64,000 nt of DNA from Desulfomicrobium escambiense DSM 10707 (GTDB taxonomy: Bacteria > Desulfobacterota > Desulfovibrionia > Desulfovibrionales > Desulfomicrobiaceae), in NCBI RefSeq assembly GCF_000428825.1, contig NZ_AUAR01000004.1, positions 1 to 64,000 on the forward strand, given 5' to 3'. The position numbers were made by a program, and so were the translations under genes. The first letter of the stretch is position 1, and every line of letters begins with the position of its first letter. The notes beneath the pieces are model-generated. The model saw nothing but the letters and a program-made list of their open reading frames with translations. It had not been told where the DNA came from and searched no databases. Positions 1 to 64,000 of the stretch are shown here, piece by piece.

Positions 1-336
1 CAACGGACCTGAGTTCGTGTCGAAGGCGCTGCTCAAATGGGCGGCTCGGGAGTCTCTGGATTTGGCGCTGATTGAGCCTGGGAAGCCATGGCAGAACGGT
101 TTGAACGAGAGTTTTAACGGCAAATTTCGCGACGAATGTCTGTCGATGGAATGGTTCCGGTGTCGGGCCGAGGCGCGGGTTGTGATCGAGGAATGGAGGC
201 GGCACTACAACTCCGTTCGCCCGCATTCAAGCCTGAACAACATGACGCCAGAACATTTCTGTCGGCAGTATGGAAAAAACATGAACCGTGGGGAAACCCT
301 CAAGAATTGAGTGGTCCGAAGTTTCCCGGCAGGTCA
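1..336 (+). mobile_element. Right end of an IS3-family insertion sequence (left part outside window)
   Basis: The window opens inside a transposase and the element appears to end at about 336, where the terminal sequence read inward from the right begins TGACCTGCCGGGAAAC. IS3-family ends of the IS407 type often start TGACCTGCC, and the end lies 26 bp after the transposase stop, as expected. The left end, and so any target duplication, is outside the window. The element sits inside the leftward STAND NTPase gene, whose reading frame runs on into the IS and stops at 227. Confidence 0.75.
2..310 (+). CDS. IS3-family transposase OrfB, C-terminal fragment (5' end outside window)
   Basis: This is the C-terminal ~102 residues of a DDE (rve core) integrase. 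The first codons read NGPEF; the single C before them would be the last base of an Asp codon in the usual DNGPEF motif. The catalytic Glu is in the block GLNESFNGKFRDECL, followed by the typical ending RRHYNSVRPHSSLNNMTPE. The stop is at 308-310. The start and the first catalytic Asp are left of the window, so an intact transposase cannot be confirmed. Confidence 0.9.
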   Translation, partial: NGPEFVSKALLKWAARESLDLALIEPGKPWQNGLNESFNGKFRDECLSMEWFRCRAEARVVIEEWRRHYNSVRPHSSLNNMTPEHFCRQYGKNMNRGETLKN

Positions 337-2536
337 CAGGCCAGTCGTCGCCTTTGCCAACAAGTGGCGCAAGAATTTCTGTTACCGGGTCAGGGATATG
401 CGCGGCCACAGTGCGAAGCAGCCACAAGGCCCGGTTGATTTTCTGCTCATCTTCAGATTCTATCCATTTTGAGATGATCCCGGCATTTAGAAGATAGGAT
501 ACCCACGGATGGTGCCCCAAAAATACAGTTTCCTGAACATGGTCCCGCCAATGAGGCTCATCGAGCAACTTCAAGAAATATGCACCGATATCGTCGGCGA
601 TCTCATCAATTTGGCCGATCAACTCAAGAACAAGATGCTTGAGGTGAAAACGCACTGCCGTTGATTCAAGGAGCTCCCGGGCCGTGTTGAAAAAATCAGC
701 AGGCGATTCTTCAGACAGCATGGCAAGCACCTGGCGCAGTTGTTCGCGCCGGAACAGAGACTGATTTTCCTTTGGCCCCAGCCATTCGATCACGGAGCCG
801 GTGCCCTGGTAAATCTTCTGCAGCAGTCGTTCGGCAATCAGATGATCCAGGTACCGTTGATGGCAAAAGCTTATTCTGTTCACCCCCTGTTGAAGGATGC
901 CAAATGAAACAAAGGCATCCTGCATGGTCGGTTTGTTTGCCACAAGAGTGGCAGGCGCCGAGATCTCGCCTTTGCTCTCCATGTAACCAAGCAAAGGGGC
1001 CAAAAAAGCATCCATTTGATCAGCGGAGATTCCTGCTTGCTCCTCAAGAAGCCGGCGGCGGTTGTCCCAGAAGCGGCGCATGAGTTCCGTAGCGGAACGA
1101 AAAACAGGCATTGCCCCTTCTTTTTTCAGCTCCATCCAGATTGCCAAGTTTTGCGGGCAGGAAAGAATGCGCTTCTGGGCCTTGGTCAGGGAAGTGATTT
1201 CCTGGCCGATGATCGCTTTCAACTGTTCGTCTGAAAATTCCTTCACCGGTATCTTGGAAATGCCCTGTTCCTTGCCCTCGGCGAATAGTCTTTTTATCTC
1301 CGGGTCATTTTCAAGGTCAAAGGTGCGGCAGGCAAAGACTATGGCGATGTTTTTTCCGGCGCCGCGCAGTGACCGGACCTGCCGGAGAATCTCCTTGCAC
1401 ACGTCCATGGCGCCGAAAGAATGGGCCGCTGTCCAGCGGATGGAATCTAACTGATCCAGAATGAGAACACACTTTCTGTCAGCCGCCAGACCGGCCAAGC
1501 AATAGGCAGGCGACTCGGGCAGGCCCAAATTTACACCGAATTCCCTGGCTGTGTTGCTGGGGATACGCCGGTCAAGGCGGATGGGAAGATAAGGGATATT
1601 TTGCTGCTGAAGATAATTTGTCAGTTCATACATGACACCGCTCTTTCCGTTTCCCGCAGCCCCATGGACAACCACATCGTGCCCCTTATCAATGGATTCG
1701 ATGATCCTGGGAGTCTCCTCTCTGGGAATGATGGCGCTGTTTATCAGGCCCGGACGGATGGAATCGGAGAACTGTCTTTGCAGCTCTTCTATGGCAGGAG
1801 TAATCCGGTCGTCATGCTCAAGCTTTTTGGGATGGATCTTATGATTTTCAGCAAGGAATCGCCGCAATTCATCAACGTAAATAGGCTGTCGGTATCTATC
1901 TTCGTTCTCCGCATAGGTGAGCAGAGTGCTAAGCGCGGTTTCCGGCTCGCCGGTCAACAGAAAGCTGGAATATGTCAGGAGATCAGACCATGTGTTGCGG
2001 TCATCGGGGAAAAGTTCGATATAGGTGCGCTTGAGGTAGTTAAAGGCCTTTCCGAGGTCCTCTTCTATTTGGGGGTCAAGCTCCACGGCTTCACAAAAAT
2101 CTTGGAAAATCTTGCGTCTTTGTTCGCTAACGTCCTGGATTTGATATTGGAAGAAATCCCTAGGGTTGTCATTGGAGTTTCTGGCGCTTTCACAGATATC
2201 CGCGAACGTTTGTGCGGGGATTGCCGTGACCAGGGAGAATTTGTGGTTTTGATCGCGATCCAGGTGGTGTCTCAAGTGCCCCAAAATCCCCTTGTCGCGT
2301 AACGCTGAGATGGTCCAAGATTCACGGCTACCGCAACGGGCCTTGCATTGCTGCAATTGGCGGACCCCATCCTTGCCTACAACCAGCAGGTCGACGCCCT
2401 GTTCGTCCGGGCCGATCAACTCCACGGTGACCGATTGGATATTTTCATTCAAAAGCCGAAGAAGTTGCTTGGCAACCCAACGGCCCTCATACCGGTTGCC
2501 GAGCTTTTCCGACATGCCGCCGGGTTCAAAGGCCAT
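227..2536 (-). CDS. Nuclease-STAND NTPase (Avs-like defence candidate), 3' end replaced by IS insertion
   Basis: The 769-residue frame starts with an Mrr/restriction-endonuclease-like domain (about 10-115): Glu17 in the YEGRW helix, Asp49 in GVDLLV and QCK at 63-65 fit a PD-(D/E)xK site. A P-loop NTPase follows, with Walker A GAAGNGKS (292-299) and Walker B CVLILDQLD (356-364). The rest is helical and resembles the sensor half of STAND ATPases. Residues 734-769 are read from IS DNA, so only about 733 are native and the true C terminus is lost or beyond the element. The start is supported by AAGGA 9 bp upstream. Nuclease-STAND proteins are often antiviral; that role is inferred here. Confidence 0.7.
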   Translation of the reverse strand: MAFEPGGMSEKLGNRYEGRWVAKQLLRLLNENIQSVTVELIGPDEQGVDLLVVGKDGVRQLQQCKARCGSRESWTISALRDKGILGHLRHHLDRDQNHKFSLVTAIPAQTFADICESARNSNDNPRDFFQYQIQDVSEQRRKIFQDFCEAVELDPQIEEDLGKAFNYLKRTYIELFPDDRNTWSDLLTYSSFLLTGEPETALSTLLTYAENEDRYRQPIYVDELRRFLAENHKIHPKKLEHDDRITPAIEELQRQFSDSIRPGLINSAIIPREETPRIIESIDKGHDVVVHGAAGNGKSGVMYELTNYLQQQNIPYLPIRLDRRIPSNTAREFGVNLGLPESPAYCLAGLAADRKCVLILDQLDSIRWTAAHSFGAMDVCKEILRQVRSLRGAGKNIAIVFACRTFDLENDPEIKRLFAEGKEQGISKIPVKEFSDEQLKAIIGQEITSLTKAQKRILSCPQNLAIWMELKKEGAMPVFRSATELMRRFWDNRRRLLEEQAGISADQMDAFLAPLLGYMESKGEISAPATLVANKPTMQDAFVSFGILQQGVNRISFCHQRYLDHLIAERLLQKIYQGTGSVIEWLGPKENQSLFRREQLRQVLAMLSEESPADFFNTARELLESTAVRFHLKHLVLELIGQIDEIADDIGAYFLKLLDEPHWRDHVQETVFLGHHPWVSYLLNAGIISKWIESEDEQKINRALWLLRTVAAHIPDPVTEILAPLVGKGDDWPVTCRETSDHSILEGFPTVHVFSILPTEMFWRHVVQA

Positions 2537-2655
2537 TATCCGTTATCCTTCATAAACATAGCTATGAATACCTCAAACATACTCTAACTCATATTCCCAG
2601 ACATTTCACTCCTGCGCCATCCAGTGGCTTGTTCATCAAGCTTTAGTACCCATGC

Positions 2656-3261
2656 CTACAGTTCTTCGGTTTTGAATTCGCAGTAGCCTTCGTAGTAATA
2701 GCTCACATCTATGCCCTTCAAAAACAGCGCGCGGTCATCAACTTGCCCGGTCAGTGCTTGTTTCAGCAAGGCTTTGATTTCAAGGTCTTTCACGGGACTG
2801 CGCTGCATGGCGGACAGGTACTCCTCTTTATCGACCAGATTCCAGTCCACTACCTGTTTGATTTGGGATTTGAGCATGAGATCAAGCCAGATGCGGGTGG
2901 CGCGGCCATTGCCTTCGCGAAAGGGGTGGGCAACATTCATCTCCACATACTTCTCGATGATTTCATCAAAGTTGCTGTGCGGCATCTTGTCGATATATTT
3001 CAGCGATTGCTCCAGATACATGAGCGGAGCAAAACGAAAATCCCCTTTGGCGATATTCACGTCGCGGATTTTCCCGGCAAAGGTATAAATATCTTCAAAC
3101 AAATAGGCGTGGATAAATGATAAACCTGCGAAGGTGCCGACTTCGGTCTTGCGGATATCGCCCGAGTCAAAGAGTTGTTTGGCTTTTTGTTTGGTGATTT
3201 TTTCTTCGGCTTTGGCAAGTTCAATCTGGTCGGTGATGTGGAGTTTGTTTTCCAAAATCAT
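2656..3261 (-). CDS. fic: Class III Fic protein (AMPylator/de-AMPylator)
   Basis: A 201-residue single-domain Fic enzyme. The catalytic motif HPFREGNGR is at 112-120, with His112 as the expected catalytic base. A C-terminal SYYYEG (187-192) matches the (S/T)xxxE(G/N) inhibitory motif of class III Fic proteins such as Neisseria NmFic and Enterococcus EfFic, so the inhibitory helix is part of the same chain. The KGDFRFAP segment before the active site fits the beta-flap that positions targets. GGGAG lies 7 bp before the ATG. Known relatives transfer AMP to hydroxyl side chains; the target here is unknown. No partner antitoxin gene is needed or clearly present. Confidence 0.9.
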
Positions 3262-3365
3262 GTCATGGCTCCCTTGCCATTCCGGGACGTTGCGTACATT
3301 GAAAGGGTCTTGATCCTGCAGGATGACGCATTTGAAATCGCATTAGTTCTTGTCATGGTTCATGC

Positions 3366-3908
3366 CTATTCTCCGATCAATGATGCGCATGATTGTCTGC
3401 GAATAATTACGCCATGAGACTTCAGTTCTGCTTTCCAAAAAGCGAGAACTGATTTCATGAATTCGTCGAGATTGTGTCGTGAACCATCTGAAATGTGTAC
3501 ACTATAGTCATTGACTTCTTCGATATTTGTCCAGATTGTTCCATCTGAGGATTCACGAATTTCGACAAATTTACTTTTTGTTTTTTTTACATTTTTTGTC
3601 GTTACTTGTCTTGGTTTTTTTGTTTTTACATTTCTTATTTTAAAATGCTTTGAAGAATTTGATATTTCGACTACGGCTTTTATTATTGGATTTCCATTCC
3701 ATATTTCCTTTTGCGAATCTGCTTCACTTTTTTGTATTTTATTAATATGTTCGAGTATATAGTCTTGGATAGAATGTGCTGTAATACAAAAGTTTATAAA
3801 GTGATCTGCCCTGTGTATAGAATTTTTGCAATGAATAGTTCTGTATCTCTCTCGTTCCATCTTGCGATATTGACCATGTACTGAAGTGATTGTTGGAGTG
3901 AGGCTCAT
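3366..3908 (-). CDS. Unknown AT-rich, HEPN-like protein
   Basis: A 180-residue protein starting MSLTPTIT, with GGGAG 11 bp upstream; the ATG lies 5 bp beyond the stop of the ATPase gene, so the two may be translationally coupled. The block RADHFINFCITAHSIQDYI followed by IIKAVVEISNSSKHFKI resembles a family of HEPN-like helical unknowns with an 'ISNSSKHF' core; there is no clear RxxxxH RNase motif. A Lys/Thr-rich linker (about 105-125) separates it from the C-terminal part. Base composition is much more AT-rich than the neighbours, suggesting recent transfer. I do not recognise a function. Confidence 0.6.
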   Translation of the reverse strand: MSLTPTITSVHGQYRKMERERYRTIHCKNSIHRADHFINFCITAHSIQDYILEHINKIQKSEADSQKEIWNGNPIIKAVVEISNSSKHFKIRNVKTKKPRQVTTKNVKKTKSKFVEIRESSDGTIWTNIEEVNDYSVHISDGSRHNLDEFMKSVLAFWKAELKSHGVIIRRQSCASLIGE

Positions 3909-3913
3909 GTGTT

Positions 3914-5158
3914 TCAATTCTCCCATAGACTCGATATCGGCACGGCATACAGCTGATTTCCGAACGGCACAATGGCCTCGCCGTCGTACATCACGATCCC
4001 GGCTGCAAAACGGTTTTCCCCAGCCTGTTGGAGTTTGCGCAGCCCCTTGAAATCGTTGGCGGTCACTGTCGATGACGCCTTCACCTCGACTCCCGCGATC
4101 CGCCCCCCGCATTCCAGCACGATATCCACTTCCGTCTTGTCCTTGTCCCGGAAATGGCTGAACGAGACTGCGTCATCCAGCCAGCCGGCTTGGCGCCTCA
4201 GTTCCTGATAGACGAAGGTTTCCAGGATCTGGCCGAACACGGCGCGGTCGTTCCAGAGGGCGTCGGCGTCTAGGCCGAGCAGGGCGCAGGCCAGGCCCGT
4301 GTCTCCGAGGTGCAGCTTCGGGGTCTTGATGAGCCGGCTGAGACGGTTGCTGTGCCAGGGAGGCAGTTCTTCCAGGAGGAAAATCCGCGACAGCAAAGTC
4401 ACGTATTCGCGGATCGTGCTGCGGCTGACCTGGAAGGGCGCGGCCAGGTCGGACACGTTCAGCAGGCGGGCCGTCTGCCCGGCAGCCAGTGTCAGCAGAC
4501 GGGGCAGGGCGTCCATCTGGCTGATGCGGGCCAGATCGCGGATGTCCCGCTGGACCAGGGTTTCGGCGTAATCGCGGTACCAGACGGCTCTGCGCTTGGC
4601 CGTAGCGCGCTTCAAGGCGGGCGGATAGCCTCCGGCGGCCACGCGTTCGGCCAGATCCCGGCCCAGACGCCTGCCAGTGACGCCTGCCTTGAAGCGTCCT
4701 TGCAGCAACGCGGGCAGGAGTTCCGGGTTCTTCCCGGAGAGTTCCGCCTGGGCCAGGGGGTGGAGTCTGAGTATCTCCATCCTCCCGGCCAGCGAATCCG
4801 CCAGGCGGGGGATCAGCAGCACGTTGGCCGAGCCGGTCAGGATGAAACGGCCGGGCTCCCGGCGGGCGTCCACGGCTGCTTTGAGCGCCGTGAACAGTTC
4901 CGGCACGCGCTGTATTTCGTCCAGGATCACCCGCGCCGGAAGGTCGGCGACATAGCCCACAGGATCGCTCTGCGCGGCGGCGCGTTGCACGTCGTCGTCA
5001 AAGCTCAGATAGGCAAAGCTTGCATCCTCACCCGCCTGTCGGGCCAGGGTCGTCTTGCCGCACTGGCGGGGGCCATGGATGAGCACGACCGGTGCATCGG
5101 CGAGCGCCTCCAGCAGGCGGGGGCGGATGAAGCGTGGATAGAGGTCTGTCGATTCCAT
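3914..5158 (-). CDS. DUF4143-family AAA ATPase
   Basis: An AAA_14/DUF4143 protein of about 414 residues from the chosen start MESTDLYPRF. Walker A is GPRQCGKT near the N terminus; Walker B is the RVILDEIQRV segment; the sensor region reads FILTGSANVLL. A winged-helix section (VSDLAAPFQVSRSTIREYV) precedes the C-terminal restriction-fold-like DUF4143 domain ending VDIVLECGGRIAGVEVKAS, which keeps the E-V-K pattern. Upstream in-frame codons to 5251 only translate the 22-bp repeats, so they are probably non-coding. The alternative start MDAM at 5167 is possible. The family is common on mobile DNA; its role is not established. Confidence 0.8.
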   Translation of the reverse strand: MESTDLYPRFIRPRLLEALADAPVVLIHGPRQCGKTTLARQAGEDASFAYLSFDDDVQRAAAQSDPVGYVADLPARVILDEIQRVPELFTALKAAVDARREPGRFILTGSANVLLIPRLADSLAGRMEILRLHPLAQAELSGKNPELLPALLQGRFKAGVTGRRLGRDLAERVAAGGYPPALKRATAKRRAVWYRDYAETLVQRDIRDLARISQMDALPRLLTLAAGQTARLLNVSDLAAPFQVSRSTIREYVTLLSRIFLLEELPPWHSNRLSRLIKTPKLHLGDTGLACALLGLDADALWNDRAVFGQILETFVYQELRRQAGWLDDAVSFSHFRDKDKTEVDIVLECGGRIAGVEVKASSTVTANDFKGLRKLQQAGENRFAAGIVMYDGEAIVPFGNQLYAVPISSLWEN

Positions 5159-5182
5159 GGCGTCCATATGTAGGTTGTCGTC

Positions 5183-5248
5183 CGTCCAATTGCAAATTGT
5201 ATTTCGTCCAATTGTCAGTTCATGTTCGTCCAATTGCCAGTTTATAAG
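5183..5248. repeat. Three 22-bp direct repeats upstream of the DUF4143 ATPase
   Basis: The core CGTCCAATTG occurs at 5183, 5205 and 5227, exactly 22 bp apart (about two helical turns), in an AT-rich stretch just before the ATPase start. CAATTG is itself palindromic. The spacing suggests an iterated protein-binding site on one face of the helix. 5249-5387 is AT-rich at first and holds nothing else I can support. Confidence 0.7.
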
Positions 5249-5387
5249 CAAAGATGATGATATAAATTGAATAAATTTGGATAATTGTATTATTATACGT
5301 CAGGGTTTGACGAGGCTGGAGCAAGCCGGCAGTTGCCTCCCTTCCGGTGCAGAAATCTTGGGTTCAGGATTCCGACAGTCTGGCCCG

Positions 5388-5750
5388 TCACTCCTCCCGC
5401 TTCCCCTTGAAATACTCCATGGCCTTGAGCACGAAGCGCGCGTAGGCCCCGGCCTGGCCGCCGCCCATTTCGATGGCCACGTCGATGGTCTCGTAGATCT
5501 CCTGGTCCGTGGCGCCGTGCTGCATGGCCTGGTCGAGGTGCCATTCCATGCATGGTTCGCACTTGGTGACGATGGAAATGGACAGGGCCATCAGCTCCTT
5601 GGTCTTCCGGTTCAGGGCGCCGTCGGCGAAGGCCTTTTCCTCCAGTTCCAGGAACGGGGCGTAGGTCTTGACGTTTTTGAGGAACGTCAGGTGCAGGCGT
5701 TTGCGGTCCTTGATGCTCTGCTCGATCTTCGTGAAGGTCAGGTCGGACAT
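5388..5750 (-). CDS. Carboxymuconolactone decarboxylase / AhpD-like protein
   Basis: A 120-residue all-helical AhpD-fold protein. The CEPC motif with a following His (CEPCMEWHLDQA) at about 66-78 is the peroxidase/reductase-type active site of the family; ATDQEIYETIDVAIEMGGG follows as usual. It probably acts in the cytoplasm as a small thiol redox protein. It is divergent from iorA, with 108 bp between them. The exact substrate cannot be told from sequence. Confidence 0.85.
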   Translation of the reverse strand: MSDLTFTKIEQSIKDRKRLHLTFLKNVKTYAPFLELEEKAFADGALNRKTKELMALSISIVTKCEPCMEWHLDQAMQHGATDQEIYETIDVAIEMGGGQAGAYARFVLKAMEYFKGKREE

Positions 5751-5858
5751 GGTTTTCTCCGTGGGGTCATTGCCTCCCGCTTTGGTGTGGGGTAGGCGGT
5801 ACGAATATCGGGATTTCCGTTTTCAGGGGTCCGAAACCTCCCTACAGCGAGGACGCAC

Positions 5859-7718
5859 ATGAAGTACATGGGTGAAATGCTGACGACCCGGACGCCGTTT
5901 TCGGAGATCGTCATGGGCAATACGGCTCTGGTGCGGGCCATGGTCGAGGCCGGGACGCGCGTCGTCACGTCCTATCCGGGTTCCCCGACGCCGGAGATCG
6001 CCACGGCGATCCAGTCCATCGCGTCAGAGAAGCGGCCCTTTTATTTCGAATTCTCGACCAACGAGAAGGTGGCCACGGAGGTCGCCCTGGGCGCGTCCCT
6101 CAACGGGTACCTGTCGACGGTCTTCTTCAAGAGCGTGGGCCTGAACGTGGCTGCGGACGCCTTCGTGCAGCTGTCGCTCCTGAACCTCATCGGCGGCATG
6201 GTCGTGGTCCTGGGCGACGACCCCGGCGCCAACTCCTCCCAGAACGAGCAGGACAACCGGCACTACGCGGCCATGAGCTACACGCCGCTGCTGGAGCCTG
6301 CCAACCCGGCCGAGGTCTACGCCTACTACAAGGAGGCCGCGGCTCTGGCCCGCAGCCTGTGCCGCCCGGTCATCCTGCGCCTGACGACCCACGGCTGCCA
6401 TGCCAAGGAGAAGGTCGCCTTCGCCGGTTGGGAGCCGCAAATCTTTGAGAACAACCCGCGCTTCGACGCGGCCAACGGTCCGTACATCCCCCTCACGGCC
6501 GCCGTCTTCCCCAAGAAGCGCACTGCCCTGGAGAACCTCCGCAAGGCCGAGCGCTGGGTGGACGAGCGCGGCCTGCACACGGTCACGGGCCACGGCAGCC
6601 CGCGCGGCATCATCCTTTCGGGCATGGTCGCCCTGTCCGTGGCCGATGTCCTGGAGGGGCTGTCGGACAGGCCCGACGTGCTCAAGCTGGCCATGCCGTA
6701 CCCCATGCCCACGCGCGTCATCGCCGACTTTCTGCAGAGCCACGCCGAGGTGAAGGTGCTGGAGGAGCTGGACGACACCCTGGAGAAGGACATCAAGGCC
6801 CTGGCCTACGACCGGGGCCTGGCCGCCAGGGTCATCGGCAAGGCCGACGACGAGGACTGGGTCGGCGAGTACACGGCGGACAAGGTCCGGGACATCCTGC
6901 ACCGCACCTGGCCCGACATGATCCCGGCCCGCAAGGCCGTTGCCTCCGCGGTTGCCGTTCCGGCCCGCCCGGCCCAGATGTGCCCCGGCTGCGGCCACCG
7001 CAGCGCCTTTCACGCCATCAAAAAGGCCCTGCCCGAGGGGGCCATCACCGTGGCCGACATCGGTTGCCACACCCTGGGCTTCATGGAGCCTTACCGCATG
7101 GGCGAGATTCTGCTGTGCATGGGCGCGTCCACGAGCATGGGCGCGGGCCTGACCCTCTTCAACGACACGCGCAAGGTCGTGGCCTTCCTGGGCGACTCGA
7201 CCTTCTTCCACGCCGGGCTGCCGGGCATCGTCAACTCGCTCTTCAACCGGCACAACCTGACCCTGGTGCTCATGGAAAACGGCACCACGGCCATGACCGG
7301 GCACCAGGACCATGCCGGGTCCGGGCGCAACTTCAACGAGCAGACCGACGCCATCCCGGTGCGTCAGCTCCTCGAAGGGCTCGGGGTCAGGCACATCTTC
7401 GAGACCGACACCTACAAGCAGGCCGAGCTGACGGATCTCATGCGCCAGGCCCTGGACGTGGACGCCTTCAGCGTGGTCATCGCCCGCCACCCCTGCATGC
7501 TGCTCTTCACCCGCAACCAGCGCCGCAAGAGCGGTTACGTGGACCGTCACGTGACCATCGACCAGGATCTCTGCACCCGCGCCCACGTCTGCGTGCAGGA
7601 CTTCGCCTGCCCGAGCTTCACCCTGGCCGCCGACGGCAGCGTGACCGTGAACCCGGAGCTGTGCATCGGAGACGGCTCGTGCATGCAGACCTGTCCCAGC
7701 AAGGCCATCATCCGCTAA
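5859..7718 (+). CDS. iorA: Indolepyruvate:ferredoxin oxidoreductase, alpha subunit
   Basis: A 619-residue IorA that oxidatively decarboxylates aryl pyruvates (from Trp, Phe, Tyr) to aryl-acetyl-CoA with ferredoxin as acceptor. The N-terminal pyrimidine-binding domain carries SYPGSPTPEI and the Glu of YFEFSTNEKVA. The TPP-binding domain begins CPGCGHRSAF and contains GDSTFFHAG. The C-terminal ferredoxin domain (last ~55 residues) is unusual: both cluster motifs have C-x2-X-x2-C with Ala or Asp replacing the second Cys (CTRAHVC, CIGDGSC). GAGG precedes the ATG. It is followed after 10 bp by iorB, forming one operon. Confidence 0.95.
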   Translation: MKYMGEMLTTRTPFSEIVMGNTALVRAMVEAGTRVVTSYPGSPTPEIATAIQSIASEKRPFYFEFSTNEKVATEVALGASLNGYLSTVFFKSVGLNVAADAFVQLSLLNLIGGMVVVLGDDPGANSSQNEQDNRHYAAMSYTPLLEPANPAEVYAYYKEAAALARSLCRPVILRLTTHGCHAKEKVAFAGWEPQIFENNPRFDAANGPYIPLTAAVFPKKRTALENLRKAERWVDERGLHTVTGHGSPRGIILSGMVALSVADVLEGLSDRPDVLKLAMPYPMPTRVIADFLQSHAEVKVLEELDDTLEKDIKALAYDRGLAARVIGKADDEDWVGEYTADKVRDILHRTWPDMIPARKAVASAVAVPARPAQMCPGCGHRSAFHAIKKALPEGAITVADIGCHTLGFMEPYRMGEILLCMGASTSMGAGLTLFNDTRKVVAFLGDSTFFHAGLPGIVNSLFNRHNLTLVLMENGTTAMTGHQDHAGSGRNFNEQTDAIPVRQLLEGLGVRHIFETDTYKQAELTDLMRQALDVDAFSVVIARHPCMLLFTRNQRRKSGYVDRHVTIDQDLCTRAHVCVQDFACPSFTLAADGSVTVNPELCIGDGSCMQTCPSKAIIR

Positions 7719-7728
7719 GGAGCGCCCC

Positions 7729-8301
7729 ATGAATACATTCAATATCTATCTTTGCGGCGTCGGCGGGCAGGGCATCGGCCTCTTGAGCGAGATCATCCTG
7801 CGCGCCGCGGACCACGCCGGCCACGCGGCCAAGGCCGTCGACACCCACGGTCTGGCCCAGCGCGGCGGCATCGTCGTGTCCCAGATTCGCCTCGGCAAGG
7901 CAGCCCACAGCCCCATCATCCCTGCAGGGGAGGCGGACCTCGTCGTCGCCCTGGAGCGCCACGAGGCCCTGCGCGCCATGCAGACGGCCCTGCGCGACGG
8001 CGGGACCCTGGTCTACTACGACACCGTGCTGCAGCCCCTGCCCGTGCGCCTCGGAACTGCCGCCGAGGTGAGCGCGGAGGACGTCGCCCAGGCGGCGGCC
8101 GCCCGCTCCATCACGGTTCACGCCGTGACGAGCCCGGACATCAAGGACCCGCGCATGCAGAACGTCGCCTTGCTCTCGGCCGTGAACAGGCTGGGCCTGA
8201 TCCCCGGGGTGGCGACGGAACACTACGAGAGGGCCATGGACGACCTGCTCAAGGGTGCGGCCCTGGAGGCGAACCTGGGGCTGTTCAGGGCAGCGGGATA
8301 A
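7729..8301 (+). CDS. iorB: Indolepyruvate:ferredoxin oxidoreductase, beta subunit
   Basis: A 190-residue gamma-type 2-oxoacid oxidoreductase subunit. The start ICGVGGQGIGLLSEII is the classic GVGGQG motif, followed by DTHGLAQRGG. It pairs with IorA in the cytoplasmic (alpha-beta)2 enzyme. AAGGAG lies 5 bp before the ATG and the iorA stop is 10 bp upstream, so the two are co-transcribed. A strong terminator follows at 8336. Confidence 0.95.
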   Translation: MNTFNIYLCGVGGQGIGLLSEIILRAADHAGHAAKAVDTHGLAQRGGIVVSQIRLGKAAHSPIIPAGEADLVVALERHEALRAMQTALRDGGTLVYYDTVLQPLPVRLGTAAEVSAEDVAQAAAARSITVHAVTSPDIKDPRMQNVALLSAVNRLGLIPGVATEHYERAMDDLLKGAALEANLGLFRAAG

Positions 8302-8335
8302 AACCGCCGCGCGAAAACGATCGGATTCGGCTGAA

Positions 8336-8378
8336 CGCGGGAGCCCGACGGATTGTCGGGTTCCCGCGTTTTATTTTT
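8336..8378 (+). terminator. Rho-independent terminator after iorAB
   Basis: Long GC-rich stem from 8336 (CGCGGGAGCCCGAC) pairing with GTCGGGTTCCCGCG (8355-8368) around the short loop GGATT, followed by TTTTATTTTT. It ends the iorAB operon and faces the convergent AEC permease gene. Confidence 0.9.
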
Positions 8379-8412
8379 CGGGGAGACGGTTGTTCCGGAG
8401 ACTGGGCAGATC

Positions 8413-9327
8413 TCAGAGCAGAAGGCCTAGCAGCAGCGGCATGGAGACGATGGCCAGCATGGTCTGCACGGTGATGATGGCGGCCATGCGGTCGTGGTCG
8501 CCGCCCAGGACCCGGGCCAGGATGTAGGACGAGACCGAGACCGGGACCGCGGTGAAGATCAGGCAGACGCCGAGCGGCGTTCCGGAAAGGCCCAGGATTT
8601 TGCCCGCGGCGAAGGCCAGCAGGGGCAGGATCAGCAGCTTGAAGAGCGAGCTGGCGATGACGTCCCTCCATCCGTCCAGTGCGGCGGAGAAGGACAGCCC
8701 CGCGCCCACGGCCAGCAGACCCAGGGGCAGGGAGACGCTGCCGAGGATGTGCAGCCCTTCCTGCAGCATGGCGGGCAACGTGACGTCCGCCCCGTTCAGG
8801 GCGAAGCCCGCGGCACAGGCCAGGATGAGCGGATTGCGCCCGAGCTGCACCACCGTGTCGCGCAGGCCGCGCGCCCGAGTGTCCCGGCCGTGGCGGGTCA
8901 GAACCAGCACGCAGAGCACGTTGACGGTGGGGATGACGGTCATCAGGGCCACGGCGGAGAGGGACAGCCCCTCGTCGCCGAACAGGCCGCCCGCTGCCGA
9001 GAGGCCGACGTAGGTGTTGGGCCTGATGGCACCCTGGAAAATGGAAGTGAAGGCCGGGCCGTCGCTCTGCAGCCGGGGCCGGACGGCCATGAGTGCTGCG
9101 GCGACGGCGCATATGGCCGCGACCAGGCACGCAGCCATGGCCAGCAGAGGGTGCTGACCGGCGTGCATGGAGGTCAGCTTGTCCATGAGCAGGGCAGGGA
9201 AGAGCACGTAGTAGGTCAGGCGTTCGGCCTGGGGCCAGAACTCCAGGCTCGGGAAGGAGGCCCTGCGCAGCACGAAGCCGGTCAGGATCAGGAGAAAAAT
9301 CGGCGTGATGGTCTGCAGAACGTCCAC
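8413..9327 (-). CDS. AEC family (auxin efflux carrier-like) transporter
   Basis: A 304-residue inner-membrane permease with about ten hydrophobic helices, starting MDVLQTITPIFLLILTGFVLRR. The pattern of helices and the middle block RNPLILACAAGFALNG fit the AEC/MdcF family, which exports or imports organic anions. It is convergent with iorAB. A link to aryl-acid export is possible from proximity but not shown. Confidence 0.85.
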   Translation of the reverse strand: MDVLQTITPIFLLILTGFVLRRASFPSLEFWPQAERLTYYVLFPALLMDKLTSMHAGQHPLLAMAACLVAAICAVAAALMAVRPRLQSDGPAFTSIFQGAIRPNTYVGLSAAGGLFGDEGLSLSAVALMTVIPTVNVLCVLVLTRHGRDTRARGLRDTVVQLGRNPLILACAAGFALNGADVTLPAMLQEGLHILGSVSLPLGLLAVGAGLSFSAALDGWRDVIASSLFKLLILPLLAFAAGKILGLSGTPLGVCLIFTAVPVSVSSYILARVLGGDHDRMAAIITVQTMLAIVSMPLLLGLLL

Positions 9328-9422
9328 GTATCACCTCCCAAAGCGCGCACCCTGAACCGCAGGGCATCTCCTGAAAACCGCAACGGCGCCCAGATGCTCC
9401 GGTCTGCGCGGTTGCAGGGTCG

Positions 9423-10190
9423 TCAAACCGTGATCTCCTCCCAGAGCAGCTCCATGATGCGCGCCTTGACGGCCGCGAAATCGGCGCTGACCGTGACCCT
9501 GTGGTCGCGCGGCCGCGGGATGTCCACGGGGATGCGCGCCTTGAGGCGTCCCGGCCGGCGCGACATGACGTAGACGTTGTCGGCCAGCAGGATGGCCTCG
9601 TCGATGTCGTGGGTGATGAAAAGGACCGTGCTGCGCTCCTGGGCGCGGATCCTGAGCAGCAGTTCCTGCAGCACGAGGCGGGTCTGGGCGTCCAGGGCGC
9701 CGAAGGGCTCGTCCATGAGCAGCATGCGCGGCTGGTTGGCCAGCACGCGGGCGATGGCCACGCGCTGCTTCATGCCGCCGGACAGCTCCTTGGGCAGGGC
9801 GTTCTCGAAGTCGGCCAGGCCCACCAGCCCGAGATACCGCCTCGCGGTTTCGGCCCGCTCGTCCTTGGGCACACCCTTGATGCGCAGGCCGAACTCCACG
9901 TTCTCGCGCACGGACAGCCAGGGGAACAGCGTGTAGGATTGGAAGACCATGCCCCTGTCCGCGCCCGGCCCGGTGATGGGGCGTCCGTCGATGCGGGCCT
10001 CCCCGCCCGTGCCGTGTTCGAGGCCGGCCACGATGTTCAGCAGCGTCGACTTGCCGCACCCCGACGGCCCGACGATGACGGCCAGCTCCCCCTCGGCCAC
10101 GTCGAGGTCGATCCCCTCCAGGGCCGTGACGGGGCCGGCCGCCCCGGAGAAATCCTTGCGCAGGTCCCTGATCTCCAGCAGCGCGCTCAT
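9423..10190 (-). CDS. NitT/TauT-type ABC transporter, ATP-binding protein
   Basis: A 255-residue ATPase of the SsuB/TauB/NrtD group. Walker A is GPSGCGKST, the Q-loop is MVFQSYTLFPWLSV, the signature is ELSGGMKQR, and Walker B is LLMDEPFGALD. The start MSALLEIRDL is chosen because its ATG overlaps the permease stop (ATGA, 10187-10190). It powers uptake of a sulfonate, nitrate-like or thiamine-precursor substrate; the family alone does not decide which. Confidence 0.92.
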   Translation of the reverse strand: MSALLEIRDLRKDFSGAAGPVTALEGIDLDVAEGELAVIVGPSGCGKSTLLNIVAGLEHGTGGEARIDGRPITGPGADRGMVFQSYTLFPWLSVRENVEFGLRIKGVPKDERAETARRYLGLVGLADFENALPKELSGGMKQRVAIARVLANQPRMLLMDEPFGALDAQTRLVLQELLLRIRAQERSTVLFITHDIDEAILLADNVYVMSRRPGRLKARIPVDIPRPRDHRVTVSADFAAVKARIMELLWEEITV

Positions 10191-10969
10191 GTGTCCACCT
10201 TCTCGCTCCACGGCACGCACAGCCGCGCGGCGGTCTTGAACAGCCAGTCCGTGGCCAGGCCCAGCAGGCCGATGAGGACCAGGCCGGCGAAGATGCGGTC
10301 GATGGCCAGGAAGCGCTGGGCGCGCAGGATCATGTACCCCAGCCCCGAGTTGGCAGCCACCAGTTCGGCCACCACGAGGTAGGTCCAGGCCCAGCCCACG
10401 GTGATGCGCAGGTCGTCCATGATGCCGGGCAGGGCGCCGGGCAGCAGGACCATGCGGTAGATCTGGGCCCGGCTCGCGCCCAGGGTGGCGGCGGCCCGGC
10501 CCAGGTCGCGGGGCACTGCGGCCACGCTGTCGGCGACCATGAGCGCGAGCTGGAAGAAGGTGCCCAGGAAGATGATGGCGAACTTCTGGCCGTCGCCGAT
10601 ACCGAAGTACAGGAGCGTCAGCGGCACCAGGGCCACCACCGGCAGGTAGCGGGCGAACTCGATGAGCGGCGCGCACACGGCCGCTCCGCGCCGCGACGTG
10701 GCGATGAAGAGGCCAAGCGGCACGGCCGCGGCCACGGCCAGGGACCACCCGACCATGACGCGGTACACGCTGTCCCAGGTGTAGGACAGCAGGATGCCGT
10801 CGCGGTGCATGTCGGCGAAGGCCAGCAGCACGCTGTGGGGTTTGGGCAGGAAGAGGTCCTTGACCAGCCCGCCGTAGGAGGCCGCCGACCAGGCCGCCAA
10901 CACCGCGGCGAAGGAAAGGAGGGCCAGCCCCGCACGGTGGGCGGGACTGGCCTTGGGGTGCGTCGACAC
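10187..10969 (-). CDS. NitT/TauT-type ABC transporter, permease
   Basis: A 260-residue BPD_transp_1 permease with about six membrane helices. The EAA loop reads AAATLGASRAQIYRMVLLPGALPGIMDDLR. The stop overlaps the ATPase start by 4 bp and its start directly abuts the binding-protein stop (10969/10970), so this is a three-gene operon transcribed leftward. Confidence 0.92.
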   Translation of the reverse strand: MSTHPKASPAHRAGLALLSFAAVLAAWSAASYGGLVKDLFLPKPHSVLLAFADMHRDGILLSYTWDSVYRVMVGWSLAVAAAVPLGLFIATSRRGAAVCAPLIEFARYLPVVALVPLTLLYFGIGDGQKFAIIFLGTFFQLALMVADSVAAVPRDLGRAAATLGASRAQIYRMVLLPGALPGIMDDLRITVGWAWTYLVVAELVAANSGLGYMILRAQRFLAIDRIFAGLVLIGLLGLATDWLFKTAARLCVPWSEKVDT

Positions 10970-11926
10970 CTACTTGGCGCCTTCGACGACGAACTTGTCC
11001 GTCACGAAATCGGCCGCAGTGACTTCCTTCTCGATGATGCCCTTCTCCTTCCAGAAGCGGATGGCCCGGTCGGCCACCGCGTAGAGGCCCTGGCCCGGCT
11101 TGACGAAAGCCAGGTTCTCGGCCGCGCCCTTGAAGGTCACGCCCTTGGCCATGTCGGCCACTTCCGCGGCGGACAGGCCGAAGGCCTTGGCCATGATCTC
11201 GTCGCCCTTGGCCGGGTTGGCCTTGTACCATTCGATGGCCTTGAACCAGGCTCTGGCCATCTTGGTCGGCGCCTCGGGGTGCTTGGCGATGAAACCCGCG
11301 TTCATGACGAAGACGTCGACGATGGTCCCCGGCATCTCGCGGCTGGAAATCAGGACATGGCCGCCTTCGCGCTGGCCCGCGTTGGTCAGCCAGGGCTCCC
11401 AGGTCACGGCGGCGTCGACCTTGCCGGCCACGAAGGCCGCGCCGGCGTCGGACGCGCCCATTTCCTGGATGTTCACCTCGTCCTCCTTCATGCCGTTCTT
11501 TTCCAGGATGGACAGGAAGAAGAAGTACGAGGTGGACGACTTGTCCAGTGCCACGGTCCTGCCCTTGAGGTCGGCCACGGTCTTGATGCCGCCCGCGGCG
11601 ACCACGCCGTCTCCGCCCGTGGACTCGTCCATGGCGAAGATGACGGTTTCGGGGGTGCCCTTGGCGAAGTGGATGACCTCGCGGTCGATGACGTTGCCCA
11701 GGCCGTCGATGTTGCCCGAGGCCAGGGCGGCCGCATACTGCGACTCGTCCTCGATGATGGTCAGGTTCACGTCGAGGCCCTGTTCCTTGAAATACCCGAG
11801 TTCCTTGGCGATGTGCAGGGGGCCGTAGCCGACCCAGGTAGCGTGGGCCACGGTCACGGGCGTGTCGGCGGCAAAGGCGCAGGTGGCGGTCAGGGCCAGG
11901 CAGAGAGCGATGAGAATTTTGTGCAT
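10970..11926 (-). CDS. NitT/TauT-type ABC transporter, periplasmic binding protein
   Basis: A 318-residue NMT1/TauA-like binding protein with a cleavable signal peptide (MHKILIALCLALTATCAFA). The mature start VTVAHATWVGYGPLHIAKE and the AAVTWEPWLTNA segment are typical of aliphatic sulfonate/nitrate/pyrimidine binders. It heads the operon; the 151 bp upstream holds the likely promoter plus a loose inverted repeat (ACGAAAATCGATCGTTTCGT). The substrate is unassigned. Confidence 0.9.
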   Translation of the reverse strand: MHKILIALCLALTATCAFAADTPVTVAHATWVGYGPLHIAKELGYFKEQGLDVNLTIIEDESQYAAALASGNIDGLGNVIDREVIHFAKGTPETVIFAMDESTGGDGVVAAGGIKTVADLKGRTVALDKSSTSYFFFLSILEKNGMKEDEVNIQEMGASDAGAAFVAGKVDAAVTWEPWLTNAGQREGGHVLISSREMPGTIVDVFVMNAGFIAKHPEAPTKMARAWFKAIEWYKANPAKGDEIMAKAFGLSAAEVADMAKGVTFKGAAENLAFVKPGQGLYAVADRAIRFWKEKGIIEKEVTAADFVTDKFVVEGAK

Positions 11927-12077
11927 TGGTATTTCCTCCGGGGCAAACTAAAAACGAAAATCGATCGTTTCGTCAATGAGCGCAGCAGCAAAAAATGGCG
12001 GTCGCGCAGTTGCAACTTGCCGTCATGAAAGGAGATCGCAGGGGGTAGGCGGTGGTCGGCCGGTGCCGTGCTCAGAG

Positions 12078-12794
12078 TTAAGAGCGACCTACGGGCCAGA
12101 TTTCGTGCAGTGAGGCAGCGATGTGCTCGTCGCCATGGGCATCGTTGCGGACCGTGTGCGCGTGCAAGAAGTCCATGGCGATGCGTTCCAGGGCGTCCGT
12201 GACGCGCTCCCCGTGACGGGGCCGCCTGGCCATGTAAAGGTCGAAGTGGTCGACCTTGTCCCGCCGAATGCGGTCGTCGATGCGCCGGATGCGGATGTCG
12301 CGCTCCGTGGTCACGAACAGGGTCTGCAACCCCTGGCCGCGCAGGGATGCCAGGGCTTCGCGGAGGAAGGCGGGCATGCGGAAGGACTCGTCGTGCCCCA
12401 TGTGGAAGGCCAGCAGGCGCAGGGCCGTGTGGCTGACGACCATGACCGGCTTGCGGCGCAGGAGGCGGTAGGTCAGGACGTCCGCCAGGATGCACAGGGT
12501 CAGCGCCGTCGGCAGCGCCCAGGCGATGAGGGGATAGATGCGCAGGAAAAGCCTCTCGGCGAACAGGCGCACGGGCCCCTTGTGCTCCGAGGACTCGGCC
12601 GCGCAGGTGGGCGCCGAGAGCCAGCCGCGTCGCTTCTCCACGAATACGCCGGTCTTCTGCAGATGCGCCATCACCAGCCGGGCCACGTGATCCTTGCCCG
12701 AGGCGTCGGTGCCGAGGATCAGGACCAGGTTTGGGCGCTGCGCTGTTCTTTCCTTCGTGCGGTCCGGAATTTCGCCCCGTTCGGCGTGACTCAT
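12078..12794 (-). CDS. P-loop nucleotide kinase-like protein
   Basis: A 238-residue protein with a Walker-A-like LILGTDASGKDHVARLV near residue 30, recalling thymidylate-kinase-like folds (GxxxSGKD). A hydrophobic stretch follows (LIAWALPTALTLCILADVLTY), then RRKPVMVVSHTALRLL and a section with many Arg/Asp residues. The substrate is unknown. The start overlaps the DinB-like stop by 4 bp (12791-12794), so the pair is co-translated. Confidence 0.6.
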   Translation of the reverse strand: MSHAERGEIPDRTKERTAQRPNLVLILGTDASGKDHVARLVMAHLQKTGVFVEKRRGWLSAPTCAAESSEHKGPVRLFAERLFLRIYPLIAWALPTALTLCILADVLTYRLLRRKPVMVVSHTALRLLAFHMGHDESFRMPAFLREALASLRGQGLQTLFVTTERDIRIRRIDDRIRRDKVDHFDLYMARRPRHGERVTDALERIAMDFLHAHTVRNDAHGDEHIAASLHEIWPVGRS

Positions 12795-13255
12795 GCCTTT
12801 CCTTCCACGGCCCGGATTTCGGCGGCGCGCTCGGCGAACAGCTTCCGGTGCAACTCCATGTGCACGAAATAGTCGCGGATCAGCGCCTCCAGGGTGATGT
12901 CGCCGTCCTCCCGTCTCCAGACATGACACAGGGCGGCCGGGTTCACGCTTTCGATGAGGTGCAGCAGGAACAGGTTGTAGCTTTTCCACAGGGCCAGCAC
13001 GTCGGCGTAGCCGAAGGGGCCGATGCCGGTCACATTCCGCCACTCTTCGGCGTCGTACTTGGGGAAGACGAGGACGGGCTCGAGCTGCAGGCGCACGAAG
13101 CGCTGGTGGTTGTTGGCGGCGGAGTCCACGAGATGGGCGACCATCTCCTTGAGGGTCCATGTGTCTTCGGTCAGTCGGATGTCGGCCAGGTGCGCGCTGG
13201 CGTCCATGAGGGTTTGGAAGGCGTCGATGTGCGTTCTGTATGCGGCGGTGTCCAT
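12791..13255 (-). CDS. DinB/YfiT-family protein
   Basis: A 154-residue four-helix-bundle protein of the DinB superfamily. His residues in KEMVAHLVDSAANNHQRF and near the end in YFVHMELHRKLF are placed like the three metal-binding His of the family, which includes thiol-dependent transferases. It is the first gene of a two-gene leftward unit with the kinase-like gene. The substrate is unknown. Confidence 0.8.
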   Translation of the reverse strand: MDTAAYRTHIDAFQTLMDASAHLADIRLTEDTWTLKEMVAHLVDSAANNHQRFVRLQLEPVLVFPKYDAEEWRNVTGIGPFGYADVLALWKSYNLFLLHLIESVNPAALCHVWRREDGDITLEALIRDYFVHMELHRKLFAERAAEIRAVEGKA

Positions 13256-13480
13256 GTTCGCTCCTTGTTTCGTGCGTGGACGAATAGCGCGGGAGGCGGC
13301 GACGGTTCAAGGGGAAATGGGCTGGCCGGCCGAGAGGGCGTTCTTGACAGGGCGCCGCTCGTGCGAGACGTAACCGCCTCCCGGAAGCCTTTCCGCCTTC
13401 CGTGCCGGTCCAGACCGCGCAGACGGTCCGAAATCCGGACCGGCGGGGCCGACGCCACAAAAACTCCCAAGGATGCATCC

Positions 13481-14413
13481 ATGAACATCGCCGTCATCGG
13501 TTCCGGCGCCATCGGCGCCTACTACGGGGCCCGGCTGCTGAGTGCCGGGCATGAGGTCCATTTCCTGTTCCATTCGGACTACGGACACGTTCGTGACAAC
13601 GGCCTGCGCGTTGATTCCGTGCGCGGCGACATGTTCTTCCCGCAGGTCAACGCCTACGGGCGCGTCGAGGACATGCCGCGCTGTGACGTCGTCCTCGTGG
13701 CCACCAAGACGACTACCAACCATCTGCTGGAAAAGCTCCTGCCCCCTGTCTGCGGTCCGGGGGGCGTCGTGGTGCTGATGCAGAACGGCCTGAACGGCGA
13801 GCGAACCATCGACCGTTTGGGCCTGGGTGTGACGGTCATCGGCTGCCTGTGCTTCGTGTGCTGCAACAAGATCGGGCTCGGCCACGTCGCGCATCTCGAT
13901 TACGGCAAGGTGACCCTGGGCCACTATCTCTGCGGCGACCGTCCGGCCGGGGTCACGCCCGAACTGGAACGGGCCGCCACGCTCTTCGAGGGTGCGGGGA
14001 TCCCGGTGGAGAAATGCGACGACCTGATCCTGGCGCGCTGGCGCAAGCTGTTCTGGAACATCGCCTTCAACGGCCCCTGCGCCCTGCTCGGCGCCACCAC
14101 GGACCTCATCGTCAGCTGTCCGGCCACGCGCCGGCTGGCCCGCGACCTGATGGTCGAAGTCCGGGCCGGCGCCCTGTCCATGGGCCGCGAGATTCCGGAA
14201 TCCTTCATCGACGACATCCTCGATTCCACCGACAGGATGGCTCCGTACAAGCCGAGCATGATGCTCGACGCCGAGAACCGTCGCCCCCTGGAGGTCGAGG
14301 CCATCTACGGCGAGCCGCTGCGCACCGCCGCCGAGCATGGCGTGGACCTGCCCGCAGTGCGGACCATCTACCTTCAGCTGCTCTTTCTCGACGAGCGCCT
14401 GCGCTCAGCCTGA
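13481..14413 (+). CDS. panE: 2-dehydropantoate 2-reductase family oxidoreductase
   Basis: A 310-residue NAD(P)H-dependent ketopantoate reductase (ApbA/PanE fold), used for pantothenate and hence CoA synthesis. The Rossmann motif is IAVIGSGAIGAYYGARL at the N terminus; the catalytic Lys region KLFWNIAFNGPCAL begins the C-terminal helical domain. The start follows AAGGATG with proper spacing. Several PanE-like paralogues reduce other 2-oxo acids, so the exact substrate is probable rather than certain. Confidence 0.88.
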   Translation: MNIAVIGSGAIGAYYGARLLSAGHEVHFLFHSDYGHVRDNGLRVDSVRGDMFFPQVNAYGRVEDMPRCDVVLVATKTTTNHLLEKLLPPVCGPGGVVVLMQNGLNGERTIDRLGLGVTVIGCLCFVCCNKIGLGHVAHLDYGKVTLGHYLCGDRPAGVTPELERAATLFEGAGIPVEKCDDLILARWRKLFWNIAFNGPCALLGATTDLIVSCPATRRLARDLMVEVRAGALSMGREIPESFIDDILDSTDRMAPYKPSMMLDAENRRPLEVEAIYGEPLRTAAEHGVDLPAVRTIYLQLLFLDERLRSA

Positions 14414-14438
14414 ATTCGCCCTTCATACGGACTGTCCC

Positions 14439-14465
14439 CCCGGAGGCCCTGCGCCTCCGGGTTTT
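14439..14465 (+). terminator. Rho-independent terminator after panE
   Basis: Perfect 9-bp stem CCCGGAGGC (14439-14447) / GCCTCCGGG (14453-14461), 5-nt loop, then TTTT. It lies 26 bp after the panE stop. Confidence 0.85.
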
Positions 14466-14508
14466 CCCGCTCCGAGCGGGCCTGCCTGCCCTCGCGTCGC
14501 GACGGGCC

Positions 14509-14550
14509 TGCACATGTGCAAAAGGATTGATGCCGCTGCGCGCACATGTG
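14509..14550. promoter_or_regulatory. Two CACATGTG palindromes upstream of the DUF2318-ABC operon
   Basis: TGCACATGTGCA (14509-14520) is a perfect 12-bp palindrome, and its core CACATGTG recurs at 14543-14550, 32 bp away (about three helical turns). They lie 113-154 bp before the DUF2318 start and look like paired operator sites. The regulator is unknown. Confidence 0.5.
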
Positions 14551-14662
14551 TCAGGTTCTGCATTTCGTTCTTCCCATCCCCTGGAATGATTCGATTTTTC
14601 GTTGGTATGCTTCGTGCTTTTAAATTCCGACCATATCAATACGAATTTTTCGGGGGATGATC

Positions 14663-15112
14663 ATGAAAACCGTTCACGCCGTGTTTCTCGCTGTCCTGAT
14701 GTCTCTGGGCGCTTCCCAGGCCTTCGCCTTTCTCGACATGTTTTCCGGGTCCAAGGCCGTGCAGGCCGAGAACGGCGTCGTCAGGATCCCGGCATCCGAG
14801 GTGTCCGACGGCAAGGTCCACCATTTCCGCTTCGCGGGAGACGGGCCGGAGCTGAAGTTCTTCCTGATCGAGAGCGGAGACAGGCTGCGGGCAGCCTTCG
14901 ACGCCTGCGACGTTTGCTACCACGCCAAGAAGGGCTACACCCAGGACAAGGAGTTCGTGATCTGCAACAATTGCGGCATGCGCTTCCACGCCTCCCGCAT
15001 CGGCGACGTCAAGGGCGGCTGCAACCCCGCGCCGCTGGCGCACCGGGTCGAGGGCGGCGATGTCGTCATTTCCGTGGCCGACCTGGCAGCCGGCGCGGAG
15101 TTCTTCAAGTGA
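14663..15112 (+). CDS. DUF2318 (Fe-S/metal-binding) exported protein
   Basis: A 149-residue protein with a signal peptide (MKTVHAVFLAVLMSLGASQAFA). The C-terminal half carries CDVC, CNNC and a last Cys in GGCNP, the DUF2318 pattern, with VCYHAKKGY between. This domain is often found with ferrous-iron permease systems and is thought to handle electrons or metal outside the membrane. GGGGGA stands 5 bp before this ATG; the ATG at 14657 is too close to it. The stop overlaps the permease start (GTGA). Confidence 0.8.
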   Translation: MKTVHAVFLAVLMSLGASQAFAFLDMFSGSKAVQAENGVVRIPASEVSDGKVHHFRFAGDGPELKFFLIESGDRLRAAFDACDVCYHAKKGYTQDKEFVICNNCGMRFHASRIGDVKGGCNPAPLAHRVEGGDVVISVADLAAGAEFFK

Positions 15113-16272
15113 ACATCCTGACCATCCCCCTGCGGACCATGCGCAAGAAGTGGCTCAAGACGTCGCTTCTGTTCACGGTCTTCACCCTGAGCGTGGTGGC
15201 CATCGTCTCCCTCAACTACGTCTCGCGGGAAGTGGGCCATTCCCTCGAAAAGAAGCTGACGGCCTTCGGCGCCAACATTTTGGTCTCGCCCAGGAGCGAG
15301 AAGCTGACCGTGAGCTACGGCGGGTTTTCCATGGGCGACATGCTCATGGGCATGACGGATCTGCGCGAGACCGACGCGGAGGAGCGCATCCTGTCCATCG
15401 GCTACCGCGACCGCATCAGCGTTGTGGCGCCCAAGCTCGTGTCCATGGCCAGGATCGGCGACATGGCCGTGGGCGTGGTCGGGGTGCGCTTCGAGCGCGA
15501 GAAGGTCCTCAAGGGCTACTGGTCCATGCAGGGCGATTTTCCGGGCGTGGAGAACGGCGTCCTGGCGGGCTCCAAGGCCGCGGCCCGGCTCGGCCTGAAG
15601 GTCGGGGGCGGGTTCGATTTGGCCGGGCGGCCGGCGGTGGTCTCCGGCATCCTCGACCCCACGGGCAGCGACGACGACTCCGTCATGTTCGCGGACCTGG
15701 GTTTCGCCCAGGCGGCCTTCGGGCAGGAGGGCAAGGTCAGCTTCGTGGAAGTGGCCGCCCTGTGCGCGGGCTGCCCCATCGAGGACATCGTGCGCCAGCT
15801 GGAGGAAAAGCTCCCCGACACGGACATCCAGGCCATGCAGTCCATCGTCAAGCAGCGCATGTACTCGGTCCACTTCGTCGAGCACCTGATCCTGACCGTC
15901 AGCCTGGTCATCCTCCTCATTGCCTGCTGCATGGTCGGCGCGACCATGCTCTCCTCGGTCAACGAGCGGGTCCGCGAGATAGGCCTGCTGCGCTCCCTGG
16001 GCTTTTCTCGCGCCGGGATCTTCGGAGTGTTCTGTTTCGAGGCGGTGCTCATCGGCCTGGCGGCCGGGGTCGTCGGGTATTTCGGTGGATTTTTCCTGAG
16101 CGTCGAGGTCCTGGATCTCCTAGGCATGGCCCAGGAGGCCGAGGCTGCCATGCACCCCGGGCATCTCGTGCTGACGTGCGCGCTCATCGTCGGCGTCTCC
16201 GTCCTGGCCGCCTTCTTCCCGTCGTGGAAGGCCGCTTCCATCGAGCCGTCCACGGCGCTCATCTCCCTGTGA
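15109..16272 (+). CDS. MacB/FtsX-type ABC transporter permease
   Basis: A 387-residue permease with one N-terminal helix (LLFTVFTLSVVAIVSLNYV), a large extracytoplasmic domain (about 45-255) and three C-terminal helices with the FtsX signature NERVREIGLLRSLGFSRAGI. A GTG start overlaps the DUF2318 stop, showing translational coupling. Together with the ATPase it makes a MacB/LolDE-like mechanotransmission transporter; the operon context points to metal or iron-linked work at the membrane. Confidence 0.85.
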   Translation: MNILTIPLRTMRKKWLKTSLLFTVFTLSVVAIVSLNYVSREVGHSLEKKLTAFGANILVSPRSEKLTVSYGGFSMGDMLMGMTDLRETDAEERILSIGYRDRISVVAPKLVSMARIGDMAVGVVGVRFEREKVLKGYWSMQGDFPGVENGVLAGSKAAARLGLKVGGGFDLAGRPAVVSGILDPTGSDDDSVMFADLGFAQAAFGQEGKVSFVEVAALCAGCPIEDIVRQLEEKLPDTDIQAMQSIVKQRMYSVHFVEHLILTVSLVILLIACCMVGATMLSSVNERVREIGLLRSLGFSRAGIFGVFCFEAVLIGLAAGVVGYFGGFFLSVEVLDLLGMAQEAEAAMHPGHLVLTCALIVGVSVLAAFFPSWKAASIEPSTALISL

Positions 16273-16280
16273 GGCACGCA

Positions 16281-16952
<672 letters not shown>

Positions 16953-16965
16953 ACGGGAGGTTGGC

Positions 16966-19614
<2,649 letters not shown>

Positions 19615-19681
19615 TTTTTTTCCGGGCGGAAGGTGTGGCTCTCTTTATCCAGCCGGGAGCGCCGGCGAACGGACCGATTTG

Positions 19682-19727
19682 CGTGCATCATGCCGGATGA
19701 ATCCGGCATGATGCACGTATCTGTTTT
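19682..19727 (+). terminator. Perfect 17-bp hairpin between two kinase genes
   Basis: Arms 19682-19698 (CGTGCATCATGCCGGAT) and 19701-19717 are perfectly complementary with a 2-nt centre, followed on the plus strand by CTGTTTTT. Both flanking genes run leftward and no T-run follows on that strand, so it may be a bidirectional or mRNA-end structure rather than a simple terminator. The rest of 19615-19832 shows nothing clear. Confidence 0.5.
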
Positions 19728-19832
19728 TGCAGCTGCTGCCTAGAGCTCGGGACGCGGACCCTGAAAAGTCTGAAAGCGGGAGGCACCGGTTGGACTGGAG
19801 CATGCGCCGTATCGTGGTGTTTCCGGCCGGGA

Positions 19833-22496
19833 TCATGCCCCCCCGCGCATGAATTTGTCGAGGGTCGACGTCAGTTCCGCAATGGAGACCGGTTTGGCCA
19901 GATAGGCATTCATGCCTGCCTGCAGAAAACGCTCCCTGTCGCCGGGCATGGCGTAGGCGGTCAGGGCCACGACGGGGATGTTCCGCTTCGGGCCCAAGTC
20001 GTGCGAGGCGCGGATGAGACGGGTGGCCTCCAGGCCGTCCATGACGGGCATCTGGACGTCCATGAGCACGATGTCGAAGTCCTCGTGGTGCAGACGGTCC
20101 AGGGCCTCCTGCCCGTTTCGGGCCGAGGTCACGGAATATCCCTTGTTTTCCAGCATCCTGCGCACGGAGAAGTGCGTCACCTCGTCGTCCTCGGCCAGAA
20201 GAACCCGGCCCGTGGCTTGCGTCTGCTGCGGCGTGTCAGCAGGCGTCCGTTGGGGCAGGGCCTCGGGCAGGCTCCCGAGGGTGACGCAGAAATGAAAATT
20301 CGTGCCCGTCCCGACCTCGCTCTCGACGGCGATGGATCCGCCCATGAGCGCGACCAGATTCTTGCAGATCGTCAGGCCCAGGCCGGCGCCCTGGTGGTTC
20401 CGGGCATAGCCCTGGGCGGCCTGGGTGAACGGCTGGAACAAGTTGCGCAGGGACTCTTCGGAAATGCCGCAGCCCGTGTCCGAGACCGTGAAAAAGATCC
20501 GGGTTTCGCTTTCGTTGCGGCTTGGCAGTGGGTAGACCTCCACGGCGACGCGCCCATGGCGCGTGAATTTGAAGGCGTTGCCGAGAAGGTTTGTCAGCAC
20601 CTGCTGCAGCCGGAGGGGGTCCCCCTTCACGTTTGACGGGACAGCGGGGTCCACGTGAAGTTGGAGTGCGACCTGTGACTGCACGGAAATGGGCATGAAG
20701 AGGTCGATGGTCTGCTGCAGCATTCCCCGGAAGTCGAAAGGCTCCTGGCGAATTTCCATCTTGCCCGCCTCGATGCGGGACAGGTCGAGGATGTCCGAAA
20801 GCAGGCGCGTCAGCCGGTTCGTCGATTGCAGGGCCAAGGCGCAGAATTTCTGCTGTTCCGCGTCTCGGACCTCGGCTTCAAGAAGCTGGAGCATGCCCAT
20901 GATGCCGTTCAGGGGTGTGCGGATCTCGTGGCTCATGTTGGCCAGGAATTCCGATTTGGCCTGGTTGGCGGCCACGGCGGCCTCCTTGGCATTGAGCAGT
21001 TCCAGTTCCATCTGCTTGCGGTCGTGGATGTCGACGTGCGTGCCGATGAGGCGGGTCGGCTTACCCGACGCGTTTCTGGAAACGACGTTTCCGCGGCCCA
21101 TGACCCAGCGCCACCGTCCGTCTTTCGTCCGGAGGCGGAATTCCAGCGTGAACGGTGCGCCGCGTTCGATGTGGTCCGCCACGATGCGTTTTGCGTTCTC
21201 GCGGTCGTCTGGGTGGAGCAGCCCTTCCCACGTGACCAGGGCGGGCGGGAAGTCGTCGGGCGTGTAGCCGAGCATGGTGGCGTACCGGGGGCTGAAATAC
21301 ACCTGGTTGTTTTCGAGATCCCAGTCCCAGATGGCGTCGCTTGTTGCGTCCAGGGCCAGCGCCAGGCGTTCCTGGCTCAGGCGCAGGGCCTCTTCCGTCC
21401 GCTTCATGCCCTCGATCTCGCGGCTCAGGGATGCGGCCATGTCATTGAAGGCCGACGTCAGTGTGGCGATTTCCGTGACATCCGGGTCCGGTTCCACCCG
21501 GGCCGCGAGGTCCCCCTGGCCGAACCGCCCGGATGCGTCGGCCAGTTCTTCGAGTTTGCGCCCCAACCGCTTGCCGCCGAAAAACCAGCCGCTGATCAGG
21601 GTCATGGCCATGGCCAGCAGGAAGATGCCCAGGTTGCGGACCATCTCCCGCTGGGCGTTGGCGTGCACGATGGTTTTCGGCGCGCCGATGAAGATGGTCA
21701 TGTACGCGGGTCCATCCGGGTCAAGGCGCACGTTCCGGAAGGCGACGATGCGTTCGATGCCGTCGGTGCCGCTATCCGTCTTGATGCCCTCGACGCCTCC
21801 CGCCGCCGCAGCCTGGAACATCGGCCGCCGGATGGGCTCGCCAACGGGTCCGGGGCTTGCGGAAGGATAGCGGAAAATCCGGATGCCGGCATGGTCGCAG
21901 CCGCCGATGAAGGAATCGGGGGGAAGCTCCATGGTGTTGAACAGCGTGCTGAAGCTTTCCAGGGGGATGCTCGCCAGCAGCACCCCTCGGACATGACCGG
22001 CGTCATCGAGCACGGGGCAGGCGAAGGGAAAGAGGGGGATGGGTGCAAGACGTCCGATGAAAAACTCGCCGGAAGCGAATTTCCCGGTAGCCACGGCATC
22101 CCGGAAGTGCTTGCTGCCGGAGAGGTTGGCGCCCGCCTGTGGCCGCGTGGTGGCGATGACGCGCCCGTCGGGGTCGGCGAGGGTGATGGCGCTGATGTTC
22201 GGGTTTGTTTTCAAGGCGCGGTCCAGGACCTGTTTGCACGCAGCGGCTTGGCCGTCGCGAATGTCGGGCAGCATGGCCAGGTTTTCCAGCAGAATCCTGA
22301 TCGAGAGGGTTGTCGTCTCCTGGATGTCGGCCACGTGTGCGGCGAAGCGGAGCAACTCGTTTTCCGAGCGGGCGATGGACTCGCTGCGGCTTTGCAGGCC
22401 GTAAAGGAAAATGACGGCGAAGGCAGGCAGGGCCGAAGCGAGAAAGAGGATGGCGAGCTTCTTGCGAATGGATCCGTGGAGGAGGTGTTTCAGCAT
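19833..22496 (-). CDS. Hybrid sensor histidine kinase (Cache-HAMP-PAS-HisKA-HATPase-REC)
   Basis: An 887-residue paralogue of the neighbouring kinase with the same N-terminal start pattern ([14 protein letters not shown]). It has a double-Cache-like periplasmic domain between two TM helices, HAMP, a PAS domain of the PAS_3 kind ([22 protein letters not shown]), His[20 protein letters not shown]-site motifs DTGCGISEE and [12 protein letters not shown], and a receiver with [14 protein letters not shown]. The pair probably arose by duplication and then diverged in the sensor. The ligand is unknown. Confidence 0.93.
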
Positions 22497-23179
22497 TTCC
22501 CTGCTTCCGGAATTCGGGGTGGTAAATTCGTGTGGAGCCCTTGCGAACAGACCTGTCGCGACACGTCGACGGCAATATCGTGCAGCGGATTCGCATACCG
22601 CTGAAACGAGGCTAGTTCAGGTTGCTCATGGGCACAACCGGAAAGAAGAGAGCTGAGCGGCATTGTCTGCTTTTTGGATCCAGCATGTCCTTTATTATGC
22701 TCAAATCATTGCGGAAGTTTCTCTTGTCAGTGTCGCCAGGTCAAGGTGGCGAACTGCCGTGACGTCACGGCAAAAGTCGCAACACCTTGAAGAAGTTTTT
22801 TCTTTAACTTACTGAAAAGATTTGATGTCTCTTCCCGACGTGGCCGGCCTGCGCGGGAATGGCGCTTGGACTCGTTCGCGGATTATTCTGCACCGATACC
22901 TTGTTGTGCGGAATGGCATGAATCCGTCATTCGGTACTGCTTACGGATAGCATCATGGCGGTCGGAAAGATTCCGGCCCAAGGTATGATGCGTGCGTCGA
23001 TTCCCTCGGGCCGCCTTTCAGGCCATGCCTGCCGAGGTCCATCCTGTCATTCGGCCTCCAGATGTGTGCCTGGTGCAGGAAAACTTGAATCGAATTGTTC
23101 CCATGTCTTGAGATTTTGAGCAATTTGATCCACAAGGGTATCAAAATACGGAGGACGATACCCCAAGGTGTTCCGAAAG
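22497..23179. other. 683-bp intergenic region between divergent kinase genes
   Basis: It holds the divergent promoters, an 18-bp perfect palindrome at 22755-22772 (listed separately), and, at 23047-23221 on the minus strand, a short protein-like stretch in two frames that may be a gene remnant. Composition is more AT-rich than average around 22780-22830. No further gene can be supported. Confidence 0.5.
22755..22772. promoter_or_regulatory. 18-bp perfect palindrome, operator candidate
   Basis: TGCCGTGACGTCACGGCA is fully self-complementary and lies between two divergently transcribed hybrid kinase genes. No T-run follows, so it looks like a dimer-binding site rather than a terminator. The binding protein is unknown. 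Confidence 0.45.
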
Positions 23180-26100
23180 ATGAGCGAACAGATTCTCTTC
23201 GTGGGCGGAGATTTGAACCATTCGGGCAAGCATGTGCGCGGAGCGGGGCTGCACGCCGCCGTGTCGCTGGCGTTCCTGCTGCTCGTCCTCGTGCTGCAAA
23301 CGCCGCTCGTTGCCGACGCATCCGACCCATCCTCGCCGATCGTTTCCGCCGCCGAGATCGATTACCCTCCTTTTTCCGTTGTCGACAGAACGGGCCGCGC
23401 CGACGGTTTTTCCGTGGAGCTTCTGCGCGCCTCCCTGGCCGCCATGGACCGCGACGTCACCTTCCGGACGGGCCCCTGGGGCGAGGTCCGCGGCTGGCTG
23501 GAAAAGGGCGAGGTGCAGGTTCTGCCCCTGGTTGGGCGCACGCCCGAGCGTGAGGAGGTCTTTGATTTCACCGTGCCCTACATGTCCCTGCACGGGGCCA
23601 TTGTGGTGCGCTCCGGAACGTCGGATATCGATGATCTGGCCGACCTTCGCGGACGGCGCGTGGCCGTCATGCAGGGCGACAATGCCGAGGAATTTCTGCG
23701 ACGGCAGGACCGCGGCATACTGATCAACACTACGCACACCTTCGAACAAGCCCTGCTCGAATTGTCCGAGGGGCGTCAGGACGCCGTGGTCGTGCAACGG
23801 CTTGTGGCGCTGCGTCTCATCCCGCAAACCGGGCTTGCGAATCTGCGGATTGTCGACAAACCCATCGAGGACTTTCGTCAGGATTTCTGTTTCGCCGTCA
23901 AAAAGGGCGACAGCCGCATGCTGGCCCTGCTGAACGAAGGGCTCGCCATCGCCATCGCCGACGGAACATACCGCCGTCTTCACTCCCGGTGGTTCGCCGC
24001 CCTGGAGTTGCCGAGGGATCGCCGCATCGTCGTGGGCGGCGATCATCGCTATCCTCCGTTCGAGTATCTGGACGAACACGGGAACCCGGCCGGTTTCAAC
24101 GTCGAGCTCACCCGGATGATCGCCAAGGAGATGGGGCTGGACGTCGAAATTCGTCTCGGGCCCTGGACGGGCGTGCTGCACGATCTGGAGCGGGGCGACA
24201 TCGACGCGGTTCAAGGCATGTTCTATTCTGCTGAACGGGACCGGAAATTCGACTTCACCCAACCGCATTCGGTGAACAATTACGTCGTTGTGGTGCGGCG
24301 TGGGGTCATCGACCCTCCGGCTTCACTCGACGACCTCAAAGACAAGAGCGTCGCCGTCCAGAAGGGGGACGTCAGCCACGACTACCTTCTGGAGCAGGGC
24401 CTGGAGTCCCGGGTGTCCGCCGTCGAGACCCAGGAGGACATGCTGCGGGGGGTGGCCGAGGGGAAATACGACTGCGCCTTGGCCCCTCGCATCATCGCCC
24501 TGCACATCATCAAGGAGCGCGGCTGGACGAATCTGCAGCTGGGCCAGAACACGTTCCTTTCCTTGGATTACTGCTATGCCGTGCCCAATGGGCATGCGGC
24601 GCTTCTGGCTCAGTTCGGCGAGGGGCTGCGGGTTCTCAAGGATTCCGGCGAATACCGGCGCCTCTACGAGAAATGGATGGGCGTGTACGAGCCGCCAACG
24701 CTGCCGCTTGTCACCATCCTGCGCAAACTCGCCATGGTCCTTGCGCCGCTGCTCCTCCTGCTGCTCGGATTTTTCCTTTGGTCGTGGACGCTGCGTCGGC
24801 AGGTCAAAATGAGGACAGGGGAACTCCGCGAAAGCGAGGAACGCTTCAAGGTCCTGCACAACGCCTCTTTCGGCGGCATCACCATTCACGACAAGGGCGT
24901 CATCCTGGACTGCAATCAGGGGCTCTCTGACATCACCGGATACTCCACGGATGAACTGATCGGGATGGACGGCCTCATGCTCCTGTCCGAAAAATCGCGC
25001 GACCTGGTCATGGGCAAGATCCTGTCCGGTGACGAAAGTCCCTATGAGGCGACAGGCCTCCGCAAGAACGGGGAAGAGTATCCCGTGCGCCTCGAAGCGC
25101 GCAACATCCCCTACAAGGGAAAAAATGTGCGGGTTACGGAGTTTCGGGACATCACGGAACAAAAGCGGGCTGAAGAGGCCCTGCTGCTGGCAAAGACGCA
25201 GGCGGAGGCCGCCAACCAGGCCAAAAGTGAATTCCTGGCCAACATGAGCCATGAGATTCGCACCCCCATCAACGGGGTCATGGGCATGCTCCAACTCATG
25301 GAGACCACCCCTCTCGATGCCGAACAGGCCGGCTACATCCGCATGGCCACCGAGGCCGGCAACCGCCTGACCAGACTCCTGTCGGACATCCTCGACCTTT
25401 CCAGAGTTGAGGCGGGCAAGATGGAGATTCGCAAGGCGCCCTTTCAACTCCACGATATCATTGATTCCGTCTCCGGGCTTTTCACCGTCGCGGCCAGAAA
25501 CAAGGGCGTGGCCCTGGAATGCACGCTTGCCCCGGGCATGCCCGAGGCCCTGCTCGGCGATGAAATGCGGGTGCGCCAGGTGCTCTTCAATCTGGTGGGC
25601 AACGCCATCAAATTCACGGAGCAGGGCCGGGTCGTTCTTACGGCGGCGCTTCTCTCCGCAAGGGATGCGGAGGACTGCCGCGTGCATTTTTGCGTCACGG
25701 ATACAGGCATCGGCATTGCCGAAGACAGGCTGCGCGACATCTTCGAGCCGTTCCGGCAGGTCGAAAACTCTTTCACCCGCAATTACCAGGGCGCAGGGCT
25801 GGGCCTGTCCATCGTGCAGAGGCTGGTCGAGCTCATGGGCGGAACCATCACCATAGAAAGCGCCCCCGGCGAAGGCACGAGCGTGCATGTCATCCTGCCC
25901 TTCAAACCGCATGGAGACGCCGCATCAAGCACCGCCAAAACTTCAGGCGCAGAGGCGGGCGACAGGTTGCGCGTACTCCTCGTCGAGGACGACGCGTCCA
26001 ACCGCCTCACGACCCAGAAGCTGCTGGAAAAGTCCGGACACAGGGTGCTGCTGGCCGAAAACGGCCGTCGGGCGCTTGAGTTGCTGGCCGCGCATGACGT

Positions 26101-26338
26101 GGACTGCGTTCTCATGGACATCCAGATGCCCGTCATGAACGGCATCGAGGCCACCCGCCACATCCGTGAATCCGCCGATCTCGGCCCGAAGAAGGACGTC
26201 CCCGTCATCGCCCTGACGGCCTACGCCATGGACGGGGACAGGGAAAAATTTCTGGCCGCCGGGATGAACGGATATGCGGCGAAGCCCGTAAGGATCGAGA
26301 GCCTTCTGCACGTAATGGCCGAAACCCTGGCCGGGTAG
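23180..26338 (+). CDS. BvgS/EvgS-like hybrid sensor kinase with two periplasmic solute-binding domains
   Basis: About 1052 residues. Two tandem SBP_bac_3 'Venus flytrap' domains ([18 protein letters not shown]..., then [16 protein letters not shown]...) sit in the periplasm, followed by one TM helix ([16 protein letters not shown]), a PAS domain, HisKA with [15 protein letters not shown], HATPase ([23 protein letters not shown]) and a receiver with [14 protein letters not shown]. This is the BvgS plan without the terminal Hpt. A GTG at 23234 would give a cleaner signal peptide ([16 protein letters not shown]) than the ATG used here. The ligand may be an amino acid or other small polar molecule. 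Confidence 0.92.
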
Positions 26339-26444
26339 CGTCGGCTGAGCTGCGGCGCACAACCTGACGCGGTCGTGGATTGGCACAGTCGGCACGAAGC
26401 GGGTTGAGGGTGGGGGCTGTGATGAGGGCGGCAGGAAGGATGCG

Positions 26445-26473
26445 AAAAAGCCCCGGGCTTGCGCCAGGGGCTT
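26445..26473 (-). terminator. Terminator of the tRNA-Gln/tRNA-Glu unit
   Basis: Stem AAGCCCC (26448-26454) / GGGGCTT (26467-26473); read leftward it is followed by TTTTT (A-run 26445-26449). It lies about 60 bp downstream of tRNA-Glu. Confidence 0.75.
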
Positions 26474-26531
26474 GGTGTGTATTTCCCGGAACCTCCGGGG
26501 GGGGCGGGATGACTCCCGTTATGGACGAAGA

Positions 26532-26609
26532 TGGCGTCCCCAAGGGGATTTGAACCCCTGTTATCGGCGTGAAAGGCCGGTGTCCTGGACCTAGCTAGAC
26601 GATGGGGAC
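26532..26609 (-). tRNA. tRNA-Glu (UUC)
   Basis: On the minus strand the acceptor 5' strand GTCCCCA (26609-26603) pairs with TGGGGAC, with discriminator G and an encoded CCA (26534-26532). The anticodon loop CTTTCAC gives UUC; the T-arm carries GGTTCAAATCC. It lies 5 bp after tRNA-Gln in the same transcript. Confidence 0.95.
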
Positions 26610-26614
26610 GAGGG

Positions 26615-26688
26615 TGGCTGGGCGACTTAGATTCGAACTAAGATTGACGGAGTCAGAGTCCGCTGTCCTGCCGTTGAACGATCGCCCA
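26615..26688 (-). tRNA. tRNA-Gln (CUG)
   Basis: Acceptor TGGGCGA (26688-26682) pairs with TCGCCCA; CCA is encoded (26617-26615). The anticodon stem GCGGA/TCCGT encloses loop CTCTGAC, so the anticodon is CUG, reading CAG. The T-arm has AGTTCGAATCT. Confidence 0.95.
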
Positions 26689-26701
26689 GCAGGGAAAAGC
26701 C

Positions 26702-26730
26702 TCCTTAGAGAAAGCGGCCGGCCCTGTCAA
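26702..26730 (-). promoter_or_regulatory. Probable sigma-70 promoter of the tRNA unit
   Basis: Reading leftward, TTGACA (26730-26725), a 17-bp spacer, and TAAGGA (26707-26702) stand just before tRNA-Gln. The -35 is perfect and the -10 is weak. Confidence 0.45.
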
Positions 26731-26747
26731 GACATGAAATGCGGTCC

Positions 26748-27380
26748 CTACCAGCTGCCGCCCGCCGCCAGGCGCGGGTCGTACATGGTCCGCAGGACCA
26801 GGATGTCGGATTGGGAGAATCTGCCGTTCTTGTCTTGCTGCGCCTGCATGGAATTGAGGACCGAATCCGGGGCGGCCTTGGGGTGGGTCATGACCCCCAG
26901 GGCGTGCATGAATTCATGGCGCACGATCCACAGCTTCTGGCCCCCCGAGGTCTGGAAGTCGAGGTGCAGGACGATGTCGGCCCGCCTGATGGCCCCTTTC
27001 GGGGAGGCGACCAGCCGGGTGAAGCCCCTGATGCGCTCCCCGAGCTCCTGCCAGCCCGCCGCGCCCTCGGCGCTGCCGGTCACGGTGGCCTGCCACTCAT
27101 CGGCCGAGTCCGTCAGGAAGAGGCGGACGTTGGCCTGGTTCCGCGACGACACCTCCCGGAACGCGAGCCCCGGAAGAATGCCGCGCAGTTCGTTTACGAC
27201 CGTGTCGACGTAATATGTGCCTTCCAGCCGGTCTTCGCCGCCGACCCAGTACTCCACGGGTTCCTCGAAACGGGTGATGACCCCGGACGGGATGTAGTCG
27301 CGCAGGATGGCGTCGTCCGCCTGACAGAAGACGGGTGTGAGCAGCAGGACGAGGAGCGTAAGGGCGAGGGCGGGGCGCAT
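26748..27380 (-). CDS. Exported metzincin-like zinc peptidase (DUF2927-type)
   Basis: A 210-residue protein with a signal peptide (MRPALALTLLVLLLTPVFCQA). HEFMHALGVMTH (about 160-171) matches the metzincin zinc motif HExxHxxGxxH; the preceding LDFQTSGGQKLWIV and following PDSVLNS fit DUF2927-like secreted peptidases. It probably acts in the periplasm on an unknown substrate. The start overlaps the DciA-like stop at 27380-27382; GGAGG is 4 bp upstream. The next ATG upstream (27383) is too near the Shine-Dalgarno. Confidence 0.8.
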   Translation of the reverse strand: MRPALALTLLVLLLTPVFCQADDAILRDYIPSGVITRFEEPVEYWVGGEDRLEGTYYVDTVVNELRGILPGLAFREVSSRNQANVRLFLTDSADEWQATVTGSAEGAAGWQELGERIRGFTRLVASPKGAIRRADIVLHLDFQTSGGQKLWIVRHEFMHALGVMTHPKAAPDSVLNSMQAQQDKNGRFSQSDILVLRTMYDPRLAAGGSW

Positions 27381-27859
27381 CATTCCTCCGGGGTGACGAG
27401 GTCGGGCCGGAAATGGCGGACATAGGCGCGGTAGCACGCCGTGACGGGCGAGGACGGGTCCATGCAGGGCAGCAGGTTGCCGATGGGTTCCGGCCGCGCC
27501 GCCTTGGGTGCCGGCGGGGCCGTCGGCAGCAGGGATTCGTCCAGGGCCGGGCGGCCGGCCATGAGTTCGATGGTCACCTTCTGGAAGTAGGACGTGCCGA
27601 GGAAGGCGTTGGCCTTCTCCAGGATGCTCCCGGCGAAGAAGGAGAACTCCTGCATGACCATGGAGTTGGTCGCGCCGAGAATCATGGTCTCCTTGCGGTG
27701 TCCCAGGGGGCGGATCATGCCGGCGATCTCCGGTCCCAGGATCTCCGGCCAGTGCCGCCACAGTCGGGCGATGGCCAGCTCCAGGGCCGCTTCGGGCGTG
27801 CCCAGGACCCGGTCCAGGGCCTCCGAGGCCGTGCAGGTTCTTTTCTGTCGTTCGCGCAT
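27380..27859 (-). CDS. DUF721/DciA-like protein
   Basis: A 159-residue protein whose first ~100 residues fit DciA/DUF721: LWRHWPEILGPEIAGMIRPLGHRKETMILGATNSMVMQEFSFFAG, the KH-like domain used to load the replicative helicase DnaB in most bacteria. The Pro-rich C-terminal tail is variable in the family. It is divergent from sahR and overlaps the peptidase gene, an unusual partner. Confidence 0.75.
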   Translation of the reverse strand: MRERQKRTCTASEALDRVLGTPEAALELAIARLWRHWPEILGPEIAGMIRPLGHRKETMILGATNSMVMQEFSFFAGSILEKANAFLGTSYFQKVTIELMAGRPALDESLLPTAPPAPKAARPEPIGNLLPCMDPSSPVTACYRAYVRHFRPDLVTPEE

Positions 27860-27935
27860 CCACTCTGCCTATCCATCTTGATACCCCCAGGCAAGGCCGG
27901 TTCTTGACCTTTGTTCGGATGGTATGTAGGCGAGG

Positions 27936-27959
27936 CTATATCAAAATATCTTGATATAG
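27936..27959. promoter_or_regulatory. SahR-type operator upstream of sahR-ahcY-metK
   Basis: A 24-bp near-perfect palindrome: the left arm CTATATCAAAAT matches the reverse complement of the right arm ATCTTGATATAG with one mismatch. It lies 41 bp before the sahR start. A weaker, related site TATCCATCTTGATA is at 27870-27883, near the dciA-like start. SahR operators in Desulfovibrio are AT-rich palindromes containing ATCAA/TTGAT as I recall them, so this is the likely autoregulatory site. Confidence 0.75.
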
Positions 27960-27999
27960 ATACGTAGCCACAACACGCAGCAGCACACCACCGGACACC

Positions 28000-28935
28000 A
28001 TGAAACTTCTGACCCAGACAAAGGCCCTGGCCGACGAGACGAGGCTTCGCCTTTTGGGCGTCCTGGCCAGTCACGAGCTCAATGTGGGAGAGATCGTGCA
28101 GGTCATGGACATGGGTCAGTCGCGCATCTCACGGCACCTGAAGATCCTCATGGACGCTGGCCTGGTGGGCTGCCAGCGCCACGGCTTGTGGGCCTTCTAC
28201 AGCGCCAGCGCCTCCAACGGCTCGCGGGCGCTGCTGACGGCCGTGCTGGAGGGGCTGGCCGACCTGCCCGAGCACAAGGCCGACCTTGACGCGGCCGCGC
28301 AGGTCCTGAGCGAGCGCCGCCGGTCCACGACGCGTTTCTTCGACGGCGTGGCTTCGGACTGGAAGCGCCTGAGCCGCGAGATGCTCGGCGACTTCGAGCT
28401 GGGTCAGGCCATCCTGGGCAGGCTCGAATCCTATGGCCGTCAACTGGGCACGGTGGTGGACCTGGGCTGCGGTCCCGGTCTCCTGCTCGGGCACCTGGCC
28501 GGGGCGGCCGACTGCGTCATTGGTGTGGACAACTCGGCGCGCATGCTCGACGCCGCGGCCAAGCTCCTGCCCGAGGGGCCGGAGGTCAGCCTGCGCATCG
28601 GCGACCTGGAGCACCTTCCCCTGCGCGACGGCGAGGCCGACGCGGCCGTCATGTCCCTGGTCCTGCACCATCTGGCCTCGCCCCAGGCCGGGGTGGCCGA
28701 GATGGGCAGGGTGGTGCGGCCCGGCGGACAGGCCGTGCTGGCCGATTTCCTGCTCCACGACAACGAGGCCCTGCGCACCGGCTACGGCGACCGCTGGCTC
28801 GGGTTCGCGCCCGAGGACCTGCGCTCCTGGCTGGAGCGGGCCGGCTTCCAGGAGCTGTCCTGCGAGCGCCATCCCGTGAACCTGGGCCTGACGCTCATGG
28901 TCATCACGGCCCGGCGCGAAGAATTTTCCGTATAA
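28000..28935 (+). CDS. sahR: ArsR-family regulator with SAM-methyltransferase domain (SahR-like)
   Basis: A 311-residue fusion: an N-terminal ArsR winged helix (about 5-90; MGQSRISRHLKILMDAGLV is the recognition part) and a C-terminal class I methyltransferase fold (VVDLGCGPGLLLGHLA as SAM motif I). SahR of Desulfovibrio is a repressor of methionine-cycle genes released by S-adenosylhomocysteine; this gene has that architecture and directly precedes ahcY and metK, with an operator upstream. Whether the methyltransferase fold is catalytic or only a ligand sensor is open. Confidence 0.85.
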   Translation: MKLLTQTKALADETRLRLLGVLASHELNVGEIVQVMDMGQSRISRHLKILMDAGLVGCQRHGLWAFYSASASNGSRALLTAVLEGLADLPEHKADLDAAAQVLSERRRSTTRFFDGVASDWKRLSREMLGDFELGQAILGRLESYGRQLGTVVDLGCGPGLLLGHLAGAADCVIGVDNSARMLDAAAKLLPEGPEVSLRIGDLEHLPLRDGEADAAVMSLVLHHLASPQAGVAEMGRVVRPGGQAVLADFLLHDNEALRTGYGDRWLGFAPEDLRSWLERAGFQELSCERHPVNLGLTLMVITARREEFSV

Positions 28936-28965
28936 TACCGTTCGTCACGAAAGAAAGGAGACAAC

Positions 28966-30387
<1,422 letters not shown>

Positions 30388-30414
30388 TCAACTCCACATG
30401 ACAAGGAGATTCCC

Positions 30415-31584
30415 ATGATTCTCAACGCCGACCACTATCTGTTCACTTCCGAATCCGTGACCGAGGGCCACCCGGACAAGATCGCCGACCAGATCTCCGA
30501 CGCCGTCCTCGACTGCCTCCTGGCCCAGGACCCGCGCTCCCGCGTGGCCTGCGAGACCCTCGTCACCACCGGCATGGCCGTCATCGCAGGCGAGATCACC
30601 ACCGAGGCCTACGCCGACCTGCCCGACATCGTGCGCTCCACGGTGCGCGAGATCGGCTACGTCAGCTCCGACATGGGCTTCGACGCCAACACCTGCGCCG
30701 TCTTGTCCTCCATCGACAAGCAGTCCCCGGACATCGCCATGGGCGTTGACCGCGCCAAGCCCGAGGACCAGGGCGCCGGCGACCAGGGCATGATGTTCGG
30801 CTACGCCACCACGGAAACGAGCTCCCTGATGCCCGCGCCCATCTACTATGCCCACGGCCTGAGCCGCCGGCTGTCCGAGGTGCGCAAGGCCGGGATCCTG
30901 AATTTCCTGCGCCCCGACGGCAAGACTCAGGTTTCCGTCGAGTACCGCAAGGGCAAGCCCGTGCGCATCGACAACGTGGTCGTGTCCTCCCAGCACACCC
31001 CCGAGGTGACCTACGAGGAGATCGTCGAGGGCATCAAGCGCGAGGTCATCGCCAAGGTCATGCCGGCCGAGATGATGGACGCGAACACCCGCATCTACAT
31101 CAACACCACGGGCCGCTTCGTGGCCGGCGGCCCCCTGGCCGACTGCGGCCTGACGGGCCGCAAGATCATCAACGACACCTACGGCGGCATGGGCAACCAC
31201 GGCGGCGGCGCCTTCTCGGGCAAGGACCCGTCCAAGGTCGACCGCTCCGGCGCCTACATGGCCCGTTACGTGGCCAAGAACATCGTGGCCGCCGGCCTGG
31301 CCGGGACCTGCGAAGTGCAGATCGCCTACGCCATCGGCGTGGCCGAGCCGGTCTCGGTGCTCGTCACCACGGGCGGCACGGGCGTGGTGCCCGACGAGGT
31401 GCTGACCAAGGCCGTGCGCGAGGTCTTCGACCTGCGTCCCTACTTCATCATCAAGCGCCTGAACCTCATCCAGCCCATCTACAAGAAGAGCGCCTGCTAC
31501 GGCCACTTCGGCCGCGAGGACTTCGTCTTCCCCTGGGAAGTGACCGATGCCGTCGACGACCTGAAGACGGCCGCCAAGATCTAG
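30415..31584 (+). CDS. metK: S-adenosylmethionine synthetase
   Basis: A 389-residue MAT: ATP + Met to SAM. Signature parts include [20 protein letters not shown] at the N terminus, the [12 protein letters not shown] hexapeptide-type motif and [16 protein letters not shown]. It is the last gene of sahR-ahcY-metK and is followed by a terminator. Confidence 0.98.
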
Positions 31585-31599
31585 GACGGACGCACGAGG

Positions 31600-31631
31600 G
31601 CGGGGCGGGAGAAATCCCGTCCCGCTTTTTT
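31600..31631 (+). terminator. Rho-independent terminator after metK
   Basis: Stem GCGGGGCGGGA (31600-31610) / TCCCGTCCCGC (31615-31625), GAAA loop, then TTTTTT. One G-T pair in the stem. Confidence 0.9.
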
Positions 31632-31674
31632 CCGGGCACTTGACCGAGGGCCGTGTCCGGGAACATGACAGGCC

Positions 31675-33033
31675 ATGGCCACCCCCAAACACGACACGCC
31701 CACCGACGCCATTCTGGAGAGCATCTCCGACGGCGTCTTCACCGTGGACCTCGACTGGCGCATCACCTCCTTCAACCGCGCCGCCGAGGAGATCACCGGC
31801 GTGCCGCGCGCCGAGGCCCTGGGACGCCTGTGTTCCGAGGTCTTCCGCTCCAGCCTGTGCGGCGCGCAGTGCCCCCTGCAGGCCACTCTGGCGAGCGGCC
31901 GGCCCCACATCGGGACCTGCGGGTACATCATCACGGCCCAGGGCGAGCGCGTGCCCATCAGCGTGTCCACGGCGGTCTTCCGCGACGAGTCCGGGCGGGT
32001 CATGGGCGGCGCCGAGACCTTCCGCGACCTGTCCGAGGTCGACGCCCTGAAGCGCGAACTCGAAGGGCGCTACCACGTGGGCGAACTCTTCAGCCGCAGC
32101 CCGCGCATGCACCATGTGTTCGAGGTCCTGCCGGCCCTGGCGGCCAGCCCGAGCACGGTCCTCATCACCGGCGAGACGGGCACGGGCAAGGAACTTTTCG
32201 CCCGCACCATCCATTCCCTGAGCGCCCACAGCGAGGGGCCCTTCGTGGCCGTGAACTGCGCGGCCCTGCCCGACACGCTGCTCGAGTCCGAACTCTTCGG
32301 AGCCAAGGCCGGGGCCTACACCGGCGCCGTGCGCGACCGTCTCGGCCGCTTCGCCCAGGCCCGCGGCGGGACCATCTTCCTGGACGAGATCGGCGAGATC
32401 AGCCCGGCCCTGCAGGTGCGCCTGCTGCGCGTGCTGCAGGAGCGGACCTTCGAGCCCCTGGGCTCCGCGCGCACCGAGTCCACCGACGCCCGCGTCATCG
32501 TGGCCACCAACCGCAGCCTGCCGGACCTCATCCGCGAGGGGACGTTCCGCGAGGACCTCTACTACCGCATCAACGTCATCCGCCTTGAATTGCCTCCTCT
32601 GCGCGAGCGCAAGGACGACATCGGGCTTCTGGCCGAGCAGTTCATCCGCCGTTTCAACCGCCTTCAGAACCGTGGCGTCCCCGGCATCAGCACCGAGGCC
32701 CTGTCGCTGCTCATGGCCCACGACTGGCCGGGCAACATCCGCGAACTCGAGAACTGCATCGAACGGGCCTTCGTGCTCTGCGGTGACGAACGCATCGGCA
32801 TCGTCCACCTCCCCGAGGAGTTGACGGCCACGGCGCCCCATATCGGCGGGCATCAGTCCGTGCACGATCTCCTGGACCGGCAGGCCATCCAGGCCGCCCT
32901 CGAGAGGGCCGATTTCAACCGCCTGGCCGCGGCGCGGGACCTGGGCATCCACAAGACCACGCTTTTTCGGCGCATGAAGCGCTTGGGCATGGATCTGCCC
33001 GTCCGCGACGGCCGCTCCACCCCCCGACGGTAG
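31675..33033 (+). CDS. PAS-containing sigma-54-dependent activator (ORP-locus regulator type)
   Basis: A 452-residue enhancer-binding protein: PAS (about 10-120) with Cys residues [20 protein letters not shown]+ with Walker A GETGTGKE, the sigma-54 contact loop GAYTGA, Walker [11 protein letters not shown], and a Fis-type helix-turn-helix ([24 protein letters not shown]) at the end. The clustered Cys in PAS could hold an Fe-S or sense redox. It is followed by a -24/-12 promoter in front of the ORP-like gene, mirroring the sigma-54-controlled ORP operons of D. vulgaris. Confidence 0.9.
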
Positions 33034-33149
33034 CCGCGCGCAACTCTCGCGCGTCTTGTGGTGCGCCGCCGCAACCCCGTTCCTGCGCCTGACGCCCGAA
33101 ATCCCCGGCCCGCCTTGGTCCGGCCCCGCCGGGCGGTCCGGTCTCTTCC

Positions 33150-33163
33150 GGCACGCTCCATGC
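33150..33163 (+). promoter_or_regulatory. Sigma-54 (-24/-12) promoter before the ORP-like gene
   Basis: GGCACGCTCCATGC shows GG (33150-33151) and GC (33162-33163) exactly 10 bp apart, with the canonical GGCACG -24 block. Predicted transcription starts near 33175, about 15 bp before the ATG. The upstream gene encodes a sigma-54 activator. Confidence 0.7.
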
Positions 33164-33189
33164 TTTGCCTTGGCGCAGAGAGGGACCCT

Positions 33190-33699
33190 ATGACCCGCAT
33201 CGCAGTGCATCATTGGCAGCATCGCATCGCCCCGGTCTTCGACATCGGCGGCGAAATCCTCGTCCTCGGCAACGGCGCCGGGACGCGCGAGGAGCATCTG
33301 CTGCAGTGTTCCGAGCCGCTGCACAGGGCCGAGGAGCTCTGCGCGCTGAGCGTGGGGACCCTCATCTGCGGGGCCATCTCCCGGTCCATGTCCGAGGCCT
33401 TGGCGGCCCGGGGCATCACTGTGGTGGGCTTCGTGGCCGGCGACCTGGACCGGGTCGTGGCCGCGTGGGAGCATGGGGGGCTCGACGAAACCTTCGCCAT
33501 GCCCGGATGCCGCGGCGCGTGCCGCGGCCGGGGGGCAGGGGAGCAGCGGGCGGCCGGCTTCGGACCCCGGCGTGCGGAAACGCCGGTGCCCGTCGCATCC
33601 GAAGACTGTTCCGACATCGGTCCCGGCGGTCAGCGCAGGCGCGCCCGCAGGGGCGGCCGGGGGCCGGGCGGATGCGGGTTGCCGGGGCGTGACGGGTAA
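33190..33699 (+). CDS. Orange-protein-like / NifX-family metal-cluster protein
   Basis: A 169-residue protein whose first ~105 residues fit the dinitrogenase Fe-Mo cofactor (NifX/NifB-C) fold: [21 protein letters not shown], later [32 protein letters not shown]. The D. vulgaris orange protein, which binds a Mo-Cu sulfide cluster, belongs here. The C-terminal ~60 residues are Gly/Arg/Pro-rich with CRGACRG and may be disordered or altered by a frameshift. It is transcribed from the sigma-54 promoter and followed by mrp. Confidence 0.75.
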
Positions 33700-33805
33700 T
33701 GGGACGACTTTGATATCGAAATGGACGCCTCTTGGCGCGGAGCACGCAGTTCGCGGCCGGGAGGACATGGGGATGAACACCAACAGGCTTTTTCGGAGAT
33801 ACTTG

Positions 33806-34735
33806 ATGGACAACACGGAGAAGAGCGCCGTATCCGGTGCGGCCCGTTCCAAGGCGTCGACGTGCGATTCGTGCACGGATTCCTCGTGCTCGGCAGCCAA
33901 GCGGCAGCTGAACGAGACGGATCAGGATTTTCAGGAGCGCAGGGCCCTGCAGGCCCGCCTGTGCCGCATCGACCACAAGATCATGGTCATGTCCGGCAAG
34001 GGCGGGGTGGGCAAGAGCACCGTGGCCGTGAACCTGGCCATGGGCCTCATGCTGGCCGGCAAGAAGGTCGGCCTGCTGGACGTGGACATCCACGGTCCCA
34101 GCGTCCCGACCATGCTCGGCCTGGAGGGCGCGACCATCGACCAGGGGCCCGAGGGCCTGCTGCCCGTGGAGCTGGGCAACCTCAAGGTCATGTCCATGGG
34201 CTTCCTGCTGCGCAACCCCGACGACGCCGTCATCTGGCGCGGCCCGGTCAAGGGCGGGGTCATCAAGCAGTTCCTGAAGGACGTGGCCTGGGGCGACCTC
34301 GACTACCTGATCATCGACGCGCCTCCCGGCACGGGCGACGAGCCCCTGTCCGTCTGCCAGCTCATCAACCCCATCGACGGCGCCGTGGTCGTGACCACGC
34401 CGCAGCGAGTGGCGGCCATGGACGTGCGCAAGTCCATTACCTTCTGCGCCCAGGTCGGCATGAAGGTCCTGGGGGTGGTCGAGAACATGAGCGGCTTCGT
34501 CTGCCCCAAGTGCGGTGAGGTGACGCACATCCTGCGTTCGGGCGGCGGGAAGCGGATGGCCGACGACATGGGCGTGCCCTTCCTGGGTTCCATCCCCATC
34601 GACCCGTCCGTGGCCGAGGCCGGGGACATGGGGCAGGCCTTCGTCCTGCACCATGCGTCGAGCCCCACGGCGGTGCTCATGCGTTCCGTGATCGCGCCGC
34701 TGCTGGATCTGCCCGCACCGGCTCCGCAGGCTTGA
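33806..34735 (+). CDS. Mrp/NBP35-family Fe-S cluster carrier ATPase
   Basis: A 309-residue P-loop ATPase. The N terminus has CDSCTDSSC (Cys20, 23, 28), the deviant Walker A is [11 protein letters not shown], then [14 protein letters not shown], and a CPKC pair near the end bridges a [4Fe-4S] in dimers. Start chosen at MDNTEK because GGAG lies 7 bp upstream; an in-frame ATG at 33767 lacks this. In D. vulgaris an Mrp protein of this kind is part of the ORP complex and its operon, matching the neighbours here. Confidence 0.9.
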
Positions 34736-34748
34736 AGCGGGAGGCGCC

Positions 34749-35588
34749 ATGACACGGGCCGTACTGACGGTACTCGTCGACAACCAGGCCGGCTTCGGCT
34801 GCGTGGCGGAGCACGGCTACGCCCTGTGGATCGACGCCGGCGACAGGCGGATTCTGCTGGACACCGGCCAGGGCCCTGCCCTGGCCGAAAACGCTCGCAT
34901 TCTGGGCGTCGATCTGGGCAGCACGGACATCCTGGCCCTGAGCCACGGCCATTACGACCACACCGGCGCGGTGCCACTCGTTCTGTCCTCCGCGCCGCAG
35001 GCCAGGCTGTTCTGCCATTCCGGGGTGACCGAGCCGCGCTACAGCATCCGGGACGGTGAAGCCCGTGACATCCGCATGCCGATGGCGTCCATGCGCGCCC
35101 TGAACGCCTTGTCCGTGGATCGTCTGCTCTGGAGCGGCGAATCCGTGCCGCTTGGCGAGGGCATGGGGCTCAGCGGCTTCATCCCGCGCCGCACGGACTT
35201 CGAGGACACGGGGGGGCCGTTCTTCTTCGACCCCCTCGGCCACCGGCCCGACCCCATAGGCGACGACCAGTCCCTGTGGATCGCCACGGACAAGGGCCTC
35301 GTGATCTGCACGGGCTGCTGCCACGCGGGGCTGGTCAACACCCTCATGCACCTGCGTGAGGTCACGGGCGAGGAGCGCATCCGAGCCGTCATCGGCGGCC
35401 TGCACCTCGGCGCGGCCTCTCCGGAGCGTTTGGAGAAGACGGCCCGTGCCCTGCGCGACATGCGCGTGGGGCTCCTCGTGCCCTGCCACTGTACGGGCGC
35501 AGCCGCCGCGGCCTGGCTGGCGGACCACCTGGACTGCGAGGTGCACACGGGGTATTCGGGTTTTCGTCTGGACACGGCCGACCTCTGA
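34749..35588 (+). CDS. Metallo-beta-lactamase-fold hydrolase
   Basis: A 279-residue MBL-fold protein with LDTGQG and the metal motif SHGHYDHTG (HxHxDH), and later CTGCCHAGLVN. The arrangement resembles the MptE/RFA-P-synthase-like group (dihydropterin-linked hydrolases), whose reactions vary. It lies 13 bp after mrp with GGGAGG before the ATG, so it is probably in the same operon. The substrate is unknown. Confidence 0.85.
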   Translation: MTRAVLTVLVDNQAGFGCVAEHGYALWIDAGDRRILLDTGQGPALAENARILGVDLGSTDILALSHGHYDHTGAVPLVLSSAPQARLFCHSGVTEPRYSIRDGEARDIRMPMASMRALNALSVDRLLWSGESVPLGEGMGLSGFIPRRTDFEDTGGPFFFDPLGHRPDPIGDDQSLWIATDKGLVICTGCCHAGLVNTLMHLREVTGEERIRAVIGGLHLGAASPERLEKTARALRDMRVGLLVPCHCTGAAAAAWLADHLDCEVHTGYSGFRLDTADL

Positions 35589-35623
35589 AGGCGGCCGCAC
35601 CGTCCCGTTCACAGGAGGAACGC

Positions 35624-36370
35624 ATGACCTACCGCATCCACCCCATCGTCATGGGCACCAAGGTCTTCGACAAGGGCATGATGACCTACCAGCACGACTA
35701 CGGGACGCCCTTCACCATTCCCATCTACTGCTGGTACCTGGAGGGTGGGGAGAAGAAGATCCTGGTGGACACGGGCGAGATGCGCCCCGTGGTCTCCGAG
35801 GAGCGGGAGAAGGCCATCGGCGGGAAGATCTACGGCTTCGAGGAGGGGCTGGCGAGGTACGACATGGCGCCGGAGGACATCGACATCGTCCTGCACACCC
35901 ACCTGCACAACGATCACTGCGAGAACGACGCCAAGTGCGTCAACGCGAAGATCTACGTGCACGAGAAGGAACTGGAGCGCATCCACGACCCACACCCGCT
36001 CGATTTTCGCTACCTCGAAGATTACATCGAGGAGGTGGAGGAGAACGGGCAGATCGTGACCCTGACGGGCGACATGGAGATTGCGCCCGGAGTGACAATG
36101 ATCCACACCCCGGCCCACACCGAGGGCGGCATGTCCGTGCGTGTGGAGACGGACAAGGGGAGCGTGCTTATCTGCGGCTTCTGCACCATCCTGGAGAACC
36201 TCTACCCGCCCAAGTCCGTGACCGCCATGGAAATGGAAGTCATCCCGCCCGGCACCAACGTGAACCCTTACCTGGCCTACGAAACCCTGGTCCGGGCCAA
36301 GACCCTGGCCGACCACGTCCTGCCGCTGCACGAGCCAAAATGGGCCTCCATGGAGACCGTGCCCGAATAA
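35624..36370 (+). CDS. N-acyl-homoserine-lactonase-like MBL-fold protein
   Basis: A 248-residue MBL protein of the AttM/AiiA-like group: HTHLHNDHCEN as metal motif, HTPAHTEGGMSV for the second metal His, and LPLHEP near the end. Sequence similarity to lactonases does not prove that lactones are substrates. AGGAGG precedes the ATG; its stop overlaps the next start (TAATG). Confidence 0.8.
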   Translation: MTYRIHPIVMGTKVFDKGMMTYQHDYGTPFTIPIYCWYLEGGEKKILVDTGEMRPVVSEEREKAIGGKIYGFEEGLARYDMAPEDIDIVLHTHLHNDHCENDAKCVNAKIYVHEKELERIHDPHPLDFRYLEDYIEEVEENGQIVTLTGDMEIAPGVTMIHTPAHTEGGMSVRVETDKGSVLICGFCTILENLYPPKSVTAMEMEVIPPGTNVNPYLAYETLVRAKTLADHVLPLHEPKWASMETVPE

Positions 36371-36603
36371 TGCTCGTCATCAAGTGCGCCGCCTGTCGCA
36401 GGAAGCTGTGGCGCTACCGCAAGCTGGGACCGGGCGAGGTCCTGCGCTGCCACCGGGAGAGGATTGAGAAAATCTGGTTCCTGGAGGAACGCGACGGCAA
36501 GGTCTGGTGCGAGTGCGGGAAGGCCGTGGGCATCGACAAGGGGACGTTCATCAAGATGAACCGGAACGCGTTCACGTATTCGGGGACCAAGATCGATATC
36601 TAG
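36370..36603 (+). CDS. Small zinc-ribbon-like protein
   Basis: A 77-residue protein with CAAC at the N terminus, a Cys in VLRCHRE and CEC near residue 56, a possible split zinc ribbon. ATG overlaps the upstream stop (TAATG), so it is translated together with the lactonase-like gene. Function unknown; not recognised as a family member. Confidence 0.7.
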   Translation: MLVIKCAACRRKLWRYRKLGPGEVLRCHRERIEKIWFLEERDGKVWCECGKAVGIDKGTFIKMNRNAFTYSGTKIDI

Positions 36604-36944
36604 GTGCAAACGCCCTCGCCCGAAACACCCCCGGTCCGCTCGGACCGGGCATCGGACGGGTGCGCAGCCGCCATACGCACTATCACAGCGTCATTCCCGC
36701 GAAGGCGGGAATCCATGCCTTTCAACGCTTAGGAATACAGGGAGACTTCTGGTTCGTTGCTGGGGGCTGTCCCAGGGCGGCCGCGAGCCGGGGCGTTTCG
36801 GGCCGGGCCCGCTCCGGGTTGCGCTTTGGGCGTGAGGGGTGTTCAACCGGTTCGCCCCGGCGGGAAGAGACAGAATCTATACATGCACGGGGTGCAGGGG
36901 GCGAGCCCCCTGCCCGCCGGAGGCATTCCCGATCTCCCCCTTTC
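36604..36944. other. 341-bp intergenic region
   Basis: It holds a GC-rich hairpin at 36630-36649 (CCCGGTCCG / CGGACCGGG, no T-run) that may end the upstream operon, a REP-like palindrome (listed separately), and GC-rich filler with no supported gene. Confidence 0.6.
36689..36716. repeat. REP-like palindromic repeat, copy 1
   Basis: GTCATTCCCGCGAAGGCGGG followed by AATCCATG: the palindrome ATTCCCGC-N-GCGGGAAT. A near-identical copy is at 43852. This kind of short dispersed repeat is common in intergenic DNA of many proteobacteria. Confidence 0.8.
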
Positions 36945-38252
36945 TCACTCCCCGTCAGGCGCCGGCGTGAACCGGATGCGCACGATGCGGCGGCGTTCCA
37001 CTCTTTCCACCTTGAATACGCCTTCCTTGAGGGGCACTTCGTCGCCGGGTTCCAGGACGCGTCCGGCCTGGGCCAGGAGGAAGCCGGCCACGGTGGTGTA
37101 GGCCTCGTCCTCGGGCAGGCGGAGCTTCAGCTTGCGGTTGGCGTCGCGTACGGCGAGCATGCCGTCGAGGATGAAGGCCGCGCCGTCGCGTACGATCTGG
37201 GAGCGGACTTCCTCGTCGTATTCGTCGTTGATCTCGCCGACGATCTCCTCCAGCACGTCCTCCAGGGTGACGAGGCCTTCGAGTCCGCCGTATTCGTCCA
37301 TGACGAAGACGAGGTGGGTGCGCGTGGCCTGCATCTGGCGCAGCAGGCTTCCGAGGCGCTTGCCCGACGGGACGAAGGTCGGCGGGTGGAGCAGGGCCGT
37401 CATGGAGAAGACCAGGCCTGGTTCGCGGGCCATGAAGGGCTCCATGTCCTGGCGGTAGAGGACGCCGACCATGTCGTCGAGGTCCTGGCCGTAGACGGGC
37501 AGCCGGGAGTACCCGTGGATGCGGAAGGCGGCCAGGACGTCGTCCAGGGTGGAGTCCACTGGCAGGGCGGCGATCTCCGAGCGCGGGATCATGGCCTCGC
37601 AGGCCTCGGTGGTGTTGAAGTCGAAGGCGCGGCGGATGAGGCGGCGCTTCTCCTCCTCGACCTGGCCGTGGGCGTAGGTGGCGTCGATGAGCATGCGCAG
37701 TTCGTCTTCGGTGTAGACCGAGCCGTGGCTGGCGCTGGGCGTGAAGCCGAGCATGCGCACGGTGCGGGTGCCGGACCAGTCCAGGAGGCGGATGGGCCAG
37801 TGGAAGGTGCGGTAGAATATCTCCATGGGCAGGGCGATGGCCAGGGCCGTTTTTTCGGCCATTTCCAGGGCGATGGTCTTGGGAGCAAGTTCGCCCAGGA
37901 CGATGTGCATGAAGGTGATCAGGCTGAAGGCCACGGTGAAGGAGATGGAGTGCAGCACGGCCGGTGGGATCCGACCTTCGAGCAACGGGTTCAGCAGATC
38001 GGCCACGGCGGGCTCGCCAATCCAGCCCAGGCCCAGGGAAGCCAGGGTGATGCCGAGCTGCGTGGCCGAGATGTAGGCGTTCAGGTGGTCGATGAGGCGC
38101 AGGAGCCGCACTGCTTTTTTGTTGCCTTCGGCGGCCAGGGTGGCGACGCGGGAGCGCCGCACGCCCACCAGGGCGAACTCCGAGGCCACGAAGAATCCGT
38201 TGGCCAGGACCAGGGCGAACACGAGAGCGAGGTAAAGCAAAGAGCCGAACAT
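36945..38252 (-). CDS. CNNM/CorC-family membrane protein with CBS pair
   Basis: A 435-residue HlyC/CorC-type protein: CNNM transmembrane domain (about 1-200; ASEFALVGVRRSRVATLA, GITLASLGLGWIGEPA), two CBS domains (MIPRSEIAALPVDSTLDDVL..., then LVFVMDEYGGLEGLVTLEDVLEEIVGEI) and a C-terminal CorC_HlyC domain. Relatives are Mg2+/Co2+ efflux or magnesium-linked proteins; 'hemolysin' labels are historical. The start MFGSLLY follows AAGGA. Confidence 0.9.
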   Translation of the reverse strand: MFGSLLYLALVFALVLANGFFVASEFALVGVRRSRVATLAAEGNKKAVRLLRLIDHLNAYISATQLGITLASLGLGWIGEPAVADLLNPLLEGRIPPAVLHSISFTVAFSLITFMHIVLGELAPKTIALEMAEKTALAIALPMEIFYRTFHWPIRLLDWSGTRTVRMLGFTPSASHGSVYTEDELRMLIDATYAHGQVEEEKRRLIRRAFDFNTTEACEAMIPRSEIAALPVDSTLDDVLAAFRIHGYSRLPVYGQDLDDMVGVLYRQDMEPFMAREPGLVFSMTALLHPPTFVPSGKRLGSLLRQMQATRTHLVFVMDEYGGLEGLVTLEDVLEEIVGEINDEYDEEVRSQIVRDGAAFILDGMLAVRDANRKLKLRLPEDEAYTTVAGFLLAQAGRVLEPGDEVPLKEGVFKVERVERRRIVRIRFTPAPDGE

Positions 38253-38366
38253 GAAATATCCTTGATGAACACTGGCGGTCTGCCGCGCGGGTGCGCGACA
38301 ATCCATTCCTAACAACGGTCCGCCGCCAGGGTAAAGAAGCAAATGGGCGTATCGCCGAAATATGTG

Positions 38367-39035
38367 CTATTCGTCGATGTCGATGAGGCCCAGGCGCGCG
38401 GCGTGCCGCACGAATGCCATGGGGCTCTTGATGCCGAGCTTGGTCATGATGGAGTAGCGGTGGTTGAGGACGGTCTTGCGGGAGACGAAGAGCTTGGCCG
38501 CGATTTCCTCGGGCGTGAGCCCTTCGGCCAACAGGCGCATGACCTGCTGTTCGCGCAGGGACAGGGTGCCGTAGGAGGCGTCCACGGTCTTGGCCTTGCG
38601 GCCCGAGATGTCGTTCAGGCGCCGCAGGACCGTGGGCGAGAGGGATCCGTCGAGGTACTGGCCGCCGGCCAGGACGGTGTCGATGGCCTGCAGGATGCCT
38701 TCGCCGCCGGATTCTTTGGACATGTAGCCGCTGGCCCCGGCCTGGAAGGCAGCGGCGATGAAGTCGAGCTTGGCGTGCATGCTGACGATGAGCACGGGCA
38801 TGTCCGGGCGGACGGCGCGCATCTCGCGGGTCAGTTCGATGCCGCTGCCGTCGGGCAGGGAGATGTCGACCACGGCCAGGTCCGGGGTGAGCTCCTTGGT
38901 CATGCGCAGCCCCTCGGCGCTGGTCCCGGCCTCCCCGACGACGCTGAAGTCGGGCCTGGCGCAGAGGCGGGCCCGCAGGCCGTCGCGGTACAGGGGGTGG
39001 TCGTCGACGATGAGGATGCGCTTAAGGGTGCTCAC
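38367..39035 (-). CDS. NarL/FixJ-type response regulator
   Basis: A 222-residue regulator: receiver with ILIVDDHPLYRDGL and the phospho-Asp in LAVVDISLPDGSG, then a LuxR-type HTH (LSLREQQVMRLLAEGLTPEEIAAKLFVSRKTVLNHRYSIM). It overlaps the 3' end of the upstream kinase gene by 14 bp, a clear cognate pair. Confidence 0.95.
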   Translation of the reverse strand: MSTLKRILIVDDHPLYRDGLRARLCARPDFSVVGEAGTSAEGLRMTKELTPDLAVVDISLPDGSGIELTREMRAVRPDMPVLIVSMHAKLDFIAAAFQAGASGYMSKESGGEGILQAIDTVLAGGQYLDGSLSPTVLRRLNDISGRKAKTVDASYGTLSLREQQVMRLLAEGLTPEEIAAKLFVSRKTVLNHRYSIMTKLGIKSPMAFVRHAARLGLIDIDE

Positions 39036-40167
39036 GGGTGCTCCGGTTCAGCGGGGTTTCGATGCGGATCTGCAGGCCCTGGCCGGGTCTGGACTTGAAG
39101 CTGATGGTCCCGCCCAGGTGCCTGACCCGCTCGCGCATGCTCCACAGCCCCATGCGCCGGTTGCGGCCGGCCTGGGCCTGGCAGCTTTCCAGGTCCATGC
39201 CGCAGCCGTCGTCCTCGATGCGCACGATGAGGCTCGGATAGGCGCCCAGCATGCGGATGACGGCGCGGCTGGCCCTGGCGTGCTTGCGCACGTTGTTCAG
39301 GGCTTCCTGGATGAGGCGGTAGATGTTGATCTGGGTGTCGAAATCGAAGTCCACCCCGGCCAGTCCGTCGGCGAAGACGTCGACGATGATGCCGTGGCGC
39401 AGGGAAAAATCCTCGCAGTGGGCCAGGACGGTCTCGACCAGACCGAGCTCCGTCAGGCCCGGCGGCAGCAGGCCGTAGGCCAGGTCGCGGATGCCGCGGA
39501 TGGCCGCGGCCAGCCGCTCGGCGATGGCCGCGGTCTGCGCCCGGCACGGGCCGTCGGCGGACAGGGAGCAGTGGATGCGCTCCAGGTCGGCCTTGGCCAG
39601 GGAGAGGTCCTGGGCCAGGTGGTCGTGGAGCTCGCGGGCGATGCGCTGGCGCTCGTTCTCCTGGGCCATGATGAGCTCCCGGGACAGGGCGCGCATGCGT
39701 TCCTCGGCCCGGCGCTGAGCCACGATGCGACCGACCAGGTCGGACACGGCGTCGATGAGACTGCGCTCCTCGCGCAGGAAGGGTCCTTCGTCGCTTTGGG
39801 GTCGCTCTTCGAGGTAGCAGACCTCGACCTCGCCGCAGTTTTCATCGCCTATGACGACGGGGCTTGTCTGGCGCCATGACGTGGGACGGTAGTTGGCCGA
39901 GCGGTGGGTGTCGTCGCCCAAGCGGATGGCGGCGCAGGCGATGTCGGGGTATTGCCAGGAGGCGGGGATGAGGCCGGCGATGCCCGTCAGCAGCTCGTCC
40001 AGGGGCTGGTCGGCGCGCTGGGCCATGCGGGTGATGCCGTAGAGGCAGTTGAGCTCCTTGATGCGCTCGAGCAACGCGCTTTCGGTTCTGCGGCGCTGGG
40101 CGACGAAGTCCTGCCAGGACTCGCGGGAGATGGGAAATTCTTCGGTGATGTCTGTCTGGAGGGTCAT
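39022..40167 (-). CDS. NarX/DegS-type soluble histidine kinase
   Basis: A 381-residue HisKA_3 kinase with no transmembrane helix. The N-terminal part (about 40-160) looks GAF-like (ELNCLYGITRMAQRADQPLDELL is typical). The phospho-His is in ENERQRIARELHDHLAQDLS; the HATPase has NVRKHARAS and DDGCGMD. It pairs with the overlapping NarL-type regulator. The cytoplasmic signal is unknown. Confidence 0.93.
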   Translation of the reverse strand: MTLQTDITEEFPISRESWQDFVAQRRRTESALLERIKELNCLYGITRMAQRADQPLDELLTGIAGLIPASWQYPDIACAAIRLGDDTHRSANYRPTSWRQTSPVVIGDENCGEVEVCYLEERPQSDEGPFLREERSLIDAVSDLVGRIVAQRRAEERMRALSRELIMAQENERQRIARELHDHLAQDLSLAKADLERIHCSLSADGPCRAQTAAIAERLAAAIRGIRDLAYGLLPPGLTELGLVETVLAHCEDFSLRHGIIVDVFADGLAGVDFDFDTQINIYRLIQEALNNVRKHARASRAVIRMLGAYPSLIVRIEDDGCGMDLESCQAQAGRNRRMGLWSMRERVRHLGGTISFKSRPGQGLQIRIETPLNRSTREHP

Positions 40168-40274
40168 GCTTGGCTACTCCTGGCCGTCGGCCGCGTGTGG
40201 CCCTGTAGCACAGGATGGGGCGGTGGGCCAGGGGCGGGGCCGGCCTTCGGCCGGTCCGCCCCCGGGTGTCGTCA

Positions 40275-41912
40275 TCAGGACAGGATCTTGCGGGCGATCT
40301 CGTCCTGCACGTCGGTGATGAAGCGGATGCCCGTCTCCTGGGCCGTGTCGCGGTTGCCGGAGACGATGTCGTCGCGGGAGATCTCCGTGACGGAGAACTT
40401 GCGTGCGCCGGCCAGGAGCTGCTGCAGGCCCGCGCCGAGCTTGTCGGCCAGGGTCCAGGCGGCGATGGCGCCGTAGGGCACGGTCTTCATCTCGTCGGCG
40501 CCGATCTTGGCCTTGAGGCTCTCATAGCCGGCGAAGATCTGCTCGGGCGTTTCGCCGATGTCCTTGACGGTCTTGGGCAGGCTGTCCCAGTTGCCGCAAA
40601 CCTTCTCTTTGCGCTCGGGGTTCAGGGCGCCTTCGATGTTGGAGCCCAGGAAGCCGGGGATCATGAGCGTGCGGCCCATGCAGATCAGCTTGACGAAGGG
40701 CGCGCCCAGGGCCAGGGCCTTGAAGATCTGGTCCTCGCGGGCCAGGCCGCCGGCGAAGGACATGTCCACGACCTTCTGCCCCTTGGCGGCCAGGATGTTG
40801 CCGTATTCGACGGCCTTGGAGTGCAGCAGGATGGACGGCACGCCCCAGGTCTCCATCATGTTCCAGGGGCTCATGCCCGTGCCGCCGCCGGAACCGTCGA
40901 TGGTCAGCAGGTCGAGGCCGGCCTCGGTGGCGTACTTGATGGCCATGGCCAGGGCTTCCATGCCGTAGGAGCCGGTCTTGAGCGAGATCTTGGTAAAGCC
41001 GAGCTTACGCAGGTAGGCCACTGTCTCCATGAAGTTCTGGTGCACGGCGTCTGCGGAGGGCAGGTCGGTGTAGCCCAGGCGGCTGTGGCGGGCGAAGCCC
41101 TTGATGCCGCCAGCCTTGAAGGCTTCCTGCACTTCGGGCAGTTCCGGGTCCGGGTCGACCAGGTAGCCGCGCTTCTTCAGGAACAGGGCGTAGTCCAGGC
41201 TCTTGACCTCGATCTCGCCGCCGATGTTCTTGGCGCCCTGACCCCACTTGAGCTCGATGCAGACCTTGCTGCCGTACTTGCCGATGACGTACTCGGCCAC
41301 GCCGTTGCGCGCGTCCTCGACGTTCAGCTGCACGATCATGGTGCCGTAGCCGTCGGAGTAGCGGTTATAGATCTCGATGCGGCGGTCCAGCTCGGGGGAC
41401 TTCTCGATGCGGCCGTTCGCCATGCTGGAGGCGCGGTCGACGCCGACCACGTTCTCGCCGATGACGATGGGGATGCCGATCAGGGCGCAGCCCGCGGCGA
41501 AGGAGTCCCAGTACTTGGCGGCGATGAAGGTCGAGCCCAGGGCGCCGGTCATCAGCGGCATGCGGACCTTGGTCTTTTCCGTGGCGCCGAAGGAGGTTTC
41601 CAGGGAGACGTTGGTGAAGAGGCAGTCGTCGGGGTTGGTGGTCCGGCCGGGAGCGACACCGTTGGCGCCGTAGCTGTAGCCCTGGATGCGCAGGGAATTG
41701 TAGCTCACGCCGACGTGGCAGGTGTTGGAACTGCCGGCGGTCACGGCACCGAAATCCCGGGGGTAGAGCATGTGCCGGCCTTTGAGGCAGGACATCCAAG
41801 TTTCGCACTTTCCGGCGCAGTCCGAGCGGCACAGGGTGCACAGGCCGGACTCGGCCGGGTTGCCGCGGTTGGTGGTACCGAGAACGTCATTGCTTTTGGG
41901 CCATTGGATCAT
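40275..41912 (-). CDS. Glutamate-synthase-like FMN protein (GltB2-type)
   Basis: A 545-residue protein of the stand-alone glutamate synthase central/FMN domain family. The barrel keeps GFTKISLKTGSYGMEALAMA, TIDGSGGGTGMSPWNMMETWG and MSFAGGLAREDQ. The N terminus has a Cys-rich patch (CTLC, CRSDC, CAGKC, SCLKGR) that may bind Fe-S. No glutaminase domain or small subunit lies nearby, so its exact reaction (glutamate synthase or other flavin chemistry) is uncertain. It is a monocistronic leftward gene. Confidence 0.8.
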   Translation of the reverse strand: MIQWPKSNDVLGTTNRGNPAESGLCTLCRSDCAGKCETWMSCLKGRHMLYPRDFGAVTAGSSNTCHVGVSYNSLRIQGYSYGANGVAPGRTTNPDDCLFTNVSLETSFGATEKTKVRMPLMTGALGSTFIAAKYWDSFAAGCALIGIPIVIGENVVGVDRASSMANGRIEKSPELDRRIEIYNRYSDGYGTMIVQLNVEDARNGVAEYVIGKYGSKVCIELKWGQGAKNIGGEIEVKSLDYALFLKKRGYLVDPDPELPEVQEAFKAGGIKGFARHSRLGYTDLPSADAVHQNFMETVAYLRKLGFTKISLKTGSYGMEALAMAIKYATEAGLDLLTIDGSGGGTGMSPWNMMETWGVPSILLHSKAVEYGNILAAKGQKVVDMSFAGGLAREDQIFKALALGAPFVKLICMGRTLMIPGFLGSNIEGALNPERKEKVCGNWDSLPKTVKDIGETPEQIFAGYESLKAKIGADEMKTVPYGAIAAWTLADKLGAGLQQLLAGARKFSVTEISRDDIVSGNRDTAQETGIRFITDVQDEIARKILS

Positions 41913-42329
41913 TTTTTCGTCTCCCGTGTGCAGATGTGGATTATGTTTCTCCGACCCAAAAATATGGACGTCACCACGAAGACCGTCCGGTCCTGCATAG
42001 TGACGCTGCGCAGCGGCGCGCCCGGCAGGACGCGCGGTGGTAGGGTCAGGATAAATTCAATAGATTATCTATGGTTGGAGCTGATTTGTGTCGATAGGAA
42101 TGGCGCCTTTTTCTTTGGGTCGTTTGGTCGTCGGCGCTGGGAATTTTTCACGTAATTTGGGAATATCTCCCATGTTCATGAGCGGGGAGCGACTGTTTCG
42201 AGGCTGTCTTGTCTGCCGATGGGTGTTTGGAAGGATGTTGCGCCGGGCCGGAGGGGATGGCGGTGGGAAGGGCGGACGGACGTGCGATGGGCCAAAAAAA
42301 ACCCTCTCGGGAGAGGGTTTCAAGCCGGG
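41913..42329. other. 417-bp intergenic region
   Basis: It contains the promoter side of the GltB2-like gene, a GC palindrome CGCTGCGCAGCG near 42004, an AT-rich stretch (42040-42080), and the mucR terminator at its right end. No gene supported. Confidence 0.5.
42294..42320 (-). terminator. Rho-independent terminator of the mucR-like gene
   Basis: Stem AAACCCTCTC (42299-42308) / GAGAGGGTTT (42311-42320) with a 2-nt loop; read leftward the stem is followed by a run of T (A-run 42294-42300). It begins 10 bp after the gene's stop. Confidence 0.93.
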
Positions 42330-42734
42330 CTATTCCTGGGTCTTGGGCGCCTTCTTGCGCTTTTCCCAGAGCTTCATGCCCTGCATGGTCTTGCGGCGGT
42401 CGCGGGCCAGGGACTTGGCCACCAGGGAGGTGCCCTTCTTGTAGCCGTACTTTTCCCTGTACTCTTCCGGGGTCAAACCGTGGGTCGCCAGGTGACGCTT
42501 GGTCAGGACCTTGAAGGACTTGCCGCACTCGCAGCAGATGACGCTCTTTTCGCGGATGGCGTTCTTGGGGTCGACGGCGGGTTCGCCTTCGGTCACGGGT
42601 GCGACTCCCTCGGCCACGCCGCGTATGTTCTGCGCCAGCGAGCGGATCATAGAGGTGATTTCGTCCTCGTTCATGTTGCGGACGGAAGCCTGGGCCTTAA
42701 CGATTTCTATTGCCTGCTTGAGATAGTCTTCCAT
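42330..42734 (-). CDS. MucR/Ros-family zinc-finger regulator
   Basis: A 134-residue transcription factor. The Ros/MucR-type zinc finger is CCECGKSFKVLTKRHLATHG followed by TPEEYREKYG, the hallmark of the family. The basic tail suggests DNA binding at AT-rich sites. Start MEDYLKQA chosen because GGAG lies 5 bp upstream; the longer MATSS start has no such signal. Target genes are unknown. Confidence 0.93.
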   Translation of the reverse strand: MEDYLKQAIEIVKAQASVRNMNEDEITSMIRSLAQNIRGVAEGVAPVTEGEPAVDPKNAIREKSVICCECGKSFKVLTKRHLATHGLTPEEYREKYGYKKGTSLVAKSLARDRRKTMQGMKLWEKRKKAPKTQE

Positions 42735-43034
42735 TTTTACTCCATACGTATATAGGGTCGGTATCGATGATGTAGCCAATCGATCAAAGTACCTTCATAC
42801 ATAGTAGGGATTCTGCGAAAGTCAAATGCTTTCTTGGTAATCTATTGAGTCTCTTTTTGCGGTCTTCCCCGCGGCCCGGAAACACCCCCGGATGGCCGAA
42901 AACTTGGCAGGGATTTTTCTGAAATTGCATGTGCATTCCGGTGAATACAGGGGCTGGGGGGAACTTGACGGATCTGTTTTTTTTGGTTCAGCTGCGAGCC
43001 GCAGGAATGAATATTTTGACGAAAGGAGGGTGTA
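42735..43034. other. 300-bp divergent intergenic region (mucR / yajQ)
   Basis: It should hold both promoters. AT-rich patches occur on the mucR side and near yajQ (TTGACGGATCTG at 42964). I see no gene. Confidence 0.4.
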
Positions 43035-43526
43035 ATGCCGTCGTTTGATATTGTAAGCGAACTCGATCTGCAGGAAGTCGACAATGCGGTGAACAACGTG
43101 CGCAAGGAGGTGGAAACCCGGTACGACTTCCGCGGCGTGATCACGGAAATGGAGTTTAACCGGAAGACCAAGGTCATCTCCCTGGTCACGGGCGACGACA
43201 TGAAGATCCGGGCCATCCGGGACATGCTCATCTCCCATTTCGTGCGGCGCAAGGTGGACCCCAAGTCCATGGAGTTCGGCGAGTCCGAGAAAACCTCGCG
43301 GGGCCAGCTCAAGCAGGAGATCAAGCTGCACGACGGCATCGACAAGGACAACGCCCGCAAGCTCGTGAAGCTCATCAAGGACAGCAAGCTCAAGGTTCAG
43401 GCCGCCATCCAGGACGAGCAGGTACGGGTCACGGGCAAGCAGATCGACGACCTGCAGGCCGTCATGGCCCTGCTCAGGGACGCGAAATTCGAACTGCCCC
43501 TGCAGTACGTGAACATGAAGAAGTAG
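43035..43526 (+). CDS. yajQ: YajQ-family nucleotide-binding protein
   Basis: A 163-residue DUF520/YajQ protein: [21 protein letters not shown] at the start, [18 protein letters not shown]-type middle and [19 protein letters not shown] at the end. YajQ folds as two RNP-like ferredoxin domains; a Xanthomonas member binds cyclic di-GMP. AAAGGAGGG precedes the ATG. Confidence 0.96.
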
Positions 43527-43536
43527 CGGAGTCAGT

Positions 43537-43767
43537 ATGCACGATTTCCTGATGGGCATCTGGGGATGGCTCACGGCCAACCCCCTGGCCGGACTCGGCG
43601 TCGCCGCCGTGGTCGCGCTCATGCTCTGGAAGCAGCCGAAGCAGACCATGAAGCTCGCCCTGGCCCTGCTGGTCCTTGTGGCCCTGGGCTACCTCGTTTC
43701 GGGCATCATCGACTTCACCATGCACAGCGCCGTGGTGAAGGAGAGCGGGATCGAGAAGAGTCAGTAG
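43537..43767 (+). CDS. Small membrane protein
   Basis: A 76-residue protein with two hydrophobic stretches (NPLAGLGVAAVVALML and LALALLVLVALGYLVSG) separated by KQPKQTMK. It lies 10 bp after yajQ and is probably co-transcribed. No family recognised. After its stop comes a REP-like palindrome and no gene until 43940. Confidence 0.75.
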   Translation: MHDFLMGIWGWLTANPLAGLGVAAVVALMLWKQPKQTMKLALALLVLVALGYLVSGIIDFTMHSAVVKESGIEKSQ

Positions 43768-43851
43768 GATTTCGTTTCGGGCTTTCCGCCGGCACGCGCC
43801 CTGGATTCCCGACTTCGCGGGGCCGAAGCGGAGGCCTTGGCGTAGCCTCGA

Positions 43852-43880
43852 CGTCATTCCCGCGCAGGCGGGAATCCAGG
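43852..43880. repeat. REP-like palindromic repeat, copy 2
   Basis: GTCATTCCCGCGCAGGCGGG followed by AATCCAGG differs from the copy at 36689 by one base in the loop and at the end. A T-run (43881-43886) follows, so it may also help end the yajQ transcript. Confidence 0.8.
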
Positions 43881-43939
43881 TTTTTTGTCTTTACGCCCTG
43901 ATTTGATCCCGGGGAGTAGCAACGGGGACTCCTCAAGCC

Positions 43940-45544
43940 CTACCGTGTCATGGGCAGGAGCATGCGCACGGTCGTGCCTGAGCCGGGTTGCGACGAGAAC
44001 TCCAGCCGTCCGCCGTGCTCGTGCATGATGGCCGAGGAGATGGACAGGCCCAGGCCCGTGCCGCCCTGTTCGCGCTTGGTGGTGAAGAAGGGGTCCTGGA
44101 TGTACTTGAGGTCCAGGGGGTCGATGCCGCAGCCGTTGTCGCGTACCTCCACCCCGGCCCAGGCCCGGTTTTCGCCGAGATTTGACAGGACCTGCACCGT
44201 GATCTCCCCGCCCGCGGCGGGCACGGCCTCGCAGGCGTTGACCAGGAGGTTGATGAGGACCTGGATCAGGCGCTGGGGATCGGCCTCCACCAGGGCCGGT
44301 TCCGGGGCCAGCCGCACCAGGTAGCCGGGGGCCGCGCTCTTGAGCTTGTGGCGCACGAAGGCCAGGGCCCCGGCCACCACGTTGTTGAGGTCCGTTGATT
44401 CCCGCTCGCCCTCGGGACGCTGGCGCGAGTAGTCCTTGAGGCGCGAGACGATGTCCTTGATACGCTCGGAGCCGTCGACCATGCCCTGCAACAGCAGCGG
44501 CATCTGCTGCCTGAGCTCCGAGTATTCGAGCCCGCCGAGGACGAAGTCCCCGTGCTCCTCCTGGTATTCGTCCAGGACGTGCAGGGCGTCGGCCCACACG
44601 TCGCGCAGCAGCGGCAGGTTGAGGGTCAGGAAGCTGTTGGGGTTGTTGATCTCGTGGGCCACGCCAGCCACCAGCACGCCCAGCGACGCCATCTTGTCGG
44701 CCTGGATCATCTTCTGGCTCCGCAGTTCCGCCTTGCGCTCGGCGTCCTTGCGGGCCGTGATGTCCGTGAGCTTGCCCTCGATGAAGGCCGTGCGGCCCTG
44801 GTCGTCCTTTTCGCTTCTGGCGTTGAACTCCACCCAGATCTCGCTGCCGTCCTTGCGGCGCATGCGCGTCTCGAAATCCTTGATCACACCGTCGTTGCGG
44901 ATGACCGAGAAGACCCGCTCCCGGTCGTCGGGATCGCAGTAGAGCTGGCGGCCGATGTTGGTGACCGAGGCCATGAGGTCTTCGGGCGAGTCGTAACCCA
45001 GGATGCGCGCCATCTCCCGGTTGGCCTCCAGGAAGCGGCCCTGGGCCGTGGAGCGGTAGATGCCCTCCAGGGCCTTCTCGAAGATGGCCCGGTATTTCCT
45101 GCCTTCCTCCTCCCGTTCGCTCCATTCCGTGATGTCATGGGCGAAGACCACGGCCCCCAGAATCTCCCCGCCGCGCACCAGAGGCACGTAGGTGTTCTGG
45201 TAGAAGCCGATCTCCCCTTTGGGTCGGCGGTATCTGCGGCGCAGGATGTAGGACTCGCCCTTCAGCACGCGGTCGAAGTTGCGCCGTGACGCGGCGCGCT
45301 CCTCGGGGTCGAGGATGTCGAAGACGTGCATGCCCGGGTGGATGTCCAGATTCCAGTTGTGTTTGACGAATTCGCGGTGGGCCTGGTTGAAGGCGATGTA
45401 GTTGTAGTTCAGGTCCAGGGAAAAGAGCATGACGTTGAGGGGCGTGTCGATGAGGGCGCGCAGGTCGTGCAGTTCCCGGGTCAGGGTTCGGTTGGCCCGC
45501 TCCAGGTGGCGCAGCCTGGCCAGGAGGTCCTCGCGTCCGTTCAC
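43940..45544 (-). CDS. PAS-PAS sensor histidine kinase (soluble)
   Basis: A 534-residue kinase without membrane helices: two PAS domains (about 40-160 and 165-285), HisKA with GVAHEINNPNSFLTLNLPLL (NtrB/PAS4-like H-box) and a HATPase with NACEAV, DNGCGIDPLDLK and GTGLGLSIS. It overlaps the sigma-54 regulator gene by 4 bp (45541-45544), so the two form a cognate pair. Confidence 0.93.
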   Translation of the reverse strand: MNGREDLLARLRHLERANRTLTRELHDLRALIDTPLNVMLFSLDLNYNYIAFNQAHREFVKHNWNLDIHPGMHVFDILDPEERAASRRNFDRVLKGESYILRRRYRRPKGEIGFYQNTYVPLVRGGEILGAVVFAHDITEWSEREEEGRKYRAIFEKALEGIYRSTAQGRFLEANREMARILGYDSPEDLMASVTNIGRQLYCDPDDRERVFSVIRNDGVIKDFETRMRRKDGSEIWVEFNARSEKDDQGRTAFIEGKLTDITARKDAERKAELRSQKMIQADKMASLGVLVAGVAHEINNPNSFLTLNLPLLRDVWADALHVLDEYQEEHGDFVLGGLEYSELRQQMPLLLQGMVDGSERIKDIVSRLKDYSRQRPEGERESTDLNNVVAGALAFVRHKLKSAAPGYLVRLAPEPALVEADPQRLIQVLINLLVNACEAVPAAGGEITVQVLSNLGENRAWAGVEVRDNGCGIDPLDLKYIQDPFFTTKREQGGTGLGLSISSAIMHEHGGRLEFSSQPGSGTTVRMLLPMTR

Positions 45545-46953
45545 TCGTCGTCCTCGCTGGCCATGAGGAGCTTGTTCAGGCGTTTGTTCAGGGCCTGGCG
45601 GGATACGCCGAGCATGCCCGCGGCCATGGCCTGGTTGCCGCCCGTGCGGCGCATGGCCTCCATGACCAGTTCCGCGCAGACGCGCTTCAAGGTCGGGAGT
45701 TCCGGCCCGAACTGCACGCCGGCCCCTTCGCCGGATCTGGCCGCGGGCGCGTCGGCATGGTGCGCGGCCACGTGCTCCCTGATGCGCCCGATGTCCAGGG
45801 TCTCGCCCGTGGTGCAGCTGGCGGCGTCGAGGATCAGGAACTGCAGTTCACGTACATTGCCTGGAAAGGGATATCCCATGAGCAATGGGAAGAGCTCGGG
45901 CGGAGCCACGGGCTTGCGGCGCTGCTGGCAGGCCTGGCGCAGGAAGTGGTCCACGAGCAGGGGGATGTCCTCGCGCCGCTCGCGCAGGGGCGGCAGATGC
46001 ACGTGGTGGGCCCGCAGGCGGTAGTAGAGGTCCGAGCGGAAGCGTTCGGGTTCGCCAAGCGCCGCCGGGTCCACGTTGGTGGCGGCGATGATGCGCGCGT
46101 CGGTCTTGCGCGTCACGTCGGAGCCGATGGGCAGGTACTCGCGCTCCTGCACCAGACGCAGCAGCTTGACCTGGGAGGCGTGCGGCAGGTCGCCGATCTC
46201 GTCCAGGAAGAGGGTGCCGGCCTTGGCGTTCTCGACCAGCCCCGGCCTGGCCCGGTCTGCGCCCGTGAAGGCGCCCTTCTTGTGGCCGAAGAGGGTGTCG
46301 GCGAAGATGTTGTCGTCGAGGCCAGCCACGTTGACGGGGATGAACTCGCCCTGGCGGCCGCTCAGGTCGTGGATGACCTTGGCCACCAGTTCCTTGCCCA
46401 CGCCGGATTCGCCGGTGATGAGCACGGGCTGGGTGCTGCGCGCGATGGCCTCGATGTACTGGAAGATCGAGCGCATGGCCTTGGAGCAGGTCACGATGGG
46501 CGCGAAGGCCTCGGGATGCTCCAGGGTGTCCTGCAGGAAGCGCGTGCGCAGGCCGCTGTTCTCGCGGCGTAGTTCGCGGATCTCGATGGCGTGGCGGATG
46601 CCCGAGACGAGGCTGCTCTTGTCGTTGGTCTTGACGAAGAAGTCGAAGGCCCCGCGCTTGATGCACTGCACGGCCGTCTCCACCTGGCCCATGCCGGTGA
46701 TGACCAGCACCGGGACGTCCGGGTTGGTCCGGCCGACCTCGACGATGAGCTCCTCGCCGGACATGCCGGGCATGGCCAGGTCCACGGCCATGACCTCCAC
46801 TTCGGTCGAGGCGAGGATGGAGGGTACCTCGGAGCTGTCCTGGCAGCAGATGATGTTGTCGATGCCGTGGGATTTCAGCGCCAGGGAAAAGGACCGCAGC
46901 CAGGTCTCCTCGTCGTCGACGAGCAGCACGGGGTTGGTTGGGTATTTGCTCAT
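45541..46953 (-). CDS. NtrC-type sigma-54-dependent response regulator
   Basis: A 470-residue regulator: receiver ([25 protein letters not shown]), AAA+ with GESGVGKE, the sigma-54 loop [16 protein letters not shown], and a Fis-type HTH ([20 protein letters not shown]) at the end. It acts with the overlapping PAS kinase. Targets are not evident; the PaaK/liv operon begins just upstream. Confidence 0.95.
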
Positions 46954-46962
46954 GTGCGTGCC

Positions 46963-48219
46963 CTACTCATACGTGCGTTCGTCCACGAGGGCCGGGGACC
47001 CTTCGGGGATCGTTTCGCCCAGGCCCAGGACAGTCACCGCGGGCCGGAGCTTGGCCGTTTCCTGGAAGGCCGCGGCGACGGCAGCGGTATCCACGGGGCC
47101 GTTGGTCTCGATGCGCAGGACCAAGCTGTCCTTGCCCCCCGCATTGCCGACCACGACCTGATGCCGCAGGATCTGCGGGAAGCCGCGCATGGCCTGCGCC
47201 ACCTGGGACGGGTAGATGAACTGGCCGCGCACCTTGGCCGTGTCGTCGACGCGGCCGAGGATGCCCAGGAGCTTGGGGGCCGTCCGGCCGCAGGCGCAGG
47301 GGGCCTCGGACAGGCGCGACAGGTCGCCCGTTGCCAGGCGCACCAGGGGGTAGTCCAGGGTTAAGGGGGTGACCACGACCTCGCCCATCTCGCCCGGCGG
47401 CACGGGCAGTCCCGTGGCCGGGTCGCAGATCTCCACGAAGCAGCGCTCGGCCAGGTGCATGCCGCCCAGGGCCATGCACTCGTAGGCAATGCAGCCAACG
47501 TCGGCCGTGCCGTAGCCCTGGCGGACGAGCATGCCGAACATGTCCTGCACCTCCCGGCGCAGGCTCTCGGGCAGGCGCTCGGCCGCGACCATGGCCACCC
47601 GGAGCCGGAAATCCCTCTTCGGGTCCAGGCCCTTCTCCGCGGCCTTCTCGCCCAGCGTCTTCAGGAAGCTCGTCATGCCGACGAAGCCCGTCACGGGCAG
47701 CTCCTCCATGAGCTGGAGCTGCACGGCCGTGTTGCCGGGTCCGGCCGGGATCACGGCGCAGCCCAGGGCGCGCAGGGGCTCTTCCAGCATGAGGCCGGCG
47801 GGCGTGAGGTGGTAGCTGAAGGTCATCTGCGCCAGGTCCCCGGCGCGGAAGCCCGCGGCGTAGAAGGCCTGGGTCCAGCCCCAGTAGTCGGGGGAGCGGC
47901 CCTCGGGGTCGTAGATGGGACCCGGAGACTGGTAGATGCGCGACAGCTCGCCGGGGGCGCAGGACAGGAACCATGACAGCCCCTTCTCGCGCTGCAGGCG
48001 GGAGAGGTCCTTCTTGCGCAGGACCGGGATGGAGGTGAAGTCCTCCAGGGAGCGGATTTCATCGGGTACGATGCTCGCGGTCCCCAGGCGTTCGCGGAAT
48101 TCGCCGTCGAAGGACGCCGCCCTGGCCACCACGGCCTGCAGCGCCTGCCACTGCCGTATGGCCCTGGCGGCCGCCGAGTCCGTCTCGTGTTCGTGGTAGA
48201 AGCCCTGTGTTCTGTCCAT
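46963..48219 (-). CDS. Phenylacetate-CoA ligase-like AMP-forming enzyme
   Basis: A 418-residue PaaK/CapK-like adenylating enzyme. Motifs include GTADVGCIAYECMA, the AMP-site Asp in LVRLATGDLSRL, and GRVDDTAKVRGQFIYPSQV. It lacks the P-loop-like SSGTTGxP box typical of PaaK (the aligned region reads YQSPGPIYDP), so its activity may be modified. The start follows GGAG. It is the last gene of the leftward liv/acyl-CoA ligase set, implying aryl or acyl acid activation. Confidence 0.8.
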   Translation of the reverse strand: MDRTQGFYHEHETDSAAARAIRQWQALQAVVARAASFDGEFRERLGTASIVPDEIRSLEDFTSIPVLRKKDLSRLQREKGLSWFLSCAPGELSRIYQSPGPIYDPEGRSPDYWGWTQAFYAAGFRAGDLAQMTFSYHLTPAGLMLEEPLRALGCAVIPAGPGNTAVQLQLMEELPVTGFVGMTSFLKTLGEKAAEKGLDPKRDFRLRVAMVAAERLPESLRREVQDMFGMLVRQGYGTADVGCIAYECMALGGMHLAERCFVEICDPATGLPVPPGEMGEVVVTPLTLDYPLVRLATGDLSRLSEAPCACGRTAPKLLGILGRVDDTAKVRGQFIYPSQVAQAMRGFPQILRHQVVVGNAGGKDSLVLRIETNGPVDTAAVAAAFQETAKLRPAVTVLGLGETIPEGSPALVDERTYE

Positions 48220-48277
48220 GGACGCTCCGAAGAGTGGGTGTGCGTGAAGGGAGGGGAGCCCGTCGGTCCGGAAAATT

Positions 48278-49075
48278 TCAGCCCAGCCAGCGCTTGCGGC
48301 GGCGGTAGTGCTTGACGTCATGGTAGCTGCGCTTCTCGCCGCCGTGCCCCAGGCCCAGGTAGAACTCCTGCACGTCGGGGTTGCGCAGCAGGTCCTCGCC
48401 TTTGCCGTCCATGACGATGCGCCCGTTCTCCATGATGTAGCCGTAGTCCGCCAGGGACAAGGCCATGCGCGCGTTCTGCTCCACGAGCAGGACGCTCACG
48501 CCCTCGGTCTTGTTGATCCGGCGCACGATGTCGAAGATCTCCTCCACCAGCAGGGGCGCCAGGCCCAGGGACGGCTCGTCCAGGAGCAGGAGCTTGGGAC
48601 AGGCCATGACCGCCCGCCCGATGGCCAGCATCTGCTGCTCGCCGCCGGACATGTAGCCGGCCAGCTGGTGGCGGCGTTCCCGCAGCCTTGGGAAGTACGA
48701 ATACACTTTTTCGGCGTTGTGCGCAAAAAGGCGCGCGGGCTGGGTGTAGGCCCCGCAGCGCAGGTTCTCCTCCACCGTCAGGTCCTCGAAGATGCGCCGG
48801 CCCTCCATGACCTGGAAGACGCCAGCCCGGACCAGTTTCTCGGGGCTCAGGCGCACCGTGTCCACGCCGTCGTAGAGGACAGACCCGGACGTGACCTTGC
48901 CGTTTTCCCCGGCCAGCAACCCCGAGACGGCTTTGAGCGTCGTGGACTTGCCCGCTCCGTTGGCGCCCAGGAGGGTGGTGATGCTGCCGGCGGCCACGTC
49001 CAGGGACAGACCCTTAAGGACCAGGACCACGTCGTTGTAGACCACTTCCAGGTTCATGACTTGGAGGATGTTCAT
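48278..49075 (-). CDS. livF: Branched-chain amino acid-type ABC ATPase (LivF-like)
   Basis: A 265-residue LivF-like ATPase: GANGAGKST, signature YMSGGEQQMLAIGRAV, Walker B LLLDEPSLGLAP. With LivG it energises the LivH/LivM permease. The C-terminal tail (KRSYHDVKHYRRRKRWLG) is basic and longer than usual. Confidence 0.92.
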   Translation of the reverse strand: MNILQVMNLEVVYNDVVLVLKGLSLDVAAGSITTLLGANGAGKSTTLKAVSGLLAGENGKVTSGSVLYDGVDTVRLSPEKLVRAGVFQVMEGRRIFEDLTVEENLRCGAYTQPARLFAHNAEKVYSYFPRLRERRHQLAGYMSGGEQQMLAIGRAVMACPKLLLLDEPSLGLAPLLVEEIFDIVRRINKTEGVSVLLVEQNARMALSLADYGYIMENGRIVMDGKGEDLLRNPDVQEFYLGLGHGGEKRSYHDVKHYRRRKRWLG

Positions 49076-49150
49076 GGATGCCTTCAGTTCCGAGTTAGAC
49101 AATTCGTTTCGCACGGGCGGGGACGCCGGGCGCCCCCGCCCTGGTTTCCA

Positions 49151-50308
49151 TTAGAGTCCGAGCCATTCCTTCTTGCGTTCGAGGACCGTGGTCTGCACGA
49201 ACTCGAGCTTGCCGTCCTTGAAGGTGCAGATATTGACGGACAGGTTGGGCCGGTGGTCGTCGGCGAAGTAGCTGACGACCGGGGCCAGGCCCATGGGGTC
49301 GAAGTCTCTCATGGTCTCAAGGGCCGCCTTGATGCTCTCGCCCGTGACCTCCCCTTTGGCCTTGGCCATCTTCATGCCTTCGCACATGACCATGGCCGAG
49401 ACGAAGCCGCGCACGTAGTGGGTCATCTGCGGCTGGTCCTTGGTGATCGTGCGGATCAGGTCCATGCCGGCCGAGGGCTGGCCGTAGATGGCCGCGCCCT
49501 GCAGGCCGAAGTGCCCGTTCGCCGCGTCGCCGGCCAGCTTGAAGATGTTCTCGTCGCTGCTCCAGATGTTGCTGAAGAAGGTGCAGGTCATGCCGAGCTT
49601 CTGGGCGTCCTTCATGATGACGGCTGTGGACGGCGTGGTGCCGCCGGTCCAGACGAAGTCGGGCTCGGCCTTCTTCAGGCTCAGGAGTTGCGGGGTGGCG
49701 TCGATGGCCTTGAGGTCCACGTTCTCCTTGCCGACGATCTCGAAGCCCAGCTCCTTGGCGTATTCCTCCATGGCCGGGATGGGGGCGCTGCCGTAGGGGT
49801 TGTCGGGGAACATGAAGGCCAGTTTCGGCGCGCGCGACTCCTTCCAGGTCTCGCGCAGGTAGTTCAGGCCCGCGCGGCCCATGGTCGAGTAGTCCGCGGC
49901 GGCGGTGAAGTTGTAGGGCGCCTTGGCCGGGTCCATGAGGTGAGCCGAGTAGGAGGCAGAGAAGACCGGGATCCTGTCCTTGGCCACGAACTTGACCAAT
50001 GCCTCGGTGTCGCCCGTGCCCCAGCCCTGCATGGCCACGATGCCCTCGGAGGTGAAGCGCTTGTAGGCGGCCAGGGCCTGCTGCACGTTGTAGGCGTAGT
50101 CGACCTGGATGAGCTCCACCGGCTCGCCGCCGATGCCACCGTTCTCGTTCAGCCAGGCCACGTAGGCCTTGATGCCCTCGGCGTAGGGTGTGCCCACGCT
50201 GGATGTGGCTCCGGTCAGATCGGACAGCAGGCCGACCTTGTAGGCGGCCGAGGCGGAGCCGACGGTGGCCGCGAGGGCCAGGACGGTCAGGAGGAGAAGC
50301 TTTTTCAT
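49151..50308 (-). CDS. Branched-chain amino acid-type ABC binding protein (LivJ-like)
   Basis: A 385-residue periplasmic binding protein with a signal peptide (MKKLLLLTVLALAATVGSASA) and the Peripla_BP_6 start YKVGLLSDLTGATSSVGTPYAEG. The family binds amino acids, amides, or aromatic acids; neighbouring CoA ligases suggest a carboxylic acid substrate. Confidence 0.9.
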   Translation of the reverse strand: MKKLLLLTVLALAATVGSASAAYKVGLLSDLTGATSSVGTPYAEGIKAYVAWLNENGGIGGEPVELIQVDYAYNVQQALAAYKRFTSEGIVAMQGWGTGDTEALVKFVAKDRIPVFSASYSAHLMDPAKAPYNFTAAADYSTMGRAGLNYLRETWKESRAPKLAFMFPDNPYGSAPIPAMEEYAKELGFEIVGKENVDLKAIDATPQLLSLKKAEPDFVWTGGTTPSTAVIMKDAQKLGMTCTFFSNIWSSDENIFKLAGDAANGHFGLQGAAIYGQPSAGMDLIRTITKDQPQMTHYVRGFVSAMVMCEGMKMAKAKGEVTGESIKAALETMRDFDPMGLAPVVSYFADDHRPNLSVNICTFKDGKLEFVQTTVLERKKEWLGL

Positions 50309-50359
50309 GGGTTACTCCGGATGCGGCAAAAGGTTTCCCCGGCGTTCATTGCCGGCGCG

Positions 50360-51409
50360 TCAGTATGCAAAGGGGTACAGCTTCCAGTAGGCCTTGGTCA
50401 GCCGCCACTTGCGGGCCAGGCCTTCGGGTTCGAAGATGAGGAAGAGCACCAGCATCAGCCCGAAGACCCCTTCCTTCATGGGCACGATGACGGCGCTCAG
50501 GTCCGGGGCGATGCCCCCCAGGGACGAGATGAGCAGGTTCAGCATTTCCGGCAGCAGGGTGATGAACACGGCCCCGAAGATGGAGCCGATGACGGAACCC
50601 ATGCCGCCGATGATGATCATGGCCAGGTAGCTGATGGACAGCCCCATGGAGAACTGCTCGGGGGTGATATACATGGTGTAGTGCGACCAAAGCCCGCCCG
50701 CGACGCCGGCCAGGAAGGAGCTGAGGCCAAAGGCCTGCAGCTTGTAGGCGAAGAGGTTCACTCCGACGTTCTCGGCCGACTGGTGGTAGTCGCGGATGGC
50801 CACGAAGGCGCGGCCGTGGCGGGTGCGGCTGACGTTGGTCACGGCCAGGACGCACAGGACCGTCACGGCCAGGATGAGGTAGAAGATGCGGCCGTCGGTG
50901 TCGAAGGCGAAGCCCAGGATCTGCGGCGGGTCCACGGGCAGGCCGTTGGCGCCGCCGGTCAGGGAGGACGCGTGCAGAAAGACGTATTCGAGGATGAGTT
51001 GGGCGGCCAGGGTCGAGATGGCCAGGTAGATGCCCTTGAGGCGCAGGGACGGGATGCCGAAGACCATGCCGACCATGGCCGATATGGCCCCGCCGCCCAG
51101 GAGCGCGGCGACGAAGGGCGCGCCCGCGTTGGACAGGATGGCCGCGCCGTAGGCGCCCACGCCGACGAAGGCCCCGTGGCCCAGGGACATCTGGCCGCAC
51201 ATGCCCGTCAGCAGGTTCAGGGACACGGCGCCGATGACGGCGATGAGGATGAGGTTCAGGATGGACACGGCGTAGGAGTCCACCAGCTGGGGGACCGCCA
51301 GCAAGGCCGCGAGGAAGAGGCCCAGGCAGAGCTTCTGGAACCGCGAGCGGAACAGGCCGTCCTCGGCGGCGTAGGTCGTGTAGAAGAGGCCGCACTTGTG
51401 CATGCTCAT
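50360..51409 (-). CDS. livM: Branched-chain amino acid-type ABC permease (LivM-like)
   Basis: A 349-residue permease with about ten helices; GLLTGMCGQMSLGHGAFVGVGAYGAAI and GMGSVIGSIFGAVFI are LivM signatures. The ATG overlaps the livH stop (ATGA, 51406-51409). Confidence 0.92.
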   Translation of the reverse strand: MSMHKCGLFYTTYAAEDGLFRSRFQKLCLGLFLAALLAVPQLVDSYAVSILNLILIAVIGAVSLNLLTGMCGQMSLGHGAFVGVGAYGAAILSNAGAPFVAALLGGGAISAMVGMVFGIPSLRLKGIYLAISTLAAQLILEYVFLHASSLTGGANGLPVDPPQILGFAFDTDGRIFYLILAVTVLCVLAVTNVSRTRHGRAFVAIRDYHQSAENVGVNLFAYKLQAFGLSSFLAGVAGGLWSHYTMYITPEQFSMGLSISYLAMIIIGGMGSVIGSIFGAVFITLLPEMLNLLISSLGGIAPDLSAVIVPMKEGVFGLMLVLFLIFEPEGLARKWRLTKAYWKLYPFAY

Positions 51410-52293
51410 ACGCGTTCGATCTCCTTGGTTCCGAAGAGTCCGTAGGGCTTGACCATGAGGATGACGACCAGGATCAGGAAGGAGGCCACCTCCTTGAAGC
51501 CGCCCAGGCCCAGGAGGTCCTTGGCCGCGCCTTCGCAGATGTTCTCGAGCACCCCGATGATGAGGCCGCCCAGGGCCGCGCCCAGCAGGCTGTCCAGGCC
51601 GCCCAGGATCACGGCCGGGAAGACCTTGAGGCCCAGGTGCCCGAGCTGGGCGTTGATGCCGTTGATGTTGCCGAGGATGATGCCGCCGATGCTCGAAACC
51701 ACGGCCGCGATGCACCAGGACAGGGCGAAGATGGACTTGATGCCGATGCCCATGGACTGGGCCGCCTGCTGGTCGAAGGCCGTTGCGCGCATGGCTATCC
51801 CTAAGGACGAGAACTTGAAGAACAGGCTGAAGACCCCGAAGAGCAGCGCTGAGAGCCCGAAGGCCGCGACGTAGACCGGCGCGATGGGCAGGCCCAGGAG
51901 CATGTAGGGTTCCTGGGGCAGGATGGCCGGGAAGACCTGGATCTGCGTGCCCCAGACCATCTGCACGAAGGACTTGAGCATGGACGACAGGCCGATGGTG
52001 ACCATGATGACCGAGATGATGGGCTCGCCGATGAGCGGCCTAAGGATCAGGCGCTCCACGGCCGTGGCCAGGACGATGGAGAAGGCCAGGGTCAGCAGGA
52101 AGGAGGCGAAGAAGGGCAGCTGGAACTGCACCGTCAGGGCGAAGCAGACGTAGGCCCCGACCATGACCAGTTCGCCCTGGGCGAAGTTCACGACCTTGGT
52201 GGCCTTGAAGATGATGACAAATCCCAGGGCCACCAGGCTGTAGATGGATCCGACCACGAGGCCGTTGATGATGAGCTGAAGATAGTATTCCAT
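51406..52293 (-). CDS. livH: Branched-chain amino acid-type ABC permease (LivH-like)
   Basis: A 295-residue permease: LVALGFVIIFKATKVVNFAQGE at the start and GLKVFPAVILGGLDSLLGAALGG near the end are LivH signatures. It lies 10 bp after the acyl-CoA ligase and overlaps livM. Confidence 0.93.
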   Translation of the reverse strand: MEYYLQLIINGLVVGSIYSLVALGFVIIFKATKVVNFAQGELVMVGAYVCFALTVQFQLPFFASFLLTLAFSIVLATAVERLILRPLIGEPIISVIMVTIGLSSMLKSFVQMVWGTQIQVFPAILPQEPYMLLGLPIAPVYVAAFGLSALLFGVFSLFFKFSSLGIAMRATAFDQQAAQSMGIGIKSIFALSWCIAAVVSSIGGIILGNINGINAQLGHLGLKVFPAVILGGLDSLLGAALGGLIIGVLENICEGAAKDLLGLGGFKEVASFLILVVILMVKPYGLFGTKEIERV

Positions 52294-52303
52294 TGTCCGG
52301 TCC

Positions 52304-54199
52304 TCACGCGCGTCCGACGTCGCGGATGCAGATGCTGCCCGTCATCTCGCGGCGGGAGCCGTCCTGGTAGGTGATGGCGATGCACAGGTCCGTGGCGTCC
52401 GTGCCGTCGTACAGCGCCGCGATGAGTTCGGCGTAGCGCTCGCCGATGACCTTGCGCCGTATCTTGCGGGTGCGGGTCAGTTCGCCGTCGTCGGCGTCGA
52501 GTTCCTTGAAGAGCAGGGCGAAGCGGCGCACCTCGGTGCCGGGCTGCAGGGCCTGGTTGATGCCCCGGATTTCGGCCTCGATGAGGTCGTAGAGCTCGGG
52601 CCTGGAGGCCAGGTCCTGGTAGGTGGTGTAGGTCAGGCCTTTGGCCTCGGCCCAGCGGCCGGCGATGTCGCCGTCCAGGCAGACGACGGCCGCGATGAAG
52701 TCCCGTCCGTGGCCCATGACCACGGCCTCCTGCACGTAGGTCGAGAACTTGATCTTGTTCTCGATGAACTGCGGCGAGAAGCGCACGCCCGCGGCCGTGG
52801 TCATGACGTCGGACAGGCGGTCGATGATGACCAGTTGGCCGTTGTCCTTGAAATACCCAGCGTCGCCCGAATGCAGCCAATCGTCGGTGACCGTCTCGGC
52901 CGTGGCCGCGTCGTTGCCCAGGTAGCCCTGGAACACGGCGGGGCTTCTGGACAGGATCTCGCCCTCGTCCGAGATGCGGATCTCGGTCCCGGCGATGGGC
53001 TCGCCCACGGTGTCGAAGCTGACGGCACCGTCGCGGTGGATGCAGGAGATGCCGGCGATCTCGGTCTGGCCGTAGATCTGCTTCAGGTTGACGCCGAGTG
53101 CGTGGAAGAAGGTGAAGGTGTCGGGGCCCAGGGGGGCGCCGCCCGTGGAGGCCGAGCGCACGCGCGTGAAGCCCAGGCGGTCGCGCAGGGCGCGAAACAG
53201 GCCCCAGTCGGCCAGCCTGTTTGCCAGCCGCAGGCCCATGGACGGCATCTCGCCGCGCAGCACGGTCCCGGCGTATTTCAGGCCCACGGGCATGCACAGA
53301 TTGAAGAGGAAGCGCTTGAAGCGCGTGGTCTCCATGATGCGCACCCGCACCTTGGCGGCCATGTTTTCCCACACGCGCGGCGGCGAGAAGATGAGGTGCG
53401 GCCCGATCTCGCGGATGTTCTCCTGCACGGTGTCGGGCTCCTCGGGGAAGTTGACGCAGAAGCCGAACAGCAGGGCCGAGGACACGGCCATCATCTGCTC
53501 GCCCATCCAGGCCAGGGGCAGGAAGGACACGAACTCGTCCGTCTCGCGCTTGGGATCCGACAGGCCCAGGTTCCAGGCCATGGACAGGAGGTTCCGGTGC
53601 GAGAGCATGGCCAGCTTGGGCCGGCCCGTGGAGCCCGATGTGGTGGCGATGAGGGCCGTGTCGTCGGGCGAGACGGTTTCGATCCAGCTTTCGAACTCGG
53701 CCGCCCGCTCGCGGCCCAGGGCGCGCACGTCGTCGAAGCTCTTGAGGCCCGGCGCGCCGTAGCCCACGAGGCCCTTGGGGTCGTGGTAGACGATGTGTTC
53801 AAGGAGCGGCAGGGCGCCCCGGATGGACAGGATCTTGTCGACCTGCTCCTGGTCCTCGGCCACGACCAGGCGCGCCTTTGACAGTTCGAAGACGTAGCCG
53901 ATCTCCTCGCCGGGCGAGTCCTGGTAGAGGCCCAGAGACACGCCGCCCATGCCCTGGATGGCCAGCTGGGCCCACAGCCACTCGGGGCGGTTGTCGCCGA
54001 TGATGACGACGACGTCGCCGCGGCCCAGGCCCAGGGCCTTCAGGCCCGCTGCGAACTCGGCCGTGATGTCCAGGTACTGCCTGTAGGAAAAGGGCTGCCA
54101 GATGCCGTAGCTCTTCTCGCGCAGGGCCGTGCGGCCGGGGCGGTTGCGGCTGTTGTCCAGGAGGAGTTTGGGGAGGGTGGTTTCGTACGGCGCGCTCAT
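52304..54199 (-). CDS. Long-chain-type acyl-CoA synthetase (AMP-forming)
   Basis: A 631-residue ANL enzyme: the AMP-binding loop ATTSGSTGRPKLAMLSHRN, later GQTEIAGISC and the adenosine Asp in WLHSGDAGYFK. It activates carboxylic acids with ATP and CoA. Its stop is 10 bp before livH and its start abuts the livG stop, so uptake and activation are encoded together. Substrate unknown; fatty acid, aryl acid and branched-chain acid are all possible. Confidence 0.9.
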   Translation of the reverse strand: MSAPYETTLPKLLLDNSRNRPGRTALREKSYGIWQPFSYRQYLDITAEFAAGLKALGLGRGDVVVIIGDNRPEWLWAQLAIQGMGGVSLGLYQDSPGEEIGYVFELSKARLVVAEDQEQVDKILSIRGALPLLEHIVYHDPKGLVGYGAPGLKSFDDVRALGRERAAEFESWIETVSPDDTALIATTSGSTGRPKLAMLSHRNLLSMAWNLGLSDPKRETDEFVSFLPLAWMGEQMMAVSSALLFGFCVNFPEEPDTVQENIREIGPHLIFSPPRVWENMAAKVRVRIMETTRFKRFLFNLCMPVGLKYAGTVLRGEMPSMGLRLANRLADWGLFRALRDRLGFTRVRSASTGGAPLGPDTFTFFHALGVNLKQIYGQTEIAGISCIHRDGAVSFDTVGEPIAGTEIRISDEGEILSRSPAVFQGYLGNDAATAETVTDDWLHSGDAGYFKDNGQLVIIDRLSDVMTTAAGVRFSPQFIENKIKFSTYVQEAVVMGHGRDFIAAVVCLDGDIAGRWAEAKGLTYTTYQDLASRPELYDLIEAEIRGINQALQPGTEVRRFALLFKELDADDGELTRTRKIRRKVIGERYAELIAALYDGTDATDLCIAITYQDGSRREMTGSICIRDVGRA

Positions 54200-54994
54200 C
54201 TATCTTCCCTTGTAGAGGCCGTCTTCGTCGCCGAGGTAGGCGCTGACGACCTTGGGGTTGGTCTGGACGGCCTGGGGTGTGCCGCTGGCCAGGACGCGGC
54301 CGAAGTCGAGGACGATGACGTGGTCCGAGATGTCCATGACCACTCCCATGTCGTGCTCGACCAGAAAGACGGTCACGCCCCACTCCTCGTTGATGTCGAG
54401 GATGGAGCGGGCCATGTCCTCGGTCTCCTCCAGGTTCATGCCGGCCATGGGCTCGTCCAGGAGCAGGAGCTGCGGCTCGGCGGCCAGGGCGCGGCCCAGC
54501 TCGACCTTCTTCTGCACGCCGTAGGGCAGGTGCCCGGCGACGGTGTGGCGGTAGGGGGAGAGGTTCAGGAAATCGATGATCTCCTCCACGCGCTGCCGGT
54601 GGCGGTCCTCCTCGCGGCGGGCCCTGCCCAGGTAGAGGATGGAGGCCAGGATGCCGTAACCGAGGCGCGAGTGGCGGCCGACCATGAGGTTGTCCAGGAC
54701 CGACAGGCCGCGGAACAGGGCGATGTTCTGGAAGGTGCGGGCCAGGCCGAAACCCGTGCGTTTGTGGGCCGGCACGCCGGTCAGTTCGCGGCCGTCCATG
54801 CTGATGGCGCCCTTGGTCGGGGTGTAGCGGCCCGAGATGCAGTTGAGCATGCTCGTCTTGCCCGCGCCGTTGGGCCCGATGAGGGAGGTGATGCTGCCCT
54901 TGTCCACGCGGCAGGTGACCCGAGACAGGGCGGCCACGTTCTTGAAGGTCAGGCTGACCTCCCGCACTTCGAGCAGGGGGCTACTGCCATTCAT
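54200..54994 (-). CDS. livG: Branched-chain amino acid-type ABC ATPase (LivG-like)
   Basis: A 264-residue LivG-like ATPase: GPNGAGKTS, FGLARTFQNIALF, HLPYGVQKKVELGRAL and LLLDEPMAGMN. The signature is LPYGVQ, as in LivG. It overlaps the CBS-ACT gene by 14 bp. Confidence 0.93.
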   Translation of the reverse strand: MNGSSPLLEVREVSLTFKNVAALSRVTCRVDKGSITSLIGPNGAGKTSMLNCISGRYTPTKGAISMDGRELTGVPAHKRTGFGLARTFQNIALFRGLSVLDNLMVGRHSRLGYGILASILYLGRARREEDRHRQRVEEIIDFLNLSPYRHTVAGHLPYGVQKKVELGRALAAEPQLLLLDEPMAGMNLEETEDMARSILDINEEWGVTVFLVEHDMGVVMDISDHVIVLDFGRVLASGTPQAVQTNPKVVSAYLGDEDGLYKGR

Positions 54995-55634
54995 GCTTGA
55001 AATCCTCGGGGCCGACCACGTCGTACCCGGCCTTCTGCAGCGCCGCCGCGATGGACGAGGGGTTGGGCGTGTCCACGCGGATGACGACCATGCGGCGGTC
55101 GGCGTGGGTGAAGGTGCCGGTGGAGATGATGGAGTAGCCGAGGGAGTCGATGATGCCCGCCACCTCCTTCAGCACGCCGGGCCGGTCCACGACCTCGAAG
55201 ACGATGCGCGAGCCGCCCTGGCCGTACCCCATCTCCTCGGCCAGCACCTCCAGCATGATGGTGCGGTTGATGTAGCCGATGAGGTCGCCGTCGGCGTTGA
55301 CCACGGCCAGTCCGGCCAGGTTCTTGGCGTGCATGAGCATGGCCGCGGCCTCGATCTCGGTCTCGGGCGTGACGGTGACCATGTCCTTGCGCATGATGCG
55401 GCCCACGGTCAGCTTGGACAGCAGGTAGTTGATTTCGTGCTTGTCCAGCCCGGTCATGAGGGAGGGCATGGCCGCGTTGATGTCCTCGGGGCGCACGTAC
55501 CCGGCAAGCTTCCCGTCCCTGACCACGAACAGCATCCAGAGTTGCTGCTCGTCCATGACCCGCTGGGCGTCCTCGGCCAGGGCGTCGGGGGGCATGCTGA
55601 TGAAATTGTTGAGCATCTTGAGCCCGACAAACAT
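54981..55634 (-). CDS. CBS-pair plus ACT domain protein
   Basis: A 217-residue cytoplasmic protein: two CBS motifs (about 1-130; GRIMRKDMVTVTPETEIEAAAMLM) followed by an ACT domain (IVFEVVDRPGVLKEVAGIIDSLG). CBS pairs bind adenosyl nucleotides and ACT domains bind amino acids, so it is a candidate regulator of the transporter or ligases. First gene of the operon. Confidence 0.9.
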   Translation of the reverse strand: MFVGLKMLNNFISMPPDALAEDAQRVMDEQQLWMLFVVRDGKLAGYVRPEDINAAMPSLMTGLDKHEINYLLSKLTVGRIMRKDMVTVTPETEIEAAAMLMHAKNLAGLAVVNADGDLIGYINRTIMLEVLAEEMGYGQGGSRIVFEVVDRPGVLKEVAGIIDSLGYSIISTGTFTHADRRMVVIRVDTPNPSSIAAALQKAGYDVVGPEDFKHEWQ

Positions 55635-56023
55635 GGTCGCTCCTTTTTCTCGGGGTGGTGGTTCCGTTCGGCATTTAGAAAGGTTCGTGCCAGAATGGTT
55701 CGAGACATGGTGGTGACGGAGGGGAAAGTTTGTACGCCTAAAATTAATATGGTATTTTGATGTGTTACTTATCTCGTCCCGCCGTGTCTGCGCCCGGACG
55801 AAATTGACGCGACCGCGTCATGCGCAGGATTGTGCAGTTGTCATGCAATATAAGTTGTCAGCGATGAAACTTCTTCCGGCGCGGCAGGCCGCCGCAGGTG
55901 AGGCGGCGTATGGCAAATAAAGTTGCTCAAGCAATTTTTCTTGCAACACAAAAATTTCCGATGGTGTTGACAGGTCTGTTCGGCAGGATTATTTTGAACA
56001 TAATTTCAAATTGAGGGGGTTCG
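55635..56023. other. 389-bp divergent intergenic region
   Basis: Divergent promoters lie here. A 16-bp palindrome TGACGCGACCGCGTCA (55805-55820, two-base centre) is an operator candidate for the liv set; a hairpin GCCGCC...GGCGGC lies at about 55889-55907. TTGCTCAAGCAA-like and TTGCAAC motifs occur at 55923-55956, just before the DUF134 promoter. No gene is supported. Confidence 0.5.
55967..55995 (+). promoter_or_regulatory. Sigma-70 promoter of ORP locus B
   Basis: TTGACA (55967-55972), a 17-bp spacer, and TATTTT (55990-55995) precede the GTG start by about 28 bp. Unlike locus A no -24/-12 site is visible. Confidence 0.75.
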
Positions 56024-56563
56024 GTGGGACGCAGGAGAAAGTGCAGGTTCGTGGCCGACGTGCCCGAAGTCACGGTGTTCAAGCCCGTGGGGATTCCCAT
56101 GTCGCAGCTGTACGGCGTGGTGCTCGGCCTGGACGGTTTCGAGGCCTTGCGCCTGGTGGACGGGGAAGGCCTGAGCCAGGAGGAGGCGGCCGCCCGCATG
56201 CAGGTTTCCCGCCCCACGCTGTGCCGCATCCTGGGCGAGGCCCGGGGGCAGGTGGCCAGGGCGCTGTCGCGCGGCTGGGCCATCCGCATCGAGGTCGACG
56301 TGGAGCACGCCGTGACCAATGGAAAGGAACAGGACATTTCGGAGCCGCAGTGCGCGCGGTCGCAGGTCTGCGGCGGCGGCCGGGCTCAAGGAGGACGATC
56401 ATGCCGGGACAGAGAGGACAAGGTGGAGCAGGACGTGGCCAGGGCGGCGGAGGTCGCGGCCAGGGCGGTTGCGGACGCGGTCAGGGCGGTGCAGGACAGG
56501 GCGGCGCAGGACGGGGCGGCGGTTGCCGCGGACAGCGGCCGGGTGCCGGGGCGGGAGGCGTAG
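56024..56563 (+). CDS. DUF134 helix-turn-helix protein
   Basis: A 179-residue protein in its open frame, GTG start with GAGGGGG 4-5 bp upstream. Residues 1-100 are a DUF134 domain: MGRRRKCRFVADVPEVTVFKP, then an HTH with LSQEEAAARMQVSRPTLCRIL. This family is thought to be DNA-binding. After about 115 residues the frame becomes Ala-rich and overlaps the Gly-rich gene at 56401; the true end may be earlier if there is a frameshift. It opens ORP locus B. Confidence 0.8.
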   Translation: MGRRRKCRFVADVPEVTVFKPVGIPMSQLYGVVLGLDGFEALRLVDGEGLSQEEAAARMQVSRPTLCRILGEARGQVARALSRGWAIRIEVDVEHAVTNGKEQDISEPQCARSQVCGGGRAQGGRSCRDREDKVEQDVARAAEVAARAVADAVRAVQDRAAQDGAAVAADSGRVPGREA

Positions 56564-56682
56564 GGGCCGGTCAGACCGGAGGCGGACTGGGCCGCGCGCG
56601 GCGCGACGGTTCGTGCCTGACCGACGGCCCTGCCCAGGATTCTTCGGCCGGGGGTGTTGACACGGCCAAGACGGAGGAATAA
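56401..56682 (+). CDS. Gly-rich small protein overlapping the DUF134 gene
   Basis: A 93-residue protein rich in GQGG/GRG repeats with three Cys and an Asp/Glu tail. A near-ideal AAGGAGG stands 6 bp before the ATG, which supports real translation. For 163 bp it shares DNA with the DUF134 frame (GGC glycine codons here read as Ala codons there). Small Gly-rich proteins of this type often accompany NifX/MinD loci. Function unknown. Confidence 0.65.
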   Translation: MPGQRGQGGAGRGQGGGGRGQGGCGRGQGGAGQGGAGRGGGCRGQRPGAGAGGVGAGQTGGGLGRARRDGSCLTDGPAQDSSAGGVDTAKTEE

Positions 56683-56710
56683 TCGCTCGTTTGAGCAAAA
56701 TGGAGGAGCC

Positions 56711-57403
56711 GTGCCACGACCCAGGAAATGTCGCCGCATCGAAGGATGCCCCAAAGCGTGTTTTTTCAAACCCCAGGGGATTCCCCTGACGGAGCTGGCC
56801 GAGGTCTACATGACCATGGACGGTTTCGAGTCCCTTCGTCTGGCCGACTACCAAGGCCTGACCATGGAGGAGGGCGCCGCCAGGATGCATGTCTCCAGGC
56901 ACACGTTCGGGCGCATTCTGGGCGATGCCCGCCGGGCCGTGGCCCGGGCTCTCGTGGACGGACTGGCTCTGCACATCGCCCATGATGCCCAGACGCCGTG
57001 TATGCACCAGTATCCGGACCGTCTTGCGGCCCGCAGCAAGGAGCTTTGTATGACCAAGATCGCCATCACCAGTGAAGGCCCGAAGATGACGGACCGCGTG
57101 GACCCTCGTTTCGGCCGGGCCGGGGGATTCGTGGTCGTGGACGTCGAGACCATGGCCTCGACCTACGTCGATAACGGCAGTTCCCAGTCCATGTCCCACG
57201 GGGCCGGAATCCAGGCCGCCGAGAACATCATCAACGCCGGCGCCTCGGTGCTGCTGACGGGCAGCGTCGGCCCCAAGGCCTTTTCGGCCCTCAAGGCCGG
57301 CGGGGTGAAGATCGGACACAACATGGGCGGCATGACCGTGGCCGAGGCCGTGGAGGCGTTCAAGTCGGGCAAGGTCGAATACACCGATTCCCCAAACAGA
57401 TAG
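56711..57403 (+). CDS. DUF134-NifX fusion protein
   Basis: A 230-residue protein starting at GTG (VPRPRKCRRIEG) with GGAGGA upstream. Residues 1-100 form a second DUF134 domain (HTH: LTMEEGAARMHVSRHTFGRIL); after a Met/Thr linker the C-terminal ~115 residues are a NifX/orange-protein fold (MTKIAITSEGPKMTDRVDPRFGRAGGF, NAGASVLLTGSVGPKAFSAL). The fusion joins a DNA-binding domain to a metal-cluster-binding domain, suggesting a metal or redox sensor. Confidence 0.85.
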   Translation: MPRPRKCRRIEGCPKACFFKPQGIPLTELAEVYMTMDGFESLRLADYQGLTMEEGAARMHVSRHTFGRILGDARRAVARALVDGLALHIAHDAQTPCMHQYPDRLAARSKELCMTKIAITSEGPKMTDRVDPRFGRAGGFVVVDVETMASTYVDNGSSQSMSHGAGIQAAENIINAGASVLLTGSVGPKAFSALKAGGVKIGHNMGGMTVAEAVEAFKSGKVEYTDSPNR

Positions 57404-57412
57404 GGTGACATC

Positions 57413-58282
57413 ATGATCGTATCGGTTGCCAGCGGCAAGGGCGGCACGGGCAAGACAACGGTTACGGCCTCGTTGGCCGTGACCTGGCCCAATCCTCTCA
57501 TGGCCGTGGATCTGGATGTGGAAGAGCCCAACCTGCACCTGTTTCTGAAGCCCGAGGCCACGGGGTCGGAGGTCGTGACCCTCGAGGTCCCCGACGTGGA
57601 CGAGTCCAAGTGCACGTTCTGCCGCAAGTGCGCCGAGCTGTGCCAGTTCAAGGCCATCGCCGTCATGGGCAAGGCCATCATGACCTTCCCCGAGATGTGC
57701 CACGGCTGCGGCGGGTGCATGGCCATCTGCCCCGAAGGGGCCATCGGCGTGGCCACGCGCGAGCTCGGCGTCATGGAGTTCGGCGTCTCGCGCGGGCGGA
57801 TTCCCTGCACGACCGGACGGCTGCGCGTGGGAGAGGCCATGAGCCCGCCACTCATGCGCGTCGTGCGCTCGCACATGCGCGCCGAGGCCCGTGCCAAGGG
57901 GCTGGACGTGCTCGTCGACGCCCCTCCCGGCGTGAGCTGCCCGGCCATGAGCGCCGTGGCCGACAGCGACGTCATCGTGCTCGTGACCGAGCCCACGCCC
58001 TTCGGCTTCCATGATTTCAAGCTCGCCTGCGAGGCTTTCGCGCCCTACGGCAAGCCCATGGCCGTGGTCATCAACCGCGCCGGGCTGGGCGACGACCGCG
58101 TCTACGGATTCTGTGCGGCGCGCAACCTGCCCATCGTGGCCGAGATTCCCTATCGCCGCGACATCGCCGAGCACTATTCCAAAGGGCTGGTGCTGGCCGA
58201 GATGGACCAGGGCCTTGGCCAGCTGTTCTCCGGCCTGGCCGCGAAACTGATGGCCATGGGCAAGGAGGCCGATCATGCGTGA
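57413..58282 (+). CDS. MinD-family ATPase with inserted 2[4Fe-4S] ferredoxin domain (1)
   Basis: A 289-residue P-loop ATPase: deviant Walker A ASGKGGTGKTT, with two ferredoxin motifs inserted after about residue 62 (CTFCRKCAELC, CHGCGGCMAICP), then DAPPGVSCPAM. Such 'MinD superfamily P-loop ATPase with ferredoxin' pairs are part of ORP loci in D. vulgaris. It overlaps the next paralogue by 8 bp. Confidence 0.92.
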   Translation: MIVSVASGKGGTGKTTVTASLAVTWPNPLMAVDLDVEEPNLHLFLKPEATGSEVVTLEVPDVDESKCTFCRKCAELCQFKAIAVMGKAIMTFPEMCHGCGGCMAICPEGAIGVATRELGVMEFGVSRGRIPCTTGRLRVGEAMSPPLMRVVRSHMRAEARAKGLDVLVDAPPGVSCPAMSAVADSDVIVLVTEPTPFGFHDFKLACEAFAPYGKPMAVVINRAGLGDDRVYGFCAARNLPIVAEIPYRRDIAEHYSKGLVLAEMDQGLGQLFSGLAAKLMAMGKEADHA

Positions 58283-59147
58283 GATAGTCGTCATCAGCGG
58301 CAAGGGCGGCACGGGCAAGACCTCCATCACTGCGGCCTTCGCCCACCTGGCCGAAAGCAAGGTCATCTGCGACCTGGATGTGGACGCGCCCGACCTGCAT
58401 CTGCTCCTCGACCCGGCGGTGGTCCGGGAAGAGGCCTTCATCTCGGGGCACGAAGCGGTCATCGACCCGGAAAAGTGCGTGGGTTGCGGCCTGTGCGCTT
58501 CCATGTGCCGGTACGACGCCATCGACCCCGATGGGGACGTCTACCGCATCGCGCCCCTGCGTTGCGAGGGCTGCAAGGTCTGCGTGGCCTTCTGTCCCGA
58601 GCAGGCCATCGATTTCCCCGACAGGCACTGCGGACAGCGCTTCCTGAGCGACACCCGCTTCGGGCCCATGGTCCACGCCCAGCTCTTTCCCGGACAGGAG
58701 AACTCCGGCCTTCTGGTTTCGCGCCTGAAAAAGGAGGCGCGCGTTCTGGCCGAAGAGCGCGGCCTGGACCTCATCCTCTGCGACGGCGCTCCGGGCATCG
58801 GCTGCCCGGTCATCGCCTCCCTGTCCCAGACGGACCTGGCCGTGGTGGTCACGGAGCCCACCCCATCCGGCGTGCACGACCTGGAGCGTGTGGCCGGGCT
58901 GTGCGACCATTTCCGCACCAAGGTCGCCGTCATCATCAACAAACACGACCTCAATCCCGAGCATGCGGGTAGGATTGATGCATTGTGCTCGGAAAAGGGA
59001 TACAGCCTGTTGGCTCGTCTGCCCCACGACACGGCGGTCACCGAGGCCATGGTGCGTCGCCAGGCCGTGACCGAGGGGCCCGACAGCGAGATCGCCCGGA
59101 ACATCCGGGAGGCGTGGCTCAAAATCACGGATCTTTTGCACTCGTAA
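58275..59147 (+). CDS. MinD-family ATPase with inserted 2[4Fe-4S] ferredoxin domain (2)
   Basis: A 290-residue paralogue of the preceding gene: ISGKGGTGKTS, CVGCGLCASMC, CEGCKVCVAFCP, DGAPGIGCPVI. The pair probably forms a heterodimer that couples ATP hydrolysis to Fe-S or metal cluster handling. Confidence 0.92.
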   Translation: MREIVVISGKGGTGKTSITAAFAHLAESKVICDLDVDAPDLHLLLDPAVVREEAFISGHEAVIDPEKCVGCGLCASMCRYDAIDPDGDVYRIAPLRCEGCKVCVAFCPEQAIDFPDRHCGQRFLSDTRFGPMVHAQLFPGQENSGLLVSRLKKEARVLAEERGLDLILCDGAPGIGCPVIASLSQTDLAVVVTEPTPSGVHDLERVAGLCDHFRTKVAVIINKHDLNPEHAGRIDALCSEKGYSLLARLPHDTAVTEAMVRRQAVTEGPDSEIARNIREAWLKITDLLHS

Positions 59148-59175
59148 GCGTTTCGTACAAGGAGAAAGAAGTATC

Positions 59176-59553
59176 ATGGAAAAGTTCAGAATTGCGGTCC
59201 CCTCGGCAGCGCCCGGCGGGCTTGAAGCGGAAGTCGGCGCCCATTTCGGGCACTGCGACGTTTACACCATCGTCGATGTGGAGAACGGCAACGTGGCCCA
59301 GGTCGGCATCCTGCCCAACGTGCCTCACGAGCAGGGCGGCTGCATGGCTCCGGTCCAGCACCTGGCCAGCAACGGCGTGAACCTGCTCATCGCCGGCGGC
59401 ATGGGCATGCGCCCGCTCATGGGCTTCAACCAGGTGGGCATCGACGTCTTCTACGGCGCCGGCGCACCCAATGTCGGCACGGCCGTCGACGCCTTGCTCA
59501 AGGGCGCTTTGGTCCGCTTCACCCAGGAATACACCTGCGGCGGCGGGCACTAG
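59176..59553 (+). CDS. NifX-family dinitrogenase iron-molybdenum cofactor protein
   Basis: A 125-residue NifX/orange-protein fold: FRIAVPSAAPGGLEAEVGAHFGHCDVYTIVDV, HEQGGCMAPVQHLA and a C-terminal Cys (YTCGGGH). It lies 28 bp after the MinD pair and is followed by a terminator, so it ends the main transcript of locus B. Confidence 0.9.
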   Translation: MEKFRIAVPSAAPGGLEAEVGAHFGHCDVYTIVDVENGNVAQVGILPNVPHEQGGCMAPVQHLASNGVNLLIAGGMGMRPLMGFNQVGIDVFYGAGAPNVGTAVDALLKGALVRFTQEYTCGGGH

Positions 59554-59564
59554 TCATCCTCCCT

Positions 59565-59603
59565 GGCCGGGCCGCCTCCGTGCACGGGGAGGCCCGGCCT
59601 TTT
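59565..59603 (+). terminator. Terminator after the NifX gene
   Basis: Stem GGCCGGGCC (59565-59573) / GGCCCGGCC (59591-59599) with inner pairing GCCTCC/GGAGGC, then TTTT. It separates the NifX gene from the receiver-like gene. Confidence 0.85.
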
Positions 59604-59627
59604 CACGTACCTACACCAGGAGGGAAC

Positions 59628-59987
59628 ATGCAGGTGGTCATTGTCACCGGCCGCAAGGACGCGTTGCGCGATTTTGCGCAGGGGCTGGGCGGGGAAGTGG
59701 AGTGGGCCGAGAGCCGGGCCGATGTGCTGGGCCGGGCAGCCAAGGCCCCCTGGAAACTCGTCGTCGCCGACGCCATGACACCGGGTTTGGACTACAAGGC
59801 GTTTCTGACGGAACTGCTGCGCGTCAACGCCATGCTGAACACGGTGGTCGTCACGGACATGGATGGCGAGACCTTCCACGAGGACAGCGAGGGCCTGGGC
59901 GTGCTGAACGCCGTGCCGGCCCTGCCGGGGCGCGAGGACGGCGAGAAGGTCCTGGCCAGGTTGAAGAGGATTCTCGGCCTGGGCTGA
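59628..59987 (+). CDS. Degenerate receiver-like protein
   Basis: A 119-residue protein starting MQVVIVTGRKD with AGGAGGGAAC before the ATG. It keeps a receiver-like phospho-Asp region (LVVADAMTP) and a Thr-like switch (VVVTDMDG), but the N-terminal acidic pair is replaced by GRKD and the conserved Lys is not obvious. It may be a non-phosphorylated adaptor. It follows the terminator of the NifX transcript and so may need its own promoter or read-through. Confidence 0.7.
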   Translation: MQVVIVTGRKDALRDFAQGLGGEVEWAESRADVLGRAAKAPWKLVVADAMTPGLDYKAFLTELLRVNAMLNTVVVTDMDGETFHEDSEGLGVLNAVPALPGREDGEKVLARLKRILGLG

Positions 59988-60042
59988 GCCCTCAAGCGAA
60001 AGCTTTCAGTCGCATTCCACGGCTCTGCCCGGAGCCGGGACG

Positions 60043-60079
60043 AAAAAGCGCCTGCCCGGAAACGTCCCGGCAGGCGCTT
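60043..60079 (-). terminator. Terminator at the end of the two-component operon
   Basis: Perfect 11-bp stem AAGCGCCTGCC (60046-60056) / GGCAGGCGCTT (60069-60079); leftward it runs into TTTTT (A-run 60043-60047). It serves the leftward gene at 60106 and perhaps both directions. Confidence 0.85.
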
Positions 60080-60105
60080 GGCTGTTTTCGGACCGCTGTC
60101 CGGGA

Positions 60106-60525
60106 TCAGTTGTACTCGTTCATGGCCGCGTCGGCGTAGGTGTCCTCGAGGACCTTGCGCAGACGGAAGGCGCCTTCGATCATGGGGGCCAGCTTGGGCA
60201 GGCCGTCGATCTTGTCGACGTAGCTGAAGGCTCCCAGGACTTCGCCCATGCGGCGGGTCTCCTCGCTGCCGTGGCCGGTGAAGAGCACGACCTGGATCTT
60301 GGCGTTGATCTCCTTGATACGCTTCAGGGTCTCGATGCCGTCGATGCCGGGCATCTCGATGTCCAGGACCACGACGTCGTAATTACCCTTGCGGACCATT
60401 TCCAGGGCTTCGTCGCCGGTGTGGGCCACGTCCGGGGAAATGCCGTACAGGATATTCAGACGGTCGGCGAGGATCCGGCACAGATCCTTCTCGTCGTCCA
60501 CGATCAGCAGCTTCATCTTGTTCAT
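60106..60525 (-). CDS. Single-domain response regulator (CheY-like, extended)
   Basis: A 139-residue receiver: MNKMKLLIVDDEKDL, phospho-Asp in VVVLDIEMPGIDG, Thr in VVLFTGHGSEE and Lys in YVDKIDG. The ending carries a short helical tail. ATG overlaps the hybrid kinase stop (ATGA). No output domain. Confidence 0.95.
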   Translation of the reverse strand: MNKMKLLIVDDEKDLCRILADRLNILYGISPDVAHTGDEALEMVRKGNYDVVVLDIEMPGIDGIETLKRIKEINAKIQVVLFTGHGSEETRRMGEVLGAFSYVDKIDGLPKLAPMIEGAFRLRKVLEDTYADAAMNEYN

Positions 60526-61694
60526 ATTTTCTCCTCCTTGGCAGATGCCGGACTTCCCGGCCCGTTGTTTTCGTTGTGCGCATGCACGGCCATGGGCACC
60601 CGTATGGTGAAGGTCGACCCGTGCCCAGGGGAACTGTGCACGTTGATGCCCCCTCCCATGGCCTCGATGATGCCATGGCAGATTGCCAGCCCCAATCCAA
60701 TTCCCTTGCCCACCTCCTTGGTGGAGAAAAAGGGTTCGAAAATTCGCGTCAGCAGATGCTCCTCGATGCCGCAGCCCGTGTCCCGGACCGTGACCTCCAT
60801 CCGGGCGTCGGCGCAAACGCCCCGCAGGGTCAGGACGGGTGCGGCAGCGCCCGGGGCGTCCGCGGCGTTCGTGTTCTCCATGGCGTCCAGGGCGTTGTCG
60901 ATGACGTTAGCCAGGACCTGGCCCCATTCCGACTCCGGTATGTCCACGGCGCTCAGGGCCGGGGTCCATTCCTGGACGATCTCCACCCCCAGGGCTTCGA
61001 TCCGCTTGCGGCGCTCGGCCAGCAGCCTCCGGGCCAGGAGCGGCAGCTTCGTGGTTGCGCCCTTGGCGTCAAGGGCGCAGCGCAGCGTCAGCAGTTTCGA
61101 GGTGATGGCCTTGCAGCGCCCGGCCTGGTGCCGGATCAGTTCGAGGGATGACCGGAGGTCCGCACGGTTGGCCTCGGTCAAGTCCGGTTCGCGCAGGATC
61201 TCCTCGATCCAGCCCGCCTCGTTGATCATGACCTGCAGGGGGTTGTTGATCTCGTGGGCCACCCCTGTGGCCAGTTCGCCCATCGCGGCCAGCTTGGCCG
61301 TTTCGGTCATGCGCTGCCTGGAGAGGGCCTCCATGTGCCGCCCCTCCGCATCGCCGATGGCCGCGACCAGCGTGTCGATGTCGGCGGGCTTGGTCAGGTA
61401 GTCCCTGGCTCCTCCCTTCATGCCGGCCACGGCCGTGTTCAGGGTCGAGTCGGCCGTGAGCAGGATGACTTCCGGGCCCGGCCTTTCGGCCTTGAGGGCG
61501 CCGAGGGTCTCCAGGCCGCTCATGCCCGGCATGGTGATGTCGAGGACCACGACTTCGGGGTGCAGCGCGCGCGCCATCTCAAGGGCCTGCTCTCCGCCGT
61601 AGGCCGTGTGCACGTCCATGCCCCTGGCACGCAGCCTTTCGGACAGCAGATCCGCGAAATCGCGTTCGTCGTCGACCACCAGTACATGGACCAT
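60522..61694 (-). CDS. Receiver-histidine kinase (REC-HisKA-HATPase)
   Basis: A 390-residue cytoplasmic kinase with an N-terminal receiver (VHVLVVDDERDF, VVVLDITMPGMSG, DYLTKPAD), then HisKA GVAHEINNPLQVMI and HATPase (DNALDAM, DTGCGIEEH, GIGLGLAICHG). The receiver first, kinase second order suggests an intermediate in a relay. Flanked by single-domain receivers on both sides. Confidence 0.93.
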   Translation of the reverse strand: MVHVLVVDDERDFADLLSERLRARGMDVHTAYGGEQALEMARALHPEVVVLDITMPGMSGLETLGALKAERPGPEVILLTADSTLNTAVAGMKGGARDYLTKPADIDTLVAAIGDAEGRHMEALSRQRMTETAKLAAMGELATGVAHEINNPLQVMINEAGWIEEILREPDLTEANRADLRSSLELIRHQAGRCKAITSKLLTLRCALDAKGATTKLPLLARRLLAERRKRIEALGVEIVQEWTPALSAVDIPESEWGQVLANVIDNALDAMENTNAADAPGAAAPVLTLRGVCADARMEVTVRDTGCGIEEHLLTRIFEPFFSTKEVGKGIGLGLAICHGIIEAMGGGINVHSSPGHGSTFTIRVPMAVHAHNENNGPGSPASAKEEKI

Positions 61695-61700
61695 GCGAAC

Positions 61701-62081
61701 CTACCTGCCGGGCGCGTGTCCCTGGGTCACCGTGCGGATGCTTTCGAGCAGATCCTCGATGTCCAGGGGTTTTTTGTGATAGCGGGCCGCGCCGAGATTC
61801 AGGCAGGCCTCGAAATCCTGGTCCGAGCCGTGTCCGCTGAGCATGATCACGGGCAGTCCCGGCCATGCGCCACGGATGCGCCGCAGGGTCTCCAGGCCGC
61901 TCATGCCCGGCATGCGCAGGTCCAGCACGACCACGTCGGGTGGATCCTGGGCGATGAGGTCCAGACCGCTCTGGCCGTCCAGGGCGACCCTGGCCGCAAA
62001 GCCCCGCATTTCCAGGCGTTCCTGGAGCGTGGTCACGAAGGCCTCTTCGTCGTCGATGAGCAGAATGTTCAGGGCGTCCAT
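61701..62081 (-). CDS. Single-domain response regulator
   Basis: A 126-residue receiver: NILLIDDEEAF, VVVLDLRMPGMSG, MLSGHGSDQ and YHKKPLDIEDLL. No output domain; it sits 5 bp after the kinase-like gene and 6 bp before the receiver-kinase. Start MDALN chosen by AGGA upstream. Confidence 0.92.
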   Translation of the reverse strand: MDALNILLIDDEEAFVTTLQERLEMRGFAARVALDGQSGLDLIAQDPPDVVVLDLRMPGMSGLETLRRIRGAWPGLPVIMLSGHGSDQDFEACLNLGAARYHKKPLDIEDLLESIRTVTQGHAPGR

Positions 62082-62086
62082 GGCGT

Positions 62087-62719
62087 TCAATCCTGACGTG
62101 AAACGGGAAAGAAGATTTTGAGCCGCGCGCCGTCCCACTCCATCCGGCCCTGTTCGAGCAGCGCGTTCAGGTCACTCAGGCCGGACAGGTCAGGGGTGGT
62201 CCCGCTGGGCGGCGCGACGTTCAGCACGTGGAAATCCGGCCCCTCGTCAATCCAGAGGCGGATCACGCAGTCCTTGGCGCCGTTCCCGACGGCCCACTGC
62301 ACGGCCCTGAAGCCGGCCATGAGGACCCAGATGGCGCCGACGGCCACGGGCAGGACCCTGGTAGCCGGGGTGAACTCGACGGACGCGCCCTTGAGGCGCA
62401 CCATGCGCTCGGAGAGCAGGGCCAGGGTCCGAGCGTGCACGCCCAGATCGCAGGCTTCGAGCATGTCCGCGTCAGCGGAGTGGGCCAGTCGGCTGGTGGC
62501 TTCCAGAAGCCCCTTGCCGCGGTCGACCTGGGACGAGATGTGCCCGAGGGTCCGTTCCAGGGTGGGCTTGTGCTTGAAGTCCACCCTGGCGTTGACCTTC
62601 ATGATGTCGCCCAGAAGGCCTGCCGACTCGCGGATGATGGCCAGGATGTTCTGCATCTCGTGCATGCTCATGGCCGTGACCGTCCCCATGAACCGTGTTT
62701 CGCGGGCGACTTCAGGCAT
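62087..62719 (-). CDS. Histidine kinase-like protein without recognisable ATP-binding motifs
   Basis: A 210-residue protein with a DHp-like N-terminal half (SMHEMQNILAIIRESAGLL, candidate phospho-His in HEMQN), then a C-terminal half of ATPase-like size but without the N, G1 or G2 boxes. It may be a phosphotransfer or dimerisation partner (Hpt-like role) rather than a kinase. It overlaps the receiver gene at 62712-62719 by 8 bp. Confidence 0.7.
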   Translation of the reverse strand: MPEVARETRFMGTVTAMSMHEMQNILAIIRESAGLLGDIMKVNARVDFKHKPTLERTLGHISSQVDRGKGLLEATSRLAHSADADMLEACDLGVHARTLALLSERMVRLKGASVEFTPATRVLPVAVGAIWVLMAGFRAVQWAVGNGAKDCVIRLWIDEGPDFHVLNVAPPSGTTPDLSGLSDLNALLEQGRMEWDGARLKIFFPVSRQD

Positions 62720-63104
62720 GGTGCGTTCCTTGGCCGGCGGCGACCGCTTCCGAGAGGGTGCGGATGAGCTCCTCGATGTCGAGGGGCTTGGTCAGGTAGG
62801 CGAAGGCGCCGTGGCGCATGCCCTCGATGCCGTCGCGGGTCTTGCCCTGGCCCGTCAGCATGACGACCTGCACGGCCGGGTGCTGCTCCCTGACGCGCTG
62901 CAGGACCTCGATGCCCTTCATGCCTGGCATCATGACGTCGAGAACCATGACGTGGGGCTCGGCGTCGGCCACGGCCTTCAGCGCCGATTCCCCGTCGTGG
63001 GCCACGCGGGCCGCGATGCCCCGGAGGTCGAGCCGTTCGGCCAGGGTGGTGACGAATTCGACCTCGTCATCGACCAGCAGGATGTTCCATTCGTTTATAT
63101 CCAT
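62712..63104 (-). CDS. Single-domain response regulator
   Basis: A 130-residue receiver: NILLVDDEVEF, VMVLDVMMPGMKG, MLTGQGKTR and YLTKPLDIEELI. Closely similar in layout to the receiver at 61701. It lies 4 bp after the kinase gene and overlaps the kinase-like gene by 8 bp. Confidence 0.93.
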   Translation of the reverse strand: MDINEWNILLVDDEVEFVTTLAERLDLRGIAARVAHDGESALKAVADAEPHVMVLDVMMPGMKGIEVLQRVREQHPAVQVVMLTGQGKTRDGIEGMRHGAFAYLTKPLDIEELIRTLSEAVAAGQGTHHA

Positions 63105-63108
63105 ATCG

Positions 63109-64000
63109 TTACCCTTCCACAGAGCGTTTGGGCAGCAGGATGGTCATGGTCGTCCCCTCGTTGAGTTTGGTCTTGACCTGGATCTCGCCGCCCAGGCGCT
63201 TGACGATGCCGTAGGTGATGGACATGCCCAGCCCCGTGCCTTTTTCCTTCTTGGTGGTGAAGAACGGTTCGAACATGTTCTTGGCGGTCTCTTCGGACAT
63301 GCCGCAGCCGTTGTCCTGGACCGAAACCCCGATGAAGCCCTCGCTCTCGTCCCACGACCTGACGACGATCTGCCCTCCGTCGGGCACCGCTGCCAGGGCG
63401 TTGTTCAGGATGTTCAGGAAGACCTGCTGGATCTGGCCGTGGTCCGTAGGGATCTGCGGGAGGTTGTGGGCCAGTTCGCGCCTGAGCTCGACGTTGCGGT
63501 ACTGGGCCTCGCGCTCCAGGAATCCCAGCGTCTCCACCAGGACCGCGTTCACGTCCAGGACCTCGATCTTGACGTCCATGCGCTTGGCGAAGCTGAGCAT
63601 GCGGTGGGTGATGCCCCTGCAGCGCTCCACGGAGCGCAGGATGGCTTCGATCTGGCGGCCGAACTTGTCCTTGTCCGGGAAGTCCGGGCGCAGGTTCATG
63701 ATGTCGCGCATGAGCCCGGCCTTCTCGTTGATGATGGCCAGGGGGTTGTTGATCTCGTGGGCCACGCCGGCCGCCAGGCGCCCGATGGAGGACAGCTTCT
63801 GCGAGTGCTCCATCTGGTGGATGGCGCCCATGCGCTGTTCGTCGCTTTCCTGCAGCCGCGAGATCAGCAGGCTCGTCACCCTGTAGACGGCCAGGAAAAT
63901 GAGGATGACGCTCGAGACGAAGATGAAGAGCAGGTCCAGGCGCACCGTGTACCATGTGCTGAAGGCCGTGGGCTTGGGCTTCACGGCGACCAGGGCGAAA
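63109..64000 (-). CDS. Membrane sensor histidine kinase, partial (5' end outside window)
   Basis: C-terminal ~295 residues of a kinase: a TM helix (LDLLFIFVSSVILIFLAVYRV), then HisKA with GRLAAGVAHEINNPLAIIN and HATPase with NNALAAV, DNGCGMSEET and GTGLGMSITYG. The frame stays open to the right edge, so an N-terminal sensor domain lies outside the window. It is the first kinase of the leftward operon. Confidence 0.92.
   Translation of the reverse strand, partial: FALVAVKPKPTAFSTWYTVRLDLLFIFVSSVILIFLAVYRVTSLLISRLQESDEQRMGAIHQMEHSQKLSSIGRLAAGVAHEINNPLAIINEKAGLMRDIMNLRPDFPDKDKFGRQIEAILRSVERCRGITHRMLSFAKRMDVKIEVLDVNAVLVETLGFLEREAQYRNVELRRELAHNLPQIPTDHGQIQQVFLNILNNALAAVPDGGQIVVRSWDESEGFIGVSVQDNGCGMSEETAKNMFEPFFTTKKEKGTGLGMSITYGIVKRLGGEIQVKTKLNEGTTMTILLPKRSVEG

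Follow-up and report, generated by a model that had tools for sequence, protein, structure and literature searches.

A DUF134–orange protein fusion gene of Desulfomicrobium escambiense with a predicted operator in its own promoter and a conserved internal start

We analyzed a 64,000-nucleotide stretch of Desulfomicrobium escambiense DSM 10707 (the window) and found a fusion gene at 56711–57403 of the plus strand that joins a DUF134 domain to an orange protein (ORP) domain. The analysis points, with good probability, to one autoregulated gene with two products: a DUF134-ORP regulator that would bind a palindrome in its own promoter and a free ORP that would be translated from an internal start codon.

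The fusion gene encodes 230 amino acids (calculated mass 24.7 kDa). Its reading frame is open from a GTG start at 56711, with GGAGG four bases 5' of the GTG; an alternative in-frame GTG is located upstream at 56654. A start codon is present at the equivalent of 56711 in 15 relatives (one codon earlier in L015). In a Pfam search, residues 3–87 (56717–56971, plus strand) matched DUF134 (PF02001) with 70.2 bits and E = 2.4e-19 (gathering cut-off 27 bits), and residues 128–218 matched Nitro_FeMo-Co with 66.6 bits and E = 2.4e-18, also above the curated Pfam cut-off. Residues 114–230 align over all 117 amino acids with chain residues 4–120 of the ORP from D. gigas (PDB-entry 2wfb; 141 bits, 58% identity). 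The predicted model of the ORP domain superimposes on 2wfb with an rmsd of 0.7 and a TM score of 0.95 by target length, corresponding to the ORP/NifX fold, and its sequence is free of Cys. The joining of DUF134 to an orange-protein/NifX fold, which the earlier note had read from the letters alone, is thus borne out by two Pfam domains above their cut-offs and by the identity to 2wfb. These matches identify the C-terminal part as a true ORP-type domain, and on grounds of homology a metal cluster in it is plausible; the cluster characteristic of ORP is the non-covalent [S2MoS2CuS2MoS2] unit.

Of the 22 genomes of the family, 15 have a full-length fusion match without an internal stop; the whole collection comprises 83 distinct fused ORFs. 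A sequencing or frame artefact is ruled out by intact relatives in many genomes. The sample was drawn from 233 genomes with an ORP match and comprised 100 further regions, 30 loci and the loci of the family; it left out G078, where the match is cut by a contig end, and matches weaker than about E = 6e-35.

The fusion gene heads an ORP gene cluster. It is followed on the plus strand by an Orp3/Orp4-like MinD-type P-loop ATPase with 4Fe-4S motifs (57413–58282), a second Orp3/Orp4-like MinD-type ATPase with 4Fe-4S motifs (58275–59147) and a separate Nitro_FeMo-Co (NifX2) protein with Cys/His motifs (59176–59553). The locus therefore has the MinD-type 4Fe-4S ATPase neighbors of an ORP operon. On its far side the cluster is adjoined by minus-strand response-regulator and histidine-kinase genes (60106–63984), two of which were checked against Pfam. 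Upstream of the fusion, a second, unfused DUF134 gene with the helix SRPTLCRIL is located at 56024–56563 (plus strand). It is preceded by a -35 element TTGACA (55967–55972, plus strand) and an inward-type palindrome TGAACATAATTTCA (55995–56008, plus strand), which in this or a near form also precedes the matching gene in L033–L036. A small Gly/Gln-rich ORF (MPGQRGQGGAG..., 56401–56682, plus strand) with AAGGAGG ahead of it overlaps the frame of this gene, which ends at 56563, in another frame, and the promoter of the fusion gene sits at its 3' end. Elsewhere in the genome, CGCCCATTTGAGCA occurs in three copies, two of them at contig ends (window 30–43; G000 C8:184387 and C24:9). Its recurrence and the copies at contig ends suggest a repeated element. 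GGCTCATTTGACCA likewise has three copies (C7, C13 and C23).

The promoter of the fusion gene contains a -35 element TTGACA (56657–56662, plus strand) and a putative operator palindrome CGCTCGTTTGAGCA (consensus TGCTCRTTTGAGCA; 56684–56697, plus strand) that overlaps the -10 region. Other DUF134 genes are preceded by TGARCATATGYTCA. With at most 2 mismatches, a palindrome of either type (outward or inward) was found in 135 of 187 distinct DUF134 upstream regions against 1 of 619 upstream regions of other ORFs, counts that are not independent, as the rows are related, and that are partly a test on the discovery set, as the motif forms were picked after viewing fusion upstreams. The single control hit has 1 mismatch; the remaining 52 of the 187 DUF134 upstream regions contain no palindrome of either type at this threshold. 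The distance from TTGAC to the palindrome is 20–32 nt, mostly 24–27 nt, in 60 of 64 outward-type upstream regions. TGARCATATGYTCA precedes DUF134 genes in records labeled Acidobacteria, Ignavibacteriae and Pseudovibrio as well. By comparison, then, the fusion gene carries a predicted operator in its own promoter, as is typical of an autoregulator. Fusions of the genus coded g52 (L130, L121, L169 and relatives) often have more than one palindrome-like site per promoter.

Genome-wide scans provide a more independent test of the operator than the comparison of upstream regions. The pattern GCTCNTTTGAGCAAAA is unique in the window's genome, where it lies at the fusion promoter. It occurs as a single copy directly before the fusion in each of the 13 fusion-bearing Desulfomicrobium genomes (13/13). 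It was not found in the three genomes of the genus that lack the fusion, of which G006 has a completeness of only 63%, and the reversed-pattern control gave 0 matches in the genomes of the genus. Within the class, 31 of 348 genomes carry a single copy of the exact 17-mer, with no match for the reversed control, and each of the 31 sites precedes a gene for ORP, the fusion or DUF134. Of these, 22 were placed by coordinates and 9 by fetched regions; the latter sites lie 30–177 nt before a DUF134 gene, two of them in opposite orientation. Looser searches of the window's genome yielded 12 matches to the outward pattern within 2 mismatches (reversed control 2), the best other one being at C8:69763 in a stretch with an ORF that is CheB-like by eye. 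A search with TGAGCATATGCTCA hit five places, each of them matching on both strands (control: 2). Within the window itself, the 3 palindrome matches at up to 3 mismatches do not exceed chance expectation. We rejected the palindrome as a general regulon site; the longer exact pattern leaves only the site at orp.

Predicted models place DUF134 close to region 4 of sigma-70 factors, with a helix-turn-helix. A VIA search with the predicted DUF134 model returned mostly sigma region-4 chains in its top rows, with middling Z values (best 7.4), and Foldseek aligned the model with region 4 of SigR (rmsd 0.7 over 47 columns, E = 0.26). The recognition helix of the fusion, SRHTFGRIL, comprises residues 62–70 (56894–56920, plus strand). 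Residue 64, with which the third helix of this sigma region-4-like fold begins in the predicted models, tracks the type of the operator. It was assigned by alignment across the 187 DUF134 genes. Where it is His or Phe, all 61 motif-bearing genes have the outward type (1 further gene has no motif); where it is Ala, Pro, Gln or Ser, all 74 motif-bearing genes have the inward type. The H-type DUF134 proteins are probably one lineage, so the link between residue 64 and the operator may represent few independent events. For DUF134 genes with the helix ARTTVQSIY (L279, L286, L289–L293 and L296–L301), no palindrome of either type was found upstream at up to 2 mismatches.

Alternatively, the palindrome could be bound by an unrelated orp regulator, with DUF134 acting elsewhere or not on DNA at all. 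The inward form TGAACATATGTTCA resembles the LexA box of some phyla, which we count in favor of this explanation. Five genomes (G113, G119, G158, G245 and G340) nevertheless keep the site 30–32 nt before a DUF134 gene, and none of the five yielded an ORP match with E ≤ 1e-20. The site also stands before DUF134 genes in the records labeled Acidobacteria, Ignavibacteriae and Pseudovibrio, and its type follows residue 64 of DUF134 itself. An unrelated regulator is therefore very unlikely in our view, even with a precedent in D. vulgaris, where DVU2106 binds palindromes in the orp promoters according to PMC3897727. DNA binding by DUF134, which the earlier note had assumed, is strongly supported by comparison: the helix-turn-helix is predicted, the palindrome recurs across phyla and its type shifts with a helix residue. 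DUF134, which is present in bacteria and archaea, would most likely be a local, self-regulating DNA-binding protein.

A group of 15 genomes of the genus coded g32 shows the same association in a different gene order. A free-standing ORP lies behind the site, with one site per genome, and a DUF134 of the SRHTFG type is present in all 15 genomes, in 14 of them roughly 3 kb further along the same strand of the same contig. This DUF134 is fused to another NifX-like domain (L273–L278, L280–L285, L287, L288 and L295), which contains Cys and His, scores 20–45 bits against the ORP profile and carries HFGRC or HFGHC motifs. The site therefore follows DUF134 despite the reshuffled gene order.

The second product would arise from a start inside the fusion frame. 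An internal Shine-Dalgarno (SD) sequence AAGGAG (57038–57043, plus strand) is located 6 nt before an in-frame ATG at codon 114. From this ATG the frame 57050–57403 (plus strand) encodes a free ORP of 117 amino acids with a calculated mass of 12.0 kDa. Every one of the 15 full-length fusions in the family retains this internal start; the SD reads AAGGA or AAGGAG in the 13 members of the genus and GGGGAGGAG and GGGGAGGGG in the other two. The linker around it is less conserved within the genus than the two domains (mean majority share 72.6% vs 88.5% and 86.7%) and varies widely among genera. The search for boundary start codons covered a few codons around the profile start and gave ATG priority. 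Of the 83 fused ORFs, 73 carry an ATG at the boundary and 9 a GTG, and for 1 no start codon was found. An SD of at least 5 nt precedes 75 of these 82 start codons, compared with 43 of the remaining 644 in-frame ATGs, so that the conserved combination of SD and start codon at the domain boundary is found in 75 of 83 DUF134-ORP fusions. Among the 8 fusions below the criterion, L044, L125, L154 and L177 have shorter SD-like stretches, and in L046, L152, L216 and L228 nothing convincing was found as an internal start. The g52 fusions have long linkers and in part a GTG as boundary codon, and L152 and L216 among them are without a convincing boundary start; L044, a neighbor of the g52 fusions in the tree, belongs to Pseudodesulfovibrio. 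In fusions of DUF134 to the other, Cys-containing NifX-like domain (NifX2), an internal SD and start is present in 1 of 15. The DUF134-NifX2 fusions L319, L320 and L322 also have one, so some lineages retain the same design in this type of fusion.

The codons at the boundary are strongly biased. The SD motif occurs in three codon phases (63, 9 and 6 of 78) that read KE, QGE or RR. At K-[E/D] boundaries, Lys is encoded by AAG in 60 of 61 cases against 505 of 752 elsewhere in the ORFs, and Glu by GAG in 45 of 45 cases against 600 of 1356 (44%). With one sequence per cluster, AAG is used in 17 of 17 cases (background 59%, P = 1.3e-4) and GAG in 14 of 14 (background 42%, P = 6e-6). Codon choice at the boundary thus shows that the DNA motif is under selection. 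When the seven codons upstream were recoded synonymously, the median p was 0.29, with 5 of 82 genes at p ≤ 0.05. This gene-by-gene test is weak because the dipeptide KE readily yields AAGGAG; in total, 75 SDs were observed where 42.4 are expected. A chance origin of the internal start is ruled out by the in-frame ATG control and the codon choice.

The same data bear on the possibility that a short ORP is a proteolysis product of the fusion and the SD-ATG a relic of a two-gene state. The linker could be cut, since residues 94–99 and 101–111 are predicted to be disordered with pLDDT under 50. Fused and separate states also interchange on the ORP tree, with 15 changes, at least 5 of them forced by well-supported branches. 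This tree has few columns and many open forks; cuts on score and length left 144 of the 157 distinct rows for it. A relic would erode, yet SD and start persist in 75 of 83 fusions despite the divergence of the linkers, through the phases KE, QGE and RR and with GTG or ATG, and GAG is exclusive at the boundary Glu codons where 44% would be usual. We regard this explanation as quite improbable.

A further argument for a free ORP comes from D. gigas. The 2wfb sequence is contained at 100% identity in a DUF134-ORP ORF of genome G272. This ORF has 242 residues, and the 2wfb sequence forms its C-terminal part. The Met of 2wfb corresponds to the internal ATG of the ORF, which has AGGAG upstream. From this Met the ORP comprises 117 amino acids with a calculated mass of 11,805 Da, which fits the approximately 11.8 kDa of the D. 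gigas ORP purified from cells. In 2wfb, a recombinant construct, three residues precede the Met; the start of this construct was thus its makers' choice and does not by itself prove the natural start. D. gigas ORP and the window's fusion have in common the fold (by prediction), the Cys-free domain and the DUF134-ORP gene layout. In the accessible literature the D. gigas protein is treated as a small one-domain protein, and the DUF134 part and the operator are not mentioned there. Genome G337 contains three ORP-type matches, one of them in a DUF134 fusion (L144).

The earlier note had described the gene as one for a possible metal-cluster-sensing transcription factor. In its simplest form only the fusion would be made, with the ORP half as cluster sensor. 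Fusion and operator are real, and the coupling of DUF134 to a NifX-like fold recurs in all 15 g32 genomes, which have a free ORP besides. The description overlooked, however, the conserved and codon-biased internal start, and the gene of the D. gigas ORP is a fusion although the protein is known as a short one. The DNA-binding part of the description stands by comparison, whereas the conserved start for a free ORP makes it probable that this is not only a transcription factor gene. We consider a fusion-only gene unlikely.

The elements of the arrangement are of known kind, namely one-component autoregulators and in-frame internal starts. ModE, IscR and SoxR also combine a DNA-binding part with a metal or cluster part, and some of them act in local autoregulation. 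Their folds differ from those of the fusion and do not include an ORP domain, and we know of no second product for them. The genes infB, cheA and clpB have in-frame internal starts that lead to two products with a common C-terminus. In contrast to these, the short product of the window's gene would be a separate metalloprotein of the complex encoded by the same operon. Apparently new, at least to us, are a predicted operator for DUF134 and a gene in which a regulator product would overlap a metalloprotein. Among open-access titles and abstract beginnings, we found none on the function of DUF134, on the DUF134-ORP fusion or on the palindromic sites.

The orp operons of D. vulgaris are among the closest known systems. 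Published work indicates that orp1/orp2 and the ORP complex (Orp3, 4, 5, 8 and 9) share with the window an ORP gene together with two MinD-type 4Fe-4S ATPases, and that Orp3 and Orp4 resemble the window's two ATPases (PMC6345978). MrpORP (Orp9) is described there as a similar fusion of an ORP-type (Nitro_FeMo-Co) domain, but its partner is an Mrp/NBP35 ATPase, whereas the partner in the window is a DNA-binding domain (PMC6345978). The D. vulgaris operons are divergent and sigma-54 dependent (PMC3897727, PMC6345978), in contrast to the window, where a palindrome overlaps the -10 region of a TTGACA promoter. They are reported to be under sigma-54, IHF and the activator DVU2106 (PMC3897727); control by DUF134 is therefore not universal.

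Based on these comparisons we propose the following model. Full-length DUF134-ORP would bind its own promoter, at the palindrome that overlaps the -10 region; binding and autoregulation are strongly supported by the conserved site and its dependence on the helix type. Because of the position of the operator over the -10 region, the regulator would most likely repress the operon. Translation would begin at the internal SD-ATG at 57050 as well and yield free ORP, the form studied from D. gigas. This start is supported by conservation and codon choice, and from these we infer its use in the organism. The free ORP would join the two downstream MinD/ferredoxin ATPases in a complex. Loading of the ORP half with a cluster, or its binding of the partner ATPases, may alter DNA binding, and the output of the operon would thereby track the supply of a Mo/Cu or Fe-S cluster. 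In the simplest case, DUF134-ORP with unloaded or ATPase-free ORP halves would sit on the operator, and loading would release it and lead to more ORP and ATPases. The opposite sign could apply as well.

In a wider and more tentative form, which we put forward as possible but doubtful in its entirety, ORP would be the sensor of its operon. A single mRNA would yield cluster-loaded free ORP and DUF134-ORP at a constant ratio; the two would share or compete for the Mo/Cu or Fe-S cluster and the MinD-type ATPases, and DNA binding at one site per genome would thereby report the cluster supply. DUF134 proteins would then be widespread palindrome-binding regulators of metallocluster operons of the NifX/ORP type, with the type of operator set by one residue of the recognition helix.

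A 2019 review notes that it is still not known what the orange protein, with its Mo/Cu cluster, does (PMC6650914). The present results show a physical and a genetic tie between ORP and a DNA-binding domain whose predicted operator is defined. An in-frame second start of this kind is easily hidden by gene annotation. DUF134, a domain of unknown function, gains a predicted binding site, and a role of ORP as a regulatory sensor becomes accessible to a direct test.
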